A stretch of 64,000 nt of DNA from Caldilineales bacterium (GTDB lineage: Bacteria > Chloroflexota > Anaerolineae > J102): positions 1-64,000 of the forward strand of contig JAIBAP010000016.1 in NCBI GenBank assembly GCA_019695115.1, given 5' to 3'. Below the pieces are notes generated by a model. The model was not told where the DNA came from and made no database searches. It saw only the letters and a program-made list of their open reading frames with translations. Below, in pieces: positions 1-64,000 of this stretch (position 1 is the first letter of the stretch; each line of letters starts with the position of its first letter). Position numbers and translations under genes: made by a program.

Positions 1-378
1 CAGCACGCCGCCGAGCGCCAGTTGACCGAAAACCTGGCGGTGGCGGTGGAGATCACGGGCGACCCCCAGGCGCCTCTCTCGCCCGCCGAGGAACTGGGCC
101 TCTTCCGCATCGCCCAGGAGGCGCTGAACAACGTCGTCAAGCACGCCGGGGTTGCGCAGGCGACCGTCCGCCTGCACCTGGCCCCGCCGGCCTGGCTGGA
201 GATCAGCGACCGGGGCCAGGGTTTTACGCCGGGGCAGGCGGGCGACGGCGGTCGCCTGGGGCTGGCCGGCATGAGAGAACGGGCGGCGGAGATCGGGTGG
301 CGTCTGGAAGTCGCCAGCGCGCCCGGCGCGGGCGCACGCATTCGCGTCGAGAAAACGGAGGCAGGAGGGCCGCCATGA
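1..378 (+). CDS. Sensor histidine kinase, C-terminal part (5' end outside window)
   Basis: The window opens inside this gene; only the last 125 codons are present. They form a HATPase_c domain of the NarL/DesK (HisKA_3) class: an N-box reading EALNNVVKHAG, a G1 box DRGQGF and a G2 box GRLGLAGMRERA. Such kinases autophosphorylate a histidine in a preceding dimerisation domain (not visible here) and pass the phosphate to a cognate LuxR-type response regulator. The stop codon overlaps the start of the next gene by 4 bases (ATGA), so the two are translationally coupled and very probably a cognate pair. A TTG at 22 could be mistaken for a start, but the reading frame is open back to base 1 and the protein clearly continues upstream. 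Confidence 0.88.
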   Translation, partial: QHAAERQLTENLAVAVEITGDPQAPLSPAEELGLFRIAQEALNNVVKHAGVAQATVRLHLAPPAWLEISDRGQGFTPGQAGDGGRLGLAGMRERAAEIGWRLEVASAPGAGARIRVEKTEAGGPP

Positions 379-1040
379 AACCAGCCGATGCCATCGCTGT
401 CCTGATCGTGGACGATCATCAGGTCGTGCGCCAGGGTCTGCGCACCTTTTTGGAACTGCACGCCGACATGGCCGTGGTGGGCGAGGCCAGCGACGGCGCC
501 GCAGCCGTGGATCTCGCCCTGCGTCTGCAGCCGGACGTGGTGCTGATGGATCTGGTGTTGCCGCAGCTGGACGGCATCGCCGCCACGCGCCAGATCAAGG
601 CGGGGCGGCCGGGGGTGAAGGTGATTGCGCTGACCAGCTTCGCCGAGGATGACAAGGTCTTTCCCGCCATCCAGGCCGGGGCGTCCAGCTATCTGCTCAA
701 GGACGTGACGCCCGACGCCCTGGTGGAGGCGATCCGCGCCGTGCACCGCGGCGAGGCGCGCCTGCACCCCGACATCGCCCGCAAGCTGATGGCGCAGGTG
801 GCCCAACAGCCCGGTTTCAAGCCGCCGGCCCCGGCCCTGGCCGACCTGACCGAGCGCGAGCGCGAGGTCATGCGCCTGGTCGCGCAGGGTCGCAGCAACG
901 GGGAGATCGCCCGCGCCCTGGTCATCAGCGACAAGACGGTCAAGAGTCATGTCAGCAACATCCTGGCCAAGCTCGAACTGGCCGACCGCACGCAGCTGGC
1001 GATCTATGCCCTCAAGCACGGCCTGGCGGATGCGGGCTGA
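375..1040 (+). CDS. NarL/FixJ-family response regulator
   Basis: A 221-residue two-domain regulator. The receiver domain (about residues 8-125) has the acidic pair in IVDDHQ, the phosphoacceptor D59 in VVLMDLVLP and a conserved lysine in LLKDVT. The LuxR-type helix-turn-helix (about 155-217) carries the classical LTEREREVMRLVAQG and DKTVKSHVSNILAKL segments. The ATG at 375 is preferred over earlier in-frame codons because it overlaps the kinase stop (ATGA) and follows a purine-rich GGAGGCAGGAGGG. Phosphorylation should promote dimerisation and DNA binding; the target genes cannot be read from the sequence. The gene lies between two kinase genes, the second of which is truncated, so it may once have had two inputs. 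Confidence 0.95.
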   Translation: MKPADAIAVLIVDDHQVVRQGLRTFLELHADMAVVGEASDGAAAVDLALRLQPDVVLMDLVLPQLDGIAATRQIKAGRPGVKVIALTSFAEDDKVFPAIQAGASSYLLKDVTPDALVEAIRAVHRGEARLHPDIARKLMAQVAQQPGFKPPAPALADLTEREREVMRLVAQGRSNGEIARALVISDKTVKSHVSNILAKLELADRTQLAIYALKHGLADAG

Positions 1041-1055
1041 GGGGCGGTGGAGGTC

Positions 1056-1856
1056 ATGCCTGTGGCCGAGCGTCTGAACGCCGCTGCCGTCTCGCCCCAC
1101 CCCGGCCGGCTGGCCGCGCTGGCGGCCTATCTGGCCTGGGCCGGCGCGCTGAGCGTGACGCTGCTGGCCACTGCCGGGCGAGAGCAGCGGCTGTGGTATC
1201 TGGGGCTGTATGGGGCTTCGCTGGCCCTGCTCGCCCTCGTCTTCGAGCGGCCCACGCTGCCGCCGGCGCTGCGGCATGGCTGTCTGGCGGCGCAATCGCT
1301 CCTGATAGCGGCGCTGCTGGCGCTCAACCCGCAGATGGGGGTGGCGCTGGCGCTCCTGCCCCTGCTGGCGTATCAGGCGGCGTTGGTTTTCAGCGGGCTG
1401 GGGCGCTGGTTGTGGGTCGGCTGGCTGGCCCTGCTGGCCGCAGCGCTGCCGATGGCTTTCCTGGGCGCGCTGGCGGGGCTGGCGCGGGGGCTGTTGCCGG
1501 CCAGCGGCGCCATCCTGCTGGCCGCGTATGTCGTCGTGCGGGAGGAAGCCGAGCGCGCCCGCGGCCTCAGCGCCCGGCTGCTGGTCGAATTGCAGGCCAC
1601 GAGCCAGCAGTTGCAGGCTCACGCCGACCAGGCGGCCGAGCTGGCGGCCCTGGAGGAACGCAATCGGCTGGCGCGGGAGCTGCACGACTCCGTCTCGCAG
1701 ACGATCTTCAGCCTCACCCTCGAGGCCAGCGCCGCCCGGCTCCTCCTGCAACAGGACCCCGCCCGCGTCAGGCCGCAGCTCGAGCGTCTGCAGGCCCTGG
1801 CGCAGCAGGCCCTGGCGCAGATGCGCGACCTGATCAGTCAGCGCCGCGACCCGTAG
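1056..1856 (+). CDS. Truncated membrane histidine kinase lacking its ATPase domain
   Basis: The 266-residue product has about six hydrophobic segments (residues 20-160), a coiled linker (about 165-200) and a HisKA_3 dimerisation/phosphoacceptor helix with the H-box ERNRLARELHDSVSQ (His about 210). The protein ends at RRDP, right after the second helix of the four-helix bundle, where a HATPase_c domain of about 110 residues should follow. The last codon and the stop (CCG TAG) are the first bases of the 55-bp repeat array beginning at 1851, so the truncation coincides with the repeat. No HATPase motif was seen downstream before the next gene. Without it the protein cannot autophosphorylate alone; it could act with the ATPase of another kinase or be a decaying gene. 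An alternative GTG start lies at 1047. Confidence 0.8.
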   Translation: MPVAERLNAAAVSPHPGRLAALAAYLAWAGALSVTLLATAGREQRLWYLGLYGASLALLALVFERPTLPPALRHGCLAAQSLLIAALLALNPQMGVALALLPLLAYQAALVFSGLGRWLWVGWLALLAAALPMAFLGALAGLARGLLPASGAILLAAYVVVREEAERARGLSARLLVELQATSQQLQAHADQAAELAALEERNRLARELHDSVSQTIFSLTLEASAARLLLQQDPARVRPQLERLQALAQQALAQMRDLISQRRDP

Positions 1857-2015
1857 TAGCGACTTCAGTCGCTCCTTTGCCGCTGACGACTAAAGTCGTC
1901 ACTACCCGTAGTAGCGACTTCAGTCGCTCCTCTGCCGCTGACGACTGAAGTCGTCACTACCCGTAGTAGCGACTTCAGTCGCTCCTCTGCCGCTGACGAC
2001 TAAAGTCGTCACTAC
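1851..2015 (+). repeat. Three tandem 55-bp palindromic repeats
   Basis: Three nearly identical 55-bp units start at 1851, 1906 and 1961. Each contains two short palindromes, GCGACTTCAGTCGC and GACGACTTTAGTCGTC-type (seen as GACGACTAAAGTCGTC), and begins and ends with complementary GTAGTAG / CACTAC, so each unit can fold into a cruciform. A partial copy lies at about 45670-45695 inside another gene. The family looks like a small dispersed palindromic (REP/MITE-like) element. The first unit supplies the stop codon of the truncated kinase. From 2016 to 2185 there is a short degenerate copy of the end and then nothing recognisable except the ribosome-binding site of the next gene. Confidence 0.9.
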
Positions 2016-2185
2016 GAACGCTCGTCACTACGAACCGGGACGACCGGCGATGCAGGGCGTCTCCATCTCTGGTCGGATGAACCTTCTCCGCCTATGGCCC
2101 AGGCGCAAATCCACCTTGCGCCCGATGCGCCGGGGCCGGGCGCGTGCTACAGTGGGGCATCCCATGCGAGAAGGAGAATCAACCG

Positions 2186-2842
2186 ATGTCCCATTTACAA
2201 GCACACCCCGGCCTCACCAGCCCCGCCAGCGTCCGCCGGTCAGCCAGGCGCACGAGCCTGACGCTTGGCGTTTACGCCGCCTTCGTGCAGGCGTTCGCCG
2301 CCGCCGCTTCGCTCGTCACCGCCGTGGCGCTGATCGGGCTGGCCGCGCTGAGCGACCCGGCCCGCCTGGCCGCGCTGGCCGTCCACAACCCGCTGCCGCT
2401 GCTGCTGCAAGACAGTCTGAAATTTGTCTCGGCCGCCGCCAGCATCGTCGTGATCGTCGCCCTCTTCCGGCGCCTGCGCTCCGCAGCGCCGACCGCCGCC
2501 GGGGTCGCCGCCGCCTGCGGGCTGCTGGCCGTGACGCTGCTGCTGGCCAACGCCGCCCTCAGCCTCGCCGCGGTGACGCAGGCCAGGGCCGGGTTGGCCG
2601 TGGACGCCCGTCTGAGCGGGCTGGTCGGGCTGTTGGGCATGGCCGCCATCGCCGTCAATGGCCTCTGGTATCTGCTGGTCAGCTGGACGGCGCGCACCGC
2701 GGCGCGTCTGCCGCTCGCCCTCTGCTGGCTCGGCCTGGCGTTGGGCGTCTTGAGCCTGGTTCCCTTCCTGGCCCTGCTGGTGCTGGTTTTGAGCGTGGTC
2801 TGGTCGCTGTGGCTGGGCCTGGCCCTGCGGCAGGCGCCATGA
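2186..2842 (+). CDS. Hypothetical membrane protein
   Basis: A 218-residue, very hydrophobic protein with about five to six transmembrane segments (roughly residues 25-60, 70-95, 110-135, 150-180 and 185-215). I recognise no family. The ATG at 2186 is chosen because it follows AAGGAG with good spacing; an in-frame ATG at 2144 has no such site. The stop codon overlaps the start of the next gene (ATGA), so it is co-translated with a CPBP-like membrane protein. Pairing of a small multi-pass protein with a CPBP protein suggests a membrane complex, but that is inference only. Confidence 0.75.
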
Positions 2843-3696
2843 GGACGGCCGCCCTGCGCGACGCCGGCCGCTTCGCCCTGTTGGCGATGGCCTTCTCCTG
2901 GCCGGTCTTGCTGGCGGTGGATGGCTGGCTGCTGCCGCGGGCGGCGGGTCGTCTCGACGCCGCGGCCCTGGCCGCAGCCGGGCTGTTCGGCCACCTGCTG
3001 GCGATGGCCGGCCCGGCCGTCGCCGCCCTCCTCCTCTGGCGACGCCAGCCCGGATCGGTGCGGCCGGCCTTCCGCTGGGGCCGGCCCGCCGACTACCTCT
3101 GGCTGGCGCTGGCCCTGCTGGCCCTGCGCGGCGGTTCGCTGCTGATCGGCGCCCTGGCCGGGGCGGGGATGTGGCCGTGGCGCAGCCCCTTCGAGCCGGG
3201 CGTTGCCGTCATCCTGGCCGGCAGTCTGACGCTCGGCTGGCTGGGCGGGTTGGGCGAGGAGGTGGGCTGGTGCGCCTACCTGTTGCCCCGCCTGACGCCA
3301 GCGTTTGGGCGGGTCGGCGCGGTGGTCATCGCCGGCATCATCCGCGGCCTCTGGCACCTGCCGCTGCTACTGATGCCGCTGGCCGTGGCGGTCGGGCGCG
3401 GCGAGTTGGCCCCGGCGCAGGCGGCGTCATCCGCCCTGGCGGCGGCGCTGGCCCTGGCGCTCTCCAACATCCTCTTCGGCGCCGCGCTGGGCTGGCTGTG
3501 GTTCAGGCGCCGGAGCATGGCGCTGGTCGGTTGGGCGCATCAGTGGCACGATCTGGCGCGCGACGCCGGCCTGGTGCTGACCGTCGGCGCGGCCAGCAGC
3601 CCGGCGACGGCGCTGGCCTGGAGCCTGGCCATCCACGGCCTGGGCCTGGCGGCGCTGTGGAGCCTGCGGCGGGAAAGAGAGGCGCCAGCTCCCTGA
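2839..3696 (+). CDS. CPBP-family intramembrane protease-like protein
   Basis: A 285-residue multi-pass protein with the CPBP (Abi/Rce1-like) signature region. Motif 1 is read as [14 protein letters not shown] (E140, E141), motif 2 as [13 protein letters not shown] with the expected histidine, and motif 3 as WAHQWHD. In the family motif 1 is normally EExxxR; here the arginine position is a cysteine (C145). The glutamates and histidine proposed to be catalytic are kept, so activity is possible but altered. Start at ATG 2839 overlaps the upstream stop; the open frame extends much further upstream but only as a shadow of the preceding gene. CPBP proteins process prenylated or bacteriocin-related peptides in some bacteria; no substrate is evident here. 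Confidence 0.85.
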
Positions 3697-3737
3697 AAAG
3701 TTGCCGTCTCCGCCCTGGCTGGTGTACCCTTCCGGGC

Positions 3738-4571
3738 ATGATTCAGCCCTCCCATCCCTTATCGAAAACGTGCGCCCGGCGCCGGACGCCGCCTCTCCTC
3801 GCCCTCGTTGGCGCCCTCGCCCTGCTCCTGCTGGCGGTCCTGCTCGCGGCCTGCGGCCCTGCCGCCGAGCCAACCCCCGAACCCACCGCCACCTTCGAGC
3901 TGCGCCCCACCTTCACCCCCACCAGCGTCGAGACGGCCCTGGCCCGCGCCGCCACCGAGACGGCTGCCGCGGCCCCCACCGCCACCCCGCAGCCGACCGA
4001 CACCCCCATCCCCACCGCTACGCCCGTCCCGCCGACGGACACGCCCCCGCCGCCCACCGACACCCCGCCCCCGCCGACGGACACGCCCCTGCCCCCCACC
4101 CGCCCCCCGGTCGTCCGTGCGGCCACGCCCATCCCCCCCACCAACACACCCCCACCGGCCGCCCCCGACCCCTGCGCCGCCATCGGCTCCGGCGGCTGCA
4201 AATTCAGGTTGCGCGGCGGCCCGGCCACGGCCCCCAACCTCAGCCGGGAACTCAAGCTGACGCTGGCTTTCATCCACAGCGGCCGCGGCAACGAGGCCCA
4301 GGGCAGCTACTTTGTCTGGCTGGAGAAGGACGGTATCGGCAAGTTGCCGGTCTCGGACAGCGTGCGCAGTTGGACAGGAGACAAGCGCAGCGGCCCCAAC
4401 GGCAGCTACAACTACGAGTACAAGCTGGGGCCGGATGCCCTGGGCGGGAGCGAGGCCGGCTGCTACACCGGTTGGGTGCTGAACGGCTACGGCGAGCGCG
4501 ATAGCCGCGACTTCCGCTTCTGCGTGCCCGAGGGCCAAGGTGAAGTGTGGATGGAGTTCGACCAGGGCTGA
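3738..4571 (+). CDS. Secreted lipoprotein with Pro/Thr-rich linker
   Basis: A 277-residue lipoprotein: positively charged N-terminus (KTCARRR), hydrophobic segment [20 protein letters not shown] with the lipobox cysteine, then about 110 residues of Thr/Pro repeats (TPTPPPTDTP type), and a C-terminal globular domain of about 110 residues (from about residue 155) containing four cysteines and a charged [16 protein letters not shown] region. The C-terminal domain is not recognised; its two cysteine pairs suggest disulfides. The linker design is common in Chloroflexota cell-surface proteins. The ATG at 3738 gives a proper signal peptide; the frame is open upstream only as a shadow of the CPBP gene. 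Confidence 0.8.
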
Positions 4572-4579
4572 GCGACGGA

Positions 4580-4648
4580 AAAGTTGCCAACTTTGCCAAA
4601 GTTGGCAACTTTGCCAAAGTTGGCAACTTTGCCAAAGTTGGCAACTTT
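4580..4648 (+). repeat. Tandem 18-bp units of the AAGTTGGCAACTTT hairpin family
   Basis: After an initial AAAAGTTGCCAACTTT come three 18-bp units (4595-4612, 4613-4630, 4631-4648) reading GCCAAAGTTGGCAACTTT. Neighbouring units are mutually complementary around GTTGCCAAC/GTTGGCAAC, so the array can form several alternative hairpins. It lies between the lipoprotein stop and the DUF123 gene start. Related single hairpins follow at 5047, 5482 and 5821. Confidence 0.9.
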
Positions 4649-4657
4649 GTTTGCACG

Positions 4658-5086
4658 ATGCTTCCCACAGGCGCCAAAGGCACATACGCCCTGCTGTTCG
4701 AGTCAGACCAGCCGCTGGAGATCTCGGTCGGCAAGATGGGCGGGTTCCTGCTGCCGGCGGGGAAGCTGATCTACGTGGGTTCAGCCCTGGGGCCGGGCGG
4801 ATTGGCGGCGCGGCTGAAGCGGCATCTGCGCCCCGACAAGCCCCTCCACTGGCACATCGACTACCTGACCGCCGTCCTGACCCCGACCGTGTGGCGGATC
4901 GACGCCAGCGGCGAGCGGCGGGAGTGCGGCTGGGTGCGCGAACTGTTGGCGTTGCCGGGGGCCGGCGTCCCGATTCCCGGCTTCGGCAGCAGCGATTGCC
5001 GGGAGGGCTGCCCGGCGCATTTGCTGGCGCTGGCGGATGGAGGAGAGTTGCCAACTTTCCAAAAGTTGGCAACCATGCTATCATAG
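4658..5086 (+). CDS. DUF123 / GIY-YIG-superfamily protein
   Basis: A 142-residue protein matching the DUF123 pattern: KGTYALLF near the N-terminus, LIYVGSALGPGGLAARLKRHL in the centre and LHWHIDYLT afterwards. DUF123 proteins belong to the GIY-YIG nuclease fold; some archaeal members are fused to endonuclease III, so a role in nucleic-acid processing is likely but unproven. The ATG at 4658 is chosen because the homologous region starts there; the frame is open upstream through the 18-bp repeat array (reading VGNFAKVGNFAK), which would be a repeat-derived extension. The C-terminus (ELPTFQKLATMLS) is encoded by the hairpin repeat at 5047-5073, so the original end of the gene was replaced by or extended into the repeat. 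Confidence 0.85.
   Translation: MLPTGAKGTYALLFESDQPLEISVGKMGGFLLPAGKLIYVGSALGPGGLAARLKRHLRPDKPLHWHIDYLTAVLTPTVWRIDASGERRECGWVRELLALPGAGVPIPGFGSSDCREGCPAHLLALADGGELPTFQKLATMLS
5047..5073. repeat. Hairpin repeat (AAGTTGGCAAC family), 12-bp arms
   Basis: Perfect inverted repeat GTTGCCAACTTT / AAAGTTGGCAAC (5047-5058 and 5062-5073) with a 3-base loop. It overlaps the last codons of the DUF123 gene. Same family as 4580-4648, 5482-5513 and 5821-5854. Confidence 0.9.
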
Positions 5087-5091
5087 ACGAT

Positions 5092-5220
5092 ATGAGATAT
5101 GCGCTGGATACTGACGTTTTGGTCGCTGGCCTGCGCAGCCGCACGGGCGCTTCTCGTCGCTTGCTGATTTTGCTCGACCAGAGGCGCTATCAGGCCGTTG
5201 CCAGCAGGTTAGAACCATGA
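5092..5220 (+). pseudogene. Truncated PIN-domain toxin (VapC-like remnant)
   Basis: The 42-codon frame MRYALDTDVLVAGLRSRTGA... has the start of a PIN-domain toxin: the first strand with the metal-binding aspartate in LDTDVLV and the following GASRRLL helix. PIN toxins are usually 130-145 residues; here the frame jumps to VASRLEP and stops, overlapping the next ATG (ATGA). The remaining acidic active-site residues are absent, so the product cannot be an active RNase. The overlap with the antitoxin gene looks like the result of an internal deletion that kept the toxin start and the toxin/antitoxin junction. Confidence 0.75.
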
Positions 5221-5471
5221 CAACTGCCAGCAACTACGCCCTGCGTCTGCAAGCCTCTCTCCTCGCCGAGTTGCGGCTCGTCGTCGAGGAGGAGGGCACG
5301 ACCCTCAACCAGTTCATCAACGTGGCCGTGGCCGAGAAGCTGGCCGCCCTGCGCACCGAGCGCTACTTTCGGGAACGGGCCGGCCGCGCCGCCCCGGCCG
5401 ATTTTCTGGCCATCCTGGACAAGGCAGGGAGCGACGCCGCCCTCCCCGGCGATGAGTTGCAGGTGGGGTGA
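5217..5471 (+). CDS. HicB/CopG-like antitoxin of a decayed PIN TA pair
   Basis: An 84-residue protein. The first 45 residues (NYALRLQASLLAELRLVVEEEGTTLNQFINVAVAEKLAAL) fit a ribbon-helix-helix DNA-binding domain of the kind called toxin-antitoxin system HicB family antitoxin; the C-terminal part (RYFRERAGRAAPADFLAIL) resembles the toxin-binding tails found with PIN toxins. It overlaps the truncated PIN frame by 4 bases. With its toxin gone it may persist as an orphan repressor or anti-addiction factor. It sits between two members of the AAGTTGGCAAC hairpin family. Confidence 0.75.
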   Translation: MTTASNYALRLQASLLAELRLVVEEEGTTLNQFINVAVAEKLAALRTERYFRERAGRAAPADFLAILDKAGSDAALPGDELQVG

Positions 5472-5474
5472 GGG

Positions 5475-5798
5475 TCAGAAAGGGTTGCCAACTTTTCTGA
5501 AAGTTGGCAACCCTGCGTTGGCGCGCAGAGCGGAATTCTCCAGCCGCAGGGCCTCATTTTCCGCCGATACGGTCTGTATCGCCTGCGATGTGGCAGCGAT
5601 CCGCTCCAAGACAGCATCGACCTGCCCTTTGAGCGCGCCGAGGCTACCCGGCCTCTTTGCCGCATCGGGCAAGAGTGTCTCCTCACGATCCTGTTCGGCG
5701 TACCAGGCGTCCAGGGCGGCCTGCTCGTCAGAAGTCAGCAACTCGCCACGCGCTTTGCGCACATGGAGTCTCCATAAGCGATCATCGGCTGTAGTCAT
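5475..5798 (-). CDS. Conserved hypothetical protein with C-terminal coiled coil
   Basis: A 107-residue protein starting MTTADDRLWRLHVRKARGELLTSDEQAALDAWY, with a heptad-like C-terminal half (VDAVLERIAATSQAIQTVSAENEALRLE) that predicts a coiled coil. I have a sense that short proteins of this kind occur near PIN or nuclease genes in Chloroflexota and Cyanobacteria, but I cannot name a family. The ATG at 5798 is used; the frame is open upstream only through hairpin-repeat DNA. The last residues (GLPTFRKVGNPF) are encoded by the hairpin at 5482-5513. It converges on the antitoxin gene at 5217-5471. Confidence 0.6.
   Translation of the reverse strand: MTTADDRLWRLHVRKARGELLTSDEQAALDAWYAEQDREETLLPDAAKRPGSLGALKGQVDAVLERIAATSQAIQTVSAENEALRLENSALRANAGLPTFRKVGNPF
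5482..5513. repeat. Hairpin repeat (AAGTTGGCAAC family), 14-bp arms
   Basis: Perfect inverted repeat GGGTTGCCAACTTT / AAAGTTGGCAACCC with a 4-base loop. It lies at the convergent junction of two genes and encodes the C-terminus of the minus-strand one. It could also terminate transcription in both directions. Confidence 0.9.
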
Positions 5799-5820
5799 TT
5801 CTACCTCTCGCAAAGGTGTA

Positions 5821-5854
5821 AGAGTTACCAACTTTTCAGAAAGCTGGCAACTCT
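5821..5854. repeat. Hairpin repeat (AAGTTGGCAAC family), imperfect
   Basis: Imperfect inverted repeat AGAGTTACCAACTTT / AAAGCTGGCAACTCT, located just upstream (on the minus strand) of the gene at 5475-5798 and inside the 3' end of a doubtful minus-strand frame. Confidence 0.8.
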
Positions 5855-6033
5855 GCGTTACGCGCACCCGCAAAACGCATCCAGCCCGCGCTTGACCAGG
5901 ATGGCGGCGACAAGCCATCGCCTATGCCCTTGCTGCCGGCGTCGTACAACTCCAGCTTGGCCAGCAGGTCCGCCTCAGAGCGGGCGAGATAGCTTTCCAG
6001 TTTGCGGCGGTCGGCGTCGGGCATGGCGTCCAT
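5836..6033 (-). CDS. Doubtful small protein, possibly a frameshifted remnant
   Basis: A 65-codon frame (MDAMPDADRRKLESYLARSEADLLAKLELYDAG...) whose first 40 residues look like a natural helical, charged protein, while the tail (SPPSWSSAGWMRFAGARNAELPAF) is of low quality and runs into the hairpin repeat at 5821-5854. It may be the 5' part of a gene of the same cassette whose 3' part was lost to the repeat. No family recognised and no clear ribosome-binding site. Confidence 0.3.
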   Translation of the reverse strand: MDAMPDADRRKLESYLARSEADLLAKLELYDAGSKGIGDGLSPPSWSSAGWMRFAGARNAELPAF

Positions 6034-6136
6034 CCGAGGGAGCGCGGTTGTTTGACCCGCCCCTGCCCTCGTGCTACGATCGCCGGCAAGATCGGGTCTT
6101 TGCCCGACCTCGCCGCCCTTGTCCAACTCCGGCCCC

Positions 6137-6643
6137 ATGATCGCCACCCCTCTCCTACCTCCAACCGCGCTGGAAGCCAGCCTGCCGGCGGGCAGCGTCG
6201 ATGATCTGGCGCTCGGGCTGCATCGCAGCCTGGGCGACGATCTCGTGGCCGTGGCCCTCTACGGCTCGCGAGCGCGCGGCGATGCCCGCGAGGGGAGCGA
6301 CTGGGATCTTCTGGTCATCGCCCACAACCTACCGCCGAGGACGCTCGACCGGCATTTCTTCATGACCCGGATGGTGCCGGAAGACTGGCGGGGGCTGGCT
6401 TCGGTCATGGCCAAGACGCCGGCAGAATTCACGGCCTATCTACCGGCGCTTTATCTCGATATTGCCCTCGATGCCATCATCCTCTTCGACACCGATGGCT
6501 TCCTGGCCGAGCGGCTGGCACGCTTACGCCGGCTGATCGCCAAGGTTGGGCTGTATCGTGAACAGAACGGCGCCGACTTTGCCTGGCAGTGGCGCACCTT
6601 TCCCGGTCTGGGGTGGTCGTTGGAGTGGGAAGACGCACTATGA
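6137..6643 (+). CDS. MNT-type nucleotidyltransferase (antitoxin of an MNT-HEPN pair)
   Basis: A 168-residue minimal nucleotidyltransferase. The active-site motif is GSRARGDAREGSDWDLLV (GSxARG followed by SDxDLLV), and a third acidic residue is available in YLDIALDAIILF. In MNT-HEPN (type VII) systems the MntA enzyme neutralises the HEPN RNase by AMPylating it. The ATG at 6137 starts the region of homology-like sequence; an in-frame ATG-type codon at 6071 lies in the spacer. The stop overlaps the HEPN start (ATGA), which supports a co-translated pair. Confidence 0.85.
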   Translation: MIATPLLPPTALEASLPAGSVDDLALGLHRSLGDDLVAVALYGSRARGDAREGSDWDLLVIAHNLPPRTLDRHFFMTRMVPEDWRGLASVMAKTPAEFTAYLPALYLDIALDAIILFDTDGFLAERLARLRRLIAKVGLYREQNGADFAWQWRTFPGLGWSLEWEDAL

Positions 6644-7074
6644 ACGGCGTCAAAGATGCCGGTTATCGGCTGCGGCTTGCACACGGCTTTCTGGCTGAAG
6701 CGAGGCAGGACATACCGCTGGCGCGATGGCGTTCGGCTGTTGACAATGCGCAGTTAGCAATCGAAAACGCAGCCAAGGCCGTTCTCGCCCAGTTCGGCCC
6801 CGTGAGCCGGAGCCATCATCCGCATCAACAAATACGGCAGGGGCTGGTGGCGGATGTCTTTCCGGCGCAGCATCGCGCCGAGATCGAGCGTTTGGCGCAG
6901 TTGGCTCAAGGCATGGGGGCTGATGTACACATCCGCACCGACTACGGCGACGAGTTGGGTGATCTCACACCGTGGGAGCTGTTCGATGAAGCGGAGGCTC
7001 AAGACGCGCTTCGCCTGGCTGAAGAAGCGGTTGATCTGGCGTTGAGGGTGCTCGAGGGGCGGCACGATGATTGA
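6640..7074 (+). CDS. HEPN-domain protein (toxin of an MNT-HEPN pair)
   Basis: A 144-residue, helix-rich HEPN protein: DNAQLAIENAAKAVLAQFG (helix 2 of the fold), followed by an RSHHPH segment (R-x4-H, the RNase motif class of HEPN toxins), and a C-terminal helix DALRLAEEAVDLALRVL. It overlaps the nucleotidyltransferase by 4 bases and the next gene, a dGTPase, by 8 bases, so all three should be translated from one message. HEPN toxins of this type cleave RNA when not modified by the partner. The spacing of R and H fits an active toxin, but this was judged by eye. Confidence 0.85.
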   Translation: MNGVKDAGYRLRLAHGFLAEARQDIPLARWRSAVDNAQLAIENAAKAVLAQFGPVSRSHHPHQQIRQGLVADVFPAQHRAEIERLAQLAQGMGADVHIRTDYGDELGDLTPWELFDEAEAQDALRLAEEAVDLALRVLEGRHDD

Positions 7075-8227
7075 TCGCGCCCTTCTCGAAACCCGCGAAC
7101 GCGCCGTCCTGGCCCCCTGGGGCATGAAGAGCGCCGACAGCCGCGGGCGCCAGCACCGGGAAGACGAGGCCGACTACCGCACTGTCTATCAAAAAGACCG
7201 CGACCGCATTATCCACACCACCGCCTTCCGCCGCCTGGCCTACAAGACCCAGGTCTTCGTCTACCACGAGGGCGACCACTACCGCAATCGCCTCACGCAC
7301 ACGATGGAAGTGGCGCAGCTGGGGCGGACGCTGGCGCGCGCCCTGGGCGCCAACGAAGACCTGACCGAAGCCATCTGCCTGGCCCACGACCTCGGCCACC
7401 CGCCCTTCGGTCACACCGGCGAGCACATCCTCGACCGGCTGATGGCCGATCACGGCGGCTTCGACCACCAGCGCCAGACCATGCGCATCGTCGCACGGCT
7501 GGAGCACCGCTACCGCGACTTCCCCGGCCTGAACTTGAGCTACGAGGTGCGCGAGGGCATCGTCAAACACGACACCGACTACGACGTGACCAACGCCGAG
7601 GGTTATGAACCCCACCTGGCGGGCACGCTCGAATGCCAGCTGGCCAATCTGGCCGACGAGATCGCCTGGAACACCAGCGACCTCGACGACGGCCTCTACG
7701 CCGGGCTGTTGGAGGTGAGCGATCTGGCCGGGCAGCCGCTTTGGCAGCAGGTCATGGATTCGTTGCAGCAGCCGTATCGCCCCGACAAACTCGATACCCT
7801 CCTGCGCGCCCGCATCATCCGCCGGCTGGTGGGGATCGAGGTCAACGACGCCATCGCCCACACCCAGGCCCAACTCCAGGCGCAGGCCATCGGCTCGGTG
7901 GCAGAACTACGGGCGGCTGGCCGCAACCTGGCCGGGTTCAGCCCCGAACTCGCCGCCGCCAACACCGTGCAGAAGCGCTATCTGTTCGAGCATTTCTACC
8001 GCAGCTACCGGGTGGTGCGCATGGCCGCCAAAGCCGAGCGCATCCTCGACAGCCTGTTCACCGCCTACATTCACGAACCCCGCCAGCTGCCGCCCAGCAC
8101 CCGCCAGAAGGTCGAGACCTCGGACGATGGCCTACAGCGGGTGGTGTGCGACTACCTGGCCGGGATGACCGACCGCTACGCCATCCAGGAGCACAAGCGC
8201 CTGTTCGACCCCGAAGAACGGGTGTAG
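7067..8227 (+). CDS. dgt: Deoxyguanosinetriphosphate triphosphohydrolase-like protein
   Basis: A 386-residue HD-domain dNTP triphosphohydrolase. Seen motifs: N-terminal SADSRGRQHREDEADYRT, DRDRIIHTTAFRRLAYKTQVF, the metal-binding H in RNRLTHTMEV, and AHDLGHPPFGHTGE (HD pair). The family hydrolyses dGTP or other dNTPs to the nucleoside and triphosphate; length fits the dGTPase-like type. ATG 7067 overlaps the HEPN stop by 8 bases. Enzymes of this class are known to protect some bacteria from phage by draining dNTPs, and the coupling to a TA pair makes such a role plausible here, though a housekeeping role is equally possible. A convergent glycosidase follows after 17 bases. Confidence 0.92.
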   Translation: MIDRALLETRERAVLAPWGMKSADSRGRQHREDEADYRTVYQKDRDRIIHTTAFRRLAYKTQVFVYHEGDHYRNRLTHTMEVAQLGRTLARALGANEDLTEAICLAHDLGHPPFGHTGEHILDRLMADHGGFDHQRQTMRIVARLEHRYRDFPGLNLSYEVREGIVKHDTDYDVTNAEGYEPHLAGTLECQLANLADEIAWNTSDLDDGLYAGLLEVSDLAGQPLWQQVMDSLQQPYRPDKLDTLLRARIIRRLVGIEVNDAIAHTQAQLQAQAIGSVAELRAAGRNLAGFSPELAAANTVQKRYLFEHFYRSYRVVRMAAKAERILDSLFTAYIHEPRQLPPSTRQKVETSDDGLQRVVCDYLAGMTDRYAIQEHKRLFDPEERV

Positions 8228-8244
8228 GGCGCCGGCAGCGGCCG

Positions 8245-10383
8245 TCACGGCCCCAGCGCCTGCAGGTGATAGAGGGGATGGGCGCTGAACCCGTGGCATT
8301 CGGAGCCATCGGGGAAGTCGACGTTCCAGTTCTCCCAGGCGGTGGGATAGCCCGCCCGCACCCAACGGCCCCAGCGCAGGCGGATGACGTCGATGACCGC
8401 CTGGTTGCGCCCGCCGCGGCGCAGGGCCTCGAAGAGGCGATGGTGCATGTAGGGGCTGGCCAGTATCATGCGGTTGGGGTCGGCGGGCCGGGCGCCGGGT
8501 TCGGGCGATTCGTCGCTGGGGTCGAGCGAGCGGGCGGCGAGGGCGTCGAGCAGGGCCGGCTCCTCGTCGGGCAGGTGGGAGCCGGTGAGGAGGGCGAGCG
8601 AGGCGGCCAGTTGGGAAAAGGTCGAGCGGCCGGCATCATCCCACCAGCGTTCGCCATCCCAGAAGGCCGCCCGGATCGTGGTCTGTAGCCCGGCGGCCAG
8701 GCTTCCCCAGCGGGCGGCCTCGTCCTCGGCCCCGCGCTGGGCAGCCATGCGGGCGGCAGTCTGCAGGGCGAGCAGAAAATGGAGGTTGTAGATGGCGTTC
8801 GGCTCGGCCTTCGAGACCGGCGCCCAATCGAGGAACAGCCGCCGGCCGGTTTGGCTGCGGATGAGGCCGTCCTCGGCGATGTCCTGGGTGAAGCGGTCGA
8901 GCAGCCGGGCGAGGGTGGGCCACATCGCCGCCACAAAGCCATCATCGCCGCTGAGCCGCTGGTAGGTGTGCAGAAGCTCGACCCACTGGAAGTTGAAATC
9001 GACGACGGTGTAGGCATGGGCCTCGCTGGGCAGCACACCCGGCAGGACGCCATCAGGATAAGCACCCTGGGCGGCCATCTCGATCACCCGGCGCAGAGGG
9101 CGCTGGTCATCGGCGATAGTCGAGAGCGCCAGGGCGGCCGCCAGCGGGTCGCCGATCCATTGCGCGTTTTCGCGCCAGGGATTGTCCACCCAGCCATCGT
9201 GCAGACAGGCGAGGAGGGTATTTTCGCATAGTAAAATGACGCCCTGGAGCAGAGGATCGCGATGCTTGGGACGGCGGCGGGTCGTCAGGGGATATTCGGC
9301 GCTGCGGGCATGGAAGCGGAGGCGGAGATCGGGGCCGGTGGGGCCAACGACGGCGAAGATCAGCACGCGACCGCCGCGCAGCGAGAAGCCATCGACGGTC
9401 TGGCTACCGGGGCGCAGACGAAAACGGTCGGTCATGCGTAGGCGGCAGTAGGTGGCCGGGTCGGAGAGATAGGGTTCAGCGCCCCGCAGCTTCTCGCTGT
9501 AGCTGATGAGCAGCTGTTCCCGCCCCTCGGCCCCCTGCACCCCGGCCCAACCCTGGCAGGTGTAGCCCCGGCCCAGGTCGAAGACCCAATAGATGGCCTC
9601 CTGCTCGCCCAACTCGTCTTCAGGCGACCACCAGCCTCTGCTATCGGTGGCGAGCTGGATCGGTTCCGCCGCCCTCCACCCCGCCCGCAGCTGCATGTGC
9701 CAGCCCTCGTCCTGGCTCCCCGTTTGCGGCCAGGGGCCTTTTCGTATAGCCACAAGATGTAGCGGCAGGTCGCGCTCGACCAAGAGCGGCAACTGGCGTG
9801 GCTCCAAGCCCGTCCAGGGGGCGGCGCCCACAGCGGCGGTGACGCGAGCAGCCGGCCAGCTCGAAGCATCGTAGATGGGCGCCATCCAGTCCCGCGCCAG
9901 GTGCAGGTCCCGGTCTTCGACGCCGGCCTGGTAGATGGAGAGCCGGGGGACGAGGGCCGCGAAGGAGGGGTCGCGCCAGGCTCGCCAGCCGCCGTCGGTG
10001 ACGAGGGCGGTTTCGCCATCGCAGACGAGATGGGCGAGCAGGCCGGCGTTGGCGCGGTGGACGTAGGCGAAGTGCGAGTAGCCGGGCTGGTAGACCTGGA
10101 CGGCCAGGGTGTTGGGGCCGGCGACCAGGAAGGGGGTCAGGTCGAGCCGATCCACGGCCTGGGCATGGGGCCAGCAGCGGGCCGGGCCGCGGGCGACAAA
10201 ACGGCCGTTGACCCAGAGTTTGTAGCGGCTATCGGCGGTGATGAAAAGCTCGGCCTTTGCCGGCTTGCGTTTCAGGCTCCACCCGCGCGGCGAGCGGAAA
10301 CAGAGGTAGGCTTCGTGGAGGTCGAAGGCGTGGCTGGAGCCAATCCAGGCGGCAGAGGGGGGGAAGGAGAGGGGGGCGTCCAT
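8245..10383 (-). CDS. Alpha-L-rhamnosidase-like glycoside hydrolase (GH78-type)
   Basis: The 712-residue protein begins with beta-sandwich sequence typical of rhamnosidases (AELFITADSRYKLWVNGRFVARGPAR) and continues into an (alpha/alpha)6-barrel with the signature VDNPWRENAQWIGD (about residues 398-411), the equivalent of the GH78 D-x-x-x-RExxxWxGD motif containing the general acid. The enzyme would release rhamnose from rhamnosides, fitting the downstream isomerase and mutarotase genes on the same strand. It is shorter than many GH78 enzymes (900-1,000 residues), mostly through a smaller N-terminal part. No signal peptide is seen, so it probably acts on imported oligosaccharides. A GTG at 10398 is an alternative start. 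Confidence 0.85.
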   Translation of the reverse strand: MDAPLSFPPSAAWIGSSHAFDLHEAYLCFRSPRGWSLKRKPAKAELFITADSRYKLWVNGRFVARGPARCWPHAQAVDRLDLTPFLVAGPNTLAVQVYQPGYSHFAYVHRANAGLLAHLVCDGETALVTDGGWRAWRDPSFAALVPRLSIYQAGVEDRDLHLARDWMAPIYDASSWPAARVTAAVGAAPWTGLEPRQLPLLVERDLPLHLVAIRKGPWPQTGSQDEGWHMQLRAGWRAAEPIQLATDSRGWWSPEDELGEQEAIYWVFDLGRGYTCQGWAGVQGAEGREQLLISYSEKLRGAEPYLSDPATYCRLRMTDRFRLRPGSQTVDGFSLRGGRVLIFAVVGPTGPDLRLRFHARSAEYPLTTRRRPKHRDPLLQGVILLCENTLLACLHDGWVDNPWRENAQWIGDPLAAALALSTIADDQRPLRRVIEMAAQGAYPDGVLPGVLPSEAHAYTVVDFNFQWVELLHTYQRLSGDDGFVAAMWPTLARLLDRFTQDIAEDGLIRSQTGRRLFLDWAPVSKAEPNAIYNLHFLLALQTAARMAAQRGAEDEAARWGSLAAGLQTTIRAAFWDGERWWDDAGRSTFSQLAASLALLTGSHLPDEEPALLDALAARSLDPSDESPEPGARPADPNRMILASPYMHHRLFEALRRGGRNQAVIDVIRLRWGRWVRAGYPTAWENWNVDFPDGSECHGFSAHPLYHLQALGP

Positions 10384-10480
10384 AGCTTCAGATCTCACTG
10401 AGACGCAACTGCTCAGGCATGTCAGCCCGATGAAGGATGAAGCGAGACTTGCCAGGAAAGGAAAGCTGGTGATAATTGAG

Positions 10481-10708
10481 ATGATGACATACGCAGTGTT
10501 GAGCGACGAGGAAATGCGAGCCGCCTACCGAGCAGGGGAGGAGGCGGTGGTGGTAATGCTTGAGCAGCAGATCGCGTTGATGGTCGAACTGGCGCAGCGG
10601 ATCCAGATGCTTGAAGACCAGTTGGCGAAGAATAGCAGGAATAAAGGCAAATCGCCATCTGGTGGTGAGTCGCAGAAGCCGGTGCGGAAACGAGGTCTGC
10701 GGCAGTAA
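10481..10708 (+). pseudogene. IS66-family transposase, N-terminal remnant
   Basis: The frame MMTYAVLSDEEMRAAYRAG...LAQRIQMLEDQLAKNSRNKGKSPSGG...KPVRKRGLRQ matches the N-terminal leucine-zipper-like helix and the conserved KNSRNSSKPPSSD-like segment of IS66 TnpC transposases. A stop follows after about 75 codons where the zinc-binding and DDE domains should begin, and none of them is present. It is therefore a short insertion-sequence scar, between the rhamnosidase and a lipoprotein gene. No terminal inverted repeats were identified. Confidence 0.75.
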
Positions 10709-10782
10709 GGGGGCGGTGCGAAGGTGGATACTTACCAGATGCCAGGTCGTTCTCGAATCTCTTGCTCTTGGTGAGCAGAAGA

Positions 10783-11460
10783 ATGCGTGCCTGGGTTGCA
10801 GCAGCTTTCGTCTTTCTCGCCTGGCTCACCGCTGGCTGTTCGGCGACAGCAGAGAAGTCACCCTCGGCGATCTGGTATTGGAAAGGATATCAGGTCGAGT
10901 CCAACGGCGATCGCTACCAGTTCGAGATCTGGGCGCGGAGCGAGCCGCCAGTCAGCCATGATGTCATGCGTGACGCAAAGGGCGAGATCGTGAGTGAGAC
11001 CATCGACGATGCTGTGAACTACACGACCTATGCTGGCGGCATGGCAATTGCAGCGCCAAGCGGGGTGAAAGAGCCAGAGGTGAACATGTTGTATGGCGTC
11101 CAACGCTTGACGCCCAGTTGGGTGCAGAAATTGCAGTCGCGTTCGACATTGGTCACGGATCGCGACCGAATTCTGAGCGAAATGGCGGTCTATCTGGGGG
11201 ATTCGTCGTCGGCGCAGGCGGCCGATGATTTGCAGATGTACTCGGAGGTGGGGGAGGCGGGTTTGCAGACGACCTATGTCTTCGACCGTGCCGACGGGCA
11301 TGTGTACGTGCGGCAAACGATGCGCGATGGGGAAGTGGTGAGGGTGACTGTGTTTCCGAATAAACCGGTCATTTGGGAGAGCGCGGATCCCTTTGCACCG
11401 CTTTCGCCAGTGAGTGGCAAAGGGACGTTTGAGTCGCCGTTGGCGGGGCAGGGCAAGTGA
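10783..11460 (+). CDS. Hypothetical lipoprotein
   Basis: A 225-residue predicted lipoprotein: MRAWVAAAFVFLAWLTAGC gives a short charged start, hydrophobic core and lipobox LTAGC. The mature part (about 205 residues) is mixed alpha/beta sequence without a family I recognise; it has no further repeats or Pro/Thr linker. ATG 10783 is chosen because it immediately precedes the signal peptide; a TTG at 10762 is an alternative. It converges with the rhamnose isomerase gene and is the only plus-strand gene for several kb, so it may have arrived with the adjacent insertion-sequence remnant. Confidence 0.7.
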   Translation: MRAWVAAAFVFLAWLTAGCSATAEKSPSAIWYWKGYQVESNGDRYQFEIWARSEPPVSHDVMRDAKGEIVSETIDDAVNYTTYAGGMAIAAPSGVKEPEVNMLYGVQRLTPSWVQKLQSRSTLVTDRDRILSEMAVYLGDSSSAQAADDLQMYSEVGEAGLQTTYVFDRADGHVYVRQTMRDGEVVRVTVFPNKPVIWESADPFAPLSPVSGKGTFESPLAGQGK

Positions 11461-11508
11461 GGAGAGGCGGCCGGCCGGGAGACCAGCCGCCAGGCACAGC
11501 GCAGGCGA

Positions 11509-12786
11509 TCAGCGGCGCTGGGAGAGGACGGACGACTCGTAGGCTTTGATCGGGTCGAGGAAGGCGAAGCCGACGGGCGCATTCTGGCGCAGGCAGTATT
11601 CGTCCCAGACGGCGTTGAAGGGCAGGCCCTTGGCCTCTTCTTGCAGGGCCAGGCGGGCGGTGTAGTCGCCGCTGCGCTCGTAGTCGCGCAGGAGGTCGGC
11701 CGGCTCCAGCAGGGCGATGAGGAGGGCGCGCAGGGCGTTGCGGGCGCCGATCACCCAGGCGGCGAGGCGGTTGATGCTGGCGTCGAAGTAGTCCAGCCCG
11801 ATGTGGGCGCGGCCCAGGTAGTCGTTGCGGGCCAGTTCCTGCATGATGCCCAGGAGGTCGTCGCCCTGCGTCACCACATGGTCGCTGTCCCACCGCACCC
11901 CGCGGCTGACATGGAGCAGGATCTCGTCCACATAGGTGAGTACGGCCGAAAGTTTGTCGGCGATGGTTTCGGTGGGGTGGAAGTGGCCGCTATCCAGGCA
12001 GAGCAGCACGCCCCGGCTGACGGCATAGCCCAGGTAGAATTCGTGCGACCCGACCGTATAGCTTTCGGCCCCGATCCCGAACAGCTTGCCCTCGACGGCG
12101 TCCAGGTTGTGACGGCGGTCGAGTTTCTCGGCGAAAACCTGGTCGAGCGAGTCGCGCAGCAACAGGCGAGGGGTCAGGCGGTCGGCGGGGCTGTCTTTCA
12201 TGCCATCGGGAATCCAGACGTTGGTGATGCAGGCCGTACCTAGCTCGCGGCCAAAGGAGGCGCCGATGCGCCGGCAGGCGAGGCAGTGGTCGATCCAGAA
12301 GCGGCGGACGGCGGGTTCGTAGCTGGACAAAGTGAAGCCAGAGGCGGCCATGGGGTGGGCGAAGCAGGTGGGGTTGAAGTCGAGGCCGTGCTGGTTGGCT
12401 TTGGCCCAATCGACCCAGCGGCTGAAGTGCTCCGGCCCCAGGTCGGTGCGCTCGACCCGTTTGCCGCCCGTTTCGGCGTAGATGGCGTGCAGGTTGAGGC
12501 GATGCCGGCCGGGGATGAGGCTGTAAACCAGGTCGAGGTCCTGGCGCAGTTCGTCGGCGCTGCGAGCCTTGCCAGGGTAGTTGCCGGTGACGGCCAGGCC
12601 GCCGCCCAGTTCGGCGTCGGGGTTCTCGAAACCGCCGACGTCATCGCCCTGCCAGCAGTGCAGGCTGATGCTGACGGGCGCCAGCCGGGCCAGGACGGCC
12701 TCGGTATCGACGCCGAGATCGGCGTAGCGCTGGTGGGCCAGGGCGTAAGCCTGCTCGATTTGTGGGATGGTGGGTTGTGGGTTCAT
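11509..12786 (-). CDS. rhaA: L-rhamnose isomerase
   Basis: A 425-residue enzyme of the RhaA family (E. coli RhaA is 419). Diagnostic stretches include [15 protein letters not shown] near the start, [31 protein letters not shown] and VRWDSDHVV, which contribute the metal-binding and catalytic residues. It converts L-rhamnose to L-rhamnulose in the cytoplasm. The ATG at 12786 is used; the open frame upstream runs through a 46-bp repeat pair and a shadow of the URO-D gene. Rhamnulokinase and aldolase, the next pathway steps, are not in the window. Confidence 0.95.
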
Positions 12787-12804
12787 GGTCGTTAATGTGT
12801 GCTT

Positions 12805-12896
12805 TGACAAGAAACCCAAAAGGTCTCCAAGACCGTTAGGGTTTTGATAGTGACAAGAAACCCTAAAGGTCTCCAAGACCTTTAGGGTTTTGATAG
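12805..12896. repeat. Two tandem 46-bp palindromic repeats
   Basis: Units at 12805-12850 and 12851-12896 contain the palindrome CCTAAAGGTCTCCAAGACC..TTAGGG, with nearly perfect arms (CCTAAAGGTCT / AGACCTTTAGG) around a CCA loop; the first copy has two point changes that weaken the stem. The second unit encodes the last residues of the URO-D protein ending at 12863. The element lies in the spacer between rhaA and that gene. Confidence 0.9.
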
Positions 12897-13987
12897 TGGC
12901 CGTGCTGTTTGACGGCGGCGATGAAGGCTTCGACATTGTCCATCGAGACGTCGGATTGGATGATGTGGGCCGGCGAGCACATATAGCCCCCGCTCGCGCC
13001 CAGGACCCGGATTTTCTCGGCCACATCGGCGGCGATTTCTTCCGGCGTACCATTGGGCAGGAGGTGTTGCTGGTCGATGGCGCCCCAAAAGGCCATGCGG
13101 TCGCCGAATTTGGTCTTGAGTTCGAGCGGGTCGTGGCCGGGGACGTTGGGTTGGACGGGGTTGAAGACCTGCATGCCGATGTCGGCCAGGTCGCCGAGGA
13201 TGGGGGCGACGGCGCCATCGGTATGGTAGGCGATGATCACGTTCGCGTCCAGCGCCCGGATTTCCTGCCACATCTCGGCGTAGCGGGGTTTGAAGACGTT
13301 GCGCCACATGCCGGGCGAGATCAGCATGGCGTTCTGGCCCCCGAAGTCGTCGCCGAACCAGAGCGCATCGACGCCGAGGCCGACCAGTTGTTTGGCAATG
13401 CCAGTGTTGAAGGCCTTGACCTCGTCGATGAGGGCGAAGCAGTAGTCTTCGCCCATGGCCAGGTCGATCATGAATTTCTCCAGCCCGACATGGAGCCAGG
13501 ACATCTCGAACATCCCGACTTCGACATCGCCGATGATGAAGTACTCGCCCTTGTATTGCTCGATCTGGCGTTTGGCGTCGTCGAAGCGGCCTTCGGCGTA
13601 GGGGTCGGGGTAGCCGTGCGCCAGCACATCCTGCACGGTGGCGGCGTGTTTGAGGGGCGGGTCGACGACCTCCATATACAGCGGCCCCTGGCGCATCTTC
13701 ATGCCATATTCGTTGACGATCAGCCCCTCGGCCGTGACCGGGTGGCTGTACCCGGCTGGCAGGCTGCCCCCCACCACCACGCAATCGCTGCCCATGGCCG
13801 TGCGCAGTTCGTTGGCCGAGATGCGGTAGGTGACGTCTTCGTAGTAGGAGGTGGTGAAGTGGGCGGGAAGGCCGTATTTCTGGCTGAAGGCGTTGGTCAG
13901 CGAGCGGCAGAGGTCGAATTGGACGGGCACGCGGTCGGGGACGCCGCTGCGCCGCAGCGCCCTATCGACGCGTTGACGGGAATTCAT
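12863..13987 (-). CDS. URO-D superfamily protein, paralogue 1
   Basis: A 374-residue TIM-barrel protein of the uroporphyrinogen decarboxylase superfamily (COG0407 type). It begins [22 protein letters not shown], and has [18 protein letters not shown] followed by VFNPVQPN and a [19 protein letters not shown] segment. The arginine-rich RQAGRY substrate motif of true HemE is absent, and the HxCG zinc motif of corrinoid methyltransferases is HTDG instead, so neither activity can be assumed. The ATG at 13987 follows AAAAAGGAGCAAAACC. The C-terminus ([11 protein letters not shown]) is encoded by the 46-bp repeat. It lies directly upstream of rhaA in the same direction. Confidence 0.88.
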
Positions 13988-14040
13988 GGTTTTGCTCCTT
14001 TTTGATCCGCGAAGGACGCGAATGGACGCGAAGAAGGATA

Positions 14041-14330
14041 AGTTTTGAACACAAAGGCACGAAGGGCACAAAGGTAATACGAAGAGGGGGTAGTTTTGAA
14101 CACAAAGGCACGAAGTTCACAAAGGTAACACGAAGAGGGATAAGTTTTGAACACAAAGACACGAGGGGCACAAAGGTAATACGAAGAGGGATAAGTTTTG
14201 AACACAAAGACACGAGGGGCACAAAGGTAATACGAAGAGGGGGTAGTTTTGAACACAAAGGCACGAAGTTCACAAAGGTAACACGAAGAAGGATAAGTTT
14301 TGAACACAAAGGCACGAAGGTAACACGAAG
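14041..14330. repeat. Six tandem 51-bp repeats (CACAAAGGCACGAAG family)
   Basis: Units start at 14041, 14092, 14143, 14194, 14245 and 14296. Each carries AGTTTTGAACACAAAGGCACGAAG-like sequence followed by CACAAAGGTAATACGAAGA, with alternating sub-variants (GGGCACAAAGGTAAT versus TTCACAAAGGTAAC). Related text recurs at about 21165-21270 and 62030-62070. The array fills most of the 429-base gap between a URO-D gene and rhaM; nothing else is seen there. Not CRISPR, because there are no unique spacers. Confidence 0.92.
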
Positions 14331-14416
14331 ATTGTTATTAAAAGCAAGACCTTTGTGTCTCCTTCATGTTCTTTGTGTTTTTGTGTTTGAGTTGTCCTTC
14401 TAAGCGTTTTTTGTTG

Positions 14417-14740
14417 CTAATCCAGGTGAAACACTTCCTTCAACTCGATCATGCTTTCATCGGCATGGGCGCCGCCAAGACCCTCGAAATAGGGGGCCAT
14501 GAAGTCCTGCCAGCGCTGGTTGATCTCCTCCTGCGACATGCCTTCGAGTGCGTTCTGGAAGCTGAAGGGCGTCTCGAAGTAGCCGAAGAGCAGGCCGTCG
14601 TCGCGCATGAAGAGCGAGTAGTTGTGCCAGCCGGTGCGGGTGAGGGCATCCAGCATCTCCGGCCAGACCGATTTGTGGTGTTCGATGTATTCGGGGATCT
14701 TGTCTTGTTTGACTTTGAGAAGGAAGGCGATGCGTTTCAT
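14417..14740 (-). CDS. rhaM: L-rhamnose mutarotase
   Basis: A 107-residue dimeric alpha+beta-barrel protein of the RhaM family (E. coli 104). Matching features are KRIAFLLKVKQDKIPEYIEHHKSVWPEMLDAL at the start, WHNYSLFMRDDGLLFGYFE in the middle, QRWQDFM and the terminal ELKEVFHLD. It interconverts alpha and beta anomers of L-rhamnose so that the isomerase receives its preferred form. Its place between two URO-D genes and near rhaA ties the URO-D set to rhamnose use. Confidence 0.93.
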   Translation of the reverse strand: MKRIAFLLKVKQDKIPEYIEHHKSVWPEMLDALTRTGWHNYSLFMRDDGLLFGYFETPFSFQNALEGMSQEEINQRWQDFMAPYFEGLGGAHADESMIELKEVFHLD

Positions 14741-14758
14741 GGGTGACTCCTACGAGGT

Positions 14759-14921
14759 TGTGGACGCGGATAGGGAAACGCGGAAGGGTGTTGGGTGTTG
14801 GTTTCGAAATTCGCAATCCGAAATTCGCAATTGCTTTGTGGAAGCGGATAGGGAAACGCGGAGGGAGGCTGGGTGTTGGTTTCGCAATCCGCAATTGTCG
14901 ATTCGCAATCCGCACTGCTGT
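14759..14921. repeat. Two imperfect tandem repeats of about 80 bp
   Basis: Two copies of a unit with GCGGATAGGGAAACGCGGA, GGGTGTTGGTTTCG and AATTCGCAATCCG-type segments occupy the whole spacer between rhaM and the second URO-D gene. Copies differ in length and at several positions. No promoter signal stands out in it. Confidence 0.8.
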
Positions 14922-16256
14922 TCAGTCGCCGCGGATGAGGGCTTGCAGAGGCTTGGGCCAGTAGTTGCTGGCGCTGAGCCGGGCGGCCAATTCGTCGCGG
15001 TCTTCAGGCCCGGCCTGGATGGGGTAGACGCCGAATTCGTAGGCGGCGTCGCAGGCAGCCAGGATGTTGTCGGCGGGGACATCGCCCAGCATGTTGTGGA
15101 TCGAGGCGAAGACATAGCCGCCGCCGGGGGCCAGTATCTTGAGCCGACGCCGCACATCCTCCCGCACTTGTTCGGGCGAGCCAAACGGCAGGACGCTGTG
15201 GGTATCCACACCGCCGCCCCAAAAGGTGATGTTCTGGCCGAAACGGCGTTTGAGTTCGGCGGCGTCCATGTTGGCGGCGTCGGTCTGCACCGGGTTGAGG
15301 CAATCTACCCCGGCATCGATCAATTCCGGGATCAGATCGATGATGGCGCCGTCGGTGTGATAGAAGACGGCCGCCGGGCTGTGGTCGTGGATGGCCTGGA
15401 AGATGGCTTTGTGGCCGGGCAGGATGAACTCGCGATAGATGCTCAGCTTCATCATCGGCCCGCGCTGGTGGCCGATGTCGTCGGCGCACATGAAGACATC
15501 GATGTACTCGCCCACCGCTTCCAGATAGCGGGCGATGCCCGTGACCATCTCCTGGCGCAGCCGGTCGAAGAAGTGGTGCGCCAGCCGGGGCCGCCTGAGC
15601 ATGTGCATGTAGATCGTGTCCCAGCCGACGATGCCCTGGGCGTGTTCGAGAAAGGTGGCGAAATAATCGGCGACGATGGCCTTGTCGGTCGTCTGGCGAA
15701 GGCGTTGGGCGAACTCGCGTCCCCAGACCAGTTCCTCATCCGAGACGCGGATGCGGCCCAGGAAGTTGCCGTCGTAGGTGTCGAACCAGTGGTCGATCTC
15801 GGCTTCGGTGGTGGCCTGGCGCAGGGGGTGGTAGCGCAGCGAGAAGGCGTGCGTGCCCTCGCCGGGCGCTTCGGCCAGAACGACGCCGTGCTCCCGCCAT
15901 TCCCAATCGCCAATCGAGTTGCGCGTCGGGTTGAAATCGACCGGCGCCAGGTACTCGGCGCCATCTACATAGGTCCAGGGCTTGAACTCAGCGTTGGGGA
16001 TGCCCAACGACATGCGATAGCGCGGCAGGGTGACGGTGTCGACGTGCAGCCGGTCGGCGATGGCGGCTTCGATCTCGGGCGCTTGAATCCAGGTGTGGAA
16101 AAGGCGCGCCCGGCTATCGGTGATCCCCAGCCGTCGCCTTAGATTGCCGTAGGCTTTGAGGCTGATATTGGTGACGCCGGTGCCGCCGACATCGATGGGC
16201 ACGCGGTCGGGTTCTTGATGGCGGATGGCGGCCAGGACGCGTTCGCGGGAGTTCAT
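14922..16256 (-). CDS. URO-D superfamily protein, paralogue 2
   Basis: A 444-residue URO-D-fold protein starting MNSRERVLAAIRHQEPDRVPIDVGGTG. The signature block reads VFYHTDGAIIDLIPELIDAGVDCLNPVQ, then FWGGGVDTHSVLPFGSPEQV and APGGGYVFASIHNM. The shared HTDG...NPVQ pattern and MNS(R/K)(Q/E)R start link it to the paralogues at 12863, 17523 and 19843. Longer than paralogues 1 and 3. The family fold binds tetrapyrroles or methyl-carrier cofactors; function here is unknown. The start codon is the first ATG after a minisatellite region. Confidence 0.88.
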   Translation of the reverse strand: MNSRERVLAAIRHQEPDRVPIDVGGTGVTNISLKAYGNLRRRLGITDSRARLFHTWIQAPEIEAAIADRLHVDTVTLPRYRMSLGIPNAEFKPWTYVDGAEYLAPVDFNPTRNSIGDWEWREHGVVLAEAPGEGTHAFSLRYHPLRQATTEAEIDHWFDTYDGNFLGRIRVSDEELVWGREFAQRLRQTTDKAIVADYFATFLEHAQGIVGWDTIYMHMLRRPRLAHHFFDRLRQEMVTGIARYLEAVGEYIDVFMCADDIGHQRGPMMKLSIYREFILPGHKAIFQAIHDHSPAAVFYHTDGAIIDLIPELIDAGVDCLNPVQTDAANMDAAELKRRFGQNITFWGGGVDTHSVLPFGSPEQVREDVRRRLKILAPGGGYVFASIHNMLGDVPADNILAACDAAYEFGVYPIQAGPEDRDELAARLSASNYWPKPLQALIRGD

Positions 16257-16258
16257 GT

Positions 16259-16500
16259 GTGGAGATTGGTTATTGGAGATTGGAGATTGGTTATTGGAGA
16301 TTGGTTATTGGAGCTTGCGAAGCGAGCACCGGGTTTCTGCATGTCTACTTGTCTACTTGTTTCCTTGTCTACTTGTTTCCAGGTCTACTTGTCTACTTGT
16401 CTACTTGTTTCCTTGTTTCCTTGTCTACTTGTTTCCTTGTCTACTTGTTTCCTTGTTTCCTTGTCTACTTGTTTCCTTGTTTCCTTGTCTACTTGTCTAC
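16259..16500. repeat. Two minisatellites: GGAGATTGGTTATTGG and CTACTTGTTTCCTTGT
   Basis: From 16259 to about 16316 short units of GGAGATT and GGTTATT alternate; from about 16340 to 16500 units of TGTCTACT and TGTTTCCT alternate irregularly. The second tract touches the 3' end of the MBL-fold gene. Both are low-complexity tracts seen repeatedly between genes of this window (GGAGATTGG type also at about 17460, 35310, 39965, 41400 and 52515). Confidence 0.9.
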
Positions 16501-17369
16501 TCGAACTCCCAGACCTGCCCTCGCGCGGCTATGCGCACGAGAGCGGCCAGGTGGGGCCAGGCGGCGTCGAGGCGGGCTTTGAGATCGGCGTCGGTCAGCA
16601 TGCCCCAGGGATCTTCCAGGCCGCTGTAGTGGACGAGCCAGGCGCCGTACTGCTGTTGGTCGGGCGCGTAAACCAGCTCGAGGCCATGCAAGAAGCCGGA
16701 ACTGACGAGTTCTTCGAGGCCGGCGTGCGTCGTCCATTCCTTCAGCGCGCACCAGGTGGTGGCATCGACCAGAGTCAGGGAGGGGCGACGGAGGGCGGTG
16801 AGGTCGGAGGGCGGGGTGGTGATGTCCCAGGCGATGAGCAGGCGATGGCCGGGCGGAAAATCGAAGACAAGGAAGACGGCGCCCTCGAAATGATCGGTGG
16901 GGACGGGTGTGATGCGAAAGGGGCTATGGACGTGCGGCAGGCCGGGAATCAGGGGATGAAAGGCGAGGGTGTCGCCACCGTGGAAGCCGTACCAGTGCGT
17001 GCGTTCCAGGTGGCGGTAGGTCGGTTCGGTGCAGAAGACAGGGAGTGGTGGGCGTTTCGAGTGCAAATCACCGCGACGTGTGCAGTAGATCTCTGAAAGC
17101 ACCATCAGCTCGGCGTGGTGGTCGATGTGGCCGTGGGTGATAAAGACGGCCAGCGGCTGGTCCCAGAACTCGTCCGGGCAGAAGTCGGCGATGGCTTCCA
17201 GTGTCCCCAATCCGCAGTCGATAAGGATGTTCTGGACGCCGCCATCGTCTGTCCGCTGGCTGAGCAGCCCACAGACATGGCCGCCCTTTTGCACGCCAAT
17301 ACAACGGCGCTCGGTCCAATAGGCGTAGTCCCGGTTGAGTTGGCGGTAGGTGAAAGTGGCAGGGGGCAA
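16497..17369 (-). CDS. Metallo-beta-lactamase-fold hydrolase
   Basis: A 290-residue MBL-fold protein. The metal motif is THGHIDHHAE (HxHxDH), preceded by ILIDCGLGTLEAI, with later ligands likely in TDHFEGAVF and IAWDITTP. The arrangement resembles PhnP/RNase Z-like phosphodiesterases and hydrolases that take an early MDYAYWTERR-like lead. The best start is a TTG at 17369, and that codon lies at the edge of the GGCAGGTGGCA minisatellite; a repeat may have replaced the original ATG. It sits between two URO-D genes on the same strand, so it may hydrolyse a phosphorylated or esterified intermediate of that pathway (inference). Confidence 0.8.
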   Translation of the reverse strand: MPPATFTYRQLNRDYAYWTERRCIGVQKGGHVCGLLSQRTDDGGVQNILIDCGLGTLEAIADFCPDEFWDQPLAVFITHGHIDHHAELMVLSEIYCTRRGDLHSKRPPLPVFCTEPTYRHLERTHWYGFHGGDTLAFHPLIPGLPHVHSPFRITPVPTDHFEGAVFLVFDFPPGHRLLIAWDITTPPSDLTALRRPSLTLVDATTWCALKEWTTHAGLEELVSSGFLHGLELVYAPDQQQYGAWLVHYSGLEDPWGMLTDADLKARLDAAWPHLAALVRIAARGQVWEFE

Positions 17370-17520
17370 GTGGCAGGTGGCAGGTGGCAGGTGGCAGGTG
17401 GCAGGTGGCAGGTGGCAGGTGGCAGTGGTAGGTGGTGGAGGATAGCGGTTATTGATTATTTGGTTATTGGTTGATTCCCGTCAATAACCAATAACCAATC
17501 TCCAATCTCCAATCTCCAAC
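17361..17520. repeat. GGCAGGT minisatellite followed by inverted ATTGGTTATTGG tract
   Basis: About eight units of GGCAGGT (17367-17425), then GGTTATTGATTATTTGGTTATTGG and, after a short centre, the complementary CAATAACCAATAACCAATCTCC up to 17518. The two halves can pair as a long imperfect hairpin between the URO-D gene ending at 17523 and the MBL gene. Confidence 0.85.
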
Positions 17521-17522
17521 AA

Positions 17523-18506
<984 letters not shown>

Positions 18507-18517
18507 GGGGGGAGTGA

Positions 18518-18775
18518 GGGGTGATGAGTGAGGCGTGAGGCGTGAAACGTGAGGCGTGAGACGTGAGGCGTGAGACGTGAGGCGTGAGACGTGAGGCGTG
18601 AGACGTGAGGCGTGAAAAGTGAGGCGTGAGACGTGAGGCGTGAGACGTGAGACGTGAGGCGTGAGACGTGAGGCGTGAGACGTGAGGCGTGAGGCGTGAA
18701 GCGTGAGGCGTGAAGACGAGCGATCCGACGGAACACGGAATACGGAATACGGAACACGGAACACGCAGCACGGAC
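18518..18775. repeat. GTGAGACGTGAGGC minisatellite plus ACGGAATACGG tract
   Basis: About 200 bases of GTGAGGCGTGAGAC-type units (7-bp half-units GTGAGRC) are followed by about 50 bases of ACGGAATACGGAACACGG units. Similar text recurs at about 39535-39600. It separates the DUF4037 gene from the third URO-D gene. Confidence 0.9.
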
Positions 18776-18781
18776 CCCGTT

Positions 18782-19831
18782 TCACGAGGGGGTGAGGTTG
18801 AGGAGGCTATCCCAAGTTGCCAGGTCGAGCGAGGCGACGTAGTTGCTATGAAAAGCTTCGAGGTAGACCTGATCCCAAACTGGCACGATGTTGCGCAGGT
18901 CGGCGGGCAGGCCGTGGAGGATTTCGGCGTAGGCGTGTTCGAGCAGGCGGTAGCCCGAGCTGGGGTGGTCGCTGAACTGGGGGTGGGGCCGGATGATGCC
19001 GTCGTCGACCAGGGTTTGGTCAACGACGTCGGCCATCTGGTTCAGGAGTTCGAGTTTGCGCGCCCAGGGGGTGGCCAGGCTGACGGCTTCGTTGATGATC
19101 GGCGTCAGGGGATAGGCCAGGCGCGGGAGTTTGGCGAAGAAGGCCATCGTCCACTTGTCATAAGGACAATACTGTTTGTCGAGGAGGAAGGCCAGTTGTG
19201 TGCCCAGGCGCAAGGCGCGGGCAAAGGTGATGTTGGCGTACCATTCGTTGTAGCGCAGGATGGCGCGCTTGAGGGCATAGCTGCCCATGCCAGAGAAGTA
19301 GCGACACCAGTGGGCGATGCGGCGCAGGCGGACGGGTTCGGGGTAGTAGGCTAGAAACGCCTGGCGGATGGCGGTGAACTGGCCGGTGTCGTCCATCCAG
19401 ATTTCGCCGTTGATGATGTGCATGATGTCGTCTTCGGGCACGCTCAACCATTCGGCATAGGTCTCGGGCACTTTGGTCAGGCCGATGGTGCGGCGCAAAT
19501 AGCCCTCCATGCTGGCCAGCGATAGCCCCTTGCCGCCTGACAGCCCCTCGCGCAGGTTGTGGCCCCGGAATGTCGTCGGCATCTCCCGCTCGACCACGCT
19601 CAGGATTTCGGCGCTGCGCTGTTGGAACAGGTCTTCGGGCATAAGGGCGTTGATGCGGATGCCCCAATGATGGTCGGCGGAGTATTCATCGTCCAGCCGT
19701 AGCACTTCCGAGCCGTAGCCGAAGACGCCGAAGGTCGTGCGCCGCGTCTCTTCGGGGAAGTGACGCTCCAGGATCGGTTCCAGGACCTCGAAGAAGAACT
19801 GGCGGCTGATGTCGATGATGGATTCGCGCAT
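18782..19831 (-). CDS. DUF4037 (nucleotidyltransferase-fold) protein
   Basis: A 349-residue protein with the DUF4037 layout: an N-terminal nucleotidyltransferase-like region FGVFGYGSEVLRLDDEYSADHHWGIRINAL, with a GxGS element followed by DDE and DHHWG acidic residues, then a helical domain (RRIAHWCRYFSGMGSYALKRAILRYNEW; CPYDKWTMAFFAKLPRL). The chemistry of this family is not established; aminoglycoside-nucleotidyltransferase-like activity is suggested by the fold. The ATG at 19831 is 11 bases downstream of the URO-D stop at 19843, so the two are one operon. Its role beside sugar genes is unknown. Confidence 0.85.
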   Translation of the reverse strand: MRESIIDISRQFFFEVLEPILERHFPEETRRTTFGVFGYGSEVLRLDDEYSADHHWGIRINALMPEDLFQQRSAEILSVVEREMPTTFRGHNLREGLSGGKGLSLASMEGYLRRTIGLTKVPETYAEWLSVPEDDIMHIINGEIWMDDTGQFTAIRQAFLAYYPEPVRLRRIAHWCRYFSGMGSYALKRAILRYNEWYANITFARALRLGTQLAFLLDKQYCPYDKWTMAFFAKLPRLAYPLTPIINEAVSLATPWARKLELLNQMADVVDQTLVDDGIIRPHPQFSDHPSSGYRLLEHAYAEILHGLPADLRNIVPVWDQVYLEAFHSNYVASLDLATWDSLLNLTPS

Positions 19832-19842
19832 GGGTGGGTCTC

Positions 19843-21129
19843 CTACCTGTCTCCCGCCGTCTCGATAATCTCGTTCAGCCGGTGGCGATAGTATTTGAAC
19901 TGTTCCCAGCTGACGCCGGGGGAGATGCAATGGTCGCCGGTGGGGACATAGCCGCCGTGTTCGAGCAGGGCGGCGACGGGGGTCAGGAATTCCTCGATCC
20001 GGGCCGGGCCGAGGGCCATGTCGTACTTCGGCACCCCGCCCATCATCTGGAAGCGGGGGTATTGCTGGCGCAGCTTGACCACATCCATGCCAGCACTCGT
20101 TTCCATGGGGTACATGCCAGTCACACCGGCCTCCAGGAACTGCGGGATCAGTTTCTCGATATTGCCGTCGGTGTCGACGAGGATGATGTCGACGCCCTTG
20201 CCGGCCAGGAAATCGGTGATGCGGCGATAGCAGGGGGCCATGAACTCGGCAAAATGGGCGGGCGAGACCATGGTGCCCATCGTGGACGACATGTCCTCCC
20301 AGATGTGGCAGCAGTCGATCTCGACCTCGGCCAGGATTTCCTCCCAAACGGCAATCCAGAGGGTGGTCAGGTGGCGCAGGATGTCGTGAACCAGGTCGGG
20401 TTCGTCGTAGTAGAGGTAGAAGACGTTTTGGTAGCCGATGAGGTGGACGAGCGTGCCGAAGAAGCCGCAGGGATAGCCGCCCACTGCCAGGGGATAATCG
20501 CGATCTCGATACTCTTGCACCCACCAGCCCCAGTTGGCGGGGAAGCGGGAGCGGATGTCATCCAGCCGCAGCCGCTCTTCTTTGATTTGCAGCCAGGTGG
20601 CCCAATCTTTGATCGGCCACTCGCGGGCGGTGGGGATCACGGCCTCGTCCTTCTGGAACTGGCGTTTGACGCCGTCGATATCGACATAGGTGACGAAGCG
20701 GTCATCTTCGGCCAGCACCTTTGGCTCGAAATAGGGGTGGAAGAGCTGCTCGACCGGCGCCATGGCCGTGCTTCTGTCGAAGCCGAAGTAGTCCATCACA
20801 TCCAGGGCCAGCGGGAAGCCCTGGCTGGGCCAATACAACGCCCCACCCCAGATGGCGATGCCATTCGGGAGTTCGATGTCCTGCTCGCGCTCGTCATAGA
20901 ATTTCTCCAGATAGGTGCGCTGCTGGCGCCAGGCGTGCGTCCAGGCGGTGGTGTAGAGCGAGGCGCCGATGGTGGTGAGGCGGGTGGGGAGGTTCGTCCC
21001 GTACTTTTTCGGCAGTCCTTCCTGATACCATTGTTTGATGTTCTCGCCCCAGAAGCCGAACTCCCATTTGAGGGTGCGGACGCCGGGGCTGAAGTGCATG
21101 ACTTCGAGAAAGCGTTGGCGTGAATTCAT
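19843..21129 (-). CDS. URO-D superfamily protein, paralogue 4
   Basis: A 428-residue, more divergent member: start MNSRQRFLEVMHFSPGVRTLKWEFGFWGE, core IILVDTDGNIEKLIPQFLEAGVTGMYPMETSAGMD (VDTDG replacing HTDG, YPMET replacing NPVQ) and a closing HGGYVPTGDHCISPGVSW. The histidine shared by paralogues 1-3 is an aspartate here, so it may differ in metal or substrate. It is the promoter-proximal gene of the pair with DUF4037. Downstream of the SGNH/VanZ pair, separated by 122 bases holding CACAAAGGCACGAAG-type repeat fragments. Confidence 0.85.
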   Translation of the reverse strand: MNSRQRFLEVMHFSPGVRTLKWEFGFWGENIKQWYQEGLPKKYGTNLPTRLTTIGASLYTTAWTHAWRQQRTYLEKFYDEREQDIELPNGIAIWGGALYWPSQGFPLALDVMDYFGFDRSTAMAPVEQLFHPYFEPKVLAEDDRFVTYVDIDGVKRQFQKDEAVIPTAREWPIKDWATWLQIKEERLRLDDIRSRFPANWGWWVQEYRDRDYPLAVGGYPCGFFGTLVHLIGYQNVFYLYYDEPDLVHDILRHLTTLWIAVWEEILAEVEIDCCHIWEDMSSTMGTMVSPAHFAEFMAPCYRRITDFLAGKGVDIILVDTDGNIEKLIPQFLEAGVTGMYPMETSAGMDVVKLRQQYPRFQMMGGVPKYDMALGPARIEEFLTPVAALLEHGGYVPTGDHCISPGVSWEQFKYYRHRLNEIIETAGDR

Positions 21130-21251
21130 GGTTTTTGCCTCGAAATCGAAGGGTTTCTTTTAGATATTCGGCACAAAGACACGAACGACACAAAGGGAAC
21201 ACAAAGGACGGTAGAAGGAGAAATAGCTCAGATGCTTTGTGTTTTCTTCGC

Positions 21252-21659
21252 TCACTTCGTGCCTTCGTGTTTGCTGCCTTTTTCGATCGAGCCGATGAGC
21301 AGGCTGGCGCCAAGGATGCCCACGTAGCTGAAGCTCAGGTCGAGGAGCGAGAGGGTGCGGGTGCGGAAGAATGCCTGGCTGAGTTCCTCGATCGTGACCA
21401 GCAGCAGGGCCAGGAGGCTGCCCAGAAGGATTTTCCTGCCGGCCATACTAACGCGACGAGTCGAGAGGGCCAGGTTGAGCGCCAGGGCCAGCACGCCCAT
21501 GAGCACGAAGTGGCCGGCTTTGTCGCCGTGTGGGAAGGCATAAAGCCGGTGGATGACCGCCGGCATCGTCCCGGTGTCGGCTGAAAAGATGATAAAGCCG
21601 ACGAAGGCGAGGAAGGCGAGGGCGATCAGCGCGGCCAGAAGACGGTAGGGGCGGCTCAT
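21252..21659 (-). CDS. VanZ-like membrane protein
   Basis: A 135-residue protein with four hydrophobic segments and the VanZ-like pattern: GDKAGHFVLMGVLALALNL, then TIEELSQAFFRTRTLSLLDLSFSYVG. VanZ-like proteins are small integral membrane proteins of unclear function (teicoplanin tolerance in the founder). The start overlaps the SGNH-hydrolase stop (ATGA). The last ten residues (EKGSKHEGTK) are encoded by a CACAAAGGCACGAAG-type repeat, so the C-terminus is repeat-derived. Confidence 0.82.
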   Translation of the reverse strand: MSRPYRLLAALIALAFLAFVGFIIFSADTGTMPAVIHRLYAFPHGDKAGHFVLMGVLALALNLALSTRRVSMAGRKILLGSLLALLLVTIEELSQAFFRTRTLSLLDLSFSYVGILGASLLIGSIEKGSKHEGTK

Positions 21660-22516
21660 AGCCGATTGTCGAGCACGCGCAACACTCGCCGGGCCATCAG
21701 TTTGTGGCCGCTGGGACCGGGGTGCAGGCCGTCGGGCAGGTAGTGGGCAGGGTCAGGTGAGGAGCCGAAGAGAGAGAAGAGATCGACGAAAGTCAAGCCG
21801 TGCTGCGCTGCCAATTCGCCTACCGCATCGGCGCACGCCTTCAGGTTGCGGTTGTCCCAGGTCATGCGCATGGGAACGAAATCGGGATAGGTGTTGACGA
21901 TGGATTCGACCACAGGGGTGGGGCTGAGGAGGATGATCCGGGCCGGCGTGAAACGCTGGAAGGCAGCAACGATGGCGGCCAGGTTGGCCCGGTATTCGTC
22001 CAACGAGACCAGCGTCCGGGCCAGGGGATCGCCGAACTGCTTACAATCATTGACGCCGAACTTGATCAAGACCCAATCGGGCTGATGGGCCAAGAACTGG
22101 GTGTGAGTCGTTTCCAGGCCGTGGGTCGAAGTGTAGCCGGATTGAGCCAGGTTGAGGAAGCGGAGTTGATCGAGAGGGCGGCGTAGTTCGAGCATGGCTG
22201 CTAATAGTCGGGCATAGCCCCAACGATAGGTGGTGATCGAGTCGCCAATCGCCATCACCAGCCCGCCTGCGGGCAGGGGCAAGCGGTCGATGGCAAAGGC
22301 ATCATCGGGCGAGGAGAGCATCTCGAAGGCAGTGAGCCGCACTCGCCGCTCCACCGCCGCGGTGTAGCGGCGGATCGGCTCCGGCGTCGTAGCGAACATG
22401 CTGGCGGCGGCGTCATCCGGCACGGCCAGCCCCAGAGCCGCCGGAACCATGTGCAGGTTGAAATCGACCAGAAAGGCCGTTTCGGGCGGCAGGTGCATTT
22501 CGGGCGTTTCGATCAT
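21656..22516 (-). CDS. SGNH/GDSL-family hydrolase
   Basis: A 286-residue protein. Block I is VMAIGDSITTYRWG (nucleophile serine), block III is IKFGVNDCKQFGDP (oxyanion-hole Asn) and block V is YLPDGLHPGPSGHKLM (Asp/His), the full SGNH set. Such enzymes deacylate or demodify carbohydrates and lipids. No signal peptide is visible, so a cytoplasmic sugar esterase is likely; the 80-residue N-terminal region before block I is of unknown role. It lies 11 bases after the ABC permease stop, so it belongs to that transporter operon. Confidence 0.88.
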   Translation of the reverse strand: MIETPEMHLPPETAFLVDFNLHMVPAALGLAVPDDAAASMFATTPEPIRRYTAAVERRVRLTAFEMLSSPDDAFAIDRLPLPAGGLVMAIGDSITTYRWGYARLLAAMLELRRPLDQLRFLNLAQSGYTSTHGLETTHTQFLAHQPDWVLIKFGVNDCKQFGDPLARTLVSLDEYRANLAAIVAAFQRFTPARIILLSPTPVVESIVNTYPDFVPMRMTWDNRNLKACADAVGELAAQHGLTFVDLFSLFGSSPDPAHYLPDGLHPGPSGHKLMARRVLRVLDNRL

Positions 22517-22527
22517 GTCTCTCCTCC

Positions 22528-23514
22528 TTATCCCGTTCGGCGTAAGCGTAGTTGGTCCAGCCCCACCGCCAGAAGCAGCACCAGACCCTGGGCGATCTGC
22601 TGGTAGTAGGCCGAAACGCTAAGCAGTACCATGCCGTTGTTCAGGGTGCCAAGAATCAGGATACCGATCAGCGTTCCCAAGATGGTGCCTTTGCCCCCGG
22701 CCAGGCTGGTTCCGCCCAGGATGACGGCGGCGATCACACTGAGTTCGAGTCCCGACGCGGCCTGTGGTGCGCCCGCCCCCAACATCGAGGTGAGGATAAC
22801 GCCGGCCACACCTGCGCTCAAGCCAGAGAGCACAAAGGCGATGAACTGAAAGTTCTTCACCTTCAACCCGGCCAGGTGGCTGGCGGCGGCATTGCCGCCG
22901 ACCATGTACATCGCCCGTCCATACTGAGTGAAGCGCATGATGATGTAGGTGGCGAGGATGACGAGGGTGAAGATCAGCACCGGGATGGGGATGCCGGACA
23001 GGAAGCTGCGACCGATGTTGCCAAAGGCCGGGTCCAGTACGGGTTCGGTCAGGCCGCCGGAGAAGACGAAAGCCAGCCCGCGCACGATCGAGAACATGCC
23101 CAAAGTGGTGATCAGGGCGTTGATGCCCACGCGGGTGACGATCAAGCCGTTGGCGATGCCCACGATCAGGGCCGCCAGCAAGCCCGCCGCGGCGCCGCCC
23201 CAAACCCCCAGTGTATTCTGGGAGTGGGAAATGATCACCCCCACCAACGCCACTGTCGATCCCACCGACAAATCGAGGCCGCCACCCACCATCAGCATGG
23301 TCGTCACCATGGCGATGATGCCCATGACAGAGCTGGCCAGCAGCAGGTTGAGGAAATTGCGCTTACTAAGAAAGACATCGGAAAGAAAATACATCACCAA
23401 GACGATGATCAGATACATGGCCAGCAGCCCCACACCCTCGCGCAAGGCCGACGACCTGAGACGCGATGCCCATCCGCCTTGTTGCTGCCCACTCGTCGCT
23501 TCGGTCGTAGTCAT
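22528..23514 (-). CDS. Sugar ABC transporter permease (RbsC-like)
   Basis: A 328-residue multi-pass permease of the ribose/xylose/galactose class. Typical segments: GGGLDLSVGSTVALVGVI (substrate-path signature), IGIANGLIVTRVGINALITTLGMFSIVRGLAFVFSGG, YGRAMYMVGGNAAASHLAGLKV (cytoplasmic coupling loop) and VILGGTSLAGGKGTILGTLIGILILG. It overlaps the ATPase stop by 4 bases. Together with the ATPase at 23511, permease at 25051 and binding protein at 26151 it makes a complete importer with two different permeases. Confidence 0.93.
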   Translation of the reverse strand: MTTTEATSGQQQGGWASRLRSSALREGVGLLAMYLIIVLVMYFLSDVFLSKRNFLNLLLASSVMGIIAMVTTMLMVGGGLDLSVGSTVALVGVIISHSQNTLGVWGGAAAGLLAALIVGIANGLIVTRVGINALITTLGMFSIVRGLAFVFSGGLTEPVLDPAFGNIGRSFLSGIPIPVLIFTLVILATYIIMRFTQYGRAMYMVGGNAAASHLAGLKVKNFQFIAFVLSGLSAGVAGVILTSMLGAGAPQAASGLELSVIAAVILGGTSLAGGKGTILGTLIGILILGTLNNGMVLLSVSAYYQQIAQGLVLLLAVGLDQLRLRRTG

Positions 23515-25037
23515 TCTTCACCTCCGGCGGCGGCGTGCAACAAGCGGGCCTGTGTGGCGTCGGCGGCGCTGAACTCACCCGTGATCCGGCCTTTGTACAT
23601 GGTCAGAATGCGATGGCTCACCGAAAGCACCTCTTGCATATCCGAGGAAACCATGAGGATGGCCAGACCTTGTTGCGCCAGTGCTTCGAGTTGGTTGTAG
23701 ATGTCGGCGCGGGCGCCCACATCCACCCCCCAGGTTGGCTCGTTCATGATCAGAACCTTGACATCGGCTTCCAGCCAACGCCCCAGCACCACCTTTTGCT
23801 GATTGCCGCCGCTCATGTAACGGGTTTCGGTCTCCATGCCGCCAGCGACGCGCACGCCCAAATCGTCGATCCAGCGTTGCGCCCGTTTTTTCTCGCTCTT
23901 GGACTGGAAGAAGCCGAATCGAGAGATCGCTGGCCAATTGGAGAGGGTGAGATTTTCACGCACGCTGCGGCCCAACACCAGCCCCTGCACCTTGCGGTCG
24001 ATGGGCACCAAACCGATGCCAACCTGTCGGGCGTCGCTGGGCGAGGTGATGGTGACACTCTTGCCGCCGACCCTGATCTCGCCGCGGTCCGCGCGCTCGG
24101 CCCCGAACAAGGTCCGGGTGAGGTTCGAGTGCCCGGCCCCCAACAGCCCAAAGATGCCGACGATCTCGCCAGTGCGCAAGTCCAGGTCGATATCCTCGAA
24201 AGCGCCGGCGCGACTGAGTCCCCTTACCTCCAGCACGGCCTGGTCATCTCGTGCTCCAGCCTCGACGCCCCCCTGTCTGTCTTCTACTTCGTGCCCGACC
24301 ATCATCCGTACCAGGTCGCGCTTGCTCACATCCGCCACCCGGCAGGTATCCACCTTATGCCCGTCGCGCAGCACTGTCACCCGCTGGGCGATCTGGAAAA
24401 TCTCGTCAAGGCGGTGCGAGATATAGACGATGCCCACGCCTTGCTTGCGCAGCGATTCGACCATCTGGAACAACAAATCGACTTCGCGCGGGGTGAGGGC
24501 GGCAGTGGGTTCGTCCATGACGATGATGCGGGCCTTGCCCGACACCGCTTTGACGATCTCCACGATCTCGCGTTCGACCACAGAAAGGTCGCCCATGCGC
24601 GCCTTGGGGTCGATTTTGACATCGAGCACCCCCAGGTGCTCCTCGGCCTGGCGGTAGGCTTGCGGCCAGTCGATGACATAGCGGCTCAATCCCTTTCCCC
24701 GCCGCGGGAGATTCCCCAGGAGAAGGTTCTCCGTCACCGAAAGCTCGTGACAGTGGTGCAGCTCCTGATAGATCATGCGGATGCCCAGGTTGGCGGCCTG
24801 GCGAGGGCTATCCACTTCGACCGGCCGGCCATCGATGAAGATGGCGCCGCTGTCCTTCTGATAATCCCCGTTCAAGATTTTGATCAAAGTCGACTTCCCG
24901 GCCCCGTTTTCGCCAATCAACGCCATCACCTCGGCTGGGAACAGGTCGATGGAGACATCGTCCAGGACTTTGAGGCCAAAGAAGCTCTTGGAGATGGCGT
25001 GCATCTCCAGAATGGGGGGGACAGTGCTTGCAGTCAT
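23511..25037 (-). CDS. Sugar ABC transporter ATP-binding protein (RbsA-like, two ABC domains)
   Basis: A 508-residue double ATPase. Domain 1: Walker [13 protein letters not shown], signature region MGDLSVVEREIVEIVKAV, Walker B IIVMDEPTAAL. Domain 2 has a degenerate Walker A (GLLGAGHSNLTR) and a good signature [15 protein letters not shown], while Walker B reads VLIMNEPTWGVDVG, with Asn in place of the usual Asp and Trp in place of Arg. A degenerate second site is normal for this family. It powers uptake through the permeases encoded on both sides (22528 and 25051). Confidence 0.94.
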   Translation of the reverse strand: MTASTVPPILEMHAISKSFFGLKVLDDVSIDLFPAEVMALIGENGAGKSTLIKILNGDYQKDSGAIFIDGRPVEVDSPRQAANLGIRMIYQELHHCHELSVTENLLLGNLPRRGKGLSRYVIDWPQAYRQAEEHLGVLDVKIDPKARMGDLSVVEREIVEIVKAVSGKARIIVMDEPTAALTPREVDLLFQMVESLRKQGVGIVYISHRLDEIFQIAQRVTVLRDGHKVDTCRVADVSKRDLVRMMVGHEVEDRQGGVEAGARDDQAVLEVRGLSRAGAFEDIDLDLRTGEIVGIFGLLGAGHSNLTRTLFGAERADRGEIRVGGKSVTITSPSDARQVGIGLVPIDRKVQGLVLGRSVRENLTLSNWPAISRFGFFQSKSEKKRAQRWIDDLGVRVAGGMETETRYMSGGNQQKVVLGRWLEADVKVLIMNEPTWGVDVGARADIYNQLEALAQQGLAILMVSSDMQEVLSVSHRILTMYKGRITGEFSAADATQARLLHAAAGGEE

Positions 25038-25050
25038 TGCCGGCGGCCTC

Positions 25051-26052
25051 CTAGCGCGCCCTGTCTGCCGCCAGTCGCGTGCGCAGTACGTCGAAGCCCA
25101 CGGCCAGGATGAGCACGGCGCCGCGGGCCACCTGCTGCCAGTAGGACGAGAGATCGACCAGAATCAGCCCGTTGTCAAGTGTGCGTAAGATCAGCACCCC
25201 GATCAGCGTTCCGGTCAGCGCGCCCTTTCCTCCTGTCAGGCTGGTGCCGCCCAATACCACCGCCGCAATGACGGTGAACTCCAGGCCGGTGGCCAATTGG
25301 GGCGTGCCTGCGGCCAACTGCGATGACTGCACCAGCCCACCCACCGCCGCCAGCAATCCGCCGAAAGCGAAAACGATCAACAGGTATTTGTTGGCGGGAA
25401 TGCCGGCCAGCCGACTGGCGGCGGGGTTGCCGCCGATAGCATAGAGGTCGCGGCCAAAGGGGGTGTATCTCAGCACGAGATAGAAGATGACATAAAGCAG
25501 AATCATCAAGATGAAAGGCACCGGGACGCGGGCGATTTCGCCTCGACCCAGCCAGAGAAAGCGAGGATCGGTGAGCTGATTCATCTGGGCATTGGTGAGC
25601 ACGAAGGCCAGCCCGCGCACAATCGAAAAAGTCGCCAGCGTGGTGATCAAGGCGTTGATGCGTAAACGTGTAACCAGCAGGCCATTGACAAGTCCAACTA
25701 GGGCGCCGCTCAGCAATCCTACTGTTGCGGCTATCCCGATAGGTAGCCCGGCTTTCTCCCACAACAGCCCCGTCACCACCCCCGAAAGCGCCGCCACCGA
25801 CCCCACCGAAAGATCCACCCCCCCGGCAATGAGCACCAGTGTTTCGCCGATGGCGACAATGCCAACGATGGGCATGGTGCGGGCGATGTTGACGAAGTTT
25901 TCGACAGTCAGGAAGTAAGGTGAGAGGATGCTGAAGACAACGCACATGGCGATGAACACGATCAGCAAGCTCAGGCTGGTGGTCAGGCGGAAGCCTCTGG
26001 CCTGGATGCGAGCGGCCAGGGTGGGACGAGCGGGGGGCGAGGTGGTGCTCAT
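25051..26052 (-). CDS. Sugar ABC transporter permease (RbsC-like), second subunit
   Basis: A 333-residue permease similar in layout to the one at 22528: AGGVDLSVGSVAALSGVV, LVNGLLVTRLRINALITTLATFSIVRGLAFVLTNA, FGRDLYAIGGNPAASRLAGI and VLGGTSLTGGKGALTGTLIGVLIL. The ATG at 26052 is preferred; an upstream in-frame codon at 26112 would add a proline-rich, non-membrane leader. Two distinct permeases suggest a heterodimeric channel. Confidence 0.92.
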   Translation of the reverse strand: MSTTSPPARPTLAARIQARGFRLTTSLSLLIVFIAMCVVFSILSPYFLTVENFVNIARTMPIVGIVAIGETLVLIAGGVDLSVGSVAALSGVVTGLLWEKAGLPIGIAATVGLLSGALVGLVNGLLVTRLRINALITTLATFSIVRGLAFVLTNAQMNQLTDPRFLWLGRGEIARVPVPFILMILLYVIFYLVLRYTPFGRDLYAIGGNPAASRLAGIPANKYLLIVFAFGGLLAAVGGLVQSSQLAAGTPQLATGLEFTVIAAVVLGGTSLTGGKGALTGTLIGVLILRTLDNGLILVDLSSYWQQVARGAVLILAVGFDVLRTRLAADRAR

Positions 26053-26150
26053 TAGCTCGGATTTCTGACAAAGAGGATGGGGTGGATGTGGACTGGGGGC
26101 ATCCGCATCCACCCTCTGATCGAGTCAACCGGCTGCCAGGCCTGTCATTC

Positions 26151-27269
26151 TTACTTGCAACTGGCGTGTTCGGGGTAATACTGGCAGAGATTGTCTTTGG
26201 TGATGAAGACGTGGTCGACGTAGATAGCCGGCGGCAAGGGTTTGCAGTTGAGCAGGTCGAGGATGGCCGGGATCAGGTAAGAGCCGTATTTCTCCGGGAA
26301 ATAGGCAGTCGATCCGAGATGGCGGCTGCCCTCTTTGACCATTTCATCCTGGCCGGAAGGATCGGCGCCCTGCGCCACCACCACGATGTCTTCCTTGCGT
26401 CCGGCGGCTTCGAAGGCGGCGATGGTGCCCAGGGCCGTGCCTTCGTTGATGTTGATGCCGACGACGTGACGGGCGTCGGGGATCTTGGGCAGGGTGTCGC
26501 TGACCACCTTGAAGGCCTCATCCTGGGTGTTCTTGCTGTCCAGGTGGAAGATCATATCATCGGCCGGTTTGGTCTTGACGTTGTTCAGGAGGCCTTCCAA
26601 CTGCCCTTGTAGACGAGCCGCCGGGATGGGGCCCGATTGCGGTAGTTCCAGGGCGACAACGGCATCCAGCTTGCCATCCCAGTTTTCGTTCACCCATTTG
26701 GCCGCGGCCTCACCGGCCATGTAGCCGGCCCGATAATTGTCGGCTCCGAAGAAGGTGGCGCCCGGCATGGGGATGTCGATAGCGATAACCGGGATGTTCT
26801 CGCGGCGGAACTTGTCCATGATCACGTTGCCGAACTTCTCATCGGTCTGAAACTCGATCACGCCATTGACCCCTTGTAGGATGAAATTGTCGGCGTTGGC
26901 CAGCGCCGTGGCGCCATCGAGCTTGTTGTCGGCGATGACCAGATCGACCCCCGCCTTGGCGGCTTCATCCTTGATGCCCTGTTCCACCAGTTGGGTGAAG
27001 ACGATATCTTCGGTCAGGTTGGCAAAACCGATCTTGTATTTGTCCTTCGTTGTTGCACATTCCTGCGCCACTGGCGTGGCCTGCACTTGCACCTCGACCG
27101 TCTCTTTGACGACCACAGTTTGCTGCACCGGCACCTCCACCGTTTCCTTGACGACCACCGTTTCCTTGACAATCTGGGGTGTGGCCGGGGCGGCGCAGGC
27201 GGCGAGAGCCAGGAGCAGGACGGCGACGCCCAACAGAATGGCTAGTTTCATCGTTCGCGTGAGCTTCAT
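26151..27269 (-). CDS. Sugar ABC transporter substrate-binding lipoprotein
   Basis: A 372-residue binding protein. Signal peptide with lipobox LALAAC, then a tether made of VVKETVEVPVQQTVVVKETV-like repeats, then a type I periplasmic-binding fold (Peripla_BP_4) from about residue 78: YKIGFANLTEDIVF, VIADNKLDG, IPVIAIDIPMPGATFFGADNYRAG, GININEGTALG, VAQGADPSG, GSTAYFPEKYG. The ligand is not identifiable, but the DUF-like sensor half of the divergent regulator at 27518 is clearly homologous to it. RBS AAGAGGAG precedes the ATG. First gene of the minus-strand transporter operon. Confidence 0.93.
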   Translation of the reverse strand: MKLTRTMKLAILLGVAVLLLALAACAAPATPQIVKETVVVKETVEVPVQQTVVVKETVEVQVQATPVAQECATTKDKYKIGFANLTEDIVFTQLVEQGIKDEAAKAGVDLVIADNKLDGATALANADNFILQGVNGVIEFQTDEKFGNVIMDKFRRENIPVIAIDIPMPGATFFGADNYRAGYMAGEAAAKWVNENWDGKLDAVVALELPQSGPIPAARLQGQLEGLLNNVKTKPADDMIFHLDSKNTQDEAFKVVSDTLPKIPDARHVVGININEGTALGTIAAFEAAGRKEDIVVVAQGADPSGQDEMVKEGSRHLGSTAYFPEKYGSYLIPAILDLLNCKPLPPAIYVDHVFITKDNLCQYYPEHASCK

Positions 27270-27431
27270 AGGGATTTCTCCTCTTGCTGAGTGGGTTAAG
27301 CTTAAGAAAAGGAAACAGCAGCAACGATGTTCTTGTGGTTTTGGCTCTTCCTCTCCGCCACCTCCTTGTCAGAATGCTCACTAAACGCAGGCGCCTGGTC
27401 GACAGATCGTGTGCTTCTGACTGCGTAGTGA

Positions 27432-27471
27432 TTGACGAAACTTGTCGAAGTTTGACGAACTTTGTTGAATA
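27432..27471. promoter_or_regulatory. Candidate operator: four 10-bp direct repeats
   Basis: Four consecutive 10-bp units start at 27432, 27442, 27452 and 27462, with consensus TTGwCGAAnT (units 1 and 3 TTGACGAA, unit 2 TTGTCGAA, unit 4 TTGTTGAA). The period equals one helical turn, as in known DeoR-family operators built from several short direct repeats. It lies in the divergent spacer between the transporter operon and the DeoR/binding-protein fusion and overlaps the candidate promoter of the latter. Confidence 0.6.
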
Positions 27472-27480
27472 TGGTAGCAT
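27452..27480 (+). promoter_or_regulatory. Candidate sigma-70-type promoter for the DeoR/binding-protein fusion
   Basis: TTGACG at 27452-27457 and TAGCAT at 27475-27480 are separated by 17 bases and lie 38 bases upstream of the ATG. The -35 box is the third operator unit, which would give direct autorepression. Confidence 0.5.
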
Positions 27481-27517
27481 GCACCACAGAGAATGTCAAA
27501 GATCGCAAGGAGCTGCG

Positions 27518-29209
27518 ATGATGAGCAACGGCATGACCACATTCGAGCGTCGCCAGCGGATCCTGAAACACTTGGAGGAGCAGCCGGTCGTCAAAGTAAC
27601 CGAGCTGGCGGTTGAACTCGATGTCTCGGAAGGTACGATACGCAACGACCTGGCGGCTTTGGAGTCCGAAAGCCGCTTGCTGCGTGTGCGCGGCGGCGCC
27701 GCCGCTATTCAGCAGGCGCCACCTGCCGGCGCGCGGGCCACAAGAAGCTCCGCCAATGTGGAAGCGAAACGCCGGATCGCCCGCTGGGCCGCCGATATGG
27801 TTGACGATGGCGACGCCATCTTCCTGGACGCAAGTTCGACTGTGCTACACATGGTCTCTTGCTTGCAGCGCCACCAGCGTTTGAGCATCGTCACCAATGG
27901 TCTGGAAACGGCCCGGCTGCTGGGGGAAACGACCCCGCATACTGTCATCCTGTTGGGCGGCGTGTTAGGGGCGAACGCCAACGCCGTCACCGGGTTGTTG
28001 GGGGCGCCGATGGTGGCGGGTCTGCACCTGCGCCGCGCCTTCATCTCGGGGGTGGGCCTGACTGTGGTGGAGGGTCTGACCGAGCGCGACCTGGAGGAAG
28101 CCCGGCTTAAGCAGGTGATCCTGGACAGAGGGTGCGAAGTCGTCGTCCTGGTCGATTCCACCAAACTCGGCAAGGTTGGTTTTGCCCCGTGTCTGCCGAT
28201 TACGCAGATCGCCCATCTGGTCACGGATAGTCGCGCTCCGACCGAGTTCATCCAGGAGTTGCGCCAGTCCGATGTGGCGGTGACGGTGTGCGGTGAGCGC
28301 ACGGTGACGACCTATCATCGCCAACAGCCGGTTTATCGCATCGGCTTTGCCAATCTGACCGAGACCGGCATCCCCTTTGCCATCGATGTGCGGCATGGGC
28401 TGGAAAGGGCCGCCGCCGAGCGGCAGGTGGGCCTGGTATTAGCGGACAACCGGCTGAGTGGCGAGCACGCCCTGAAAGTGGCTGACTATCTGATCGAGAA
28501 GGAAGTCGACCTGGTGATTGAATATCAGATCGATGCCGCCATGAACAGTTTGCTGATGGATAAGTTCAGCCGCGCCGGCGTTCCCGTCATTGCCGTGGAC
28601 ATTCCCCTGGTCGGGGCGACGTTTTTTGGCATCGATAACTATCGGGCCGGTCTCAGCGCCGGCACCGCGATGGGGAAGTGGGTGGCGGCGAACTGGGCGG
28701 CGGAACTGAGCCATGTGATCATACTGGAAGAGCCGCGCGCCGGCGATCTACCGGCCAGCCGCATCCACGGCCAGTTGGATGGTTTGCAGGAGGTGCTAGG
28801 GCCGATCCCGGAAGCGAAGTGGCTACGTGTGGATAGTGGCAATACAAGCGAGATCAGTGAGCGCGGTGTCTTGCAGGCGCTTCAAAATCTGATGGACGCA
28901 CACCATGTCGCCATTCTGTCGTTCAATGATGACGCCGCTTTGGGGGCGCTGCGGGCGGCGCAGAAATTGGGGCGGGAAGACACTGTGGCTATCGTCGGGC
29001 AGGGCGCCGATCGCTTGGTGCGACACGAAATCCGCCAGCGCAATTCCCCCGTCATCGGCTCGACCGCCTTCATGCCCGAAGCCTACGGCGAGAAGCTCAT
29101 CGACCTGGCTCTCGACATCCTCGAGGGCAAACCCGTACCCCCGGCTGTGTTCATGGAACCGGTTTTCATCGATGCCGCTAACATCGATGATTACTACGCC
29201 GATTCCTGA
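27518..29209 (+). CDS. DeoR-family regulator fused to a sugar-binding-protein domain
   Basis: A 563-residue, three-part cytoplasmic protein. Residues 1-65: DeoR helix-turn-helix (ERRQRILKHLEEQPVVKVTELAVELDVSEGTIRNDLAALE, then LLRVRGGA). Residues about 77-250: DeoRC sensor (FLDASSTVLHMV, TVILLGGVL, VVLVDSTKLGKVGF). Residues about 273-560: type I periplasmic-binding fold without a signal peptide, closely matching the adjacent transporter binding protein (YRIGFANLTE; LADNRLSG; PVIAVDIPLVGATFFG then DNYRAG; GSTAFMPEAYG). The first ATG of an ATGATG pair follows AAGGAG at 27507. DeoRC domains usually sense sugar phosphates; the extra domain would let the protein read the free sugar as well. It is divergent from the transporter it probably controls. 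Confidence 0.92.
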   Translation: MMSNGMTTFERRQRILKHLEEQPVVKVTELAVELDVSEGTIRNDLAALESESRLLRVRGGAAAIQQAPPAGARATRSSANVEAKRRIARWAADMVDDGDAIFLDASSTVLHMVSCLQRHQRLSIVTNGLETARLLGETTPHTVILLGGVLGANANAVTGLLGAPMVAGLHLRRAFISGVGLTVVEGLTERDLEEARLKQVILDRGCEVVVLVDSTKLGKVGFAPCLPITQIAHLVTDSRAPTEFIQELRQSDVAVTVCGERTVTTYHRQQPVYRIGFANLTETGIPFAIDVRHGLERAAAERQVGLVLADNRLSGEHALKVADYLIEKEVDLVIEYQIDAAMNSLLMDKFSRAGVPVIAVDIPLVGATFFGIDNYRAGLSAGTAMGKWVAANWAAELSHVIILEEPRAGDLPASRIHGQLDGLQEVLGPIPEAKWLRVDSGNTSEISERGVLQALQNLMDAHHVAILSFNDDAALGALRAAQKLGREDTVAIVGQGADRLVRHEIRQRNSPVIGSTAFMPEAYGEKLIDLALDILEGKPVPPAVFMEPVFIDAANIDDYYADS

Positions 29210-29298
29210 AGTGTGGCGCAGAGGGCCAGAACAAAACTGGCGGCCTGCCATCCCGAGGGAACTACGCCAGGCCGCCAGAGGTGTTGCAGGTGATCGGC

Positions 29299-29333
29299 AA
29301 GCGGTCGGAGCGCTCGCAGCGCTCCGACCGCTT
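29299..29333. terminator. Perfect 14-bp hairpin between convergent genes
   Basis: AAGCGGTCGGAGCG (29299-29312) pairs exactly with CGCTCCGACCGCTT (29320-29333) around a 7-base loop. It lies between the convergent fusion regulator and the duplicated binding protein, so it could stop transcription from both sides, but no T-run follows. A weaker hairpin (GGCGGCCTG / CAGGCCGCC) lies just before it at about 29240-29277. Confidence 0.6.
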
Positions 29334-29346
29334 CTCATCCAAAAGT

Positions 29347-31506
<2,160 letters not shown>

Positions 31507-31665
31507 GGATGTCCTCCTTGGACATGGGTGAGATTGGCGTCTTTACAGCAATTCTGAGGCCAAGACACCGGGGGTTGTCAAAACCGCCGGGAAATTGGTC
31601 TCAAGTGATGTGATTGGCTTTTGCGGATTCTCTGATGATCACCTCCTTTGTTGAAAAAGATGGGG

Positions 31666-32706
31666 TCACATTTCGGCCGTCTCGACTTTGCGACTCATGC
31701 GCCTACGGTTGAGAGATTCCTGGATTCTGCTGGCAAGATTGGGTACGAGCACCGAAAGAATCAGCAGGATGCCGACGACGCCGGTTTGTACGTGCCCGGA
31801 GATGTTGGCCAGCCCCATGCCGTTGCGCAGGTTGAGGATGATAAGAATGGAGAGCAAAACGCCGAAGAGACTGCCCGTGCCGCCAAAAATGCTGACGCCG
31901 CCCAGGAGCACCATCGTGATGATATCGAGCTCGAAGCCTTCGGCGGTGCTGCCGCGCACCGCGCCCAAGCGGATCGCATACAGCAGACCTGCCAGCGCCG
32001 AGACCAGGCCCGAGGCCATGAACAGCCACATCTTTACCCGGCGCACACGCACGCCCGAGTAGCGCGCCACGTCTTTGTTGCTGCCGATGACGTAGACGTA
32101 ACGGCCAAAGCCCGAATACTGCAAGAGGATCACGGCCAGGATGATCCCGGCGGCAAACAAGATCAGCGACAACGGCAGTTTCCACAGCACCGGCTGCTGG
32201 CCCAATTGGTTGAGCCAGGCGGGGAAATTGCCGACGGAACGATCTTGCAGCAAGACCAGACTCAGGCCGCGATAGGTGATCAGGCCGGCCAAAGTGACCA
32301 CCAACGAGGGCAGCCCGACCACCGTGATCCAGAAGCCATTGAACAGCCCGCACGCCAGCCCAACCGCAAGGCTGGCCAGGATGGCGACCGGGATGGGGGC
32401 GCCCTTTTCGAACAAGACGGCCAGCGTCGCCGCGGACAGGCCCATCACCGAAGCGACCGAGAGGTCGATCTCGCCGTTGATGATGATGAAGGTCATGATC
32501 AGCGCCACGATGATCTTCTCGATGTACAGATTGAACAAATTGACCCAGTTGCCAGCGGTCAGATAGGAAGGCGTGGCGATGGCATTGAGCACGAAGATGA
32601 TCAGAAAGATTATCAGCAGAAAGCCCTCCCAAGACTTGAGCCACGCCCAGGCTCGAGAGGTGAAACGCTCGCCCGAGGGAGCGATAGCGGCCTGACTAGA
32701 TTGCAT
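31666..32706 (-). CDS. Rhamnose-type ABC transporter permease (RhaP/RhaQ-like)
   Basis: A 346-residue permease: [91 protein letters not shown] and [22 protein letters not shown]. The INGEIDLSV and GNFP features resemble RhaQ/RhaP permeases. The start overlaps the upstream permease stop by 11 bases. The 159-base gap to the binding-protein gene holds only its ribosome-binding site and no recognisable element. Confidence 0.92.
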
Positions 32707-33760
32707 GGGTGCTGCCCTCCGTTTCGATGCTTTGCTCGCCGCGGCCAGAGAGCTGCATTTCGCTGCGCGCCCATATCTGGCGCAGTCGATTCATGATCAC
32801 GGTGTCGATGGCCACCGCAGCCAAAATCAGGATGCCCAGAAGGGCATCGCGCCAGAACTCATTGATCTGCGGCATCCGGCGCAGCCCCTGTTCGAGCAAG
32901 CCGATCAAAATGGCGCCCAAAAAGGCGCCGAAGGCAGAACCGGCGCCGCCGGCCGTGCTCACGCCGCCCACCACCGCGGCGGCAATAGCTTGCAGTTCCA
33001 TGCCTTGCGCGGCCACGACCGTCACATTGCCATACTGACCCAGGAACATGAAGCCTGCCAGCCCTGCCAGCCCGCCGCACAACACGAAGGCCAGGAAGAC
33101 GATGCGCTGCGAAGGAAAGCCCGCGATCCTGGCGGCGTCGGGGTTGGAGCCGATGGCATATAGCCGCCGTCCGTAAGGCAGAAATGCCAGCACCGACTGG
33201 AAGATGATCACTACAGCCAGGGCGATGGCGAAGATAAGGCGAACTTCGAAGTCGCCCAGCGTGGCCAGGTTGATGCTCGGCAGCGTCTGAATCCAGGCGG
33301 GCAGCTTGCTGGTGAGCACAGTCTGGGCATTGGAGTATTCCACCAGGATCGTGCGATAGATGGCCAGTGTGCCCAGGGTGACGATGATGGCCGGCACCCG
33401 GCCGTAGGCGATGATGGCGCCGTTGATCGCTCCCAGGAGAGCGCCGACGGCCAGGGCCATGAGCACAGCGACAAACGGTGAAATGGTATTGTTACGGGTA
33501 AGTTGGGTGCCGACGATATAGGCGGCAAAGCCGACGATCGAGCCAACCGAAAGATCGATGTTGCGGGTGACGATCACCAGTGTTTCGGCCACGGCGACGA
33601 CGGCGATGATAGCGACGCTTGTCTGCAGCCGATTGATGGTGCGAGGACCGACAAAGCCATCAACTTGAGTCTGGAAGAAGACCGTAATCGCCGCCAGTAC
33701 GAGGATGAGAACGAGAGCACGCAGTTGTTCAGGACGGAAGCGGCGCATCAAGGCGTTCAT
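32696..33760 (-). CDS. Rhamnose-type ABC transporter permease, second subunit
   Basis: A 354-residue permease: [82 protein letters not shown] and [34 protein letters not shown] 33760 overlaps the ATPase stop (ATGA); the longer open frame upstream is a shadow of the ATPase gene. The C-terminal 25 residues ([19 protein letters not shown]) form a polar tail. Confidence 0.92.
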
Positions 33761-35295
33761 GGCTGCACCTCCCGCGGCTGATCCAGGCTGTTGGCCAGCG
33801 CCCCTTCCTCTTTCTGTCCCATCGCCGCCGTCATGATCGTTTCCTGCGTGGCCTGCGCCCGGTCGAAGACGCCCATCTGCCGGCCTTCGCGCATGACCAG
33901 GATGCGGTCGCTCATGGCCAGCACTTCCGGCAGATCCGACGAGATCAGGATGATGCCCAGTCCCTGCGCGGCCAGGTCGCTGACCATGTGATGCACCTCG
34001 GCTTTGGTACGCACGTCGATGCCGCGCGTTGGTTCGTCCAGGATCAGCAGTTTGGGGTTGGCGTTCAGCCACTTGCTCAGCACCACCTTCTGCTGGTTCC
34101 CACCCGACAGCTTACCCACCTCGGTGCGCACTGACGGCGCCCGGATGGAGAGCCGTTGGCGATACTCCTCGGCCGCTGCCGACTCGGCCCCCCGCCGGAT
34201 CAGCCCCATGCCCGAGAGATAGCGGCGGAGCGTGGGCAGACTGATGTTGGCGGTGATATTCATCGCTGTGATCAGCCCCAGCTTGCGCCGGTCTTCGGTG
34301 GCGTAGGCGATGCCCAGCTGTTGGGCTTGTTCGGGGGTGCGAATCTTCACCTCTTTACCCGCGAAGGTGATTTGGCCGTCGTCGGCCGGCTCTACCCCGA
34401 ACAGCGCCAACCCCACATCGGTGCGGCGGGCGCCGATCAGCCCGGCGAAGCCCAACACTTCGCCGCGGTAGACCTCGAAATTGACATCGGCGAAGACGTT
34501 TTCTTTGCCCAGGCCCTGCACCGACATCAGCAGATCGCCACGTTGGACGGCCGTCTTGGCGAAGAAGTCCTCGATCTGGCGCCCGACCATGTCGCGGATG
34601 ACGCCATCGATGCTGACCTGGTTGCGCAGGGCGGACGAGATCCACTTGCCATCCCGTAGCACCGTCACCCGGTCGGCGATGCGCATCACCTCTTCCAGCC
34701 GGTGGCCGATGAACAAGATGGCCACACCCTGAGCCCGCAACGTGTTGACGATCTTGAACAGTTGCTCCACCTCATGGGCCGAGAGCGAGGCAGTCGGCTC
34801 ATCCATGATCAGAACGCGCACCTTGAGCGAGATGGCCTTGGCGATCTCGACTGCCTGTTGTGCAGCCAGCGTCAGCCCCCGCGCCGGTTGTTTGACATCC
34901 AGCTTGACATCCAGCCTGGTCAGGATGGCCCCGGCGTCTTCGTACATTTTGCCCCAGCGCACCACGCGGCCTCGATCCTGATGGCTGATGAAGATGTTTT
35001 CGGCCACGTTCAGGTCGGGGAAGACCATCGGTTCCTGGTAGATGGCAGCGATGCCGTGCGCCTGCGCCTCCTGTGAGTTGCGAATCTGGATCGGCTTGCC
35101 ATCCAGCAGGATCTCGCCCAAATCGGGCTGGTAGATGCCGGTCATCACCTTGATCAAGGTCGACTTCCCGGCGCCATTTTCGCCGATGAGGGCGTGCACC
35201 TCGCCCGGATAAAGGCTGATGCTTACGTCTGACAGCGCTTGCACGCCGGGGAACGATTTCGATATGTTCTTCAGTTCCAGGATCGGTTCGCTCAT
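33757..35295 (-). CDS. Rhamnose-type ABC transporter ATP-binding protein (RhaT-like)
   Basis: A 512-residue double ATPase. Domain 1: [40 protein letters not shown]. Domain 2: degenerate Walker A ([14 protein letters not shown], where RhaT-type proteins read alike), [15 protein letters not shown] and [29 protein letters not shown] in domain 1 is characteristic of the rhamnose/autoinducer subgroup. First gene of the transporter set after the regulator at 35440, separated from it by a repeat tract. Confidence 0.93.
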
Positions 35296-35307
35296 ACACG
35301 CTCCTTG

Positions 35308-35436
35308 CGAAAAGTAATTGGTAATTGGTAATTGGTAATTGGTTATTTGTTATTCGTTATTGATCAATTACCAGTTACCAGTTACCAATTATCAATAATC
35401 AATAACCAATAACCAATAACCAATAACCAATAACTA
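35308..35436. repeat. GTAATTG / CAATAAC minisatellite with inverted halves
   Basis: The first half reads GGTAATT units, the second half CAATTACCAGTTACC then AATAACC units, so the tract can fold on itself. It fills the spacer between the DeoR regulator and the transporter ATPase and could attenuate read-through. Confidence 0.88.
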
Positions 35437-35439
35437 TCT

Positions 35440-36207
35440 CTATACAACATCAACCATGATACCTTTCCGCCGAATCCGTTCGATTTCGGCTTCGGATGCG
35501 TCTTTGGTGGTGATCAGGCGTTGGAGGGCGTCGATGGGGGCGATGACGCCGGCGGCGATGAGGCCGAGCTTGGTGGAGTCGGCCAGGAGGATGGTTTGTT
35601 GCGAGCTGCGGATGGCGCGACGTTTGATCGGGATTTCCTCGAACCCGGCGTTGGTGATCCCGGCCTCGGCCGAGACGCCGCTGGCCGCCAGGAAGGCCTT
35701 GTCGAAGCGCAAATTGTAGCATTCGAAACTGTCGTTAGCGAACACCCCCCCGAAGGTCAGGCTGCGGCCGTGGAGGATGCCGCCGATCAGGATGACGGTG
35801 ATGTGGTCGCGCTCGGTCAGGCGTTGGACGATGTTCAGGCCATAGGTGACCAGGGTGAAGCGAAAGTCCTGGGGGATGTAGCCGAGCATCGACTCGGTGG
35901 TGGTGCCGCCATCCACGAAGACCGTGTCGCCGGGCTGGATGAGATGGGCGGCGGCGCGGCCGATACGTTCCTTTTCGTCGAACTGGGCAATGGCGCGTTC
36001 GCTGTAGGGCGTCTCGCCCGAATTGCCCCCCAACCCGATGGCGCCCCCATAGGTGCGTTCCAGCAGCCCCAAACGGCGCAACTCGTTCAGATCGCGGCGA
36101 ATGGACGACGTGCTGACCCCAAAACGTCCGGCCAGGTCCGTAACGGCGACCCGGCTATTCTCCTCCATCAGCTTCAGGATTTCCTGGCGTCTTTCGGCAG
36201 AATACAT
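35440..36207 (-). CDS. DeoR-family transcriptional regulator
   Basis: A 255-residue conventional DeoR repressor. Helix-turn-helix: ERRQEILKLMEENSRVAVTDLAGRFGVSTSSIRRDLNELRRLGLLERTYGGA. DeoRC sensor: DTVFVDGGTTTESMLGYI, FTLVTYGLNIV, TVILIGGILHGRSLTFGG and TILLADSTKLGLIAAGVI. It precedes the rhamnose-type transporter in the same direction and so most likely controls it in response to a phosphorylated sugar. ATG 36207 is favoured over 36222. A candidate promoter and a four-unit operator lie upstream (36267-36343). Confidence 0.92.
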   Translation of the reverse strand: MYSAERRQEILKLMEENSRVAVTDLAGRFGVSTSSIRRDLNELRRLGLLERTYGGAIGLGGNSGETPYSERAIAQFDEKERIGRAAAHLIQPGDTVFVDGGTTTESMLGYIPQDFRFTLVTYGLNIVQRLTERDHITVILIGGILHGRSLTFGGVFANDSFECYNLRFDKAFLAASGVSAEAGITNAGFEEIPIKRRAIRSSQQTILLADSTKLGLIAAGVIAPIDALQRLITTKDASEAEIERIRRKGIMVDVV

Positions 36208-36266
36208 GGCGCACCTGCGCACACAGTCCGGCAGAACGTGAACGAATTTACCGCACTACGGTCAGA

Positions 36267-36295
36267 AACATAGCACAATGCTGATTGATTGTCAA
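36267..36295 (-). promoter_or_regulatory. Sigma-70-type promoter for the DeoR regulator
   Basis: On the minus strand TTGACA (36295-36290) and TATGTT (36272-36267) are 17 bases apart, a near-consensus promoter about 60 bases upstream of the ATG at 36207. Confidence 0.65.
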
Positions 36296-36303
36296 GACTC
36301 ACC

Positions 36304-36343
36304 CACAAAAATGACAAAGAACATGCGAAAACGTGCAAGAATG
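36304..36343. promoter_or_regulatory. Candidate DeoR operator: four units with 10-bp period
   Basis: Starting at 36304 the plus strand shows four A-rich units (AAAAA, AAAGAA, GAAAA, AAGAA cores) repeating every 10 bases, i.e. TTYTTnnnnG-like on the minus strand, just upstream of the -35 box of the regulator promoter. The rest of the 404-base divergent gap to the metalloprotease gene (36344-36611) holds nothing I recognise apart from the ribosome-binding site AAAGGAG at 36598. Confidence 0.5.
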
Positions 36344-36611
36344 CGCACCAGCTCACTGCACTGTTGCGAAAGACGCTGCGAGGTCTCCGCGGGGCTACTT
36401 ATGAACGGGGTGACGTTTTGGCCTGGCTGTGCCGGCGGTGTATGCTGGGATCGATATGGTTACGCCGGTTGTGGTCGCCAGGTTGTGAAGACGACCTTCG
36501 ATGGAGGTTTGCAGCAGGAGGCACGCCGGTCAGACGCCGGCTGTTCGGTAGATGTCCCACGTTCTGCCCTATTCACGCCCCCCCCATGTCTGCCCAAAAG
36601 GAGATTCTCCG

Positions 36612-38966
36612 ATGTCATCGCACCCATTCTGCGCCAGATATGCCGCGCCCCGTATGCGCCTGCTGGGTGCGCTTGGCGTAGTCCTGGCCGCGGCTTTTTT
36701 CCTGCGCCCGCTCCGGGCCGCAGCCACCCCTCCCGCCCCTCCCACCAGCCTGTTCTTTCCGATCGCGGGCGCTCGTTTTCACAGGTATCCGCCCAGCGAT
36801 GACATGATCGACGCGGCCCTGGCGCGTGGCGAGATCGACGCCGAGACGGCGCTGGTATACAAAGTTTACGTGGCCTTCAATGACCCGCGCTTGCCGCAGC
36901 CGTATCGCGGGGACGATAGTGATATCCGCGATAGCATGATCGTAGCGGAGGTGAGCGATCGCTTCGATTCGCTGTCGGCGCAGGCGCAGGCGCTGTTGGC
37001 GCCGTTTTTGCTGCCGCCATCGGGGTCAGGGAGCTGGCTGGAGCAACGCCAGGCGGCTGCGCAAGGGCAAGCAGGCGGGCGCGAGCCGGCTGCCATCGCC
37101 TGGAAGCAAGTGCCGGCGATGGGTAACAAGGCGGCCGTATGGTACGAGCTGCGCTATGCGGGCGACGAGGCCGTCGCCAAGGAAGTGGCGCAGGAGCTTA
37201 GCGCCAATGTCTGGCCGGATCTCACCGGGCTGATGGGTCGCGAGCCTCTATCGGATGCCGGTCTGAATGACAATGGCGGCGACGGCAGGTTCGACGTTTA
37301 CCTGGTTCACTTCCCCCCGCCCACGGATCCGAATAAGGGAGCGACGATGGGTCAGGCGCCGGCCTACGACCCCAAGAAGAGCGGGGGGCGCACGGGGTGT
37401 AAGGAAACCCCCAGCTATCTCTTGGTGGACAGCCGCCTGAGCGGCGCCGATCTGAAGGCCACCCTGGCTCACGAATTCATGCACGCCATCCAATGGTCGT
37501 ATCCCGTCAGTGTTGGTTGCATGGCCCCTGGCGAGTACGCCTGGTTTGCCGAAGCGAGCGCGACCTGGGCCGAGCACTATGTATACAGCACGAATCAGAC
37601 CGAGCAAGAATATGCCCGCTTTTTTCTCAACCGCCCCGAACGCTCGTTAGAGGATCCAGGGGGAAGGCTGCGCGTCTACGGCGCCTACCTGTGGCCCTTC
37701 TACCTCACCCAGGGCCAGGCGTGGCCCGATAAGCCGGCGGTGATCCGAAGTATCTGGGAAGCCTTTGCCACCAATACCAGCCTGGCAGCGATCGACAAGA
37801 GCATCCCAGGCGGGTTCAAGCAGCAATGGGCGGGCTTCACCCTGCGCAACTGGAATACCGACCCGGTGACTGATTATCGGGATTGGGACGAGTTGTCGTG
37901 GGGCATTCCCTCCGGCCAGGTGCTCGATCTCAATAGCGCCCTGGTGGGGAAGCGGGCCGTGCGCGAGACGCCGTTGGTCGAGACGATCCCCTATCTGGCG
38001 GCCAAGTACTACCGCATCGATCTCAAGGACCCCGCCATTCACCGTCTTACCTTTTTCAACGGCTTGCACTACAAGCTGTCGGAGGCGACGGTCACGCACA
38101 GTCTTGGCCGGTCTTGGGTGAATGATCAAGTAACGTGGCGAACGCTGCACTGGAGTGAGGCTTCGGAGGACAATCAAAAGTACGTCAACATCTGGGCGAT
38201 CCCCATGGTGGCTGGCGTCTGGCAGGAACCCGAGGACCTGACGAATTTGCCATATCGCACCTTCTGCCGAGACAAGCTGGATGAGAACCTGGATGCGCTG
38301 ATCCTCGTCATCAGCAACAGCGCCTGGGACAAGAAGGATTACACGCCGCAGCCCGACGACAAAGCGCCCACTCTGTTCTACTCCAACATTCCCTGCGATG
38401 GCTGGCAGGGCGACTTCCACGGCGTGGCGCCTCTGAACGAATATCCCTTGCCGGTGTCTGCCGCCGGCGTGAAGCTGACGCCGGATCATCTCTGGGAAGG
38501 TGGTTTGGCTGGCGGGGCTTACCTGATCGGTAATTCGTACACCGCCAGCCAAGGCCAGTTCAACGCCACGGCCAGTTTTGATGTTTACGGCAATTGCCAC
38601 GTCAATATGGATTACCACGCCCCGGTGGTGGGGTCGATGGTGGTCAACGAATTCGCGCTCGACGATGCTTTCGGACGCTACACGGTTTACTTCAAAGACG
38701 AGCATATCAACGGGCCGATGCATTGCGACGACGGCACCACCGGCGTCTTCCCGGACCCGATGCGGGGCGTATGGATCTGGTATTTGTGGGTGGCGGCGGA
38801 GGATCCGCCCGGCCTCAATCGCCCGCCGACTATCCGGGTGCTTGAGCCGATGCACGTGTCAGACGATGGCCAGCAGATGAGGGGCGACAAATCGATCACG
38901 TGGAACGGCACACCAGTGAGAACATACGAGTATCACTGGGGTTTCGCGCCCGACACCGGGCCCTGA
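36612..38966 (+). CDS. Secreted zinc metalloprotease-like protein
   Basis: A 784-residue exported protein. An N-terminal hydrophobic segment (LLGALGVVLAAAFFLRPLRAAA) acts as signal peptide. The metal site is ATLAHEFMHAIQW (HExxH, about residue 287) followed by WFAEASATWAEHYVY, where the downstream glutamate is a likely third ligand of a gluzincin. The region before it (DNGGDGRFDVYLVHFPP) has a calcium-binding look. About 400 residues of beta-rich sequence without a recognised family follow, ending in YEYHWGFAPDTGP. ATG 36612 follows AAAGGAG. A hairpin at 38984 probably ends the transcript. Confidence 0.85.
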   Translation: MSSHPFCARYAAPRMRLLGALGVVLAAAFFLRPLRAAATPPAPPTSLFFPIAGARFHRYPPSDDMIDAALARGEIDAETALVYKVYVAFNDPRLPQPYRGDDSDIRDSMIVAEVSDRFDSLSAQAQALLAPFLLPPSGSGSWLEQRQAAAQGQAGGREPAAIAWKQVPAMGNKAAVWYELRYAGDEAVAKEVAQELSANVWPDLTGLMGREPLSDAGLNDNGGDGRFDVYLVHFPPPTDPNKGATMGQAPAYDPKKSGGRTGCKETPSYLLVDSRLSGADLKATLAHEFMHAIQWSYPVSVGCMAPGEYAWFAEASATWAEHYVYSTNQTEQEYARFFLNRPERSLEDPGGRLRVYGAYLWPFYLTQGQAWPDKPAVIRSIWEAFATNTSLAAIDKSIPGGFKQQWAGFTLRNWNTDPVTDYRDWDELSWGIPSGQVLDLNSALVGKRAVRETPLVETIPYLAAKYYRIDLKDPAIHRLTFFNGLHYKLSEATVTHSLGRSWVNDQVTWRTLHWSEASEDNQKYVNIWAIPMVAGVWQEPEDLTNLPYRTFCRDKLDENLDALILVISNSAWDKKDYTPQPDDKAPTLFYSNIPCDGWQGDFHGVAPLNEYPLPVSAAGVKLTPDHLWEGGLAGGAYLIGNSYTASQGQFNATASFDVYGNCHVNMDYHAPVVGSMVVNEFALDDAFGRYTVYFKDEHINGPMHCDDGTTGVFPDPMRGVWIWYLWVAAEDPPGLNRPPTIRVLEPMHVSDDGQQMRGDKSITWNGTPVRTYEYHWGFAPDTGP

Positions 38967-38983
38967 GCCGTGGCCCTGACCTG

Positions 38984-39029
38984 CCAGGTGCGACGCACGA
39001 CACCTTGCTTCGACGTGCGTCGCACCTGG
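38984..39029. terminator. Perfect 16-bp hairpin between convergent genes
   Basis: CCAGGTGCGACGCACG (38984-38999) pairs exactly with CGTGCGTCGCACCTGG (39014-39029) around a 14-base loop. It stands between the convergent metalloprotease and DUF6069 genes. No T-run follows, so it may be a dispersed palindromic element serving as a two-way terminator. Confidence 0.6.
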
Positions 39030-39083
39030 GTTCGTGAGGCAGGCAAGTGAGGCGTTGAGGGGATGGGAGACGCGGGCATGGAC

Positions 39084-39512
39084 TCAACCGGCCGCGCGGC
39101 GATAGCCGGTTACCAGCATGGGCACGATGACAGCCGCGGCCACAGCATGGAGCAGCGCCGTGGCCGTGCTGGCCAGGAGCGATTTGGCAGGAACGGGGAT
39201 GAGGTAGTCGGGGAGGAAGCTGACCACCAGGACGATGAGGGCGATGCGGAGGAAGCTCTGGTCGGCCTGGGGCCGGCGGGCGGCCAGCCAGGCGAATAGG
39301 GCCGTGGCCAGTGCGGTTGGGAGCAGGGTGAAGATGGCCGAGCGAGCCAGGCTGTCAAGTGGTTTGAAGGCGCTCAGATCGGGCCAGATGGCCAGGATCA
39401 CAGACTGGACGACGAGGACGGCGACGATGGCGGCGACGGCGGCCGTAGCGCCGAGTCGGAGCCACTGGCCGCGGGCGAGGGGACGGATGGGTTCCAGAGT
39501 TTTGGCTGTCAT
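39084..39512 (-). CDS. DUF6069-like four-helix membrane protein
   Basis: A 142-residue protein with four transmembrane segments (about residues 20-42, 57-80, 90-108, 115-137) and the DUF6069-like pattern FTLLPTALATALFAWLA. The function of the family is unknown. It is followed upstream (on the minus strand) by a GTGAAACGTGAGGAGTG minisatellite at 39535-39615 and the cupin gene. Confidence 0.7.
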   Translation of the reverse strand: MTAKTLEPIRPLARGQWLRLGATAAVAAIVAVLVVQSVILAIWPDLSAFKPLDSLARSAIFTLLPTALATALFAWLAARRPQADQSFLRIALIVLVVSFLPDYLIPVPAKSLLASTATALLHAVAAAVIVPMLVTGYRRAAG

Positions 39513-39534
39513 CGAAGGGTTTTCCGGGAGTGAG

Positions 39535-39615
39535 AGGTGTTCCGTGTTCCGTGGAGCGTGGAGCGTGAAACGTGAGGAGTGAAACGTGAGGAGTGGGGAG
39601 TGGGGAGTGGGGTGG
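39535..39615. repeat. GTGTTCCGTG / GTGAAACGTGAGGAGTG minisatellite
   Basis: Short units related to the 18518-18775 tract (GTGAGRC and ACGGAACACGG families), here in the spacer between DUF6069 and cupin genes. Confidence 0.8.
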
Positions 39616-39623
39616 GGGGGGCG

Positions 39624-39947
39624 TCAGCCGGATTTGGCGGCCAGGAAGACGAGCGGGGTTTCGGCGCGGATGCCACGGCTGGCCCCGGCCAGGGCGATGA
39701 CGGTGCTGCCAGCGGCCACGGCGATGTCGCGGCCATCGACGGTCATCACGCCGGAGCCGGAGAGGAAGTGGTAGATGGAAAGGGCTTCGGGGTGGGGTGG
39801 GATGCGCTGGCCGGGGGTCAGGCCGGCGACAAGGGCTTTGAAGTGCTCGCTATCGAGCAGGAATTGAGGCTGGGGGCCGGCGTCATTGAAGCGAGCCAGG
39901 GCGGCGGTGTCGGGGAAGTGGGTTGGTGGGAGGGCGGTGGGGGTCAT
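39624..39947 (-). CDS. Cupin-domain protein
   Basis: A 107-residue single-domain cupin: FLLDSEHFKALVAGLTPGQRIPPHPEALSIYHFLSGSGVMTVDGRDIAVAAGSTVIALAGASRGIRAE. The usual two-histidine metal motif is only partly kept (PPHPEALSIYHFL), so metal binding is possible. It lies 9 bases after the stop of the membrane protein upstream on the same strand (39957), suggesting one operon. Confidence 0.85.
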   Translation of the reverse strand: MTPTALPPTHFPDTAALARFNDAGPQPQFLLDSEHFKALVAGLTPGQRIPPHPEALSIYHFLSGSGVMTVDGRDIAVAAGSTVIALAGASRGIRAETPLVFLAAKSG

Positions 39948-39956
39948 GGGCGGAGG

Positions 39957-41210
39957 TCAGGGATGAGAGATTGGAGATTGGAGACTGGAGATTGGTGAGG
40001 GGCGGAGGGCTTGAAAGAGACGCCAGAGGTAGGGGAGCATGGCCGCGAAGACGAAAAGGTAGGCGATGGCGACAACCGGGCGCGCCTGTTGCCATTGCAG
40101 GACGATGCTGGCCAGCCAGATGGCGGCGACGGCCAGGTTGAGCGTCACCAGCGTGAACCAGCTGCCCTCGCTGCGGGTCAGGGCTTGCTGCCAACGGCCG
40201 CTGCCAAAGCGCAGGGCGGCCGCCGGCAGAAAGGCAAGGGCGATCTGCATCACCCAGCCGTAGATCAGGCCCTGGGTGACGCCAAGCTCCAGGCGGGTGA
40301 GGGGGACGTTGTCGGGGCCAAGCAGGACGAAGAAGATGGTGGCAATGGCGGGGGCGGCGATCCAGATGTAGCTGAGCAGGAGGTGGGCGCCGTTGACGAT
40401 GCGCACCGGGGTGGGGCGATGGGTGGTGAGGAAGAAGTTAGCCAGCATCAGGGCCAGGCCGCCGATGTAGATCAGCAGGCTGCCGCCGATGACGGGCAGG
40501 ACGCCGATGTAGGGGCCGAACCATAGCCCTACCCCGCCGACCGCCATCAGCCAGAAGCTGGGAGCGACCCATTTTGGCCGGGCCAGGGTGCGGCCGAACA
40601 AGGCCGGCAGGACATCCAGCGCCACGCCCGCCACCAGAATGCCCGTGAAGCCGAAGATGTTGGCGTGGATGTGCGATTCCTTGACGGCCTGATAACCCCG
40701 CGGCGACCACCAGCCGTCGATCATGATCATGGCCATGAGGACGCCCAGAAGCAGGTAGAAGGGCGCGGCCAGGTAGAAGCGGGCGACGATGGGGCGCTGG
40801 CCCGGCGCTCGCCGCCAAACCCCGACCAGGAGGGCGATTTCGGCTAAAGTTGCAAGCAAGAGAAGCGTGGCCCCGCTCGACCGCTGCCATTGCACGCCGG
40901 TGATCTGGCCCACCGCCAGCAGCAGCAGGCCGGTGTTGAGCAGGCCGAAGGCCGTCCAGAGCCAGCGCGAGGATGGCGGCGTCGTCTCCAGGCGCCGGGC
41001 CAGCAGCAGCGGCAGGGCGCCGAAAGCCGCCTGCACCAGCACGCCGATCGTGATCACGTGCAGCCGGAACCAGTAGAGGTTGTTCAGTTCGGGCAGCAGG
41101 CCAAACTGGGCCAGTGCAAAATCGATCAGGCTGAGCAGGGCAACGATGCCGTAGGCCAGCGCCATGACAAAGTGAACGCGGGCGACGGCGGCAGGGCGGG
41201 GTTGGGGCAT
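39957..41210 (-). CDS. Heme-copper-oxidase-like multi-pass membrane protein
   Basis: A 417-residue protein with about 12 transmembrane helices. Histidines sit in helix positions reminiscent of heme ligands of cytochrome oxidase subunit I or NnrS-like proteins: YWFRLHVITIGVLVQ, ESHIHANIFGFTGILVAGVALDVLPALFGR, and NGAHLLLSYIWIAAPAIA. The shape of a 400-residue subunit-I-like protein without partner subunits resembles proteins near nitrogen-oxide or oxygen metabolism genes, but the assignment is tentative. The start is ATG 41210 (alternative 41243). The C-terminal residues SPISSLQSPISHP come from a CCAATCTCCA-type minisatellite. Confidence 0.65.
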   Translation of the reverse strand: MPQPRPAAVARVHFVMALAYGIVALLSLIDFALAQFGLLPELNNLYWFRLHVITIGVLVQAAFGALPLLLARRLETTPPSSRWLWTAFGLLNTGLLLLAVGQITGVQWQRSSGATLLLLATLAEIALLVGVWRRAPGQRPIVARFYLAAPFYLLLGVLMAMIMIDGWWSPRGYQAVKESHIHANIFGFTGILVAGVALDVLPALFGRTLARPKWVAPSFWLMAVGGVGLWFGPYIGVLPVIGGSLLIYIGGLALMLANFFLTTHRPTPVRIVNGAHLLLSYIWIAAPAIATIFFVLLGPDNVPLTRLELGVTQGLIYGWVMQIALAFLPAAALRFGSGRWQQALTRSEGSWFTLVTLNLAVAAIWLASIVLQWQQARPVVAIAYLFVFAAMLPYLWRLFQALRPSPISSLQSPISHP

Positions 41211-41547
41211 GGGGACTCCGAGGGGGCGGGTGGCAGGTCGCAAGTCGCAGAGCTTGTCCCTTCGCTCCGTTCAGGGCAGGCTCTGAGTGAAACGAAGGAT
41301 GGCGGATTGACCGTTGACCGTTGACTGTTGATTGTTGACTGTTCTCTCCGTTATCTCACGTTGCATCCTACACCGCCCATCCTATCACCCCCGCCCCCCT
41401 CTGTCTTCGACTTTTGTCGGATCACCCCCCCCAATCTCCAACCTCCAAACCCCAATCTCCAATAACCAATCCCCAATCCCTAATAACCAATCCCCAATAA
41501 CCAATCCCCAATAACCAATCCCCAATAACCAATCCCTAATCTCCCCC
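41211..41547. other. Gene-free spacer filled with minisatellites
   Basis: 337 bases between the heme-copper-like gene and the Crp gene. About 41306-41342 holds GTTGACCGTTGACTGTTG-type units; about 41428-41545 holds CCAATCTCCA / CCAATAACCAATCCC units of the same family as 16259, 17460, 39965 and 52515. No promoter stands out. Confidence 0.8.
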
Positions 41548-42237
41548 TCACCCCCCGACCATCGCCCTCGCCTCAAGCCCTGCCCGGTCGAGAATGCGGA
41601 TGTGCTGGCGCTCCACCTCGATCAGCCCGGCTTCACCCAGGCCGCGCATGGCCCGGCTGAGCACATCGGGGACGGTGCCCAGGCGGGCGGCCAGCTCGGT
41701 TTGCGTGGCCCAGCGCTGCCGCACCACCACGTCGCCGGCGCTTTGCTCCAGCAGCAACCGCGCCAGCCGCGCTTCCACCGTCCGTAACGACAGATCGGCC
41801 ACCAGCCCCACCAGTTCGATCACCCGGTCGGCCATCCGCTCCAGCACCTGTACGGCTACGGCGGGGTGCGTCTCCAGCAGGCGGCGGATGACGGCGCGCT
41901 CGATCAGCCAGAGTCCGGTGGGTTCGAGGACGATGGCCGTGGCGGGGTTGGGGCGGTTGCCGAAGACGCCGATCTCGTTGAAGGTTTCGCCCGGCCCCAA
42001 GAAGCGCAGCACCTGCTCGCGGCCTTCGGGCGACATCTTGACGACTTTGATCCAGCCGCTGTGCACCTGGTACAGCCCTGCTGCGGCCTCGCCTTCGAGG
42101 AAGAGGATGGCGCCGGCCGGGTACGACCGCCACAGCGCCGTCTTCGCCAGCGATCTCAGCACCTCGGCGTCTAGCCCGCGCAGGAAGGGGATGGCGGCAA
42201 GTCTTTGGGGGAGGGCGGAGGGTTCGGGTTTTTGCAT
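41548..42237 (-). CDS. Crp/Fnr-family transcriptional regulator
   Basis: A 229-residue regulator: cyclic-nucleotide-binding-type beta-barrel ([52 protein letters not shown], then FNEIGVFG), dimerisation helix and winged helix-turn-helix ([38 protein letters not shown]). No N-terminal cysteine cluster is seen, so it is not an FNR-type iron-sulfur sensor; a heme or nucleotide ligand is possible. It lies upstream of, and in the same direction as, the heme-copper-like and cupin genes, which are its likely targets. Confidence 0.9.
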
Positions 42238-42309
42238 CGTCGGGTCGAGGAGTGGCGTGGTTATGCGCCACAACGATACCCTTTCCTGGGTCTGACGTAC
42301 CGTACAGCC

Positions 42310-42675
42310 TTATCGGATTGGTAATTCACGTGTGCGGAACCGGCGCTCACCGATACTTATTATCACGCCACTGGCGAGGGCGTCTGCGAAATTCTGCACC
42401 AGCAGGTTCAGATAATGATTGACCGTCGCAGGACGCATGTCAGACAGCCGGAAAATGACGACGCTTGGCATGTTAGCGCCACTCGCGGCCAGCAAATCGC
42501 CGAAATCAAGATCGTGTGTCAGCACGATGCTTTTCTCGTTGCGCGCCTTCTCGAGAATCTCGGCATCTGACAGGCGATCTAGCCCCAGTTCATGAATGTG
42601 CTCGGCGTCATGACCAAGGGCGCGCAAGAATCTGACCGATAGCGGCGAAATACCCATATCGGCCAGGAAATTCAC
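42310..42675 (-). CDS. DUF5615 PIN-like protein (putative toxin)
   Basis: A 121-residue PIN-like protein: MNFLADMGISPLSVRFLRALGHDAEHIHELG at the start, with an early Asp, then SIVLTHDLDFGDLLA, which carries the paired aspartates of the Mut7-C/DUF5615 family. Usually found downstream of a DUF433 protein as a TA-like pair; RNase activity is assumed from the fold. Start overlaps the DUF433 stop (ATGA). Confidence 0.85.
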   Translation of the reverse strand: MNFLADMGISPLSVRFLRALGHDAEHIHELGLDRLSDAEILEKARNEKSIVLTHDLDFGDLLAASGANMPSVVIFRLSDMRPATVNHYLNLLVQNFADALASGVIISIGERRFRTRELPIR

Positions 42676-42905
42676 GCTGCTAACTCCAGGGTATGGACGC
42701 TCTCCTCGGCCAACAAGGAAGCATATCGCAAAGCCTGATGGATGTCTTCGCTATCGAGGTAGGGATAGGCAGCGATGATTTCGTCGGTCGTCATGCCATT
42801 GGCAACCAGGTTCAGGATGAGCGATACGGTTATCCGCATCCCGCGGATACACGCTCTGCCGCCCATGATGCGATAATCGAAGGTAATGCGGTCAAGTTTG
42901 AACAT
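42672..42905 (-). CDS. DUF433-domain protein (putative antitoxin)
   Basis: A 77-residue protein with the DUF433 pattern ITFDYRIMGGRACIRGMRITVSLILNLVANGMTTDEIIAAYPYLDSEDIHQALRYAS, a winged-helix-like DNA-binding fold. It is the upstream partner of the DUF5615 gene and should neutralise it and repress the operon. Confidence 0.88.
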   Translation of the reverse strand: MFKLDRITFDYRIMGGRACIRGMRITVSLILNLVANGMTTDEIIAAYPYLDSEDIHQALRYASLLAEESVHTLELAA

Positions 42906-42987
42906 GGTAGTCTCTCGGAAGGCCGACGGTAATGATTCGGCAAGTATAGCACTGTTTTCGTCCGGGCGAGATGAAGCGGGTCAATGC

Positions 42988-43187
42988 TCATTTCCACCAG
43001 GCGATCTCTTCTTCCGTCCGCCCACACAGCCGGTAGACGATCTGGACCGATCAGGCGGTCGGTGGCGGCCACTCGCCGCCAGATCATCATCCCGATCAGG
43101 ATGATGATCGAGGCGTGTTTCCAGGTAATGTTGCGAAAAGAGCGATTTGCCAGGGGCACTGACAGGTTTCGGCAGGTTTTCGCTCAT
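42988..43187 (-). pseudogene. Deletion remnant of an Eco57I-type restriction-modification enzyme
   Basis: On the minus strand MSENLPKPVSAPGKSLFSQHYLETRL (43187 to about 43110) matches the start of Eco57I-like class I DNA methyltransferase/restriction proteins. After a short junction the sequence gives VAATDRLI and, after a frameshift, VQIVYRLCGRTEEEIAWW then stop (42988), which matches the conserved C-terminal end ATDRxID..VYxLYGLTEEEI of the same family. The roughly 1,000 residues between are missing. The 475-base stretch 42906-43380 contains nothing else recognisable. Confidence 0.65.
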
Positions 43188-43380
43188 GCCGGGCATTTTA
43201 CATCGGGGGAGCGACGGACGAAAGCGCAGGCGCGACGCGGGGAGGCGCGATGCATTTTGGAGCAGAGAAACTGGCTCGCCAATCGCGGGCATTTGCAGTC
43301 ATGATCAGGCTGGCGGGAGGCGCTAATGATTTCGTGACAATTCCGTGCAATCCGTGTAAGCTGTGGGCCAGGAATAACCC

Positions 43381-44376
43381 ATGTCCCACGATCTCATTGC
43401 ACCTTCCTCGAAGTCATCCACCTGGACAAGCTGGGGGATCAGCCTGCTGAACGGCCTGGTGGGGGACTATCTGGCCGGGCGCCAGAATGGATTGGCCATC
43501 GATATGGCCTTCTATGAGCAGAATCGCCCGCTGGCGCTGGCGCCGACAGCACTCCGCCAGGCCCATCCCCACGCCGGCCCCAAGATCGCTATCCTGGTGC
43601 ACGGTCTTGGCTGCAACGAAGGCGTCTGGACCTTTCGCGACCCGGCGCAGCCAGAGACCTTCACTTCCTTTGGCGTGCGCTTGCAGGCCGATCTCGGCTT
43701 CACTCCCTTCTCCTTGCGCTACAATACCGGTCTGCCGGTGGCGGAGAATGGCAGGCGGCTGGCGGGACTGGTGGCTCAGTTGGTCGCTTGCTATCCCCAG
43801 TCCATCGAGGAGATCGTGCTCATCGGCCACAGCATGGGCGGGCTGGTGTTGCGCAGCGCCTGCTTCTACGCCGCCCAACACGGTTCATCCTGGGTGCAGC
43901 AGGTGACGCACGCCTTCTACCTGGGTTCGCCGCACGATGGCGCCTACCTGGAGAAGGCAGGTCACGCGGCGACGAGGGTGCTCCAGGCCATACCCCATCC
44001 CATCCCCCGGCTGGTCGGCGATGTCTTCGACCTGCGCAGCCAGGGGATCAAAGATTTGCGCGAGGGTACGTTGGTGGCATCTGGAGATGGGGAAGCGCCG
44101 CCGGCGGCGGATGGCGAGGACATCCCCTGGCTGCCCCATGTTCAGCACCATTTGATCAACGGCGTCCTTGTGGCCGGCGGGCAGCATCCGCTTGGCGCCC
44201 TGTTGGGCGATGGCCTGGTCCCGCCGCCAAGAGACCTCCGGCAGGAGCGAGATGATCGAGACGCGCCACAGCGCCCAGGCCGCCGGCTGCATCTCATCCC
44301 CAATGTCCACCATCTGCAACTGGTCCGTGATCCCGCTGTCTACCAGCGCATCTGGCAGGCGTGCAGCGCCGCCTGA
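43381..44376 (+). CDS. Alpha/beta-hydrolase (lipase/esterase-like)
   Basis: A 331-residue alpha/beta-hydrolase: AILVHGLGCNEGVWTF (oxyanion strand), nucleophile elbow VLIGHSMGGLVLRSA (serine), FYLGSPHDGAYL after it and HHLINGVLVAGGQHPLG...LIPNVHHLQLV, where the last histidine could complete the triad. No signal peptide, so probably cytoplasmic, acting on lipid or ester storage. A small helical protein gene follows 13 bases later. Confidence 0.85.
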   Translation: MSHDLIAPSSKSSTWTSWGISLLNGLVGDYLAGRQNGLAIDMAFYEQNRPLALAPTALRQAHPHAGPKIAILVHGLGCNEGVWTFRDPAQPETFTSFGVRLQADLGFTPFSLRYNTGLPVAENGRRLAGLVAQLVACYPQSIEEIVLIGHSMGGLVLRSACFYAAQHGSSWVQQVTHAFYLGSPHDGAYLEKAGHAATRVLQAIPHPIPRLVGDVFDLRSQGIKDLREGTLVASGDGEAPPAADGEDIPWLPHVQHHLINGVLVAGGQHPLGALLGDGLVPPPRDLRQERDDRDAPQRPGRRLHLIPNVHHLQLVRDPAVYQRIWQACSAA

Positions 44377-44389
44377 ACGAGGCTATGCC

Positions 44390-44674
44390 ATGTCGCCGCT
44401 AACGGCCACTCAGGTCAAAGGCTTGATCGAATTGACGCAGGATGCCGTCGATGCCGTCACGGCTGCCGTCGCCGAGACCCATCTCGCGCTCGCCCATCAG
44501 CCCTACGCCGTGCTGGCGCAGATACCGTTGGTGGCTGTGCCAGCCATCGCCATCGAGGCCGTCCAGCAGACGGTGACGGCGACGGTCTACGCCAGCATCC
44601 GTGCGGTCAATTGCATCGCCGGCGCCACCGCCAGACAGATCGCGGCGCGGCTGGCGGACGAGGGCGACTCTTGA
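44390..44674 (+). CDS. Small helical protein linked to the lipase
   Basis: A 94-residue alanine-rich protein, predicted mostly helical (VKGLIELTQDAVDAVTAAVAETHLALAHQ; AIEAVQQTVTATVYASIRAVNCI), of phasin-like character. ATG 44390 follows ACGAGGC at a workable distance. It may bind granules or membranes with the lipase; no family is recognised. Confidence 0.6.
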   Translation: MSPLTATQVKGLIELTQDAVDAVTAAVAETHLALAHQPYAVLAQIPLVAVPAIAIEAVQQTVTATVYASIRAVNCIAGATARQIAARLADEGDS

Positions 44675-44737
44675 TCGCCGGGGGGCGGTGCGCAGCCCCC
44701 CGGCCTCCTCTCGGCAAGGACAAGTGCGGGCGGATCC

Positions 44738-47700
44738 TCAGTGCAGCAGCCGCGGGAACCAGTAGCGGCGCGGGGCGGGCGGCGTGGGGGTGGGCGTGGC
44801 GGCGCCGGTGATCGTGATGACCAGATCGGCGCAGGTTTGGGCGCCGTCGTCGTCGCGCACGCAAACGGAGGCGGTGTAGCTGCCGGGCTGGGCAAACGTG
44901 TGGCCGGGGAAGTTCATGGTCCCAGCCATGCCCGCGGGCGAGGAGGCGGCGGCGTCCCGCTGCACGCTGCCTGCTTCCAGGGCGCTGCCATCGCCCCAGG
45001 CGATGGTGGCGGTGTGCGTGTCCAGGTTGCCCTTGTCGGTGAAGGCGATCGGGGCCAGAGTCAAGGGTTGGCCGGCTGAGCCGGTGGGGGTCTGGTCGAT
45101 CACCACCTCCGGCGGGGCGTTGGCAATGGTGACCGTGGTCACGCCGCTGCCCAGGCGCCCGTTGGCGTCTTCGACCAGAATGCTGGCGGGGAAAGCGCCG
45201 TCGTCCTGGTAGCGGTGGCTGATTTGCAGCCCGTCGATGGCTTCGATGCCGTCGCCGAAGTTCCAGCGCAAGGCGGTGATCTGGCCCAGGCCCGAACCGG
45301 CCGTGTCGACCGCAAACGAGACTGGGGCTCCTTCTTGGGCGGCGGCGGGATCGGCCAGGGCGTCGATAGCGGCGATGCCGTAGAGATCGCCTTTGGCCGC
45401 GGTCACGCCCACGTTACCGGCTCCATCCACCGCCTGCACCATGAACAGCACGGGCTGGTCAAGGTCGGACAGCAGCCCAGTCCAGCGGTCGCTGGCCAGG
45501 TCGTAGTTCAGGTCGAGCGAATGCCAATGCCCATCGCCGGCGGTATAGGTGACGGCCACGCGCTCGACGCCGGAGATGTCGCTGACCTGGACGGAGAAGC
45601 GGAGTTGTTGCGAGGTGGGAACGACCGAAGCGGGGGAAACGACCGAAGCGGGGGAAACGACCGAAGCGGGGGAAACGACTAAAGTCGTTACTACGGGGTT
45701 GCTTTCGTAGGCGGCGCCGACGGAGACGATGAGCGGGGGTTGGAAGTCGGGCGAAGCCGAGTGGTAGACATCGTAGACCAGGTGGTCGTAGCGGCGCTCG
45801 GTCCCGACCACGTGGCTGCCCCCGCCCTGGTTGACCACGCCCGTGTGCAGGAATTGGCCGGGGCTGAGGATGAGGCGCTGTTGCACGCCTTGCGGGGTGG
45901 TGAAGTGGTTGACCCGCGCCAACAGGTCAGGCTGCCAGCCGTGATAGATGAACTGCGGCTCGTAGCGGGCGGTCTCGGTCACGGGCATGGTGATCACGGG
46001 GTCGAAGTTGGGCAGGTCGGTGTAGTTGGCCGCAACGAGGAAGGCGCCGTGCGCCACCTGTTGGCCCGGCCCCGGTTGGCTGATGTCCAGGGCGGCGCGC
46101 GGCTGCAAGGGGTTGTAGAGGATCGACTGGTGGCCGTTGTTGCTGCTGAGATAGGCGCCGTCGGGCGTCTGGATCAGTTGGAAGCTGGGGTCGAAGCTGA
46201 TGGTCGTCTTGGCCAGCGTCTGCGAGGGCCGGTTGACCGCGAGGGTGGTGAAGGGGGCCGGGTCGGCGAGGCTGGCGGCGGTGGCGGCAGGAGTCTGCAC
46301 ACGCCACGTCGGCAGGCCATAGAGTGTCGAAACGGCCATGGCCTTCTCGTCGTAGGGGCCATAGGCGCCGAGGCTGAGCAGGGCGTAATCCTGTTTGGCC
46401 TTGAGCAGGGCCTGGCCGATGGTGGTGGGGCCGCCCAGGTTGGCGGCAAAGTTGCTCATCAGTTCTTCCGAGAGGGCCACGGCCGTATCATCGCCATAGC
46501 CATAGCCGGTGTTGCCGATCCAGACGGCCTTCTTCTGGGCAAAGGCTTGGGCGAAGTCGAGGTCGGCGGAGAATTGGCGGCCGAACGCGCTCGTACAAAT
46601 GTCGCAGACATTCAACCCTGAATGGCAGCCGACCGAGAAATTCACCGTCCCGCCCAGATCGACCAGCGCCTGCGAGACCTCGGTGGCGGTGAACAGACCG
46701 CCGGCGCCGAGCATGTTGCGGTCGGCGGGTTCGAGCAGGAAGTGCGAGAAGTGGGCATTGAGCGAGTTGAGTTCGTGGCGGCTGCCAAAAAGCCCGGCCC
46801 GCAGATCGTCGGCGCTCCAGGTGTTGTTATTGGCGGCGGTGGTGGTCAGCCCGCGGGCGCTGAAGGCGTCGGCTATCCGCTGCGTGCTGTCCATGAGGAA
46901 GTCGTAGCCGAAGGTGAGGCCGCTGGTCGCGTTCAGCACGCCATCCCGGGCCAGGTACTCCTGCACCAGGGCGGCCATTTCGGACGGTGTCTCGACCAGG
47001 CGGCCGAGAGTGTAGTTGGGCACATACAGCGGTCGGCCGCGGTAGGGCGTCGGCTCGAAGTCGGCGTAGTAGTCGTCGGTGAGCATGTAGCCGCGCAGGA
47101 AGGCGGCATAGAGGGCGGTGTCGCTCTCGACCAGCAACTGGCCGGTGTACTCGAATTCGTTCGAGGTGGCGACGATGTCCTTGCTCCGGCGGAAGGGGAT
47201 GGCCTCGTCGTTGCCGACGAAGACCAGGTTTTCGAGGCCGGGATGGGTGGCGATCAGGCTGCCGATGAGCAGTTTGATGCCATAGCCGACCTCGTTGGCG
47301 GCCTCGGGCACGCACACACGGCCGTTGTCCCATTCGGCGTAGCTTTCTTCCAGCGGCTGATAGCTTTCCAGCGGGACGATCAGGCCCTTGACCGAATCGT
47401 GTTCGGCCAGTTGCTTCAGGGCCGCGGCCAGGGGCGCTACCTCGACCGGGCCATACATCCGCTCCAGCCGCTGCTTGGGGAACAGGATCAGGGTGCGGGT
47501 CTGGTCGGCCGGCCAGGGGGCATAGCTCTCGCCCGGCGTTCCCGCAAAGGCGAAGGTGCGGGAGCAGGTGGCAGGTGGGGGCGGGGGCGTGACTTCGACC
47601 CGCAGCTTGTATGGCTCGGTGCTCGAGCTGCCGTTGTGCCCCACCACCGCCACATAGTAATGATCGACCGCATAGATGGCCACGTCCGTGATCTGCTCGT

Positions 47701-50700
47701 CGGCCGGGCCAGGCTGAACGGAGTACCCCACCAGCGGCACGTTTTGCAGCGGCACGTTCTGCAAGGGCACGTTTTGCAGCGGCACATTCTGCAGAGGTAC
47801 ATTCTGCAGGGGTACGTTTTGCAGGGGCACATTCTGCAGGGGCACGTTTTGCAGGGGAACATTTTGCAACGGCACATTTTGCAGGGGCACGTTTTGCAGC
47901 GGCAGCGATTGCACCGGCACATCATAGGTGCTCATTTGAGCCATGGGCAGGTCGTTGGCCAGGATGTCGGAGGGGATGTCGGTGGGGCGGAAGAGCACCA
48001 GGTCGAAGTCGGCAGGCAGGCCCACCAGCTTGAAGGTGACGACCGAGCCGCGCTGGATTCCCGCCACCGGCAGCTTGAAGAAATCGACATCGTTGGCATC
48101 GCAGATAAAGCCGGTGTAATCCAGGCCGGGAACCATGCCGGCGGCCTGCGTCCAGTCGTCGTTGGTTTCGTATGGGTCGTTGCAGGGGAGATGGCGGTTG
48201 ATCGCCGTCCCGAACTCCGAGGTGTTCCCGTCCGCATCGGTGGCCGTGGCTGTGATCTGCTTGCCCCTCAGCCCGGCCGTGAGGACGAAATGACCGAAGC
48301 TGTCGGTCTGCACCCGTCCCAGGAAGTAGCGGCCCTGGCTGCCATCGTCGCCGAAGACCTCGACCGTCGCCCCCGCCGCCGCCTGGCCTGAGACCTCGCT
48401 TCCTGCCGCTGCTGCCAGCGCCGGCGGGGTCAGTTCCTGGTTTCCGCCCGCCTGGTTGTCGATGCCGGCGGCGCCGTTGCCGTAGATGAGGTTGCCGGCG
48501 ATGGTGTTGCCGGTGCTGGCCTCCACGGCCACACCTGCGCGGTCGTTGAAAGCGATGATGTTGCCCTCGCCCCTGTTCAGGCCGCCGATCAGGTTGTCGT
48601 TCGAGCCGCCCTGCACCCGCACCCCGTCCAGCGGCTGGCCAAAATCGGACCCCACCAGATTCGTGCCGATGAAATTGCCCTGGATGCGATTGGCGACCGC
48701 GCCGGTGGTCAGCAAGACGCCGTGGGCGTTGTTGCCGGCAATGGTGTTGCCGGCCCCGGTTTGACCGCCGCCGATGGTGTTGTCCCGGCCACCGTCGATG
48801 AGCAGACCGCCCGCATTCGGCACCCGGCCGGCCGCGTCGCCATCCAGCCCGATGATGTTGCCGGCGACGATGTTGCCGCTGCTGCCGGCGCCCACGATCT
48901 CGATGCCGTTGCCGTTATTGCCCGACACCAGGTTGCGGGCGCCGCTGATGGCGTCGCCGATGGTGGTGTTGGCGGCGTTCAGCAGGCGGATGCCGGCGCT
49001 GTTGCCAATGGCATCCGTGCCCTCGGCATCCACGCCGATGAAATTGCCCAGGATGCGGTTGCCGATCCCGCCCTCCAGTAGGATGCCCGGCCCGCCGTTG
49101 CCCGAGACCAGGTTGCTGCTCCCCAGCGTCAGCCCGCCGATGGCGTTGTTGCTGGAGCCGCGACCGACGATGCCCGCGCCGCCGTTGCCCCTGTCCGCTT
49201 GGCCGTCGGCAGAGACGCCAATGAAATTCCCCAGCAGGGTGTGTCCCCCGCCGCCTTGCAGGACGATGCCGTTGCCGCCGAAGCTGTGGATGACCAGCCC
49301 CTGCACCGTGCTGCCGTTGCCATCGATCACCAGCCCATCGCTGGCCCCGGCCTGGCTGCCGTCGATCTCGACCTGACCTTCCGGCCCGGTGTCGCCCTGG
49401 AGGATGACCGCGTTGCGCAGGATCGGCAACGGCCCGGCCACCTGAATGACCCCGGCCGGCATCTGCGTGAAGACGATGCTGTTGGCCACGGCGCCTGCCT
49501 GTGCGGCGGCGGTGTTGTTCGAGGCATCGATGGCCTCGGACAGCGAGCAGTTCATCACCGTGCAGGCGCCGTCATTCCGGCCGCTGGTGGTGTTGACGTT
49601 GAACACCGGCGGCGATTGCAGCGGATCGGTGGTGGGAGTGGCTGTGGGGGTGGCCGTGATGGTGGGAGTTGGCGGGGCGGTGGGGGTCGGCGTTGGCGTT
49701 GCCAGGCGCACGGTAAAGAGGGCGCCGCTGTAGGTGCGGTCGCCCAGGTAGGGGTAGCGGACGGTGTGGTCGTCGATGACTATGCCGCCCGGCCCTGCCG
49801 CCGCCGAGACGAAGGCGTAGTTCATCCATTCGTTTACCGGCCCCAGGTCGATCTCATAGGCTGGGTAGCGGGTGGGGTCGGTCGCCTGCCAGTTGAAGCC
49901 GCCGCCGGAGTTCGTGACCATCAGGGCCAGGAACTGCTGGCGGTAGCCCAACGCATTCACGCCCCACAAGCGCACATAGTTATAGCCCGCCAGCGGCGTG
50001 GAGGGTTGGGTGACGAGTTGTCCGCTGAAGATGAATAGCGGGGTAGGCGTTGCGGTGGGTGTGGGCGTCCAGGTGGGGGTGTTGGTGGGCGTGCGAGTGG
50101 GTGTCCGGGTAGGGGTGGGCGTCCAGGTGGGGGTGTTGGTGGGCGTGCGAGTGGGTGTAGGCGTCCAAGTGGGGGTGTGGGTAGGTGTGCTGGTGGGAGT
50201 GGGCGTCCAAGTGGGGGTGTTGGTGGGGGTGTGGGTGGGGGTGCGGGTGGGTGTGGGCGTCCAGGTGGGGGTGTTGGTGGGGGTGCGGGTGGGAGTGGGC
50301 GTCCAGGTGGGGGTGTTGGTGGGTGTGCGAGTGGGAGTGGGCGTCCAGGTGGGGGTGTTCGTAGGCGTGCGAGTGGGAGTGGGCGTCCAGGTGGGGGTGT
50401 TGGTGGGTGTGCGGGTGGGAGTACGCGTCGGTGTTGGAGTGTTGGTGGGCGTGCGGGTGGGTGTACGCGTCGGCGTTCGAGTGGGTGTGCGCGTTGGGGT
50501 TCGCGTTGGGGTTCGCGTTGGGGTTTTGGTCGCCGTCGGTGTGTTGGTGGGTGTGTTGGTGGGCGTTGCCTGAATTTCGTAGGCGCCGATGTCGCAGGTT
50601 TGGCCGACCGGCCCGACTGCGCCGGCGTCCACCGGACGCGGCTCGCCGCGTTGGTCGGTGGTGGGGCAGTCGGCGTCGGGGGCGGCATCGACGGCGGGGC

Positions 50701-52306
50701 CGCCCTCGATCAGGGCGTGGGTTTGGGTCGTGCCGCCGTTGTTGGCCAGAGTTGTGACCAGGATGCTGGTCAGGGCGATGCTGGTCCCATCCGAAGTGGC
50801 GTTGATATCGCTGCCGCCCGGTGTGAAATCAGAGAAGGCGTCATTGTCGTCCTCGCCGCTATGACCGAAGAGATTGTAGTCATTGGCGGCGATGGTGATT
50901 TGCGACGGTTCGAAACGTAGCAACTGATTGCCGCTGCCGCCTGAGTACAAGAAGTGATAGATTTCGCTGCCCGCACTGGCCGTATTGCCGCTGATCAGGG
51001 TTCGGCTCAGCGTCAAGTCGCCCGAATCGTAAATTCCGCCACCGTCAAGCCCTGCAGTATTGCCGGTCAGTGTACTGTTGGCAATGGTTGCGGTACCATA
51101 GTTGCTCAACCCACCGCCCCAACCGCCGACGCCTTCGCCGAGATAAAAGGCCGTATTGCCCGACAGTGTGCTGTTAACCATCATGAGATTGGCGTCGCCA
51201 GCAACGAAAATGCCGCCGCCCGCATTCTCCGTGCTATTGCCGGAAAGCGTACTTGTTTTGATCGTCACATCGCCATCAACGAAGATGCCGCCGCCAGCGC
51301 CATCCGACGAATTACCGATCAGCGTACTCCACATGACACTGACGTTGTTGCTGGCATAGATGCCGCCGCCTCTGCGGGATGCCGAGTTTCCAGAAAGGGT
51401 GCTCGATGAGACTGTAATCGTACCGGTTTCGTTGTAGATTCCTCCGCCTTCATAGGCAGAGTTGTCCGCTAGGTAGCTGTTCTGAATCAAGATGGTCCCG
51501 CCGTAAGAAAAGATCGCGCCGCCATCACTTTCGGCGCTATTGCCCGAGAGCGTACTATTGCTGATTGTCGCTTCTCCCTGCGACAGGATGCCGCCCCCAT
51601 CTCCGCCGCCCTCGACTGAATAGGCGAAGTTTCCTGAGATGGTCGCGTGGTCGATGTCGAGTACGCCATCGTTGAAGATTCCACCGCCGTAGTACGACGA
51701 GCCACCGCTGATCGTGGCGCTATTGAGGGTCAAACTCCCACTGGGGCCAACAGTTAGAATTCGAAATGGAACGGACACTGAAGTTCGCTCGATAGTGCTG
51801 CCGTTGCCCGCGATGGTGATAGGGGTGGTGATGCCAGGCAGGGCCGAATTCGTGCCATAGGCTGTCGTATAGCTAAGCATCGCCGCCAAAGGCAAGGTGA
51901 TCACGTCGAGACCAAGACCCGCTGAGCACTCGCTCGAACCGCTTTGATCGTCATTATTGGCATTGATAATCGCCTCGACCAACGAACAACCATCGCCACT
52001 GGCAAGACCAGCCGCCCCCGCCGTCACGCTGATTCCTGCTGCCGCCCCTGGCCCTGCGCTCAACGCCAACAGCAGCGCCGCCCCCGCCAGACCCACCCCC
52101 AAACGCACTTGCAGCCACTGCCGCCGTTGCTGAGACATGCCCAGCAGCCGTCGATAGGCGCGGTCGAAACGCGCGAACAATCGCCGCCCGCGTTTCATCA
52201 TCAGGCGCAGCAGCCAGGGGCGGGCGGCAGCTGCGGCCAGTTGCTCTTGCCAGGCGGCCAGGACGGCGGGGTCGATTTCAGCGGGGTGTGGGGTGTGGGG
52301 TCTCAT
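44738..52306 (-). CDS. Giant surface protein: CSLREA beta-helices, LQNVP repeats and peptidase C25 domain
   Basis: A 2,522-residue protein. Residues 1-65 are a charged cytoplasmic-looking leader ([24 protein letters not shown]), then a membrane segment ([15 protein letters not shown]). First CSLREA-type beta-helix ([13 protein letters not shown], then many GNSAxxxGGGI rungs) to about 570; Thr/Pro tract about 576-754; beta-sandwich to about 855; second Thr/Pro tract; second beta-helix ([11 protein letters not shown]) about 895-1290; eleven LQNVP repeats about 1468-1523; peptidase C25 (gingipain-like) about 1600-2005 with nucleophile in [11 protein letters not shown] (about 1892) and a candidate histidine in NAHFSHF; PKD-like domains about 2300-2510; terminal [13 protein letters not shown] 52306 is chosen; upstream frame is repeat-rich. 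Confidence 0.85.
45602..45696. repeat. In-gene repeats: three 18-bp units and a fragment of the 55-bp palindrome
   Basis: GACCGAAGCGGGGGAAAC-type 18-bp units repeat three times (encoding VVSPAS three times on the minus strand), followed by ACGACTAAAGTCGTTACTAC, a piece of the palindromic element seen at 1851-2015. The frame stays open, so the element was absorbed into a linker of the giant protein before a PKD-like domain. Confidence 0.85.
47738..47902. repeat. Eleven 15-bp units encoding LQNVP
   Basis: Eleven tandem 15-bp units inside the giant protein gene encode PLQNV on the minus strand. The third-position differences among units (GTTTTG, ATTCTG, ATTTTG) show that the repeat is kept at protein level. 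Confidence 0.92.
50041..50577. repeat. Thr/Pro-coding minisatellite
   Basis: About 535 bases of 12- to 36-bp units encoding [16 protein letters not shown] on the minus strand, a likely extended and possibly glycosylated stalk of the giant protein. The plus strand reads GTGGGTGTGGGCGTCCAGG-like text. Confidence 0.92.
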
Positions 52307-52511
52307 CGTGTGTGCTCTTGCGAGGGAGGTGGGGGGAGGGGGCGGTGGTAAGCGCGGCCAGCAGCCGTCCGCCTCTCGGGCGAACGCCGTAAGGTTTGTA
52401 CTGTAACCAACGCTCCCGTGCTTCCCTACCACCTGTTGCGGGTGGGCGTTGGCGGCGCTATTGTAACCGATCCGAGCGATGGCGCAAACACGCCCCGCCA
52501 GCACCCCTCAC

Positions 52512-52562
52512 CCCCCAATCTCCAATCTCCAATCTCCAATCTCCAATCTCCAATCTCCAACA
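52512..52562. repeat. CCAATCTCCAAT minisatellite
   Basis: Six or more CCAATCT units upstream of the giant gene and next to the 3' end of purC. The remaining spacer 52307-52511 has no recognisable feature beyond weak purine-rich sequence before ATG 52306. Confidence 0.85.
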
Positions 52563-52574
52563 AGCCACTAACCA

Positions 52575-53555
52575 CTAACCACTCCCTCCTCCCCCCATCC
52601 CCGCCACCTTGCGAACGATGCGCTCGGCGGCCGGCTGCGGGCCGGGTGAAAAGTTTTCCATCGTCAACTTCTCGTAGGCGGCGATGTAGCGGGCGGCCAA
52701 CTCGGCGATGGTCTTGGGGGGCAGGGTGGGCGGCTCGCCCTCGCCCCGGTAGCCGCGGGCTACATACCACAGGCGCAGGAATTCTTTGTCGAAGCTCTCC
52801 GGCTCGCGGCCTTCGCGTTTGGCCGGGCCATAGCTTTGCGCCACCCAAAAGCGGCTGCTGTCGGGCGTGTGGATTTCGTCGATCAGGGCCAGCTTGCCGT
52901 CGATCAAGCCGAATTCGTACTTGGTGTCCACCAGCACCAACCCCCCGCGCATGGCCACGCTTTGCCCACGTTTGAACAAGGCCACGGCCACCCGCTTCAC
53001 CTCCTCCCACAGTTCTGGCTCGACCAGCCCGCGCTCCACCACCTCAGCAGACGTCAGCCGCTCGTCGTGTTGGCCGCGCTCGGCTTTCGTCGTGGGCGTG
53101 ATCACCGGTTCGGGCAGACGGTCGTTCTTGTGCAGACCGGGCGGCAGGGCCAGCCCATATGGCCGCTCCACCCCGGCCTGGTACAGCGTCCACAGGCTGG
53201 TGCTGGTGACGCCGGTGATGTAACCGCGCACGATCACCTCCACCGGCAGCGCCTGCGCCTCGCGCGCCAGCATCACGTTGGGATCGGGGATGGCGATGAC
53301 GTGGTTGGCGACGATGTCGGCGGTGCGCTGGAACCACCATGCCGCCAGTTGGTTGAGCACCTGGCCCTTGTAGGGGATCAGGCCCAGAACCCGGTCGAAG
53401 GCGCTGACCCGGTCAGTGGTGATCAGCAGGCGGCGGTCATCGCCCAGGCGGTAGATATCGCGGACTTTGCCCTCTTCTTTGGCGCCAAAACCTTCGAGAT
53501 CGACGGCAGCGAGGGCATAGGGGATGGCCTGGAGGAGTTGGTCGTGGGTGAGCAT
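52575..53555 (-). CDS. purC: Phosphoribosylaminoimidazole-succinocarboxamide synthase (SAICAR synthetase)
   Basis: A 326-residue SAICAR synthetase of the longer (yeast Ade1-like) type. Motifs: GKVRDIYRLGDDRRLLITTDRVSAFDRVLG (ATP site), PVEVIVRGYITG, LPEPVITPTTKAERGQHDE, VLVDTKYEFG and LIDEIHTPDSSRFW. It joins aspartate to CAIR in purine synthesis. ATG 53555 is preferred; the longer open frame upstream is a shadow. It is the downstream member of a minus-strand group in which purB and purA also occur. Confidence 0.95.
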   Translation of the reverse strand: MLTHDQLLQAIPYALAAVDLEGFGAKEEGKVRDIYRLGDDRRLLITTDRVSAFDRVLGLIPYKGQVLNQLAAWWFQRTADIVANHVIAIPDPNVMLAREAQALPVEVIVRGYITGVTSTSLWTLYQAGVERPYGLALPPGLHKNDRLPEPVITPTTKAERGQHDERLTSAEVVERGLVEPELWEEVKRVAVALFKRGQSVAMRGGLVLVDTKYEFGLIDGKLALIDEIHTPDSSRFWVAQSYGPAKREGREPESFDKEFLRLWYVARGYRGEGEPPTLPPKTIAELAARYIAAYEKLTMENFSPGPQPAAERIVRKVAGMGGGGSG

Positions 53556-53608
53556 AGGAGGCGGGTGGCGAGGGGCGGGTGACGAGTGGCGGGTAGCGGA
53601 ATGAATGA

Positions 53609-53815
53609 TCAGGTCGCGGTCAAACCTTCGGTGGATGGAAAGTCCGTCTGCAGAAGCCCCTGCTGTCGCTCTCGCCAGATTTGTTCGCGTTCTTCGGCCA
53701 AACCCTGCAACAACTCCGCCAGCGTTACATGCTCTTGCTGCATGATGGCGCTGAATTCCTCCGTCAGTTTGGGGAGGCAAAGTTGTCGAGGCAGCAGAGG
53801 ACGGCGCTTACTCAT
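53609..53815 (-). CDS. Hypothetical protein overlapping the YoeB-like toxin gene
   Basis: A 68-residue protein (MSKRRPLLPRQLCLPKLTEEFSAIMQQEHVTLAELLQGLAEEREQIWRERQQ) with a helical, charged middle. Its ATG at 53815 overlaps the toxin stop by 8 bases, so it should be translated as the third gene of the TA operon. No family is recognised; it could be a further regulator, or an unrelated small gene. Between it and purC there are 53 bases. Confidence 0.55.
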   Translation of the reverse strand: MSKRRPLLPRQLCLPKLTEEFSAIMQQEHVTLAELLQGLAEEREQIWRERQQGLLQTDFPSTEGLTAT

Positions 53816-54071
53816 AATGTGTCCACATACGGATGATTTTGACGATGTGTTCGTCATCCAGTACCTGATACACCAGCCGGTGTTGGATAGTAATACGCCG
53901 AGAATAGGCGCCGGAAAGATCGCCAACAAGCTTCTCGAAGCGAGGTGGCGAGCGATAGGGGTCTTCGGCGAGGATGTCTAGCAAATCCTGAGCCTTGTCT
54001 TTGAGTCCACTGGCGGCCAGGCGTTTGACATCTTTTTGCGCCTGATGAGAGTAGACCAATCGCCACTTCAC
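53808..54071 (-). CDS. Txe/YoeB-family toxin
   Basis: An 87-residue RelE-fold mRNA interferase. Diagnostic are FEKLVGDLSGAYSRRITIQHRLVYQV and the terminal IIRMWTHYE: the glutamate of FEKL, arginine of QHRLVY and final His-Tyr are the catalytic residues known in YoeB. It cleaves mRNA at the ribosomal A site unless bound by the antitoxin. Start overlaps the antitoxin stop (ATGA). Confidence 0.93.
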   Translation of the reverse strand: MKWRLVYSHQAQKDVKRLAASGLKDKAQDLLDILAEDPYRSPPRFEKLVGDLSGAYSRRITIQHRLVYQVLDDEHIVKIIRMWTHYE

Positions 54072-54310
54072 CAGTCCAATTCCTCCGAGAACTTTTCTAC
54101 CGGCGTCGCTATGCCTTCCTGAATCGATTCACGCATGCCTGGAATTGAAAGAAGGTAAAGCGTCTCCTGGATGGCTCGCCAATCATCTTCGGCCAGGAGC
54201 ACCGCATTGTGCCGTTTGCCGGTGATGAGGAAGGGCTCGTGCGCGGTGGCGGCTTCGTCGATCAAGCGGTAAAGGCTGCCGCGCGCCTCAGTGGCTGTGA
54301 TGCTTGTCAT
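54068..54310 (-). CDS. YefM/Phd-family antitoxin
   Basis: An 80-residue antitoxin: ITATEARGSLYRLIDEAATAHEPFLITGKRHNAVLLAEDDWRAIQETLYLLSIPGMRESIQEG is the standard Phd/YefM layout, with N-terminal DNA-binding half and a C-terminal toxin-binding tail (VEKFSEELDW). It should repress its own operon with the toxin as corepressor. Confidence 0.93.
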   Translation of the reverse strand: MTSITATEARGSLYRLIDEAATAHEPFLITGKRHNAVLLAEDDWRAIQETLYLLSIPGMRESIQEGIATPVEKFSEELDW

Positions 54311-54363
54311 CTCGATACTCCGGAGGGTAGAAGATCACGATAATCGTACGTAATTCCGTACCA

Positions 54364-55764
54364 TCAGTCAAGATTCAGCCTTGCCCTCGCCCGCGCCGCC
54401 ATGTGCTGCGCCCGCGCCGGGGCCTCGCCCACATAGTTGCCTGCGTCGAGTAGCACGGCAATGCGGTCGGGCGCAAGCAGTCGGGTGAATTCGGGTTCGG
54501 CGGCCAGGGATGCGGCCAGTGGATTGCTTTCCCCGCGCTGCACCGCCGCCCAGGCCGCCAGGCTGTGCTGGCGGATGACTTCGTGCAGGTGCTGGCGGTC
54601 GCCGCCGGCCTTGACGGCTTCCATCAGCAGGCGTTCGCTGGCGGCAAAGACGCCGTACGCGGCCAGGTTGCGGGCGATGGCGCCGGGCCACAGGTTGAGA
54701 TCGGCGAGGATGCCGTGGGCCGAGATCAGCAGTTCATCCGTGATCAGATAGGCTTCGGGGATGAGGGTGCGGCGGTTGGCCGAATCATCGAGGGTGCGTT
54801 CCAGCAGGCTGTGGGCGGCGTTGTGCCAGGCCACGTTGGGCAAGGCAGCCAGATGCCGGGCCAGGCTGTCGATCTTCTCGGCGGTGATGGGGTTGCGCTT
54901 GAAGGGCATGGCCGACGACCCCACCTGGCCCTTGCCGAACGGCTCCGAGAGTTCGCCAAAAGCCGGGGATTGGAGGAGGCGCAGGTCGAAGGCAAAGCGG
55001 TAGAGCGTGCCAGCCAGCCCGGCCAGAGCGTTGAGCGCCAGCCAGTCTTGCTTGCGCGGGTAGGTTTGCGTGGCGGCGGGAAACGCCTCCAATCCCAGTT
55101 CGGCCAGCGCCCGGCGTTCCAGCTCCCCCGCCGTGATTCCCGTCCCTGCCAGCAATTGCTCATACGAGGCCAGCGTTCCCACCGCCCCCTTCAAGCCCTT
55201 GCCCTTCAGATTCCTGCGCACGCGGCTGATTTCCTCCCAATCGGCCAGTAGATCCTGCAAGGTTTGGGCGAAGCGGTAGCCCAGGGTGGTCGGCTCCGCC
55301 GGCTGCAGGTGGGTGTAGCCCATGACCGCGGTTTGGGCATGGCGCTCGGTCAGGTCGGCAAAGGTCCGGATCAGCCCGGCCAGGCGGGTGAGCACCAGGT
55401 CGAGGGCTTCGATCTGGCGCAGGGCCTCGGCGTTGTCGACCACATCCATGCTGGTGGCGCCCAGGTGGATGATCCTGCCGCCAACCGTGCACTGCCCGGC
55501 GAAGGTCTTGATCTCGGCCATGACATCGTGCCGGGTGATCTGCTCGATCTCAAGCGCCCGGTCGAGGTCGATGTCGTCGGCATGGGCCTCGATATCGGCC
55601 AGCTGCGCCGCCGTGACCAGCCCGACCGTTGCCTGCGCCCGCGCCAGCGCCACCCAAATCCGCCGCCACAGTTGGCGCCGGTGGATTTCCGAGAAGATCT
55701 GGCGCATCTCGTCGGAGCCATAGCGCCAGGTGAAGGGGGAGAGGTAGGTGGAGTGGTCGGTCAT
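54364..55764 (-). CDS. purB: Adenylosuccinate lyase
   Basis: A 466-residue fumarase/aspartase-superfamily enzyme. Motifs: RYGSDEMRQIFSEIHRRQLWRRIWVALA, IHLGATSMDVVDNAEALR, GYTHLQPAEPTTLGYRFA and the signature VGSSAMPFKRNPITAEKI. It cleaves SAICAR and adenylosuccinate, releasing fumarate. Its ATG overlaps the Doc-like toxin stop (ATGA), an unusual coupling of a purine gene to a TA pair. Confidence 0.95.
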   Translation of the reverse strand: MTDHSTYLSPFTWRYGSDEMRQIFSEIHRRQLWRRIWVALARAQATVGLVTAAQLADIEAHADDIDLDRALEIEQITRHDVMAEIKTFAGQCTVGGRIIHLGATSMDVVDNAEALRQIEALDLVLTRLAGLIRTFADLTERHAQTAVMGYTHLQPAEPTTLGYRFAQTLQDLLADWEEISRVRRNLKGKGLKGAVGTLASYEQLLAGTGITAGELERRALAELGLEAFPAATQTYPRKQDWLALNALAGLAGTLYRFAFDLRLLQSPAFGELSEPFGKGQVGSSAMPFKRNPITAEKIDSLARHLAALPNVAWHNAAHSLLERTLDDSANRRTLIPEAYLITDELLISAHGILADLNLWPGAIARNLAAYGVFAASERLLMEAVKAGGDRQHLHEVIRQHSLAAWAAVQRGESNPLAASLAAEPEFTRLLAPDRIAVLLDAGNYVGEAPARAQHMAARARARLNLD

Positions 55765-56144
55765 AGGGCGGCCGAGTGAGTGCGAAACCAGGCGGAGATC
55801 TGCGCCAGCACGAGTTCCGAGCGAGCGACTTGCATGGTTAAAGACTCGAGGTCAGCGCTGGATGCTGCCAAGCCATACCCGTTCAAGCGTAAGAACAAAC
55901 CCGCCGCAGTGACCCCCACCCGCTTGTTGCCATCGACAAAGGGATGGTTCCGCACCAGCGATTCCATCAGCGCCGCCGCTTTGCTGGAGAGATCGGGATA
56001 CAGGTCTCGCCCCTCGAACGTGGCCTGTGGCCGGGCAACCGCCGATGCCAGCATTCCCAAGTCGCGAATGCCAGCGCCGCCACCGGTCTTGCTGATCAGG
56101 CGCATGTGTATGAACAGCACCTGCTCGACGGTGAGATAGTTCAT
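55761..56144 (-). CDS. Doc-family (Fic) toxin
   Basis: A 127-residue death-on-curing type protein: YLTVEQVLFIHMRLI at the start and the Fic motif NHPFVDGNKRVGV (HxFxDGNKR). Doc toxins inactivate elongation factor Tu by phosphorylation. It overlaps the antitoxin upstream (ATGA) and purB downstream (ATGA). Confidence 0.92.
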   Translation of the reverse strand: MNYLTVEQVLFIHMRLISKTGGGAGIRDLGMLASAVARPQATFEGRDLYPDLSSKAAALMESLVRNHPFVDGNKRVGVTAAGLFLRLNGYGLAASSADLESLTMQVARSELVLAQISAWFRTHSAAL

Positions 56145-56383
56145 GCCCGCGCGAGTGCTTCCAGGGCAGGGCGATACTGCTCGATGAACTCAGTGACCTG
56201 GCGAGCGAAGTCAGCATCCACCCCACGCGCCGCGGCTGGCACGGGTGCGATGGTGATGACACCGCGCGACGAATCGATCTGTACGTCCACTTCAGCGCCT
56301 TCGCCGAGCGAAAGCGGATCGAGGATATCCTTGGGGAGAGAGACGACCATGCTGTTGCCAGTGCGGAAGATTCTGCGAACCAT
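56141..56383 (-). CDS. AbrB/MazE-type antitoxin of the Doc-like toxin
   Basis: An 80-residue swapped-hairpin AbrB protein: RRIFRTGNSMVVSLPKDILDPLSLGEGAEVDVQIDSSRGVITIAPV followed by a short tail for toxin binding. ATG 56383 is used; an earlier in-frame codon at 56437 adds an unlikely leader. First gene of the operon that continues through Doc into purB. Confidence 0.9.
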   Translation of the reverse strand: MVRRIFRTGNSMVVSLPKDILDPLSLGEGAEVDVQIDSSRGVITIAPVPAAARGVDADFARQVTEFIEQYRPALEALARA

Positions 56384-56597
56384 GGGATTACAGACTCCTG
56401 CTGAACCTTGCTTGATGTGCTGACGATGTAAGCACACTCAACTATAGCACGCCGGCGGCAGAACGTCAAAGCCCCCAAGCGCCACTTCTGGCTTGACGAT
56501 GGACGATGAGCACCCTCCATTTCCAGACGGGCTGATCGTCCATCGTCCGTTCCAAACGGGATGATTCTAAAACGACTTGAACACCGATCCGGCGCCG

Positions 56598-59555
56598 TTA
56601 TGGCAGCAAGGGTAGATAAAGCATGTTCAGCGTTGCTTCGACGGGCACACCGGCCGCGCCGTTGGCCCAGGGCAGCAGGCGCCGGCCGGGGGACAAGGGC
56701 GCGTCGAGGGTGATGTCGAAGCGCCCCTCGCCATCGGTCACGCTGCTCCCGCGGCGCGCCCCGGTGTCGGCATCGCGCACTTCCACGGCGCTCCACGGCT
56801 GCGCCCAACCGTGAACGACGGTCGCGCCGATGCGGATGGGCGTCTCGATCACGGGCGTGATCGCCAGCAGCGGCGGCGGCTCCTCCATGTTGGCGGCGAC
56901 GGACAGGGCGAGTTTGACCTCGGCCCCGGTCTGCATCTGGCCTTGCACCGTGTCCCAGGCGTCCATCGGGTCGGACGGCAGTTTGTCATCGGGCGAAAAG
57001 GTATCGAGCAGCCCCAGCCGATACCCACCGGCGCCGTTGCCCCTGGCGATGATCTCGAAGGCGCCGGCCTCCTCGGCCGGGACGACGAGCAGCCGGAACG
57101 GCGCGCCGGGGATGGTGATGTATTCAGCGCCGGCGATGGTGACGCCGCCCGGTCCCGCCTGCCCGCCGTTCGGGCTGCGCACCGTCACCTCGGCCGGGCC
57201 ATCCAACGCCAGAATCAGAAAATCTCCGGCCCCTGGTTCTGCCTCCGACTCCGTCCATTGGGCGCCGCCTGGCATGGGAATGCCGAGGGTGGCGAAGATC
57301 TGCGCCCGCACCCTGTTGTCGCCGGGCAGGTCGCCATGCGAAACATCGGCAAACGTCTTTTCGTGCGCGGGCGCGGGCAGACGGGCGCTGTTTGCAGGCA
57401 CGGTGCCGTCGCCGTCGGCGTCGAATTCGTCCTCTCGCAGCCAGTTGGGTTTGCCGTCTTCCCACAAGGGCCAATCGAGCAGGGGGCGCCGGCGGACGAA
57501 GAAACGGGTGGTGGTGGCTGTCTGCGTCCCGATCAAGGTGCTTACGTCGGTGCGGGCAAAGAGATCGGGCAGGCCGGCTTCGAGCTGTGGCAGGTATTCG
57601 TTGCGTTGGTGCAGGCTGGCGACGGGCTTGGGGGCATCACCGTTCTCCTCGTCGAGCAGATAGTCGTCGATCGGCAACAACTCCTGGCCGCTTCTGACTG
57701 TGCGAAAGACTGCCAGGCGGGCCGTGTTTGTTGGCAGATCGCCTAAGAAATACAGCATGAGGGCATAGGCGATATGGTCGAGTTTCCCCATCCACCCGCC
57801 TTCGTAGATGATTCCGCCCTCCCACGAGGGATAGGCCCGCGCCGCGCCGCGATGCGGGCTGCCCAGCGTGATCAGGTGGGCCACATCAGCGGCGCAGCTG
57901 TGGCTCTGGACATAGGCGCGGCCGAGCAAGCCGCCCATGCTGTGCCCGACCACCTCCACCCTGGCCGCGCCGGTCTGGGCCTTGAGGCTCTGGATGCTGT
58001 CGCGAACCAGGCCGACGTTCGTCGCCATCGGTTGGCGCCAATCGTAAAACAGCACCTTCAGGTTGCCGTTCGTTTCGCTATAGCCGGCGGCGGCCAACTG
58101 ATCGAGCAGAGGGCGATAGAAGCTCTCGGCGATGGGTGTGAACCAGCCCCAGCTTTCGGGTTCGCAGCCCGCGCCGCCAAACACGCACTGCCAGCTGAAC
58201 GAGGCGAACATGCCGGGAATGACCAGGATGGGGCGGCGGGTCGTCGTTTCCGAGGCGATGAAGTCGGCGCCAACAGCGTCTGGGGGGCCGGTGAGGGTGC
58301 GGTTGGCCGGCGCAAACGTGTAGCCCGGCTTGGAGGGCGTGACCGCGTAACTTCCTGCCTGCAGCCCGGTCAGGGTGTAGTTGCCGTCGTCGTCGGTGGC
58401 CGTGCTGTGGCCCGGGCCGGCCGAGACCGTGGCGCAAGGGATGGCGCGGCCGCTGGCATCGAGCACCTGGCCGGAGATGGAGAAGCCGGGCGCGCCGCCT
58501 GCGGCTTTCCAGCTTGGCGCCAGGTCATCGCCGCCCTGCCGGGTGAGGTTGGTTGCATTCCCACCCTGCGCCGGCATGGTGTAGATCTCGATGTTGCCAT
58601 CGACATCGGTGCTGAAAGCCAGATGCTGGCCATCGGGGGCATAGGTGGCCGCCCATTCGTTCTTCAGGAACCACGAGCTGAGCCGCTGTTCGCTGCCGCC
58701 GCCGGCAGCGATGCTGTAGAGATCGAAATCGAGCAGGTTGCGACAGCTGGCGTACACGATGCGGCTGCCGTCAGGCGACCAGCGCGGATAAAGGTCGGCG
58801 CCCAGGCGGCTGGTCACTCGTTGCTGATTGTTGCCATCGGCGTCCATCAGCCACACATCCCAGTTCCACTGGCAAGCCGCCGCCGCCACGGTGGCCCGCA
58901 TGAAGACGATTCGCCTGCCATCAGGCGAGAGGCGCGGGGACATGGCGTGGTTGAGGGCCACCGACCCGACCTGATGCACATCACCCCCATCGGCGCGCAT
59001 GGAAAGGATCTGGAAGAAGCTGCCGCCGCGGTCGGACGAGAAAAGGATGCGGTCGCCGGCCGGCGACCAGGCCGGATGCACATCGGCGAACGTGTTGTCG
59101 GTCAGCTTCGCCTCCGCACCAGCCAGCGTCCGCACATAGATTTCGTAATCCCCGTCGCGATCGCTGGCATAGAGCAGCTTGCTTCCATCCGGCGACCATT
59201 CGGGCGTCACATCGTCGCCAACGCTCGCTACCACAGGCGTTGCCGCTCCCGTCCCGCCGGCTTCCTGGGCCCAGAGATCGAAATCGCCGCCGCGGTTGCT
59301 CTCGAAGGCGATCACACCCGTCTCAGCCGGCGCGACAGCCGTGCGCGCCGGAAACTCAGCTTCCGGCCGCCCCGCTGCTGCCTCCCCTGCCGTCGTCTCG
59401 GTGAGGATGCTGGCGCTCATCAACGCCCGTCGCCCGGCGGCCAAATCGCCGGCGGGAGTCTCTGGCCCGGCCGCCCGGCTCAGCCCACCTGCCAGGGAGA
59501 GGGCGGCGAAGATGCTGACGAGGAGAAGGCGGCGGCTGATGTGATAGGCTGACAT
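56598..59555 (-). CDS. Secreted TolB-propeller / lipase fusion protein
   Basis: A 985-residue exported protein. Signal peptide RRLLLVSIFAALSLAGGLSRA; TolB-like propeller about residues 80-380, with repeated (P/S)xWSPDGSKLLYASDRDGDYEIY blades; a carboxypeptidase-regulatory-like domain about 385-465 (ISGQVLDASGRAIPCATV, DDDGNYTLTGLQAGSYAVTPSKPGYTF); an LCAT-like alpha/beta-hydrolase about 470-780 with nucleophile elbow VEVVGHSMGGLLGRAY; then beta-rich domains and a final NMLYLPLLP. ATG 59555 is chosen. The hydrolase should act on extracellular lipids or esters, with the propeller for binding. Confidence 0.88.
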   Translation of the reverse strand: MSAYHISRRLLLVSIFAALSLAGGLSRAAGPETPAGDLAAGRRALMSASILTETTAGEAAAGRPEAEFPARTAVAPAETGVIAFESNRGGDFDLWAQEAGGTGAATPVVASVGDDVTPEWSPDGSKLLYASDRDGDYEIYVRTLAGAEAKLTDNTFADVHPAWSPAGDRILFSSDRGGSFFQILSMRADGGDVHQVGSVALNHAMSPRLSPDGRRIVFMRATVAAAACQWNWDVWLMDADGNNQQRVTSRLGADLYPRWSPDGSRIVYASCRNLLDFDLYSIAAGGGSEQRLSSWFLKNEWAATYAPDGQHLAFSTDVDGNIEIYTMPAQGGNATNLTRQGGDDLAPSWKAAGGAPGFSISGQVLDASGRAIPCATVSAGPGHSTATDDDGNYTLTGLQAGSYAVTPSKPGYTFAPANRTLTGPPDAVGADFIASETTTRRPILVIPGMFASFSWQCVFGGAGCEPESWGWFTPIAESFYRPLLDQLAAAGYSETNGNLKVLFYDWRQPMATNVGLVRDSIQSLKAQTGAARVEVVGHSMGGLLGRAYVQSHSCAADVAHLITLGSPHRGAARAYPSWEGGIIYEGGWMGKLDHIAYALMLYFLGDLPTNTARLAVFRTVRSGQELLPIDDYLLDEENGDAPKPVASLHQRNEYLPQLEAGLPDLFARTDVSTLIGTQTATTTRFFVRRRPLLDWPLWEDGKPNWLREDEFDADGDGTVPANSARLPAPAHEKTFADVSHGDLPGDNRVRAQIFATLGIPMPGGAQWTESEAEPGAGDFLILALDGPAEVTVRSPNGGQAGPGGVTIAGAEYITIPGAPFRLLVVPAEEAGAFEIIARGNGAGGYRLGLLDTFSPDDKLPSDPMDAWDTVQGQMQTGAEVKLALSVAANMEEPPPLLAITPVIETPIRIGATVVHGWAQPWSAVEVRDADTGARRGSSVTDGEGRFDITLDAPLSPGRRLLPWANGAAGVPVEATLNMLYLPLLP

Positions 59556-59582
59556 GGTGCGCCTCCACTTGCACATATTCCG

Positions 59583-59846
59583 CTAGATGAATCTCACAGA
59601 GCGGACTGAACCAGCTGATTCACTGCCAAGCAGGAGGTATGGGTCGGTCAGTGCCTGTCGAACCAGATAAGTGCGGTAAACACTGGCCCATTCACCAAAG
59701 TCCAGCATCCAGGCGTCGTCCTCAGCTTCTTCGCCGCTTTGGTATCCTGCATAAAAAGTCTCTGAGCGCACGCCGTACCTACGCTCGAAAGAAAGGAGAT
59801 CTTCTTCCAGCGCATGGATATCGGCCAAGAGTTGTTCCAGAGACAT
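59583..59846 (-). CDS. Small hypothetical protein
   Basis: An 87-residue acidic protein (SLEQLLADIHALEEDLLSFERRYGVRSETFYAGYQSGEEAEDDAWMLDFGEWASVYRTY). Similar small proteins occur next to toxin-like genes in Chloroflexota and Cyanobacteria, which is why an antitoxin-like role is possible, but I cannot name a family. Ribosome-binding site AGGACG precedes ATG 59846. Confidence 0.65.
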   Translation of the reverse strand: MSLEQLLADIHALEEDLLSFERRYGVRSETFYAGYQSGEEAEDDAWMLDFGEWASVYRTYLVRQALTDPYLLLGSESAGSVRSVRFI

Positions 59847-59915
59847 GGTCGTCCTCCATGTGAGTTTCTCGACGGTTAGTTTACATCCTTGCTACCGATA
59901 CTATAACATCGCCTC

Positions 59916-59988
59916 TCACACCGCAAACATCTGCTCCCTCTCCGCCCCCACCGAGACGTAATCCGCCTTAATCTCCCGGCCAGATCTC
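59916..59988 (-). pseudogene. Duplicated 3' end of purA
   Basis: The minus strand reads [18 protein letters not shown] then stop, matching the end of PurA ([18 protein letters not shown]). At DNA level 59921-59969 equals 60421-60469 with one mismatch, an offset of exactly 500 bases. It directly abuts the mazF fragment, so the TA remnant lies between a complete purA and a 50-base copy of its tail. Confidence 0.85.
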
Positions 59989-60081
59989 TCAACGCAGCCC
60001 AAATACAACCTTCCCTGTCTCCGAGCCAAGCGTCGGATCAAGGTTGACCTCGACCACCATGCCTCGCTTCAGCACGGTCAT
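59989..60081 (-). pseudogene. Truncated MazF-type toxin
   Basis: The frame MTVLKRGMVVEVNLDPTLGSETGKVVFGLR then stop is the first 30 residues of a MazF/PemK toxin (KRGxxxxVxLDPTxGSExxK pattern); the remaining 80 or so residues are replaced by the purA-tail copy. Its ATG overlaps the stop of the antitoxin gene by 4 bases. Confidence 0.8.
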
Positions 60082-60311
60082 TCCGGCCATCCGGCTATGG
60101 CCGCTTCCGCCATTTCCTGCATTTCCTGATCGCCTTCGTAAACCTGGGCATACAATTCAGCAGACTGCTGCAGAAGTTTCAATTCGCTTTCTTCCTGGAG
60201 GCGCGTCAAGGCGGCGCGGGCCATTGCGCTCTTGTCCGGGAAACCGTAGAGCCTATAACGACCGAGAAACTCATACAGAGATGGGGTTAGACTGACTTTG
60301 ACCTGTTCCAT
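60078..60311 (-). CDS. Ribbon-helix-helix antitoxin of the truncated MazF
   Basis: A 77-residue protein: VKVSLTPSLYEFLGRYRLYGFPDKSAMARAALTRLQEESE fits a ribbon-helix-helix DNA-binding start, and LKLLQQSAELYAQVYEGDQEMQEMAEAAIAGWPE is the kind of acidic tail that binds MazF. The first ATG (60311) is used because the upstream frame is a shadow of purA. With the toxin broken, it may persist as an orphan. Confidence 0.75.
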   Translation of the reverse strand: MEQVKVSLTPSLYEFLGRYRLYGFPDKSAMARAALTRLQEESELKLLQQSAELYAQVYEGDQEMQEMAEAAIAGWPE

Positions 60312-60415
60312 CGCAAGACCTCGAATTGGGGCTACATCACAGGGACTATTCCTGGCCCTCATTATGCCTCCCAAATTCGGCGGCACAAAATGGGATGAGC
60401 GAAAGGCGCTGGTAT

Positions 60416-61687
60416 TCAAACCGCAAACATCTGCTCCCTCTCCGCCCCCACCGAGACGTAATCCACCTTGATCCCAGCCAGCTCGCTCAGGCGGTGGATG
60501 TAGGCCCGCGCCGGCTTGGGCAGATCGTCCCAGCGCCGGCAGTCGGCGGTCGAGCTTAGCCAACCCTCCCAGGCTTCGTACACCGGCGTGACCTGATAGA
60601 GCGTGGGCGTGGCCGGCATCGAATCGGTGATGATCTCGCCGCTGGGCAGGCGGTAGCCGGTGCAGATTTTGATCGTCTCGAACGGGTCGAGCACATCGAG
60701 CTTGGTGATAGCCAGCCCGGTCATGCCGTTCAGCCAGGCGGCATAGCCAATGGCCACGCCGTCGAACCAGCCGCAACGCCGGGGCCGGCCCGTTGTCGCC
60801 CCGAATTCCTGGCCGATCTCGCGCAACTTCTGGCCGTCGGCGTCGAACAGTTCGGTGGGGAAGGGGCCATCGCCCACGGCCGTGCTGTAAGCCTTGACCA
60901 CGCCAATCACCCGGTCGAGGCAGCGCGCCGGCAGCCCGGCCCCGCTGGCGGCATAGGCGGCGGTGGGGTTGCTGCTGGTCACATAGGGATAGATGCCCCA
61001 GTCCAGGTCACGCATCACGCCCAGCTGCCCTTCCAGCAGGATGTCGGCGCCGATTTCGAGCGAGCGACGGATCATGGGCACGGTATCGACGATCCTGCGC
61101 CCCAGCTTCTCCCTGAACTCCAGGCACAGCGCGTACAACTCCGCCCCATCGATGGCTTCGCCGCCCAGGATGTGCAGCTTGCGGTTGACGCTGCTGAGGG
61201 CGCTCTCCAGCCGGGATTCCAGCCAATCGGGTTGCAGCAGGTCGCCCATGCGCAGACCGGCGCGGGCAGACTTGTCGGCGTAGGCCGGGCCGATCCCGCG
61301 CCTGGTGGTGCCGATGGTGTCCTTGCCCCGCGCTCCTTCTTCCAGCACATCGAGCGTGCGATGGTAGGGCAGGAGCATTTGGGCGCGGGAGCTGATCCAC
61401 AAGTTATCCAGGTTGACGCCGGCGGTGGCAAGGCCCTCCATTTCGGCCAAAAGCGAGGCCGGGTTGGCGACGCAGCCGGTGCCGATGATGTTCTGGGTGG
61501 CCGGGTTGAAGATGCCGCTGGGGATCAAGTGCAGGGCGTGCTTGCCGAACTGATTGATGACAGTGTGGCCGGCGTTGTCGCCGCCCTGGAAGCGGATGAC
61601 GACATCGGCCTCTTGGGCCAGGTAGTCGATGATGCGGCCTTTGCCTTCATCGCCCCATTGGGCGCCGACGATGGCTGTAACGGACAT
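60416..61687 (-). CDS. purA: Adenylosuccinate synthetase
   Basis: A 423-residue GTP-dependent ligase: [22 protein letters not shown] (GTP and IMP site), [30 protein letters not shown] and [10 protein letters not shown]. It makes adenylosuccinate from IMP and aspartate, the step before PurB in AMP synthesis. ATG 61687 is used. Its 3' end is duplicated 500 bases downstream around a TA remnant. Confidence 0.96.
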
Positions 61688-61832
61688 GGGTTAACCTTTG
61701 TGCAAAGATGTGGAGTGAGGGATGGGTAAGTAGTTTTTATCACGAATGCTGCGAATAGGCGAATTTCACGAATGTTGGTATGTGCTCAATACCTTGGGGT
61801 AGAGAAGGATGAGAAGGTGCGGTCAAGGTTGG

Positions 61833-61907
61833 ATGGCCCTGGATGACCTGAGCAGCGGGCGCATAGTCATGGGTATCGGAGCGGGTTGGATGCGGCGCGA
61901 GCACACC
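61833..61907 (+). pseudogene. Fragment of a luciferase-like (F420-type) monooxygenase
   Basis: The plus strand reads MALDDLSSGRIVMGIGAGWMRREH, which matches the conserved TLDxLSGGRxxLGIGAGWxxxEH strand of luciferase-like monooxygenases. No flanking homologous sequence is present in any frame. The rest of the 424-base gap between purA and the lipoprotein gene holds a short CACAAAGG-type repeat piece at about 62030-62070 and nothing else seen. Confidence 0.55.
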
Positions 61908-62111
61908 CTATGTGGAACCTTTTCCGTCGGCCCTGCGTCTGATGGCTCGCTGACATTGCCAACCGCATCTAGCGCAAGGCCCCGCCGATCGCAAAGAAGC
62001 GCAGCAGCAAGGCGATGATGTCTTTCACTGCCCTTGTGTTATCTTTGTGACCTTTGCGCCTTCGCGTCCCCCTTCTCTTTGACTGGCCCCCTGTGTGGCA
62101 GGAAACAAACA

Positions 62112-62741
62112 ATGAACAAGAGTTTGCTGGTCTTATCCCTCATCGCCCTGATTCTGATTGCCTGTTCGCCGCCTGTCGAACCGCCCCGTCCTGTCGAGAC
62201 TGTGCCACTCACCGTGGCGCCAACACCGACACAACCGCCAACACCGACCGAACCGCCGGCAACGCCCACGCCCGCAGCGAAAGCGTGCCCCACCGAAACA
62301 GCCGCGCTCAAACTGTTCACCAACACCCACGATGGCTACTGCCTCCTCTACCCTGCCGAAGACGCCCCCAACCCGCCCTATCTGATTGTCATCAACCCGA
62401 ATGGCATGCCTGGCGATGTACCGGGGGATGCCTGGGTGCAGATCAGCGCCGAAGACGCCTCTGGCCGCAGCGCGGGGCAAGTCGCCGACCAACAAATCAC
62501 AGAAGCGGGCGATGGCTTCACGATCACACGCAGCGAGATTCTGATCGATGGCAAACAGGCCGTGGTAGTGGACGGTCTTCCCGGCCCGGATTCGTGGCGC
62601 AAAGTCTTCGTTGCGGCCAACGAACAGTTCTATACGCTCTACTTCATCCCCTGGGCGCCCAATGCGGATGGCTTCCCGCGCCTGGAAAAATTATACGCAA
62701 CCGTGATCGAGACCTTGCACTTCCTCTCCCCAACGCCCTAA
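62112..62741 (+). CDS. Hypothetical lipoprotein with Pro/Thr linker
   Basis: A 209-residue lipoprotein: MNKSLLVLSLIALILIAC (lipobox cysteine), a Pro/Thr linker of about 45 residues, then a domain of about 145 residues (YCLLYPAED, VINPNGMPGDVPGDAWVQISAEDASGRSAGQ, VVDGLPGPDSWRKVFVAANEQFYTLYFIPW). The domain looks like a PsbP/Mog1-like or similar small alpha/beta fold that appears in Chloroflexota lipoproteins, without certainty. ATG 62112 follows AGGAAACAAACA. Tocopherol-cyclase-like gene follows after 17 bases. Confidence 0.75.
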   Translation: MNKSLLVLSLIALILIACSPPVEPPRPVETVPLTVAPTPTQPPTPTEPPATPTPAAKACPTETAALKLFTNTHDGYCLLYPAEDAPNPPYLIVINPNGMPGDVPGDAWVQISAEDASGRSAGQVADQQITEAGDGFTITRSEILIDGKQAVVVDGLPGPDSWRKVFVAANEQFYTLYFIPWAPNADGFPRLEKLYATVIETLHFLSPTP

Positions 62742-62758
62742 GGCTGGAAGCACCGCCC

Positions 62759-63754
62759 ATGTTCGACTCTCTCCGCACCATCCGCCACCCCGAACGCTAT
62801 CATGGCTTCGACCGCAAGCCGCCGTTCTTCGAAGGCTGGTACTTCAAGCTGGTCGACACCTCCGAGCAACACCGCTACGCCATCATCCCTGGCATCTTCA
62901 TCAGCGATGACCCGGCCCGCCATCATGCCTTCATCCAGGTCCTGAACGGCAGCACCGGCCAGGCGCACTACTTCCAGTACCCGGCCGAGGCGTTTGTGGC
63001 CGCCAGAGACCGCTTCGAGGTGCAGATCGGGGCCAGCCGCTTCAGCGCCGGCGCCATCAGCCTGCAGATCGACCAGGATGGGCAGCGACTGCAGGGCGAC
63101 CTCTGTTTCCTGGCGACGACGCCGTGGCCGGTGACCTGGCGCGCGCCCGGCATCATGGGCTGGTACGCCTGGGTTCCGGGCATGGAGTGCTATCACGGCG
63201 TGCTCAGCTTCGATCACGAACTGGCAGGCGGGCTGGCCTTCGATGACATGGACGTCGACTTCAGCGGCGGGCGCGGCTACATCGAGAAGGACTGGGGCCA
63301 ATCCTTCCCGGCTGCCTGGGTGTGGATGCAGACCAATCATTTCGGCGCCGCCGGAACCTCGTTGACCGCCTCCATCGCCATCATTCCCTGGCTGCGCAGC
63401 GCCTTCCCCGGCTTCATCATCGGCCTGCGTCACCAGGGCAGGCTCTATCGCTTCGCCACCTACACCGGGGCCGTGATCGAGCGCCTGACCATCGAGGATG
63501 ACCAGGTGCTGTGGACGGTGGCCGACCGCCGCCACCGCCTGGAGATGAAGGCCCGGCGGGCGGAAGGCGGCCTGCTCTATGGCCCCACCCGCCAGGAGAT
63601 GCACAAACGGGTGGATGAGACCCTGAACGCTGCCGTCGAGGTGCGGCTGAGTGAGAAGGCGGGGCGAGTGGTGTTTGCGGGGACGGGGCGGCACGCCGGC
63701 ATGGAGGTGCAGGGCGACCTCGACCGCCTGCTGGCCCTGCAAACGCAGGACTGA
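62759..63754 (+). CDS. Tocopherol cyclase-like protein
   Basis: A 331-residue protein resembling the tocopherol cyclase family: FDRKPPFFEGWYFKLVD (the conserved start), HHAFIQVLNGSTGQAHYFQYP, WYAWVPGMECYHGVLSFDHELAGG, GRGYIEKDWGQSFPAAWVWMQTNHF (the most conserved block) and AFPGFIIGLRHQGRLYRFATYTGA. Plant and cyanobacterial members close the chromanol ring of tocopherol; bacterial relatives outside phototrophs have no proven role. ATG 62759 is used. A short gap leads to the photolyase-related gene. Confidence 0.85.
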   Translation: MFDSLRTIRHPERYHGFDRKPPFFEGWYFKLVDTSEQHRYAIIPGIFISDDPARHHAFIQVLNGSTGQAHYFQYPAEAFVAARDRFEVQIGASRFSAGAISLQIDQDGQRLQGDLCFLATTPWPVTWRAPGIMGWYAWVPGMECYHGVLSFDHELAGGLAFDDMDVDFSGGRGYIEKDWGQSFPAAWVWMQTNHFGAAGTSLTASIAIIPWLRSAFPGFIIGLRHQGRLYRFATYTGAVIERLTIEDDQVLWTVADRRHRLEMKARRAEGGLLYGPTRQEMHKRVDETLNAAVEVRLSEKAGRVVFAGTGRHAGMEVQGDLDRLLALQTQD

Positions 63755-63779
63755 CGCCCGGCCCCAGCGCGCCACCCTC

Positions 63780-64000
63780 ATGCCCACCCTTTCTGTCTGG
63801 ATCCTCGGCGATCAATTGCTGGACTCCCACCCCGCCCTGCTGGCCGCGGAAGCGGCGGTGGGCCGGGCCGAGGTGCGCGTGCTCCTGATCGAGAGCCGGG
63901 TTCGCATGCAGCGCCTGCCCTACCAGCGCCAGAAGCTCGTCCTGCTGCTCAGCGCCATGCGCCACTACGCCGCCGACCTGCGGCGACGAGGGTATGAGGT
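63780..64000 (+). CDS. Cryptochrome/deoxyribodipyrimidine photolyase-related protein, 5' part
   Basis: The first 73 residues (MPTLSVWILGDQLLDSHPALLAAEAAVGRAEVRVLLIESRVRMQRLPYQRQKLVLLLSAMRHYAADLRRRGYEV) match the N-terminal domain of the FeS-type (6-4) photolyase/DPRP family: WILGDQL, a Rossmann-like strand with VLLIES and a YQRQKL helix. The FAD domain and the iron-sulfur cysteines lie beyond the window end. Confidence 0.85.
   Translation, partial: MPTLSVWILGDQLLDSHPALLAAEAAVGRAEVRVLLIESRVRMQRLPYQRQKLVLLLSAMRHYAADLRRRGYE

Follow-up and report, generated by a model that had tools for sequence, protein, structure and literature searches.

The 563-residue protein encoded at one locus of the window, the whole 64,000-nucleotide stretch of DNA under analysis, was found to be a member of a real protein family, in which a DeoR-type helix-turn-helix (HTH_DeoR), a DeoRC sensor domain and a sugar-type periplasmic-binding (PBP) domain are joined in a single frame (Table 1). 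The protein is probably a cytoplasmic, autoregulated repressor that receives two sugar inputs and controls both itself and the neighbouring CUT2 transporter. Sugar repressors are usually thought to respond to a single signal, which is either the free sugar (LacI type) or its phosphorylated or isomerised product (DeoR type). With a conserved two-sensor family, a clear predicted operator and a transporter protein whose pocket is the same, signal integration by a single repressor becomes directly testable. Moreover, annotations such as "DeoR family" and "substrate-binding" in Chloroflexota could then be read correctly.

Table 1. Coordinates of the regulator, its predicted control region and the transporter genes in the window
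Feature	Coordinates	Strand	Basis
Three-domain regulator, HTH_DeoR, DeoRC and periplasmic-binding domain, 563 aa	27518..29209	+	ORF, Pfam, homologues, AlphaFold2
HTH_DeoR DNA-binding domain, residues 11-66	27548..27715	+	Pfam PF08220, E 8e-13
DeoRC sensor domain, residues 80-238	27755..28231	+	Pfam PF00455, E 9e-42; structure match 7l6l; motif counts
Sugar-type PBP domain without signal peptide, residues 271-563	28328..29206	+	Pfam PF13407; structure matches; pocket residues
Predicted ribosome-binding site of the regulator, AAGGAG	27507..27512	+	Sequence; 5 nt before ATG
Predicted operator, four direct repeats TTGNYGAA, exact 10-bp spacing	27432..27469	+	Relatives vs shuffles; genome scan
Predicted regulator sigma-70 promoter, TTGACG-17-TAGCAT; -35 box is the third repeat	27452..27480	+	Sequence; spacing common to L030, L031, L078
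Predicted transporter-operon sigma-70 promoter, TTGACA-17-TACCAT; start region within the repeats	27471..27499	-	Sequence
Sugar-binding protein of the transporter, with a lipoprotein-type signal; related to the regulator's C-terminal domain as an ancient paralogue	26151..27269	-	Homology, trees
CUT2-type sugar ABC permease	25051..26112	-	ORF, homology cluster
CUT2-type double ATPase	23511..25037	-	Best NCBIfam model AraG, under its cut-off
CUT2-type sugar ABC permease	22528..23514	-	Best NCBIfam model AraH, under its cut-off
SGNH/GDSL hydrolase, last conserved operon gene in the window's lineage	21656..22516	-	Pfam PF13472; same place in L030, L031, L078, L034
L-rhamnose-mutarotase-like (RhaM-like) protein, transporter strand; possible operon member, substrate clue	14417..14740	-	TIGR02625, E 3e-17, below equivalog cut-off

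The domain composition of the protein was evaluated by profile and structure comparison. HTH_DeoR, DeoRC and Peripla_BP_4 were each called by Pfam above the gathering cut-off, and Peripla_BP_4 (PF13407) covered residues 282-538 with an E value of 6e-26. The presence of HTH_DeoR together with a DeoRC domain of RpiA-like fold places the protein in the DeoR family, and its length and extra sensor lie outside the approximately 240-280 residues, ending after DeoRC, that are usual and not strictly defining for that family. A LacI-type HTH had no Pfam match in the protein; the GntR HTH model gave an E value of 0.007, which was below the cut-off, and HTH_DeoR scored better. The best NCBIfam match was AgaR (E 2e-44, under its cut-off). 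The C-terminal part was identified by both Pfam and structure as a sugar-type PBP type I domain, as in ABC substrate-binding proteins. Neither a signal peptide nor a lipobox was found ahead of it, where HTH and DeoRC stand, and the domain therefore corresponds to the cytosolic periplasmic-binding-fold sensor of LacI/GalR regulators. The AlphaFold2 model, built with an alignment of 52 relatives, had a mean pLDDT of 91.1 and a pTM of 0.74. Residues 1-263, folded alone, matched E. coli DeoR (7l6l) over residues 78-257 (180 residues, Z 25.5, rmsd 1.7), and the matched portion of 7l6l was the C-terminal domain of that protein; the next matches were eIF2B subunits and ribose-5-phosphate isomerases. 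Residues 271-563 resembled L-arabinose- and ribose-binding proteins (4kzk, Z 30.6; 2fn8, Z 30.2). A PDB profile search with the full-length 52-member alignment returned no match at E 1e-20, and single-domain PDB searches gave matches. The sequence-only reading of this DNA had described the three-part layout, both sensor folds and the missing signal peptide, all of which agree with these results, and had known of no described family of this kind; no published description of the layout was found in a literature search.

The family was then delimited by its relatives. Full-length homologues in one open frame without an internal stop were present in 13 of 100 related genomes, and a search of 298 genomes of the class found matches to the PBP half in 41, mostly in frames of at least 560 residues. 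A 400-genome sample of the phylum yielded three matches besides the window's own at E values below 1e-75. Scanning of 84,980 species with the alignment profile gave 80 loci, mostly of full layout and nearly all from Anaerolineae (Chloroflexota); the exceptions, by MAG label, were three Deinococcota MAGs and one Bacillota MAG, and the range outside Chloroflexota is that of this pattern-based scan alone. The genome-contig scan with the single 563-residue protein as the query found no match. Six-frame analysis recovered about 113 frames of the order HTH-DeoRC-PBP, of which about 80 (35-68% identity) remained after removal of near-duplicates. A total of 83 distinct PBP domains, a few of them from partial frames, entered the comparisons below. 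Some of the relatives are located on very long contigs (a single contig of 4.67 Mb; others of 1.3 and 2.7 Mb). A sequencing or assembly error joining two frames at this locus is ruled out by the roughly 80 full-length relatives without an internal stop, and the earlier account of one intact frame is correct.

The putative operator was evaluated against relatives and shuffled sequences. Period-10 repeats scoring at least 17 of 21 were found in the upstream regions of 36 of 83 relatives versus 1 of 415 shuffles, and the control periods of 9 and 11 gave 2/83 and 1/83, respectively. In the whole 6-Mb genome the site upstream of the regulator was the only strong one, with one other site carrying three mismatches, and the reversed control pattern had no match. 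Two promoter-like sites were found by the operator, compared with 0.3 expected. In 20 of 27 clear operators (shuffled mean 0.2), the distance from the operator start to the following TGTCAA box of the reverse promoter was 51-63 nt (71 nt in one), and these distances clustered at 51-52 and 59-63 nt. Hence, the conserved distance of the box and the overlap of a repeat with the -35 element tie the predicted operator to both promoters. A recognisable operator of the TTGNYGAA consensus was present in fewer than half of the relatives. Outside the fusion clade, none of 15 ordinary DeoR genes carried the motif (at most 15/21). L245, an ordinary DeoR protein nested in that clade, has it at 19/21. A direct-repeat operator with a period of 10-11 bp, as described for the DeoR-type RhaR (PMC3870299), is thus also predicted here.

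In the proposed mechanism, the DeoR HTHs would occupy the four repeats and block both divergent promoters. The CUT2 transporter would deliver unphosphorylated sugar to the cytosol, so that the cytosolic PBP domain would have something to read, and the C-terminal domain may sense this free sugar through the pocket residues of the transporter binding protein. By analogy with the DeoR family and RhaR, DeoRC may read a ketose or its phosphate that arises later in the pathway, and the presence of a ligand at one or both sensors would release the repressor. The two-sensor layout suggests that the transporter genes are opened only after the cell has tested for both the imported sugar and its breakdown product. 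A more specific form of this mechanism is held tentatively, at somewhat below an even chance: the signals of imported free sugar (PBP) and isomerised or phosphorylated product (DeoRC) would be integrated such that only a sugar that can be both imported and metabolised opens the transporter promoter, and the HTH would have been exchanged on one sensor lineage (DeoR in Chloroflexota, IclR in Acidobacteriota).

The pocket of the fused PBP domain is formed by N279, F287, D361, R415, N470 and Q495. These positions comprise the alignment matches to the ribose contacts of RbsB and two more conserved pocket-side residues. All six letters were identical in 71 of 83 fused domains and 22 of 22 transporter domains, and D361 and R415 were invariant in 83/83 fused domains. 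Because the same six residues occur in both kinds of domain, the fused domain and the transporter binding protein probably bind the same class of sugar. Judged by gene context, the sugar of the window's regulator is most likely L-rhamnose or a similar deoxy- or pentose sugar. A sugar-type (CUT2) ATPase and permeases were found in 46 of 83 loci, RhaM-like proteins in 13, rhamnulokinase-like proteins in 10 (TIGR02627, E 2e-135, for the gene of L030) and AraA/FucI-like isomerases in 11; the RhaM-like and ATPase/permease matches were below the curated cut-offs. Rhizobium and Sinorhizobium plasmids also carry transporter operons in which a related binding protein occurs together with an isomerase of this kind, next to AraC-type regulators. 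Some members of the family stand beside corrinoid methyltransferases or peptide-type ABC genes and have no sugar kinase, which indicates that the sugar differs between members.

Further genes were observed around the locus. On the transporter strand, the region 12863-21129 (-) encodes three UroD/MtaA-like proteins (12863-14071, 14922-16256 and 19843-21129) and a beta-lactamase-fold protein (16497-17369, -) alongside the RhaM-like gene, and this region possibly represents a pathway for a methylated deoxysugar. The gene at 29347-31506 (-) encodes a transporter binding protein of 719 aa in which two PBP domains, nearly identical to each other, follow in tandem. Its 300-nt copies are 90% identical at a spacing of 999 nt and hence are not a simple assembly repeat; another double binding protein is encoded at L044:3070-5154.

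The case for DeoRC as a working sensor is weaker, and it fails in some clades. The hallmark residues D104, S106, T108, T126, G147, G148, G180, K198, D213 and K216 are retained in the window's protein, and the full motif of this protein and of 42 of 79 fusions is the commonest pattern of ordinary DeoR proteins. This retention opposes the explanation that sensing was handed over, with the PBP domain as the sole working sensor and DeoRC now a structural and oligomerisation part. That explanation is rather unlikely for the family, and it draws on two groups of relatives. The clade of L091, L094, L095, L097 and L099-L102 has lost D104, T108, D213 and K216 and has kept the PBP pocket, exactly so in 7 of 8 members; hence, two-input sensing cannot hold for every member. 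The DeoRC GG motif has also been lost in the subgroup L041-L045 and L093, which precedes corrinoid methyltransferase and UroD-like genes and perhaps regulates the use of methylated sugars or other methyl donors.

The opposite arrangement is an ordinary DeoR switch, with DeoRC as the sole sensor of the inducer and a passive or stabilising PBP domain. It is improbable, as invariant sugar contacts such as D361 and R415 are not what one expects of a passive domain. It accords with the plain DeoR proteins L253, L257 and L259, which have no PBP domain and occur in similar rha-like operons of other Chloroflexota, and with the operator that L245 kept after losing its PBP domain. Coupling to the transporter itself would mean that the repressor is titrated by docking of its PBP domain on the cytoplasmic side of the transporter. 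This is very improbable, since binding proteins dock at the outer face and most relatives adjoin a different transporter or none of the partner's family. The idea would fit the common subfamily of the fused domain and the transporter's binding protein and the conserved pairing of fused domains with partner proteins, whose histories are shared at 21 loci (Mantel r 0.55, p 1e-4). The repressor with two sugar inputs is the reading preferred here.

Tree and distance analyses were carried out for both halves of the protein. The neighbouring transporter binding protein and residues 273-562 of the regulator share 44% identity in an alignment of 291 residues (E 1e-78); the long shared blocks pointed out in the sequence-only reading are genuine. 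That the sensor half was duplicated recently from this adjacent gene in the window's lineage is refuted, despite the adjacency and this identity, by the AU test, in which a clade of the window's fused domain and the neighbouring transporter domain was rejected (p 4e-8), by the identities of the fused domain (69% to fused domains of other genera, 44-45% to the neighbour) and by the single clade of all transporter proteins in the PBP-half trees, with the fused copies outside (support 99.5 in the cleaner set). A tree that groups the four fused domains of the window's lineage with its four transporter domains was likewise rejected (p 2e-5). On average, fused domains were as distant from their own partners as from those of other genomes (0.576 for both). 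An outgroup of Sinorhizobium and Rhizobium phaseoli transporter proteins, whose branch is long, rooted the PBP tree on the transporter side, which favours a transporter-type protein as the ultimate source of the fused domain. Thus, of the earlier proposal that the sensor half had been copied from its own transporter, the recent form of the copying is discarded; descent from a transporter-type binding protein through one ancient event is compatible with the rooted tree.

In the HTH-DeoRC tree, the 79 fusions grouped as a single clade (support 93), apart from 20 ordinary DeoR proteins and six proteins of another layout. This indicates that the fusion behind this clade is old. When 15 closer ordinary DeoR proteins were added, only L245 nested within the fusion clade, and it is read as having lost its PBP half. 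The PBP tree had no single clade of all fusions and needed several changes; L109 grouped with Rhizobium transporter proteins, and the L091 clade grouped with IclR fusions. Exchange of PBP halves is therefore possible. The best reading is that the halves were joined long ago in Anaerolineae and then inherited with the transporter in many lineages. In the Deinococcota MAGs L133, L138 and L162, the regulator and the partner transporter gene occur together and co-cluster in both trees, which suggests that the pair moved between phyla if the MAG labels hold.

Other arrangements of these domains were also observed. A second, separate merger with the order HTH_DeoR-PBP-DeoRC (approximately 570-600 aa) was found in 14 of 249 genomes of the class, for example in the window's own genome, on contigs C31 and C18, at L047:9295-11010 (-) and L046:8126-9940 (+). 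In these proteins, Pfam covered only positions 49-250 of the 258 positions of the PBP profile, and hhalign aligned template positions 40-274 with E 5e-27 and positions 3-39 with E 0.006 at low probability. The missing N-terminal part seems to lie between PBP and DeoRC, as would follow from a circular permutation. In Acidobacteriota, the same PBP subfamily is joined to an IclR-type HTH in proteins of 366-447 aa (L184, L188, L189, L190 and L191); PF09339 was matched in L188 (E 3e-11) and L184 (E 2e-10), and the remaining three were assigned by N-terminal similarity. At least two kinds of DNA-binding protein have thus acquired a transporter-type binding protein. Free-standing PBPs of the fused-domain subfamily, 296-301 aa long (L104:3711-4601, L105:1257-2147, L186:5974-6879 and L187:5995-6885), branch among the fused domains and are presumably cytosolic because they have no signal peptide. 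In a single case, the 638-aa open frame at L103:515-2431, an ABC permease is joined to a PBP domain of the subfamily.

Among known systems, the nearest tested DeoR protein is RhaR of Chloroflexus aurantiacus, likewise a DeoR-type repressor in Chloroflexota, which serves a rhamnose operon with an ABC transporter (PMC3870299). RhaR is released by L-rhamnulose, the unphosphorylated ketose, and not by L-rhamnose, and it binds a tandem of four TCGAAA sites with 10-11 bp spacing; this consensus is close to the TTGNYGAA of the window's operator, which also has four tandem sites (PMC3870299). In contrast to the 563-residue protein, no periplasmic-binding domain is mentioned for RhaR, which was compared by its description only (PMC3870299). 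E. coli DeoR, AgaR, GlpR and SrlR share HTH_DeoR and DeoRC with the protein but have approximately 250 residues and one sensor. The CUT2 binding proteins RbsB and AraF share the fold and pocket positions of residues 271-563, whereas they are exported, free-standing and dock on a permease. LacI/GalR proteins are cytosolic regulators with a periplasmic-binding-fold sugar sensor, as in the present protein; they differ in having a LacI-type HTH, palindromic operators and no DeoRC. AraR of Bacillus subtilis also combines a winged HTH with a periplasmic-type sugar sensor in the cytosol, but its HTH is of the GntR type, its sugar domain is of the LacI/GalR type, and it has one sensor and no DeoRC (PMC4218819). 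Among regulators with a PBP-type sensor, AraR and the LacI proteins thus come closest, each with one sensor only.
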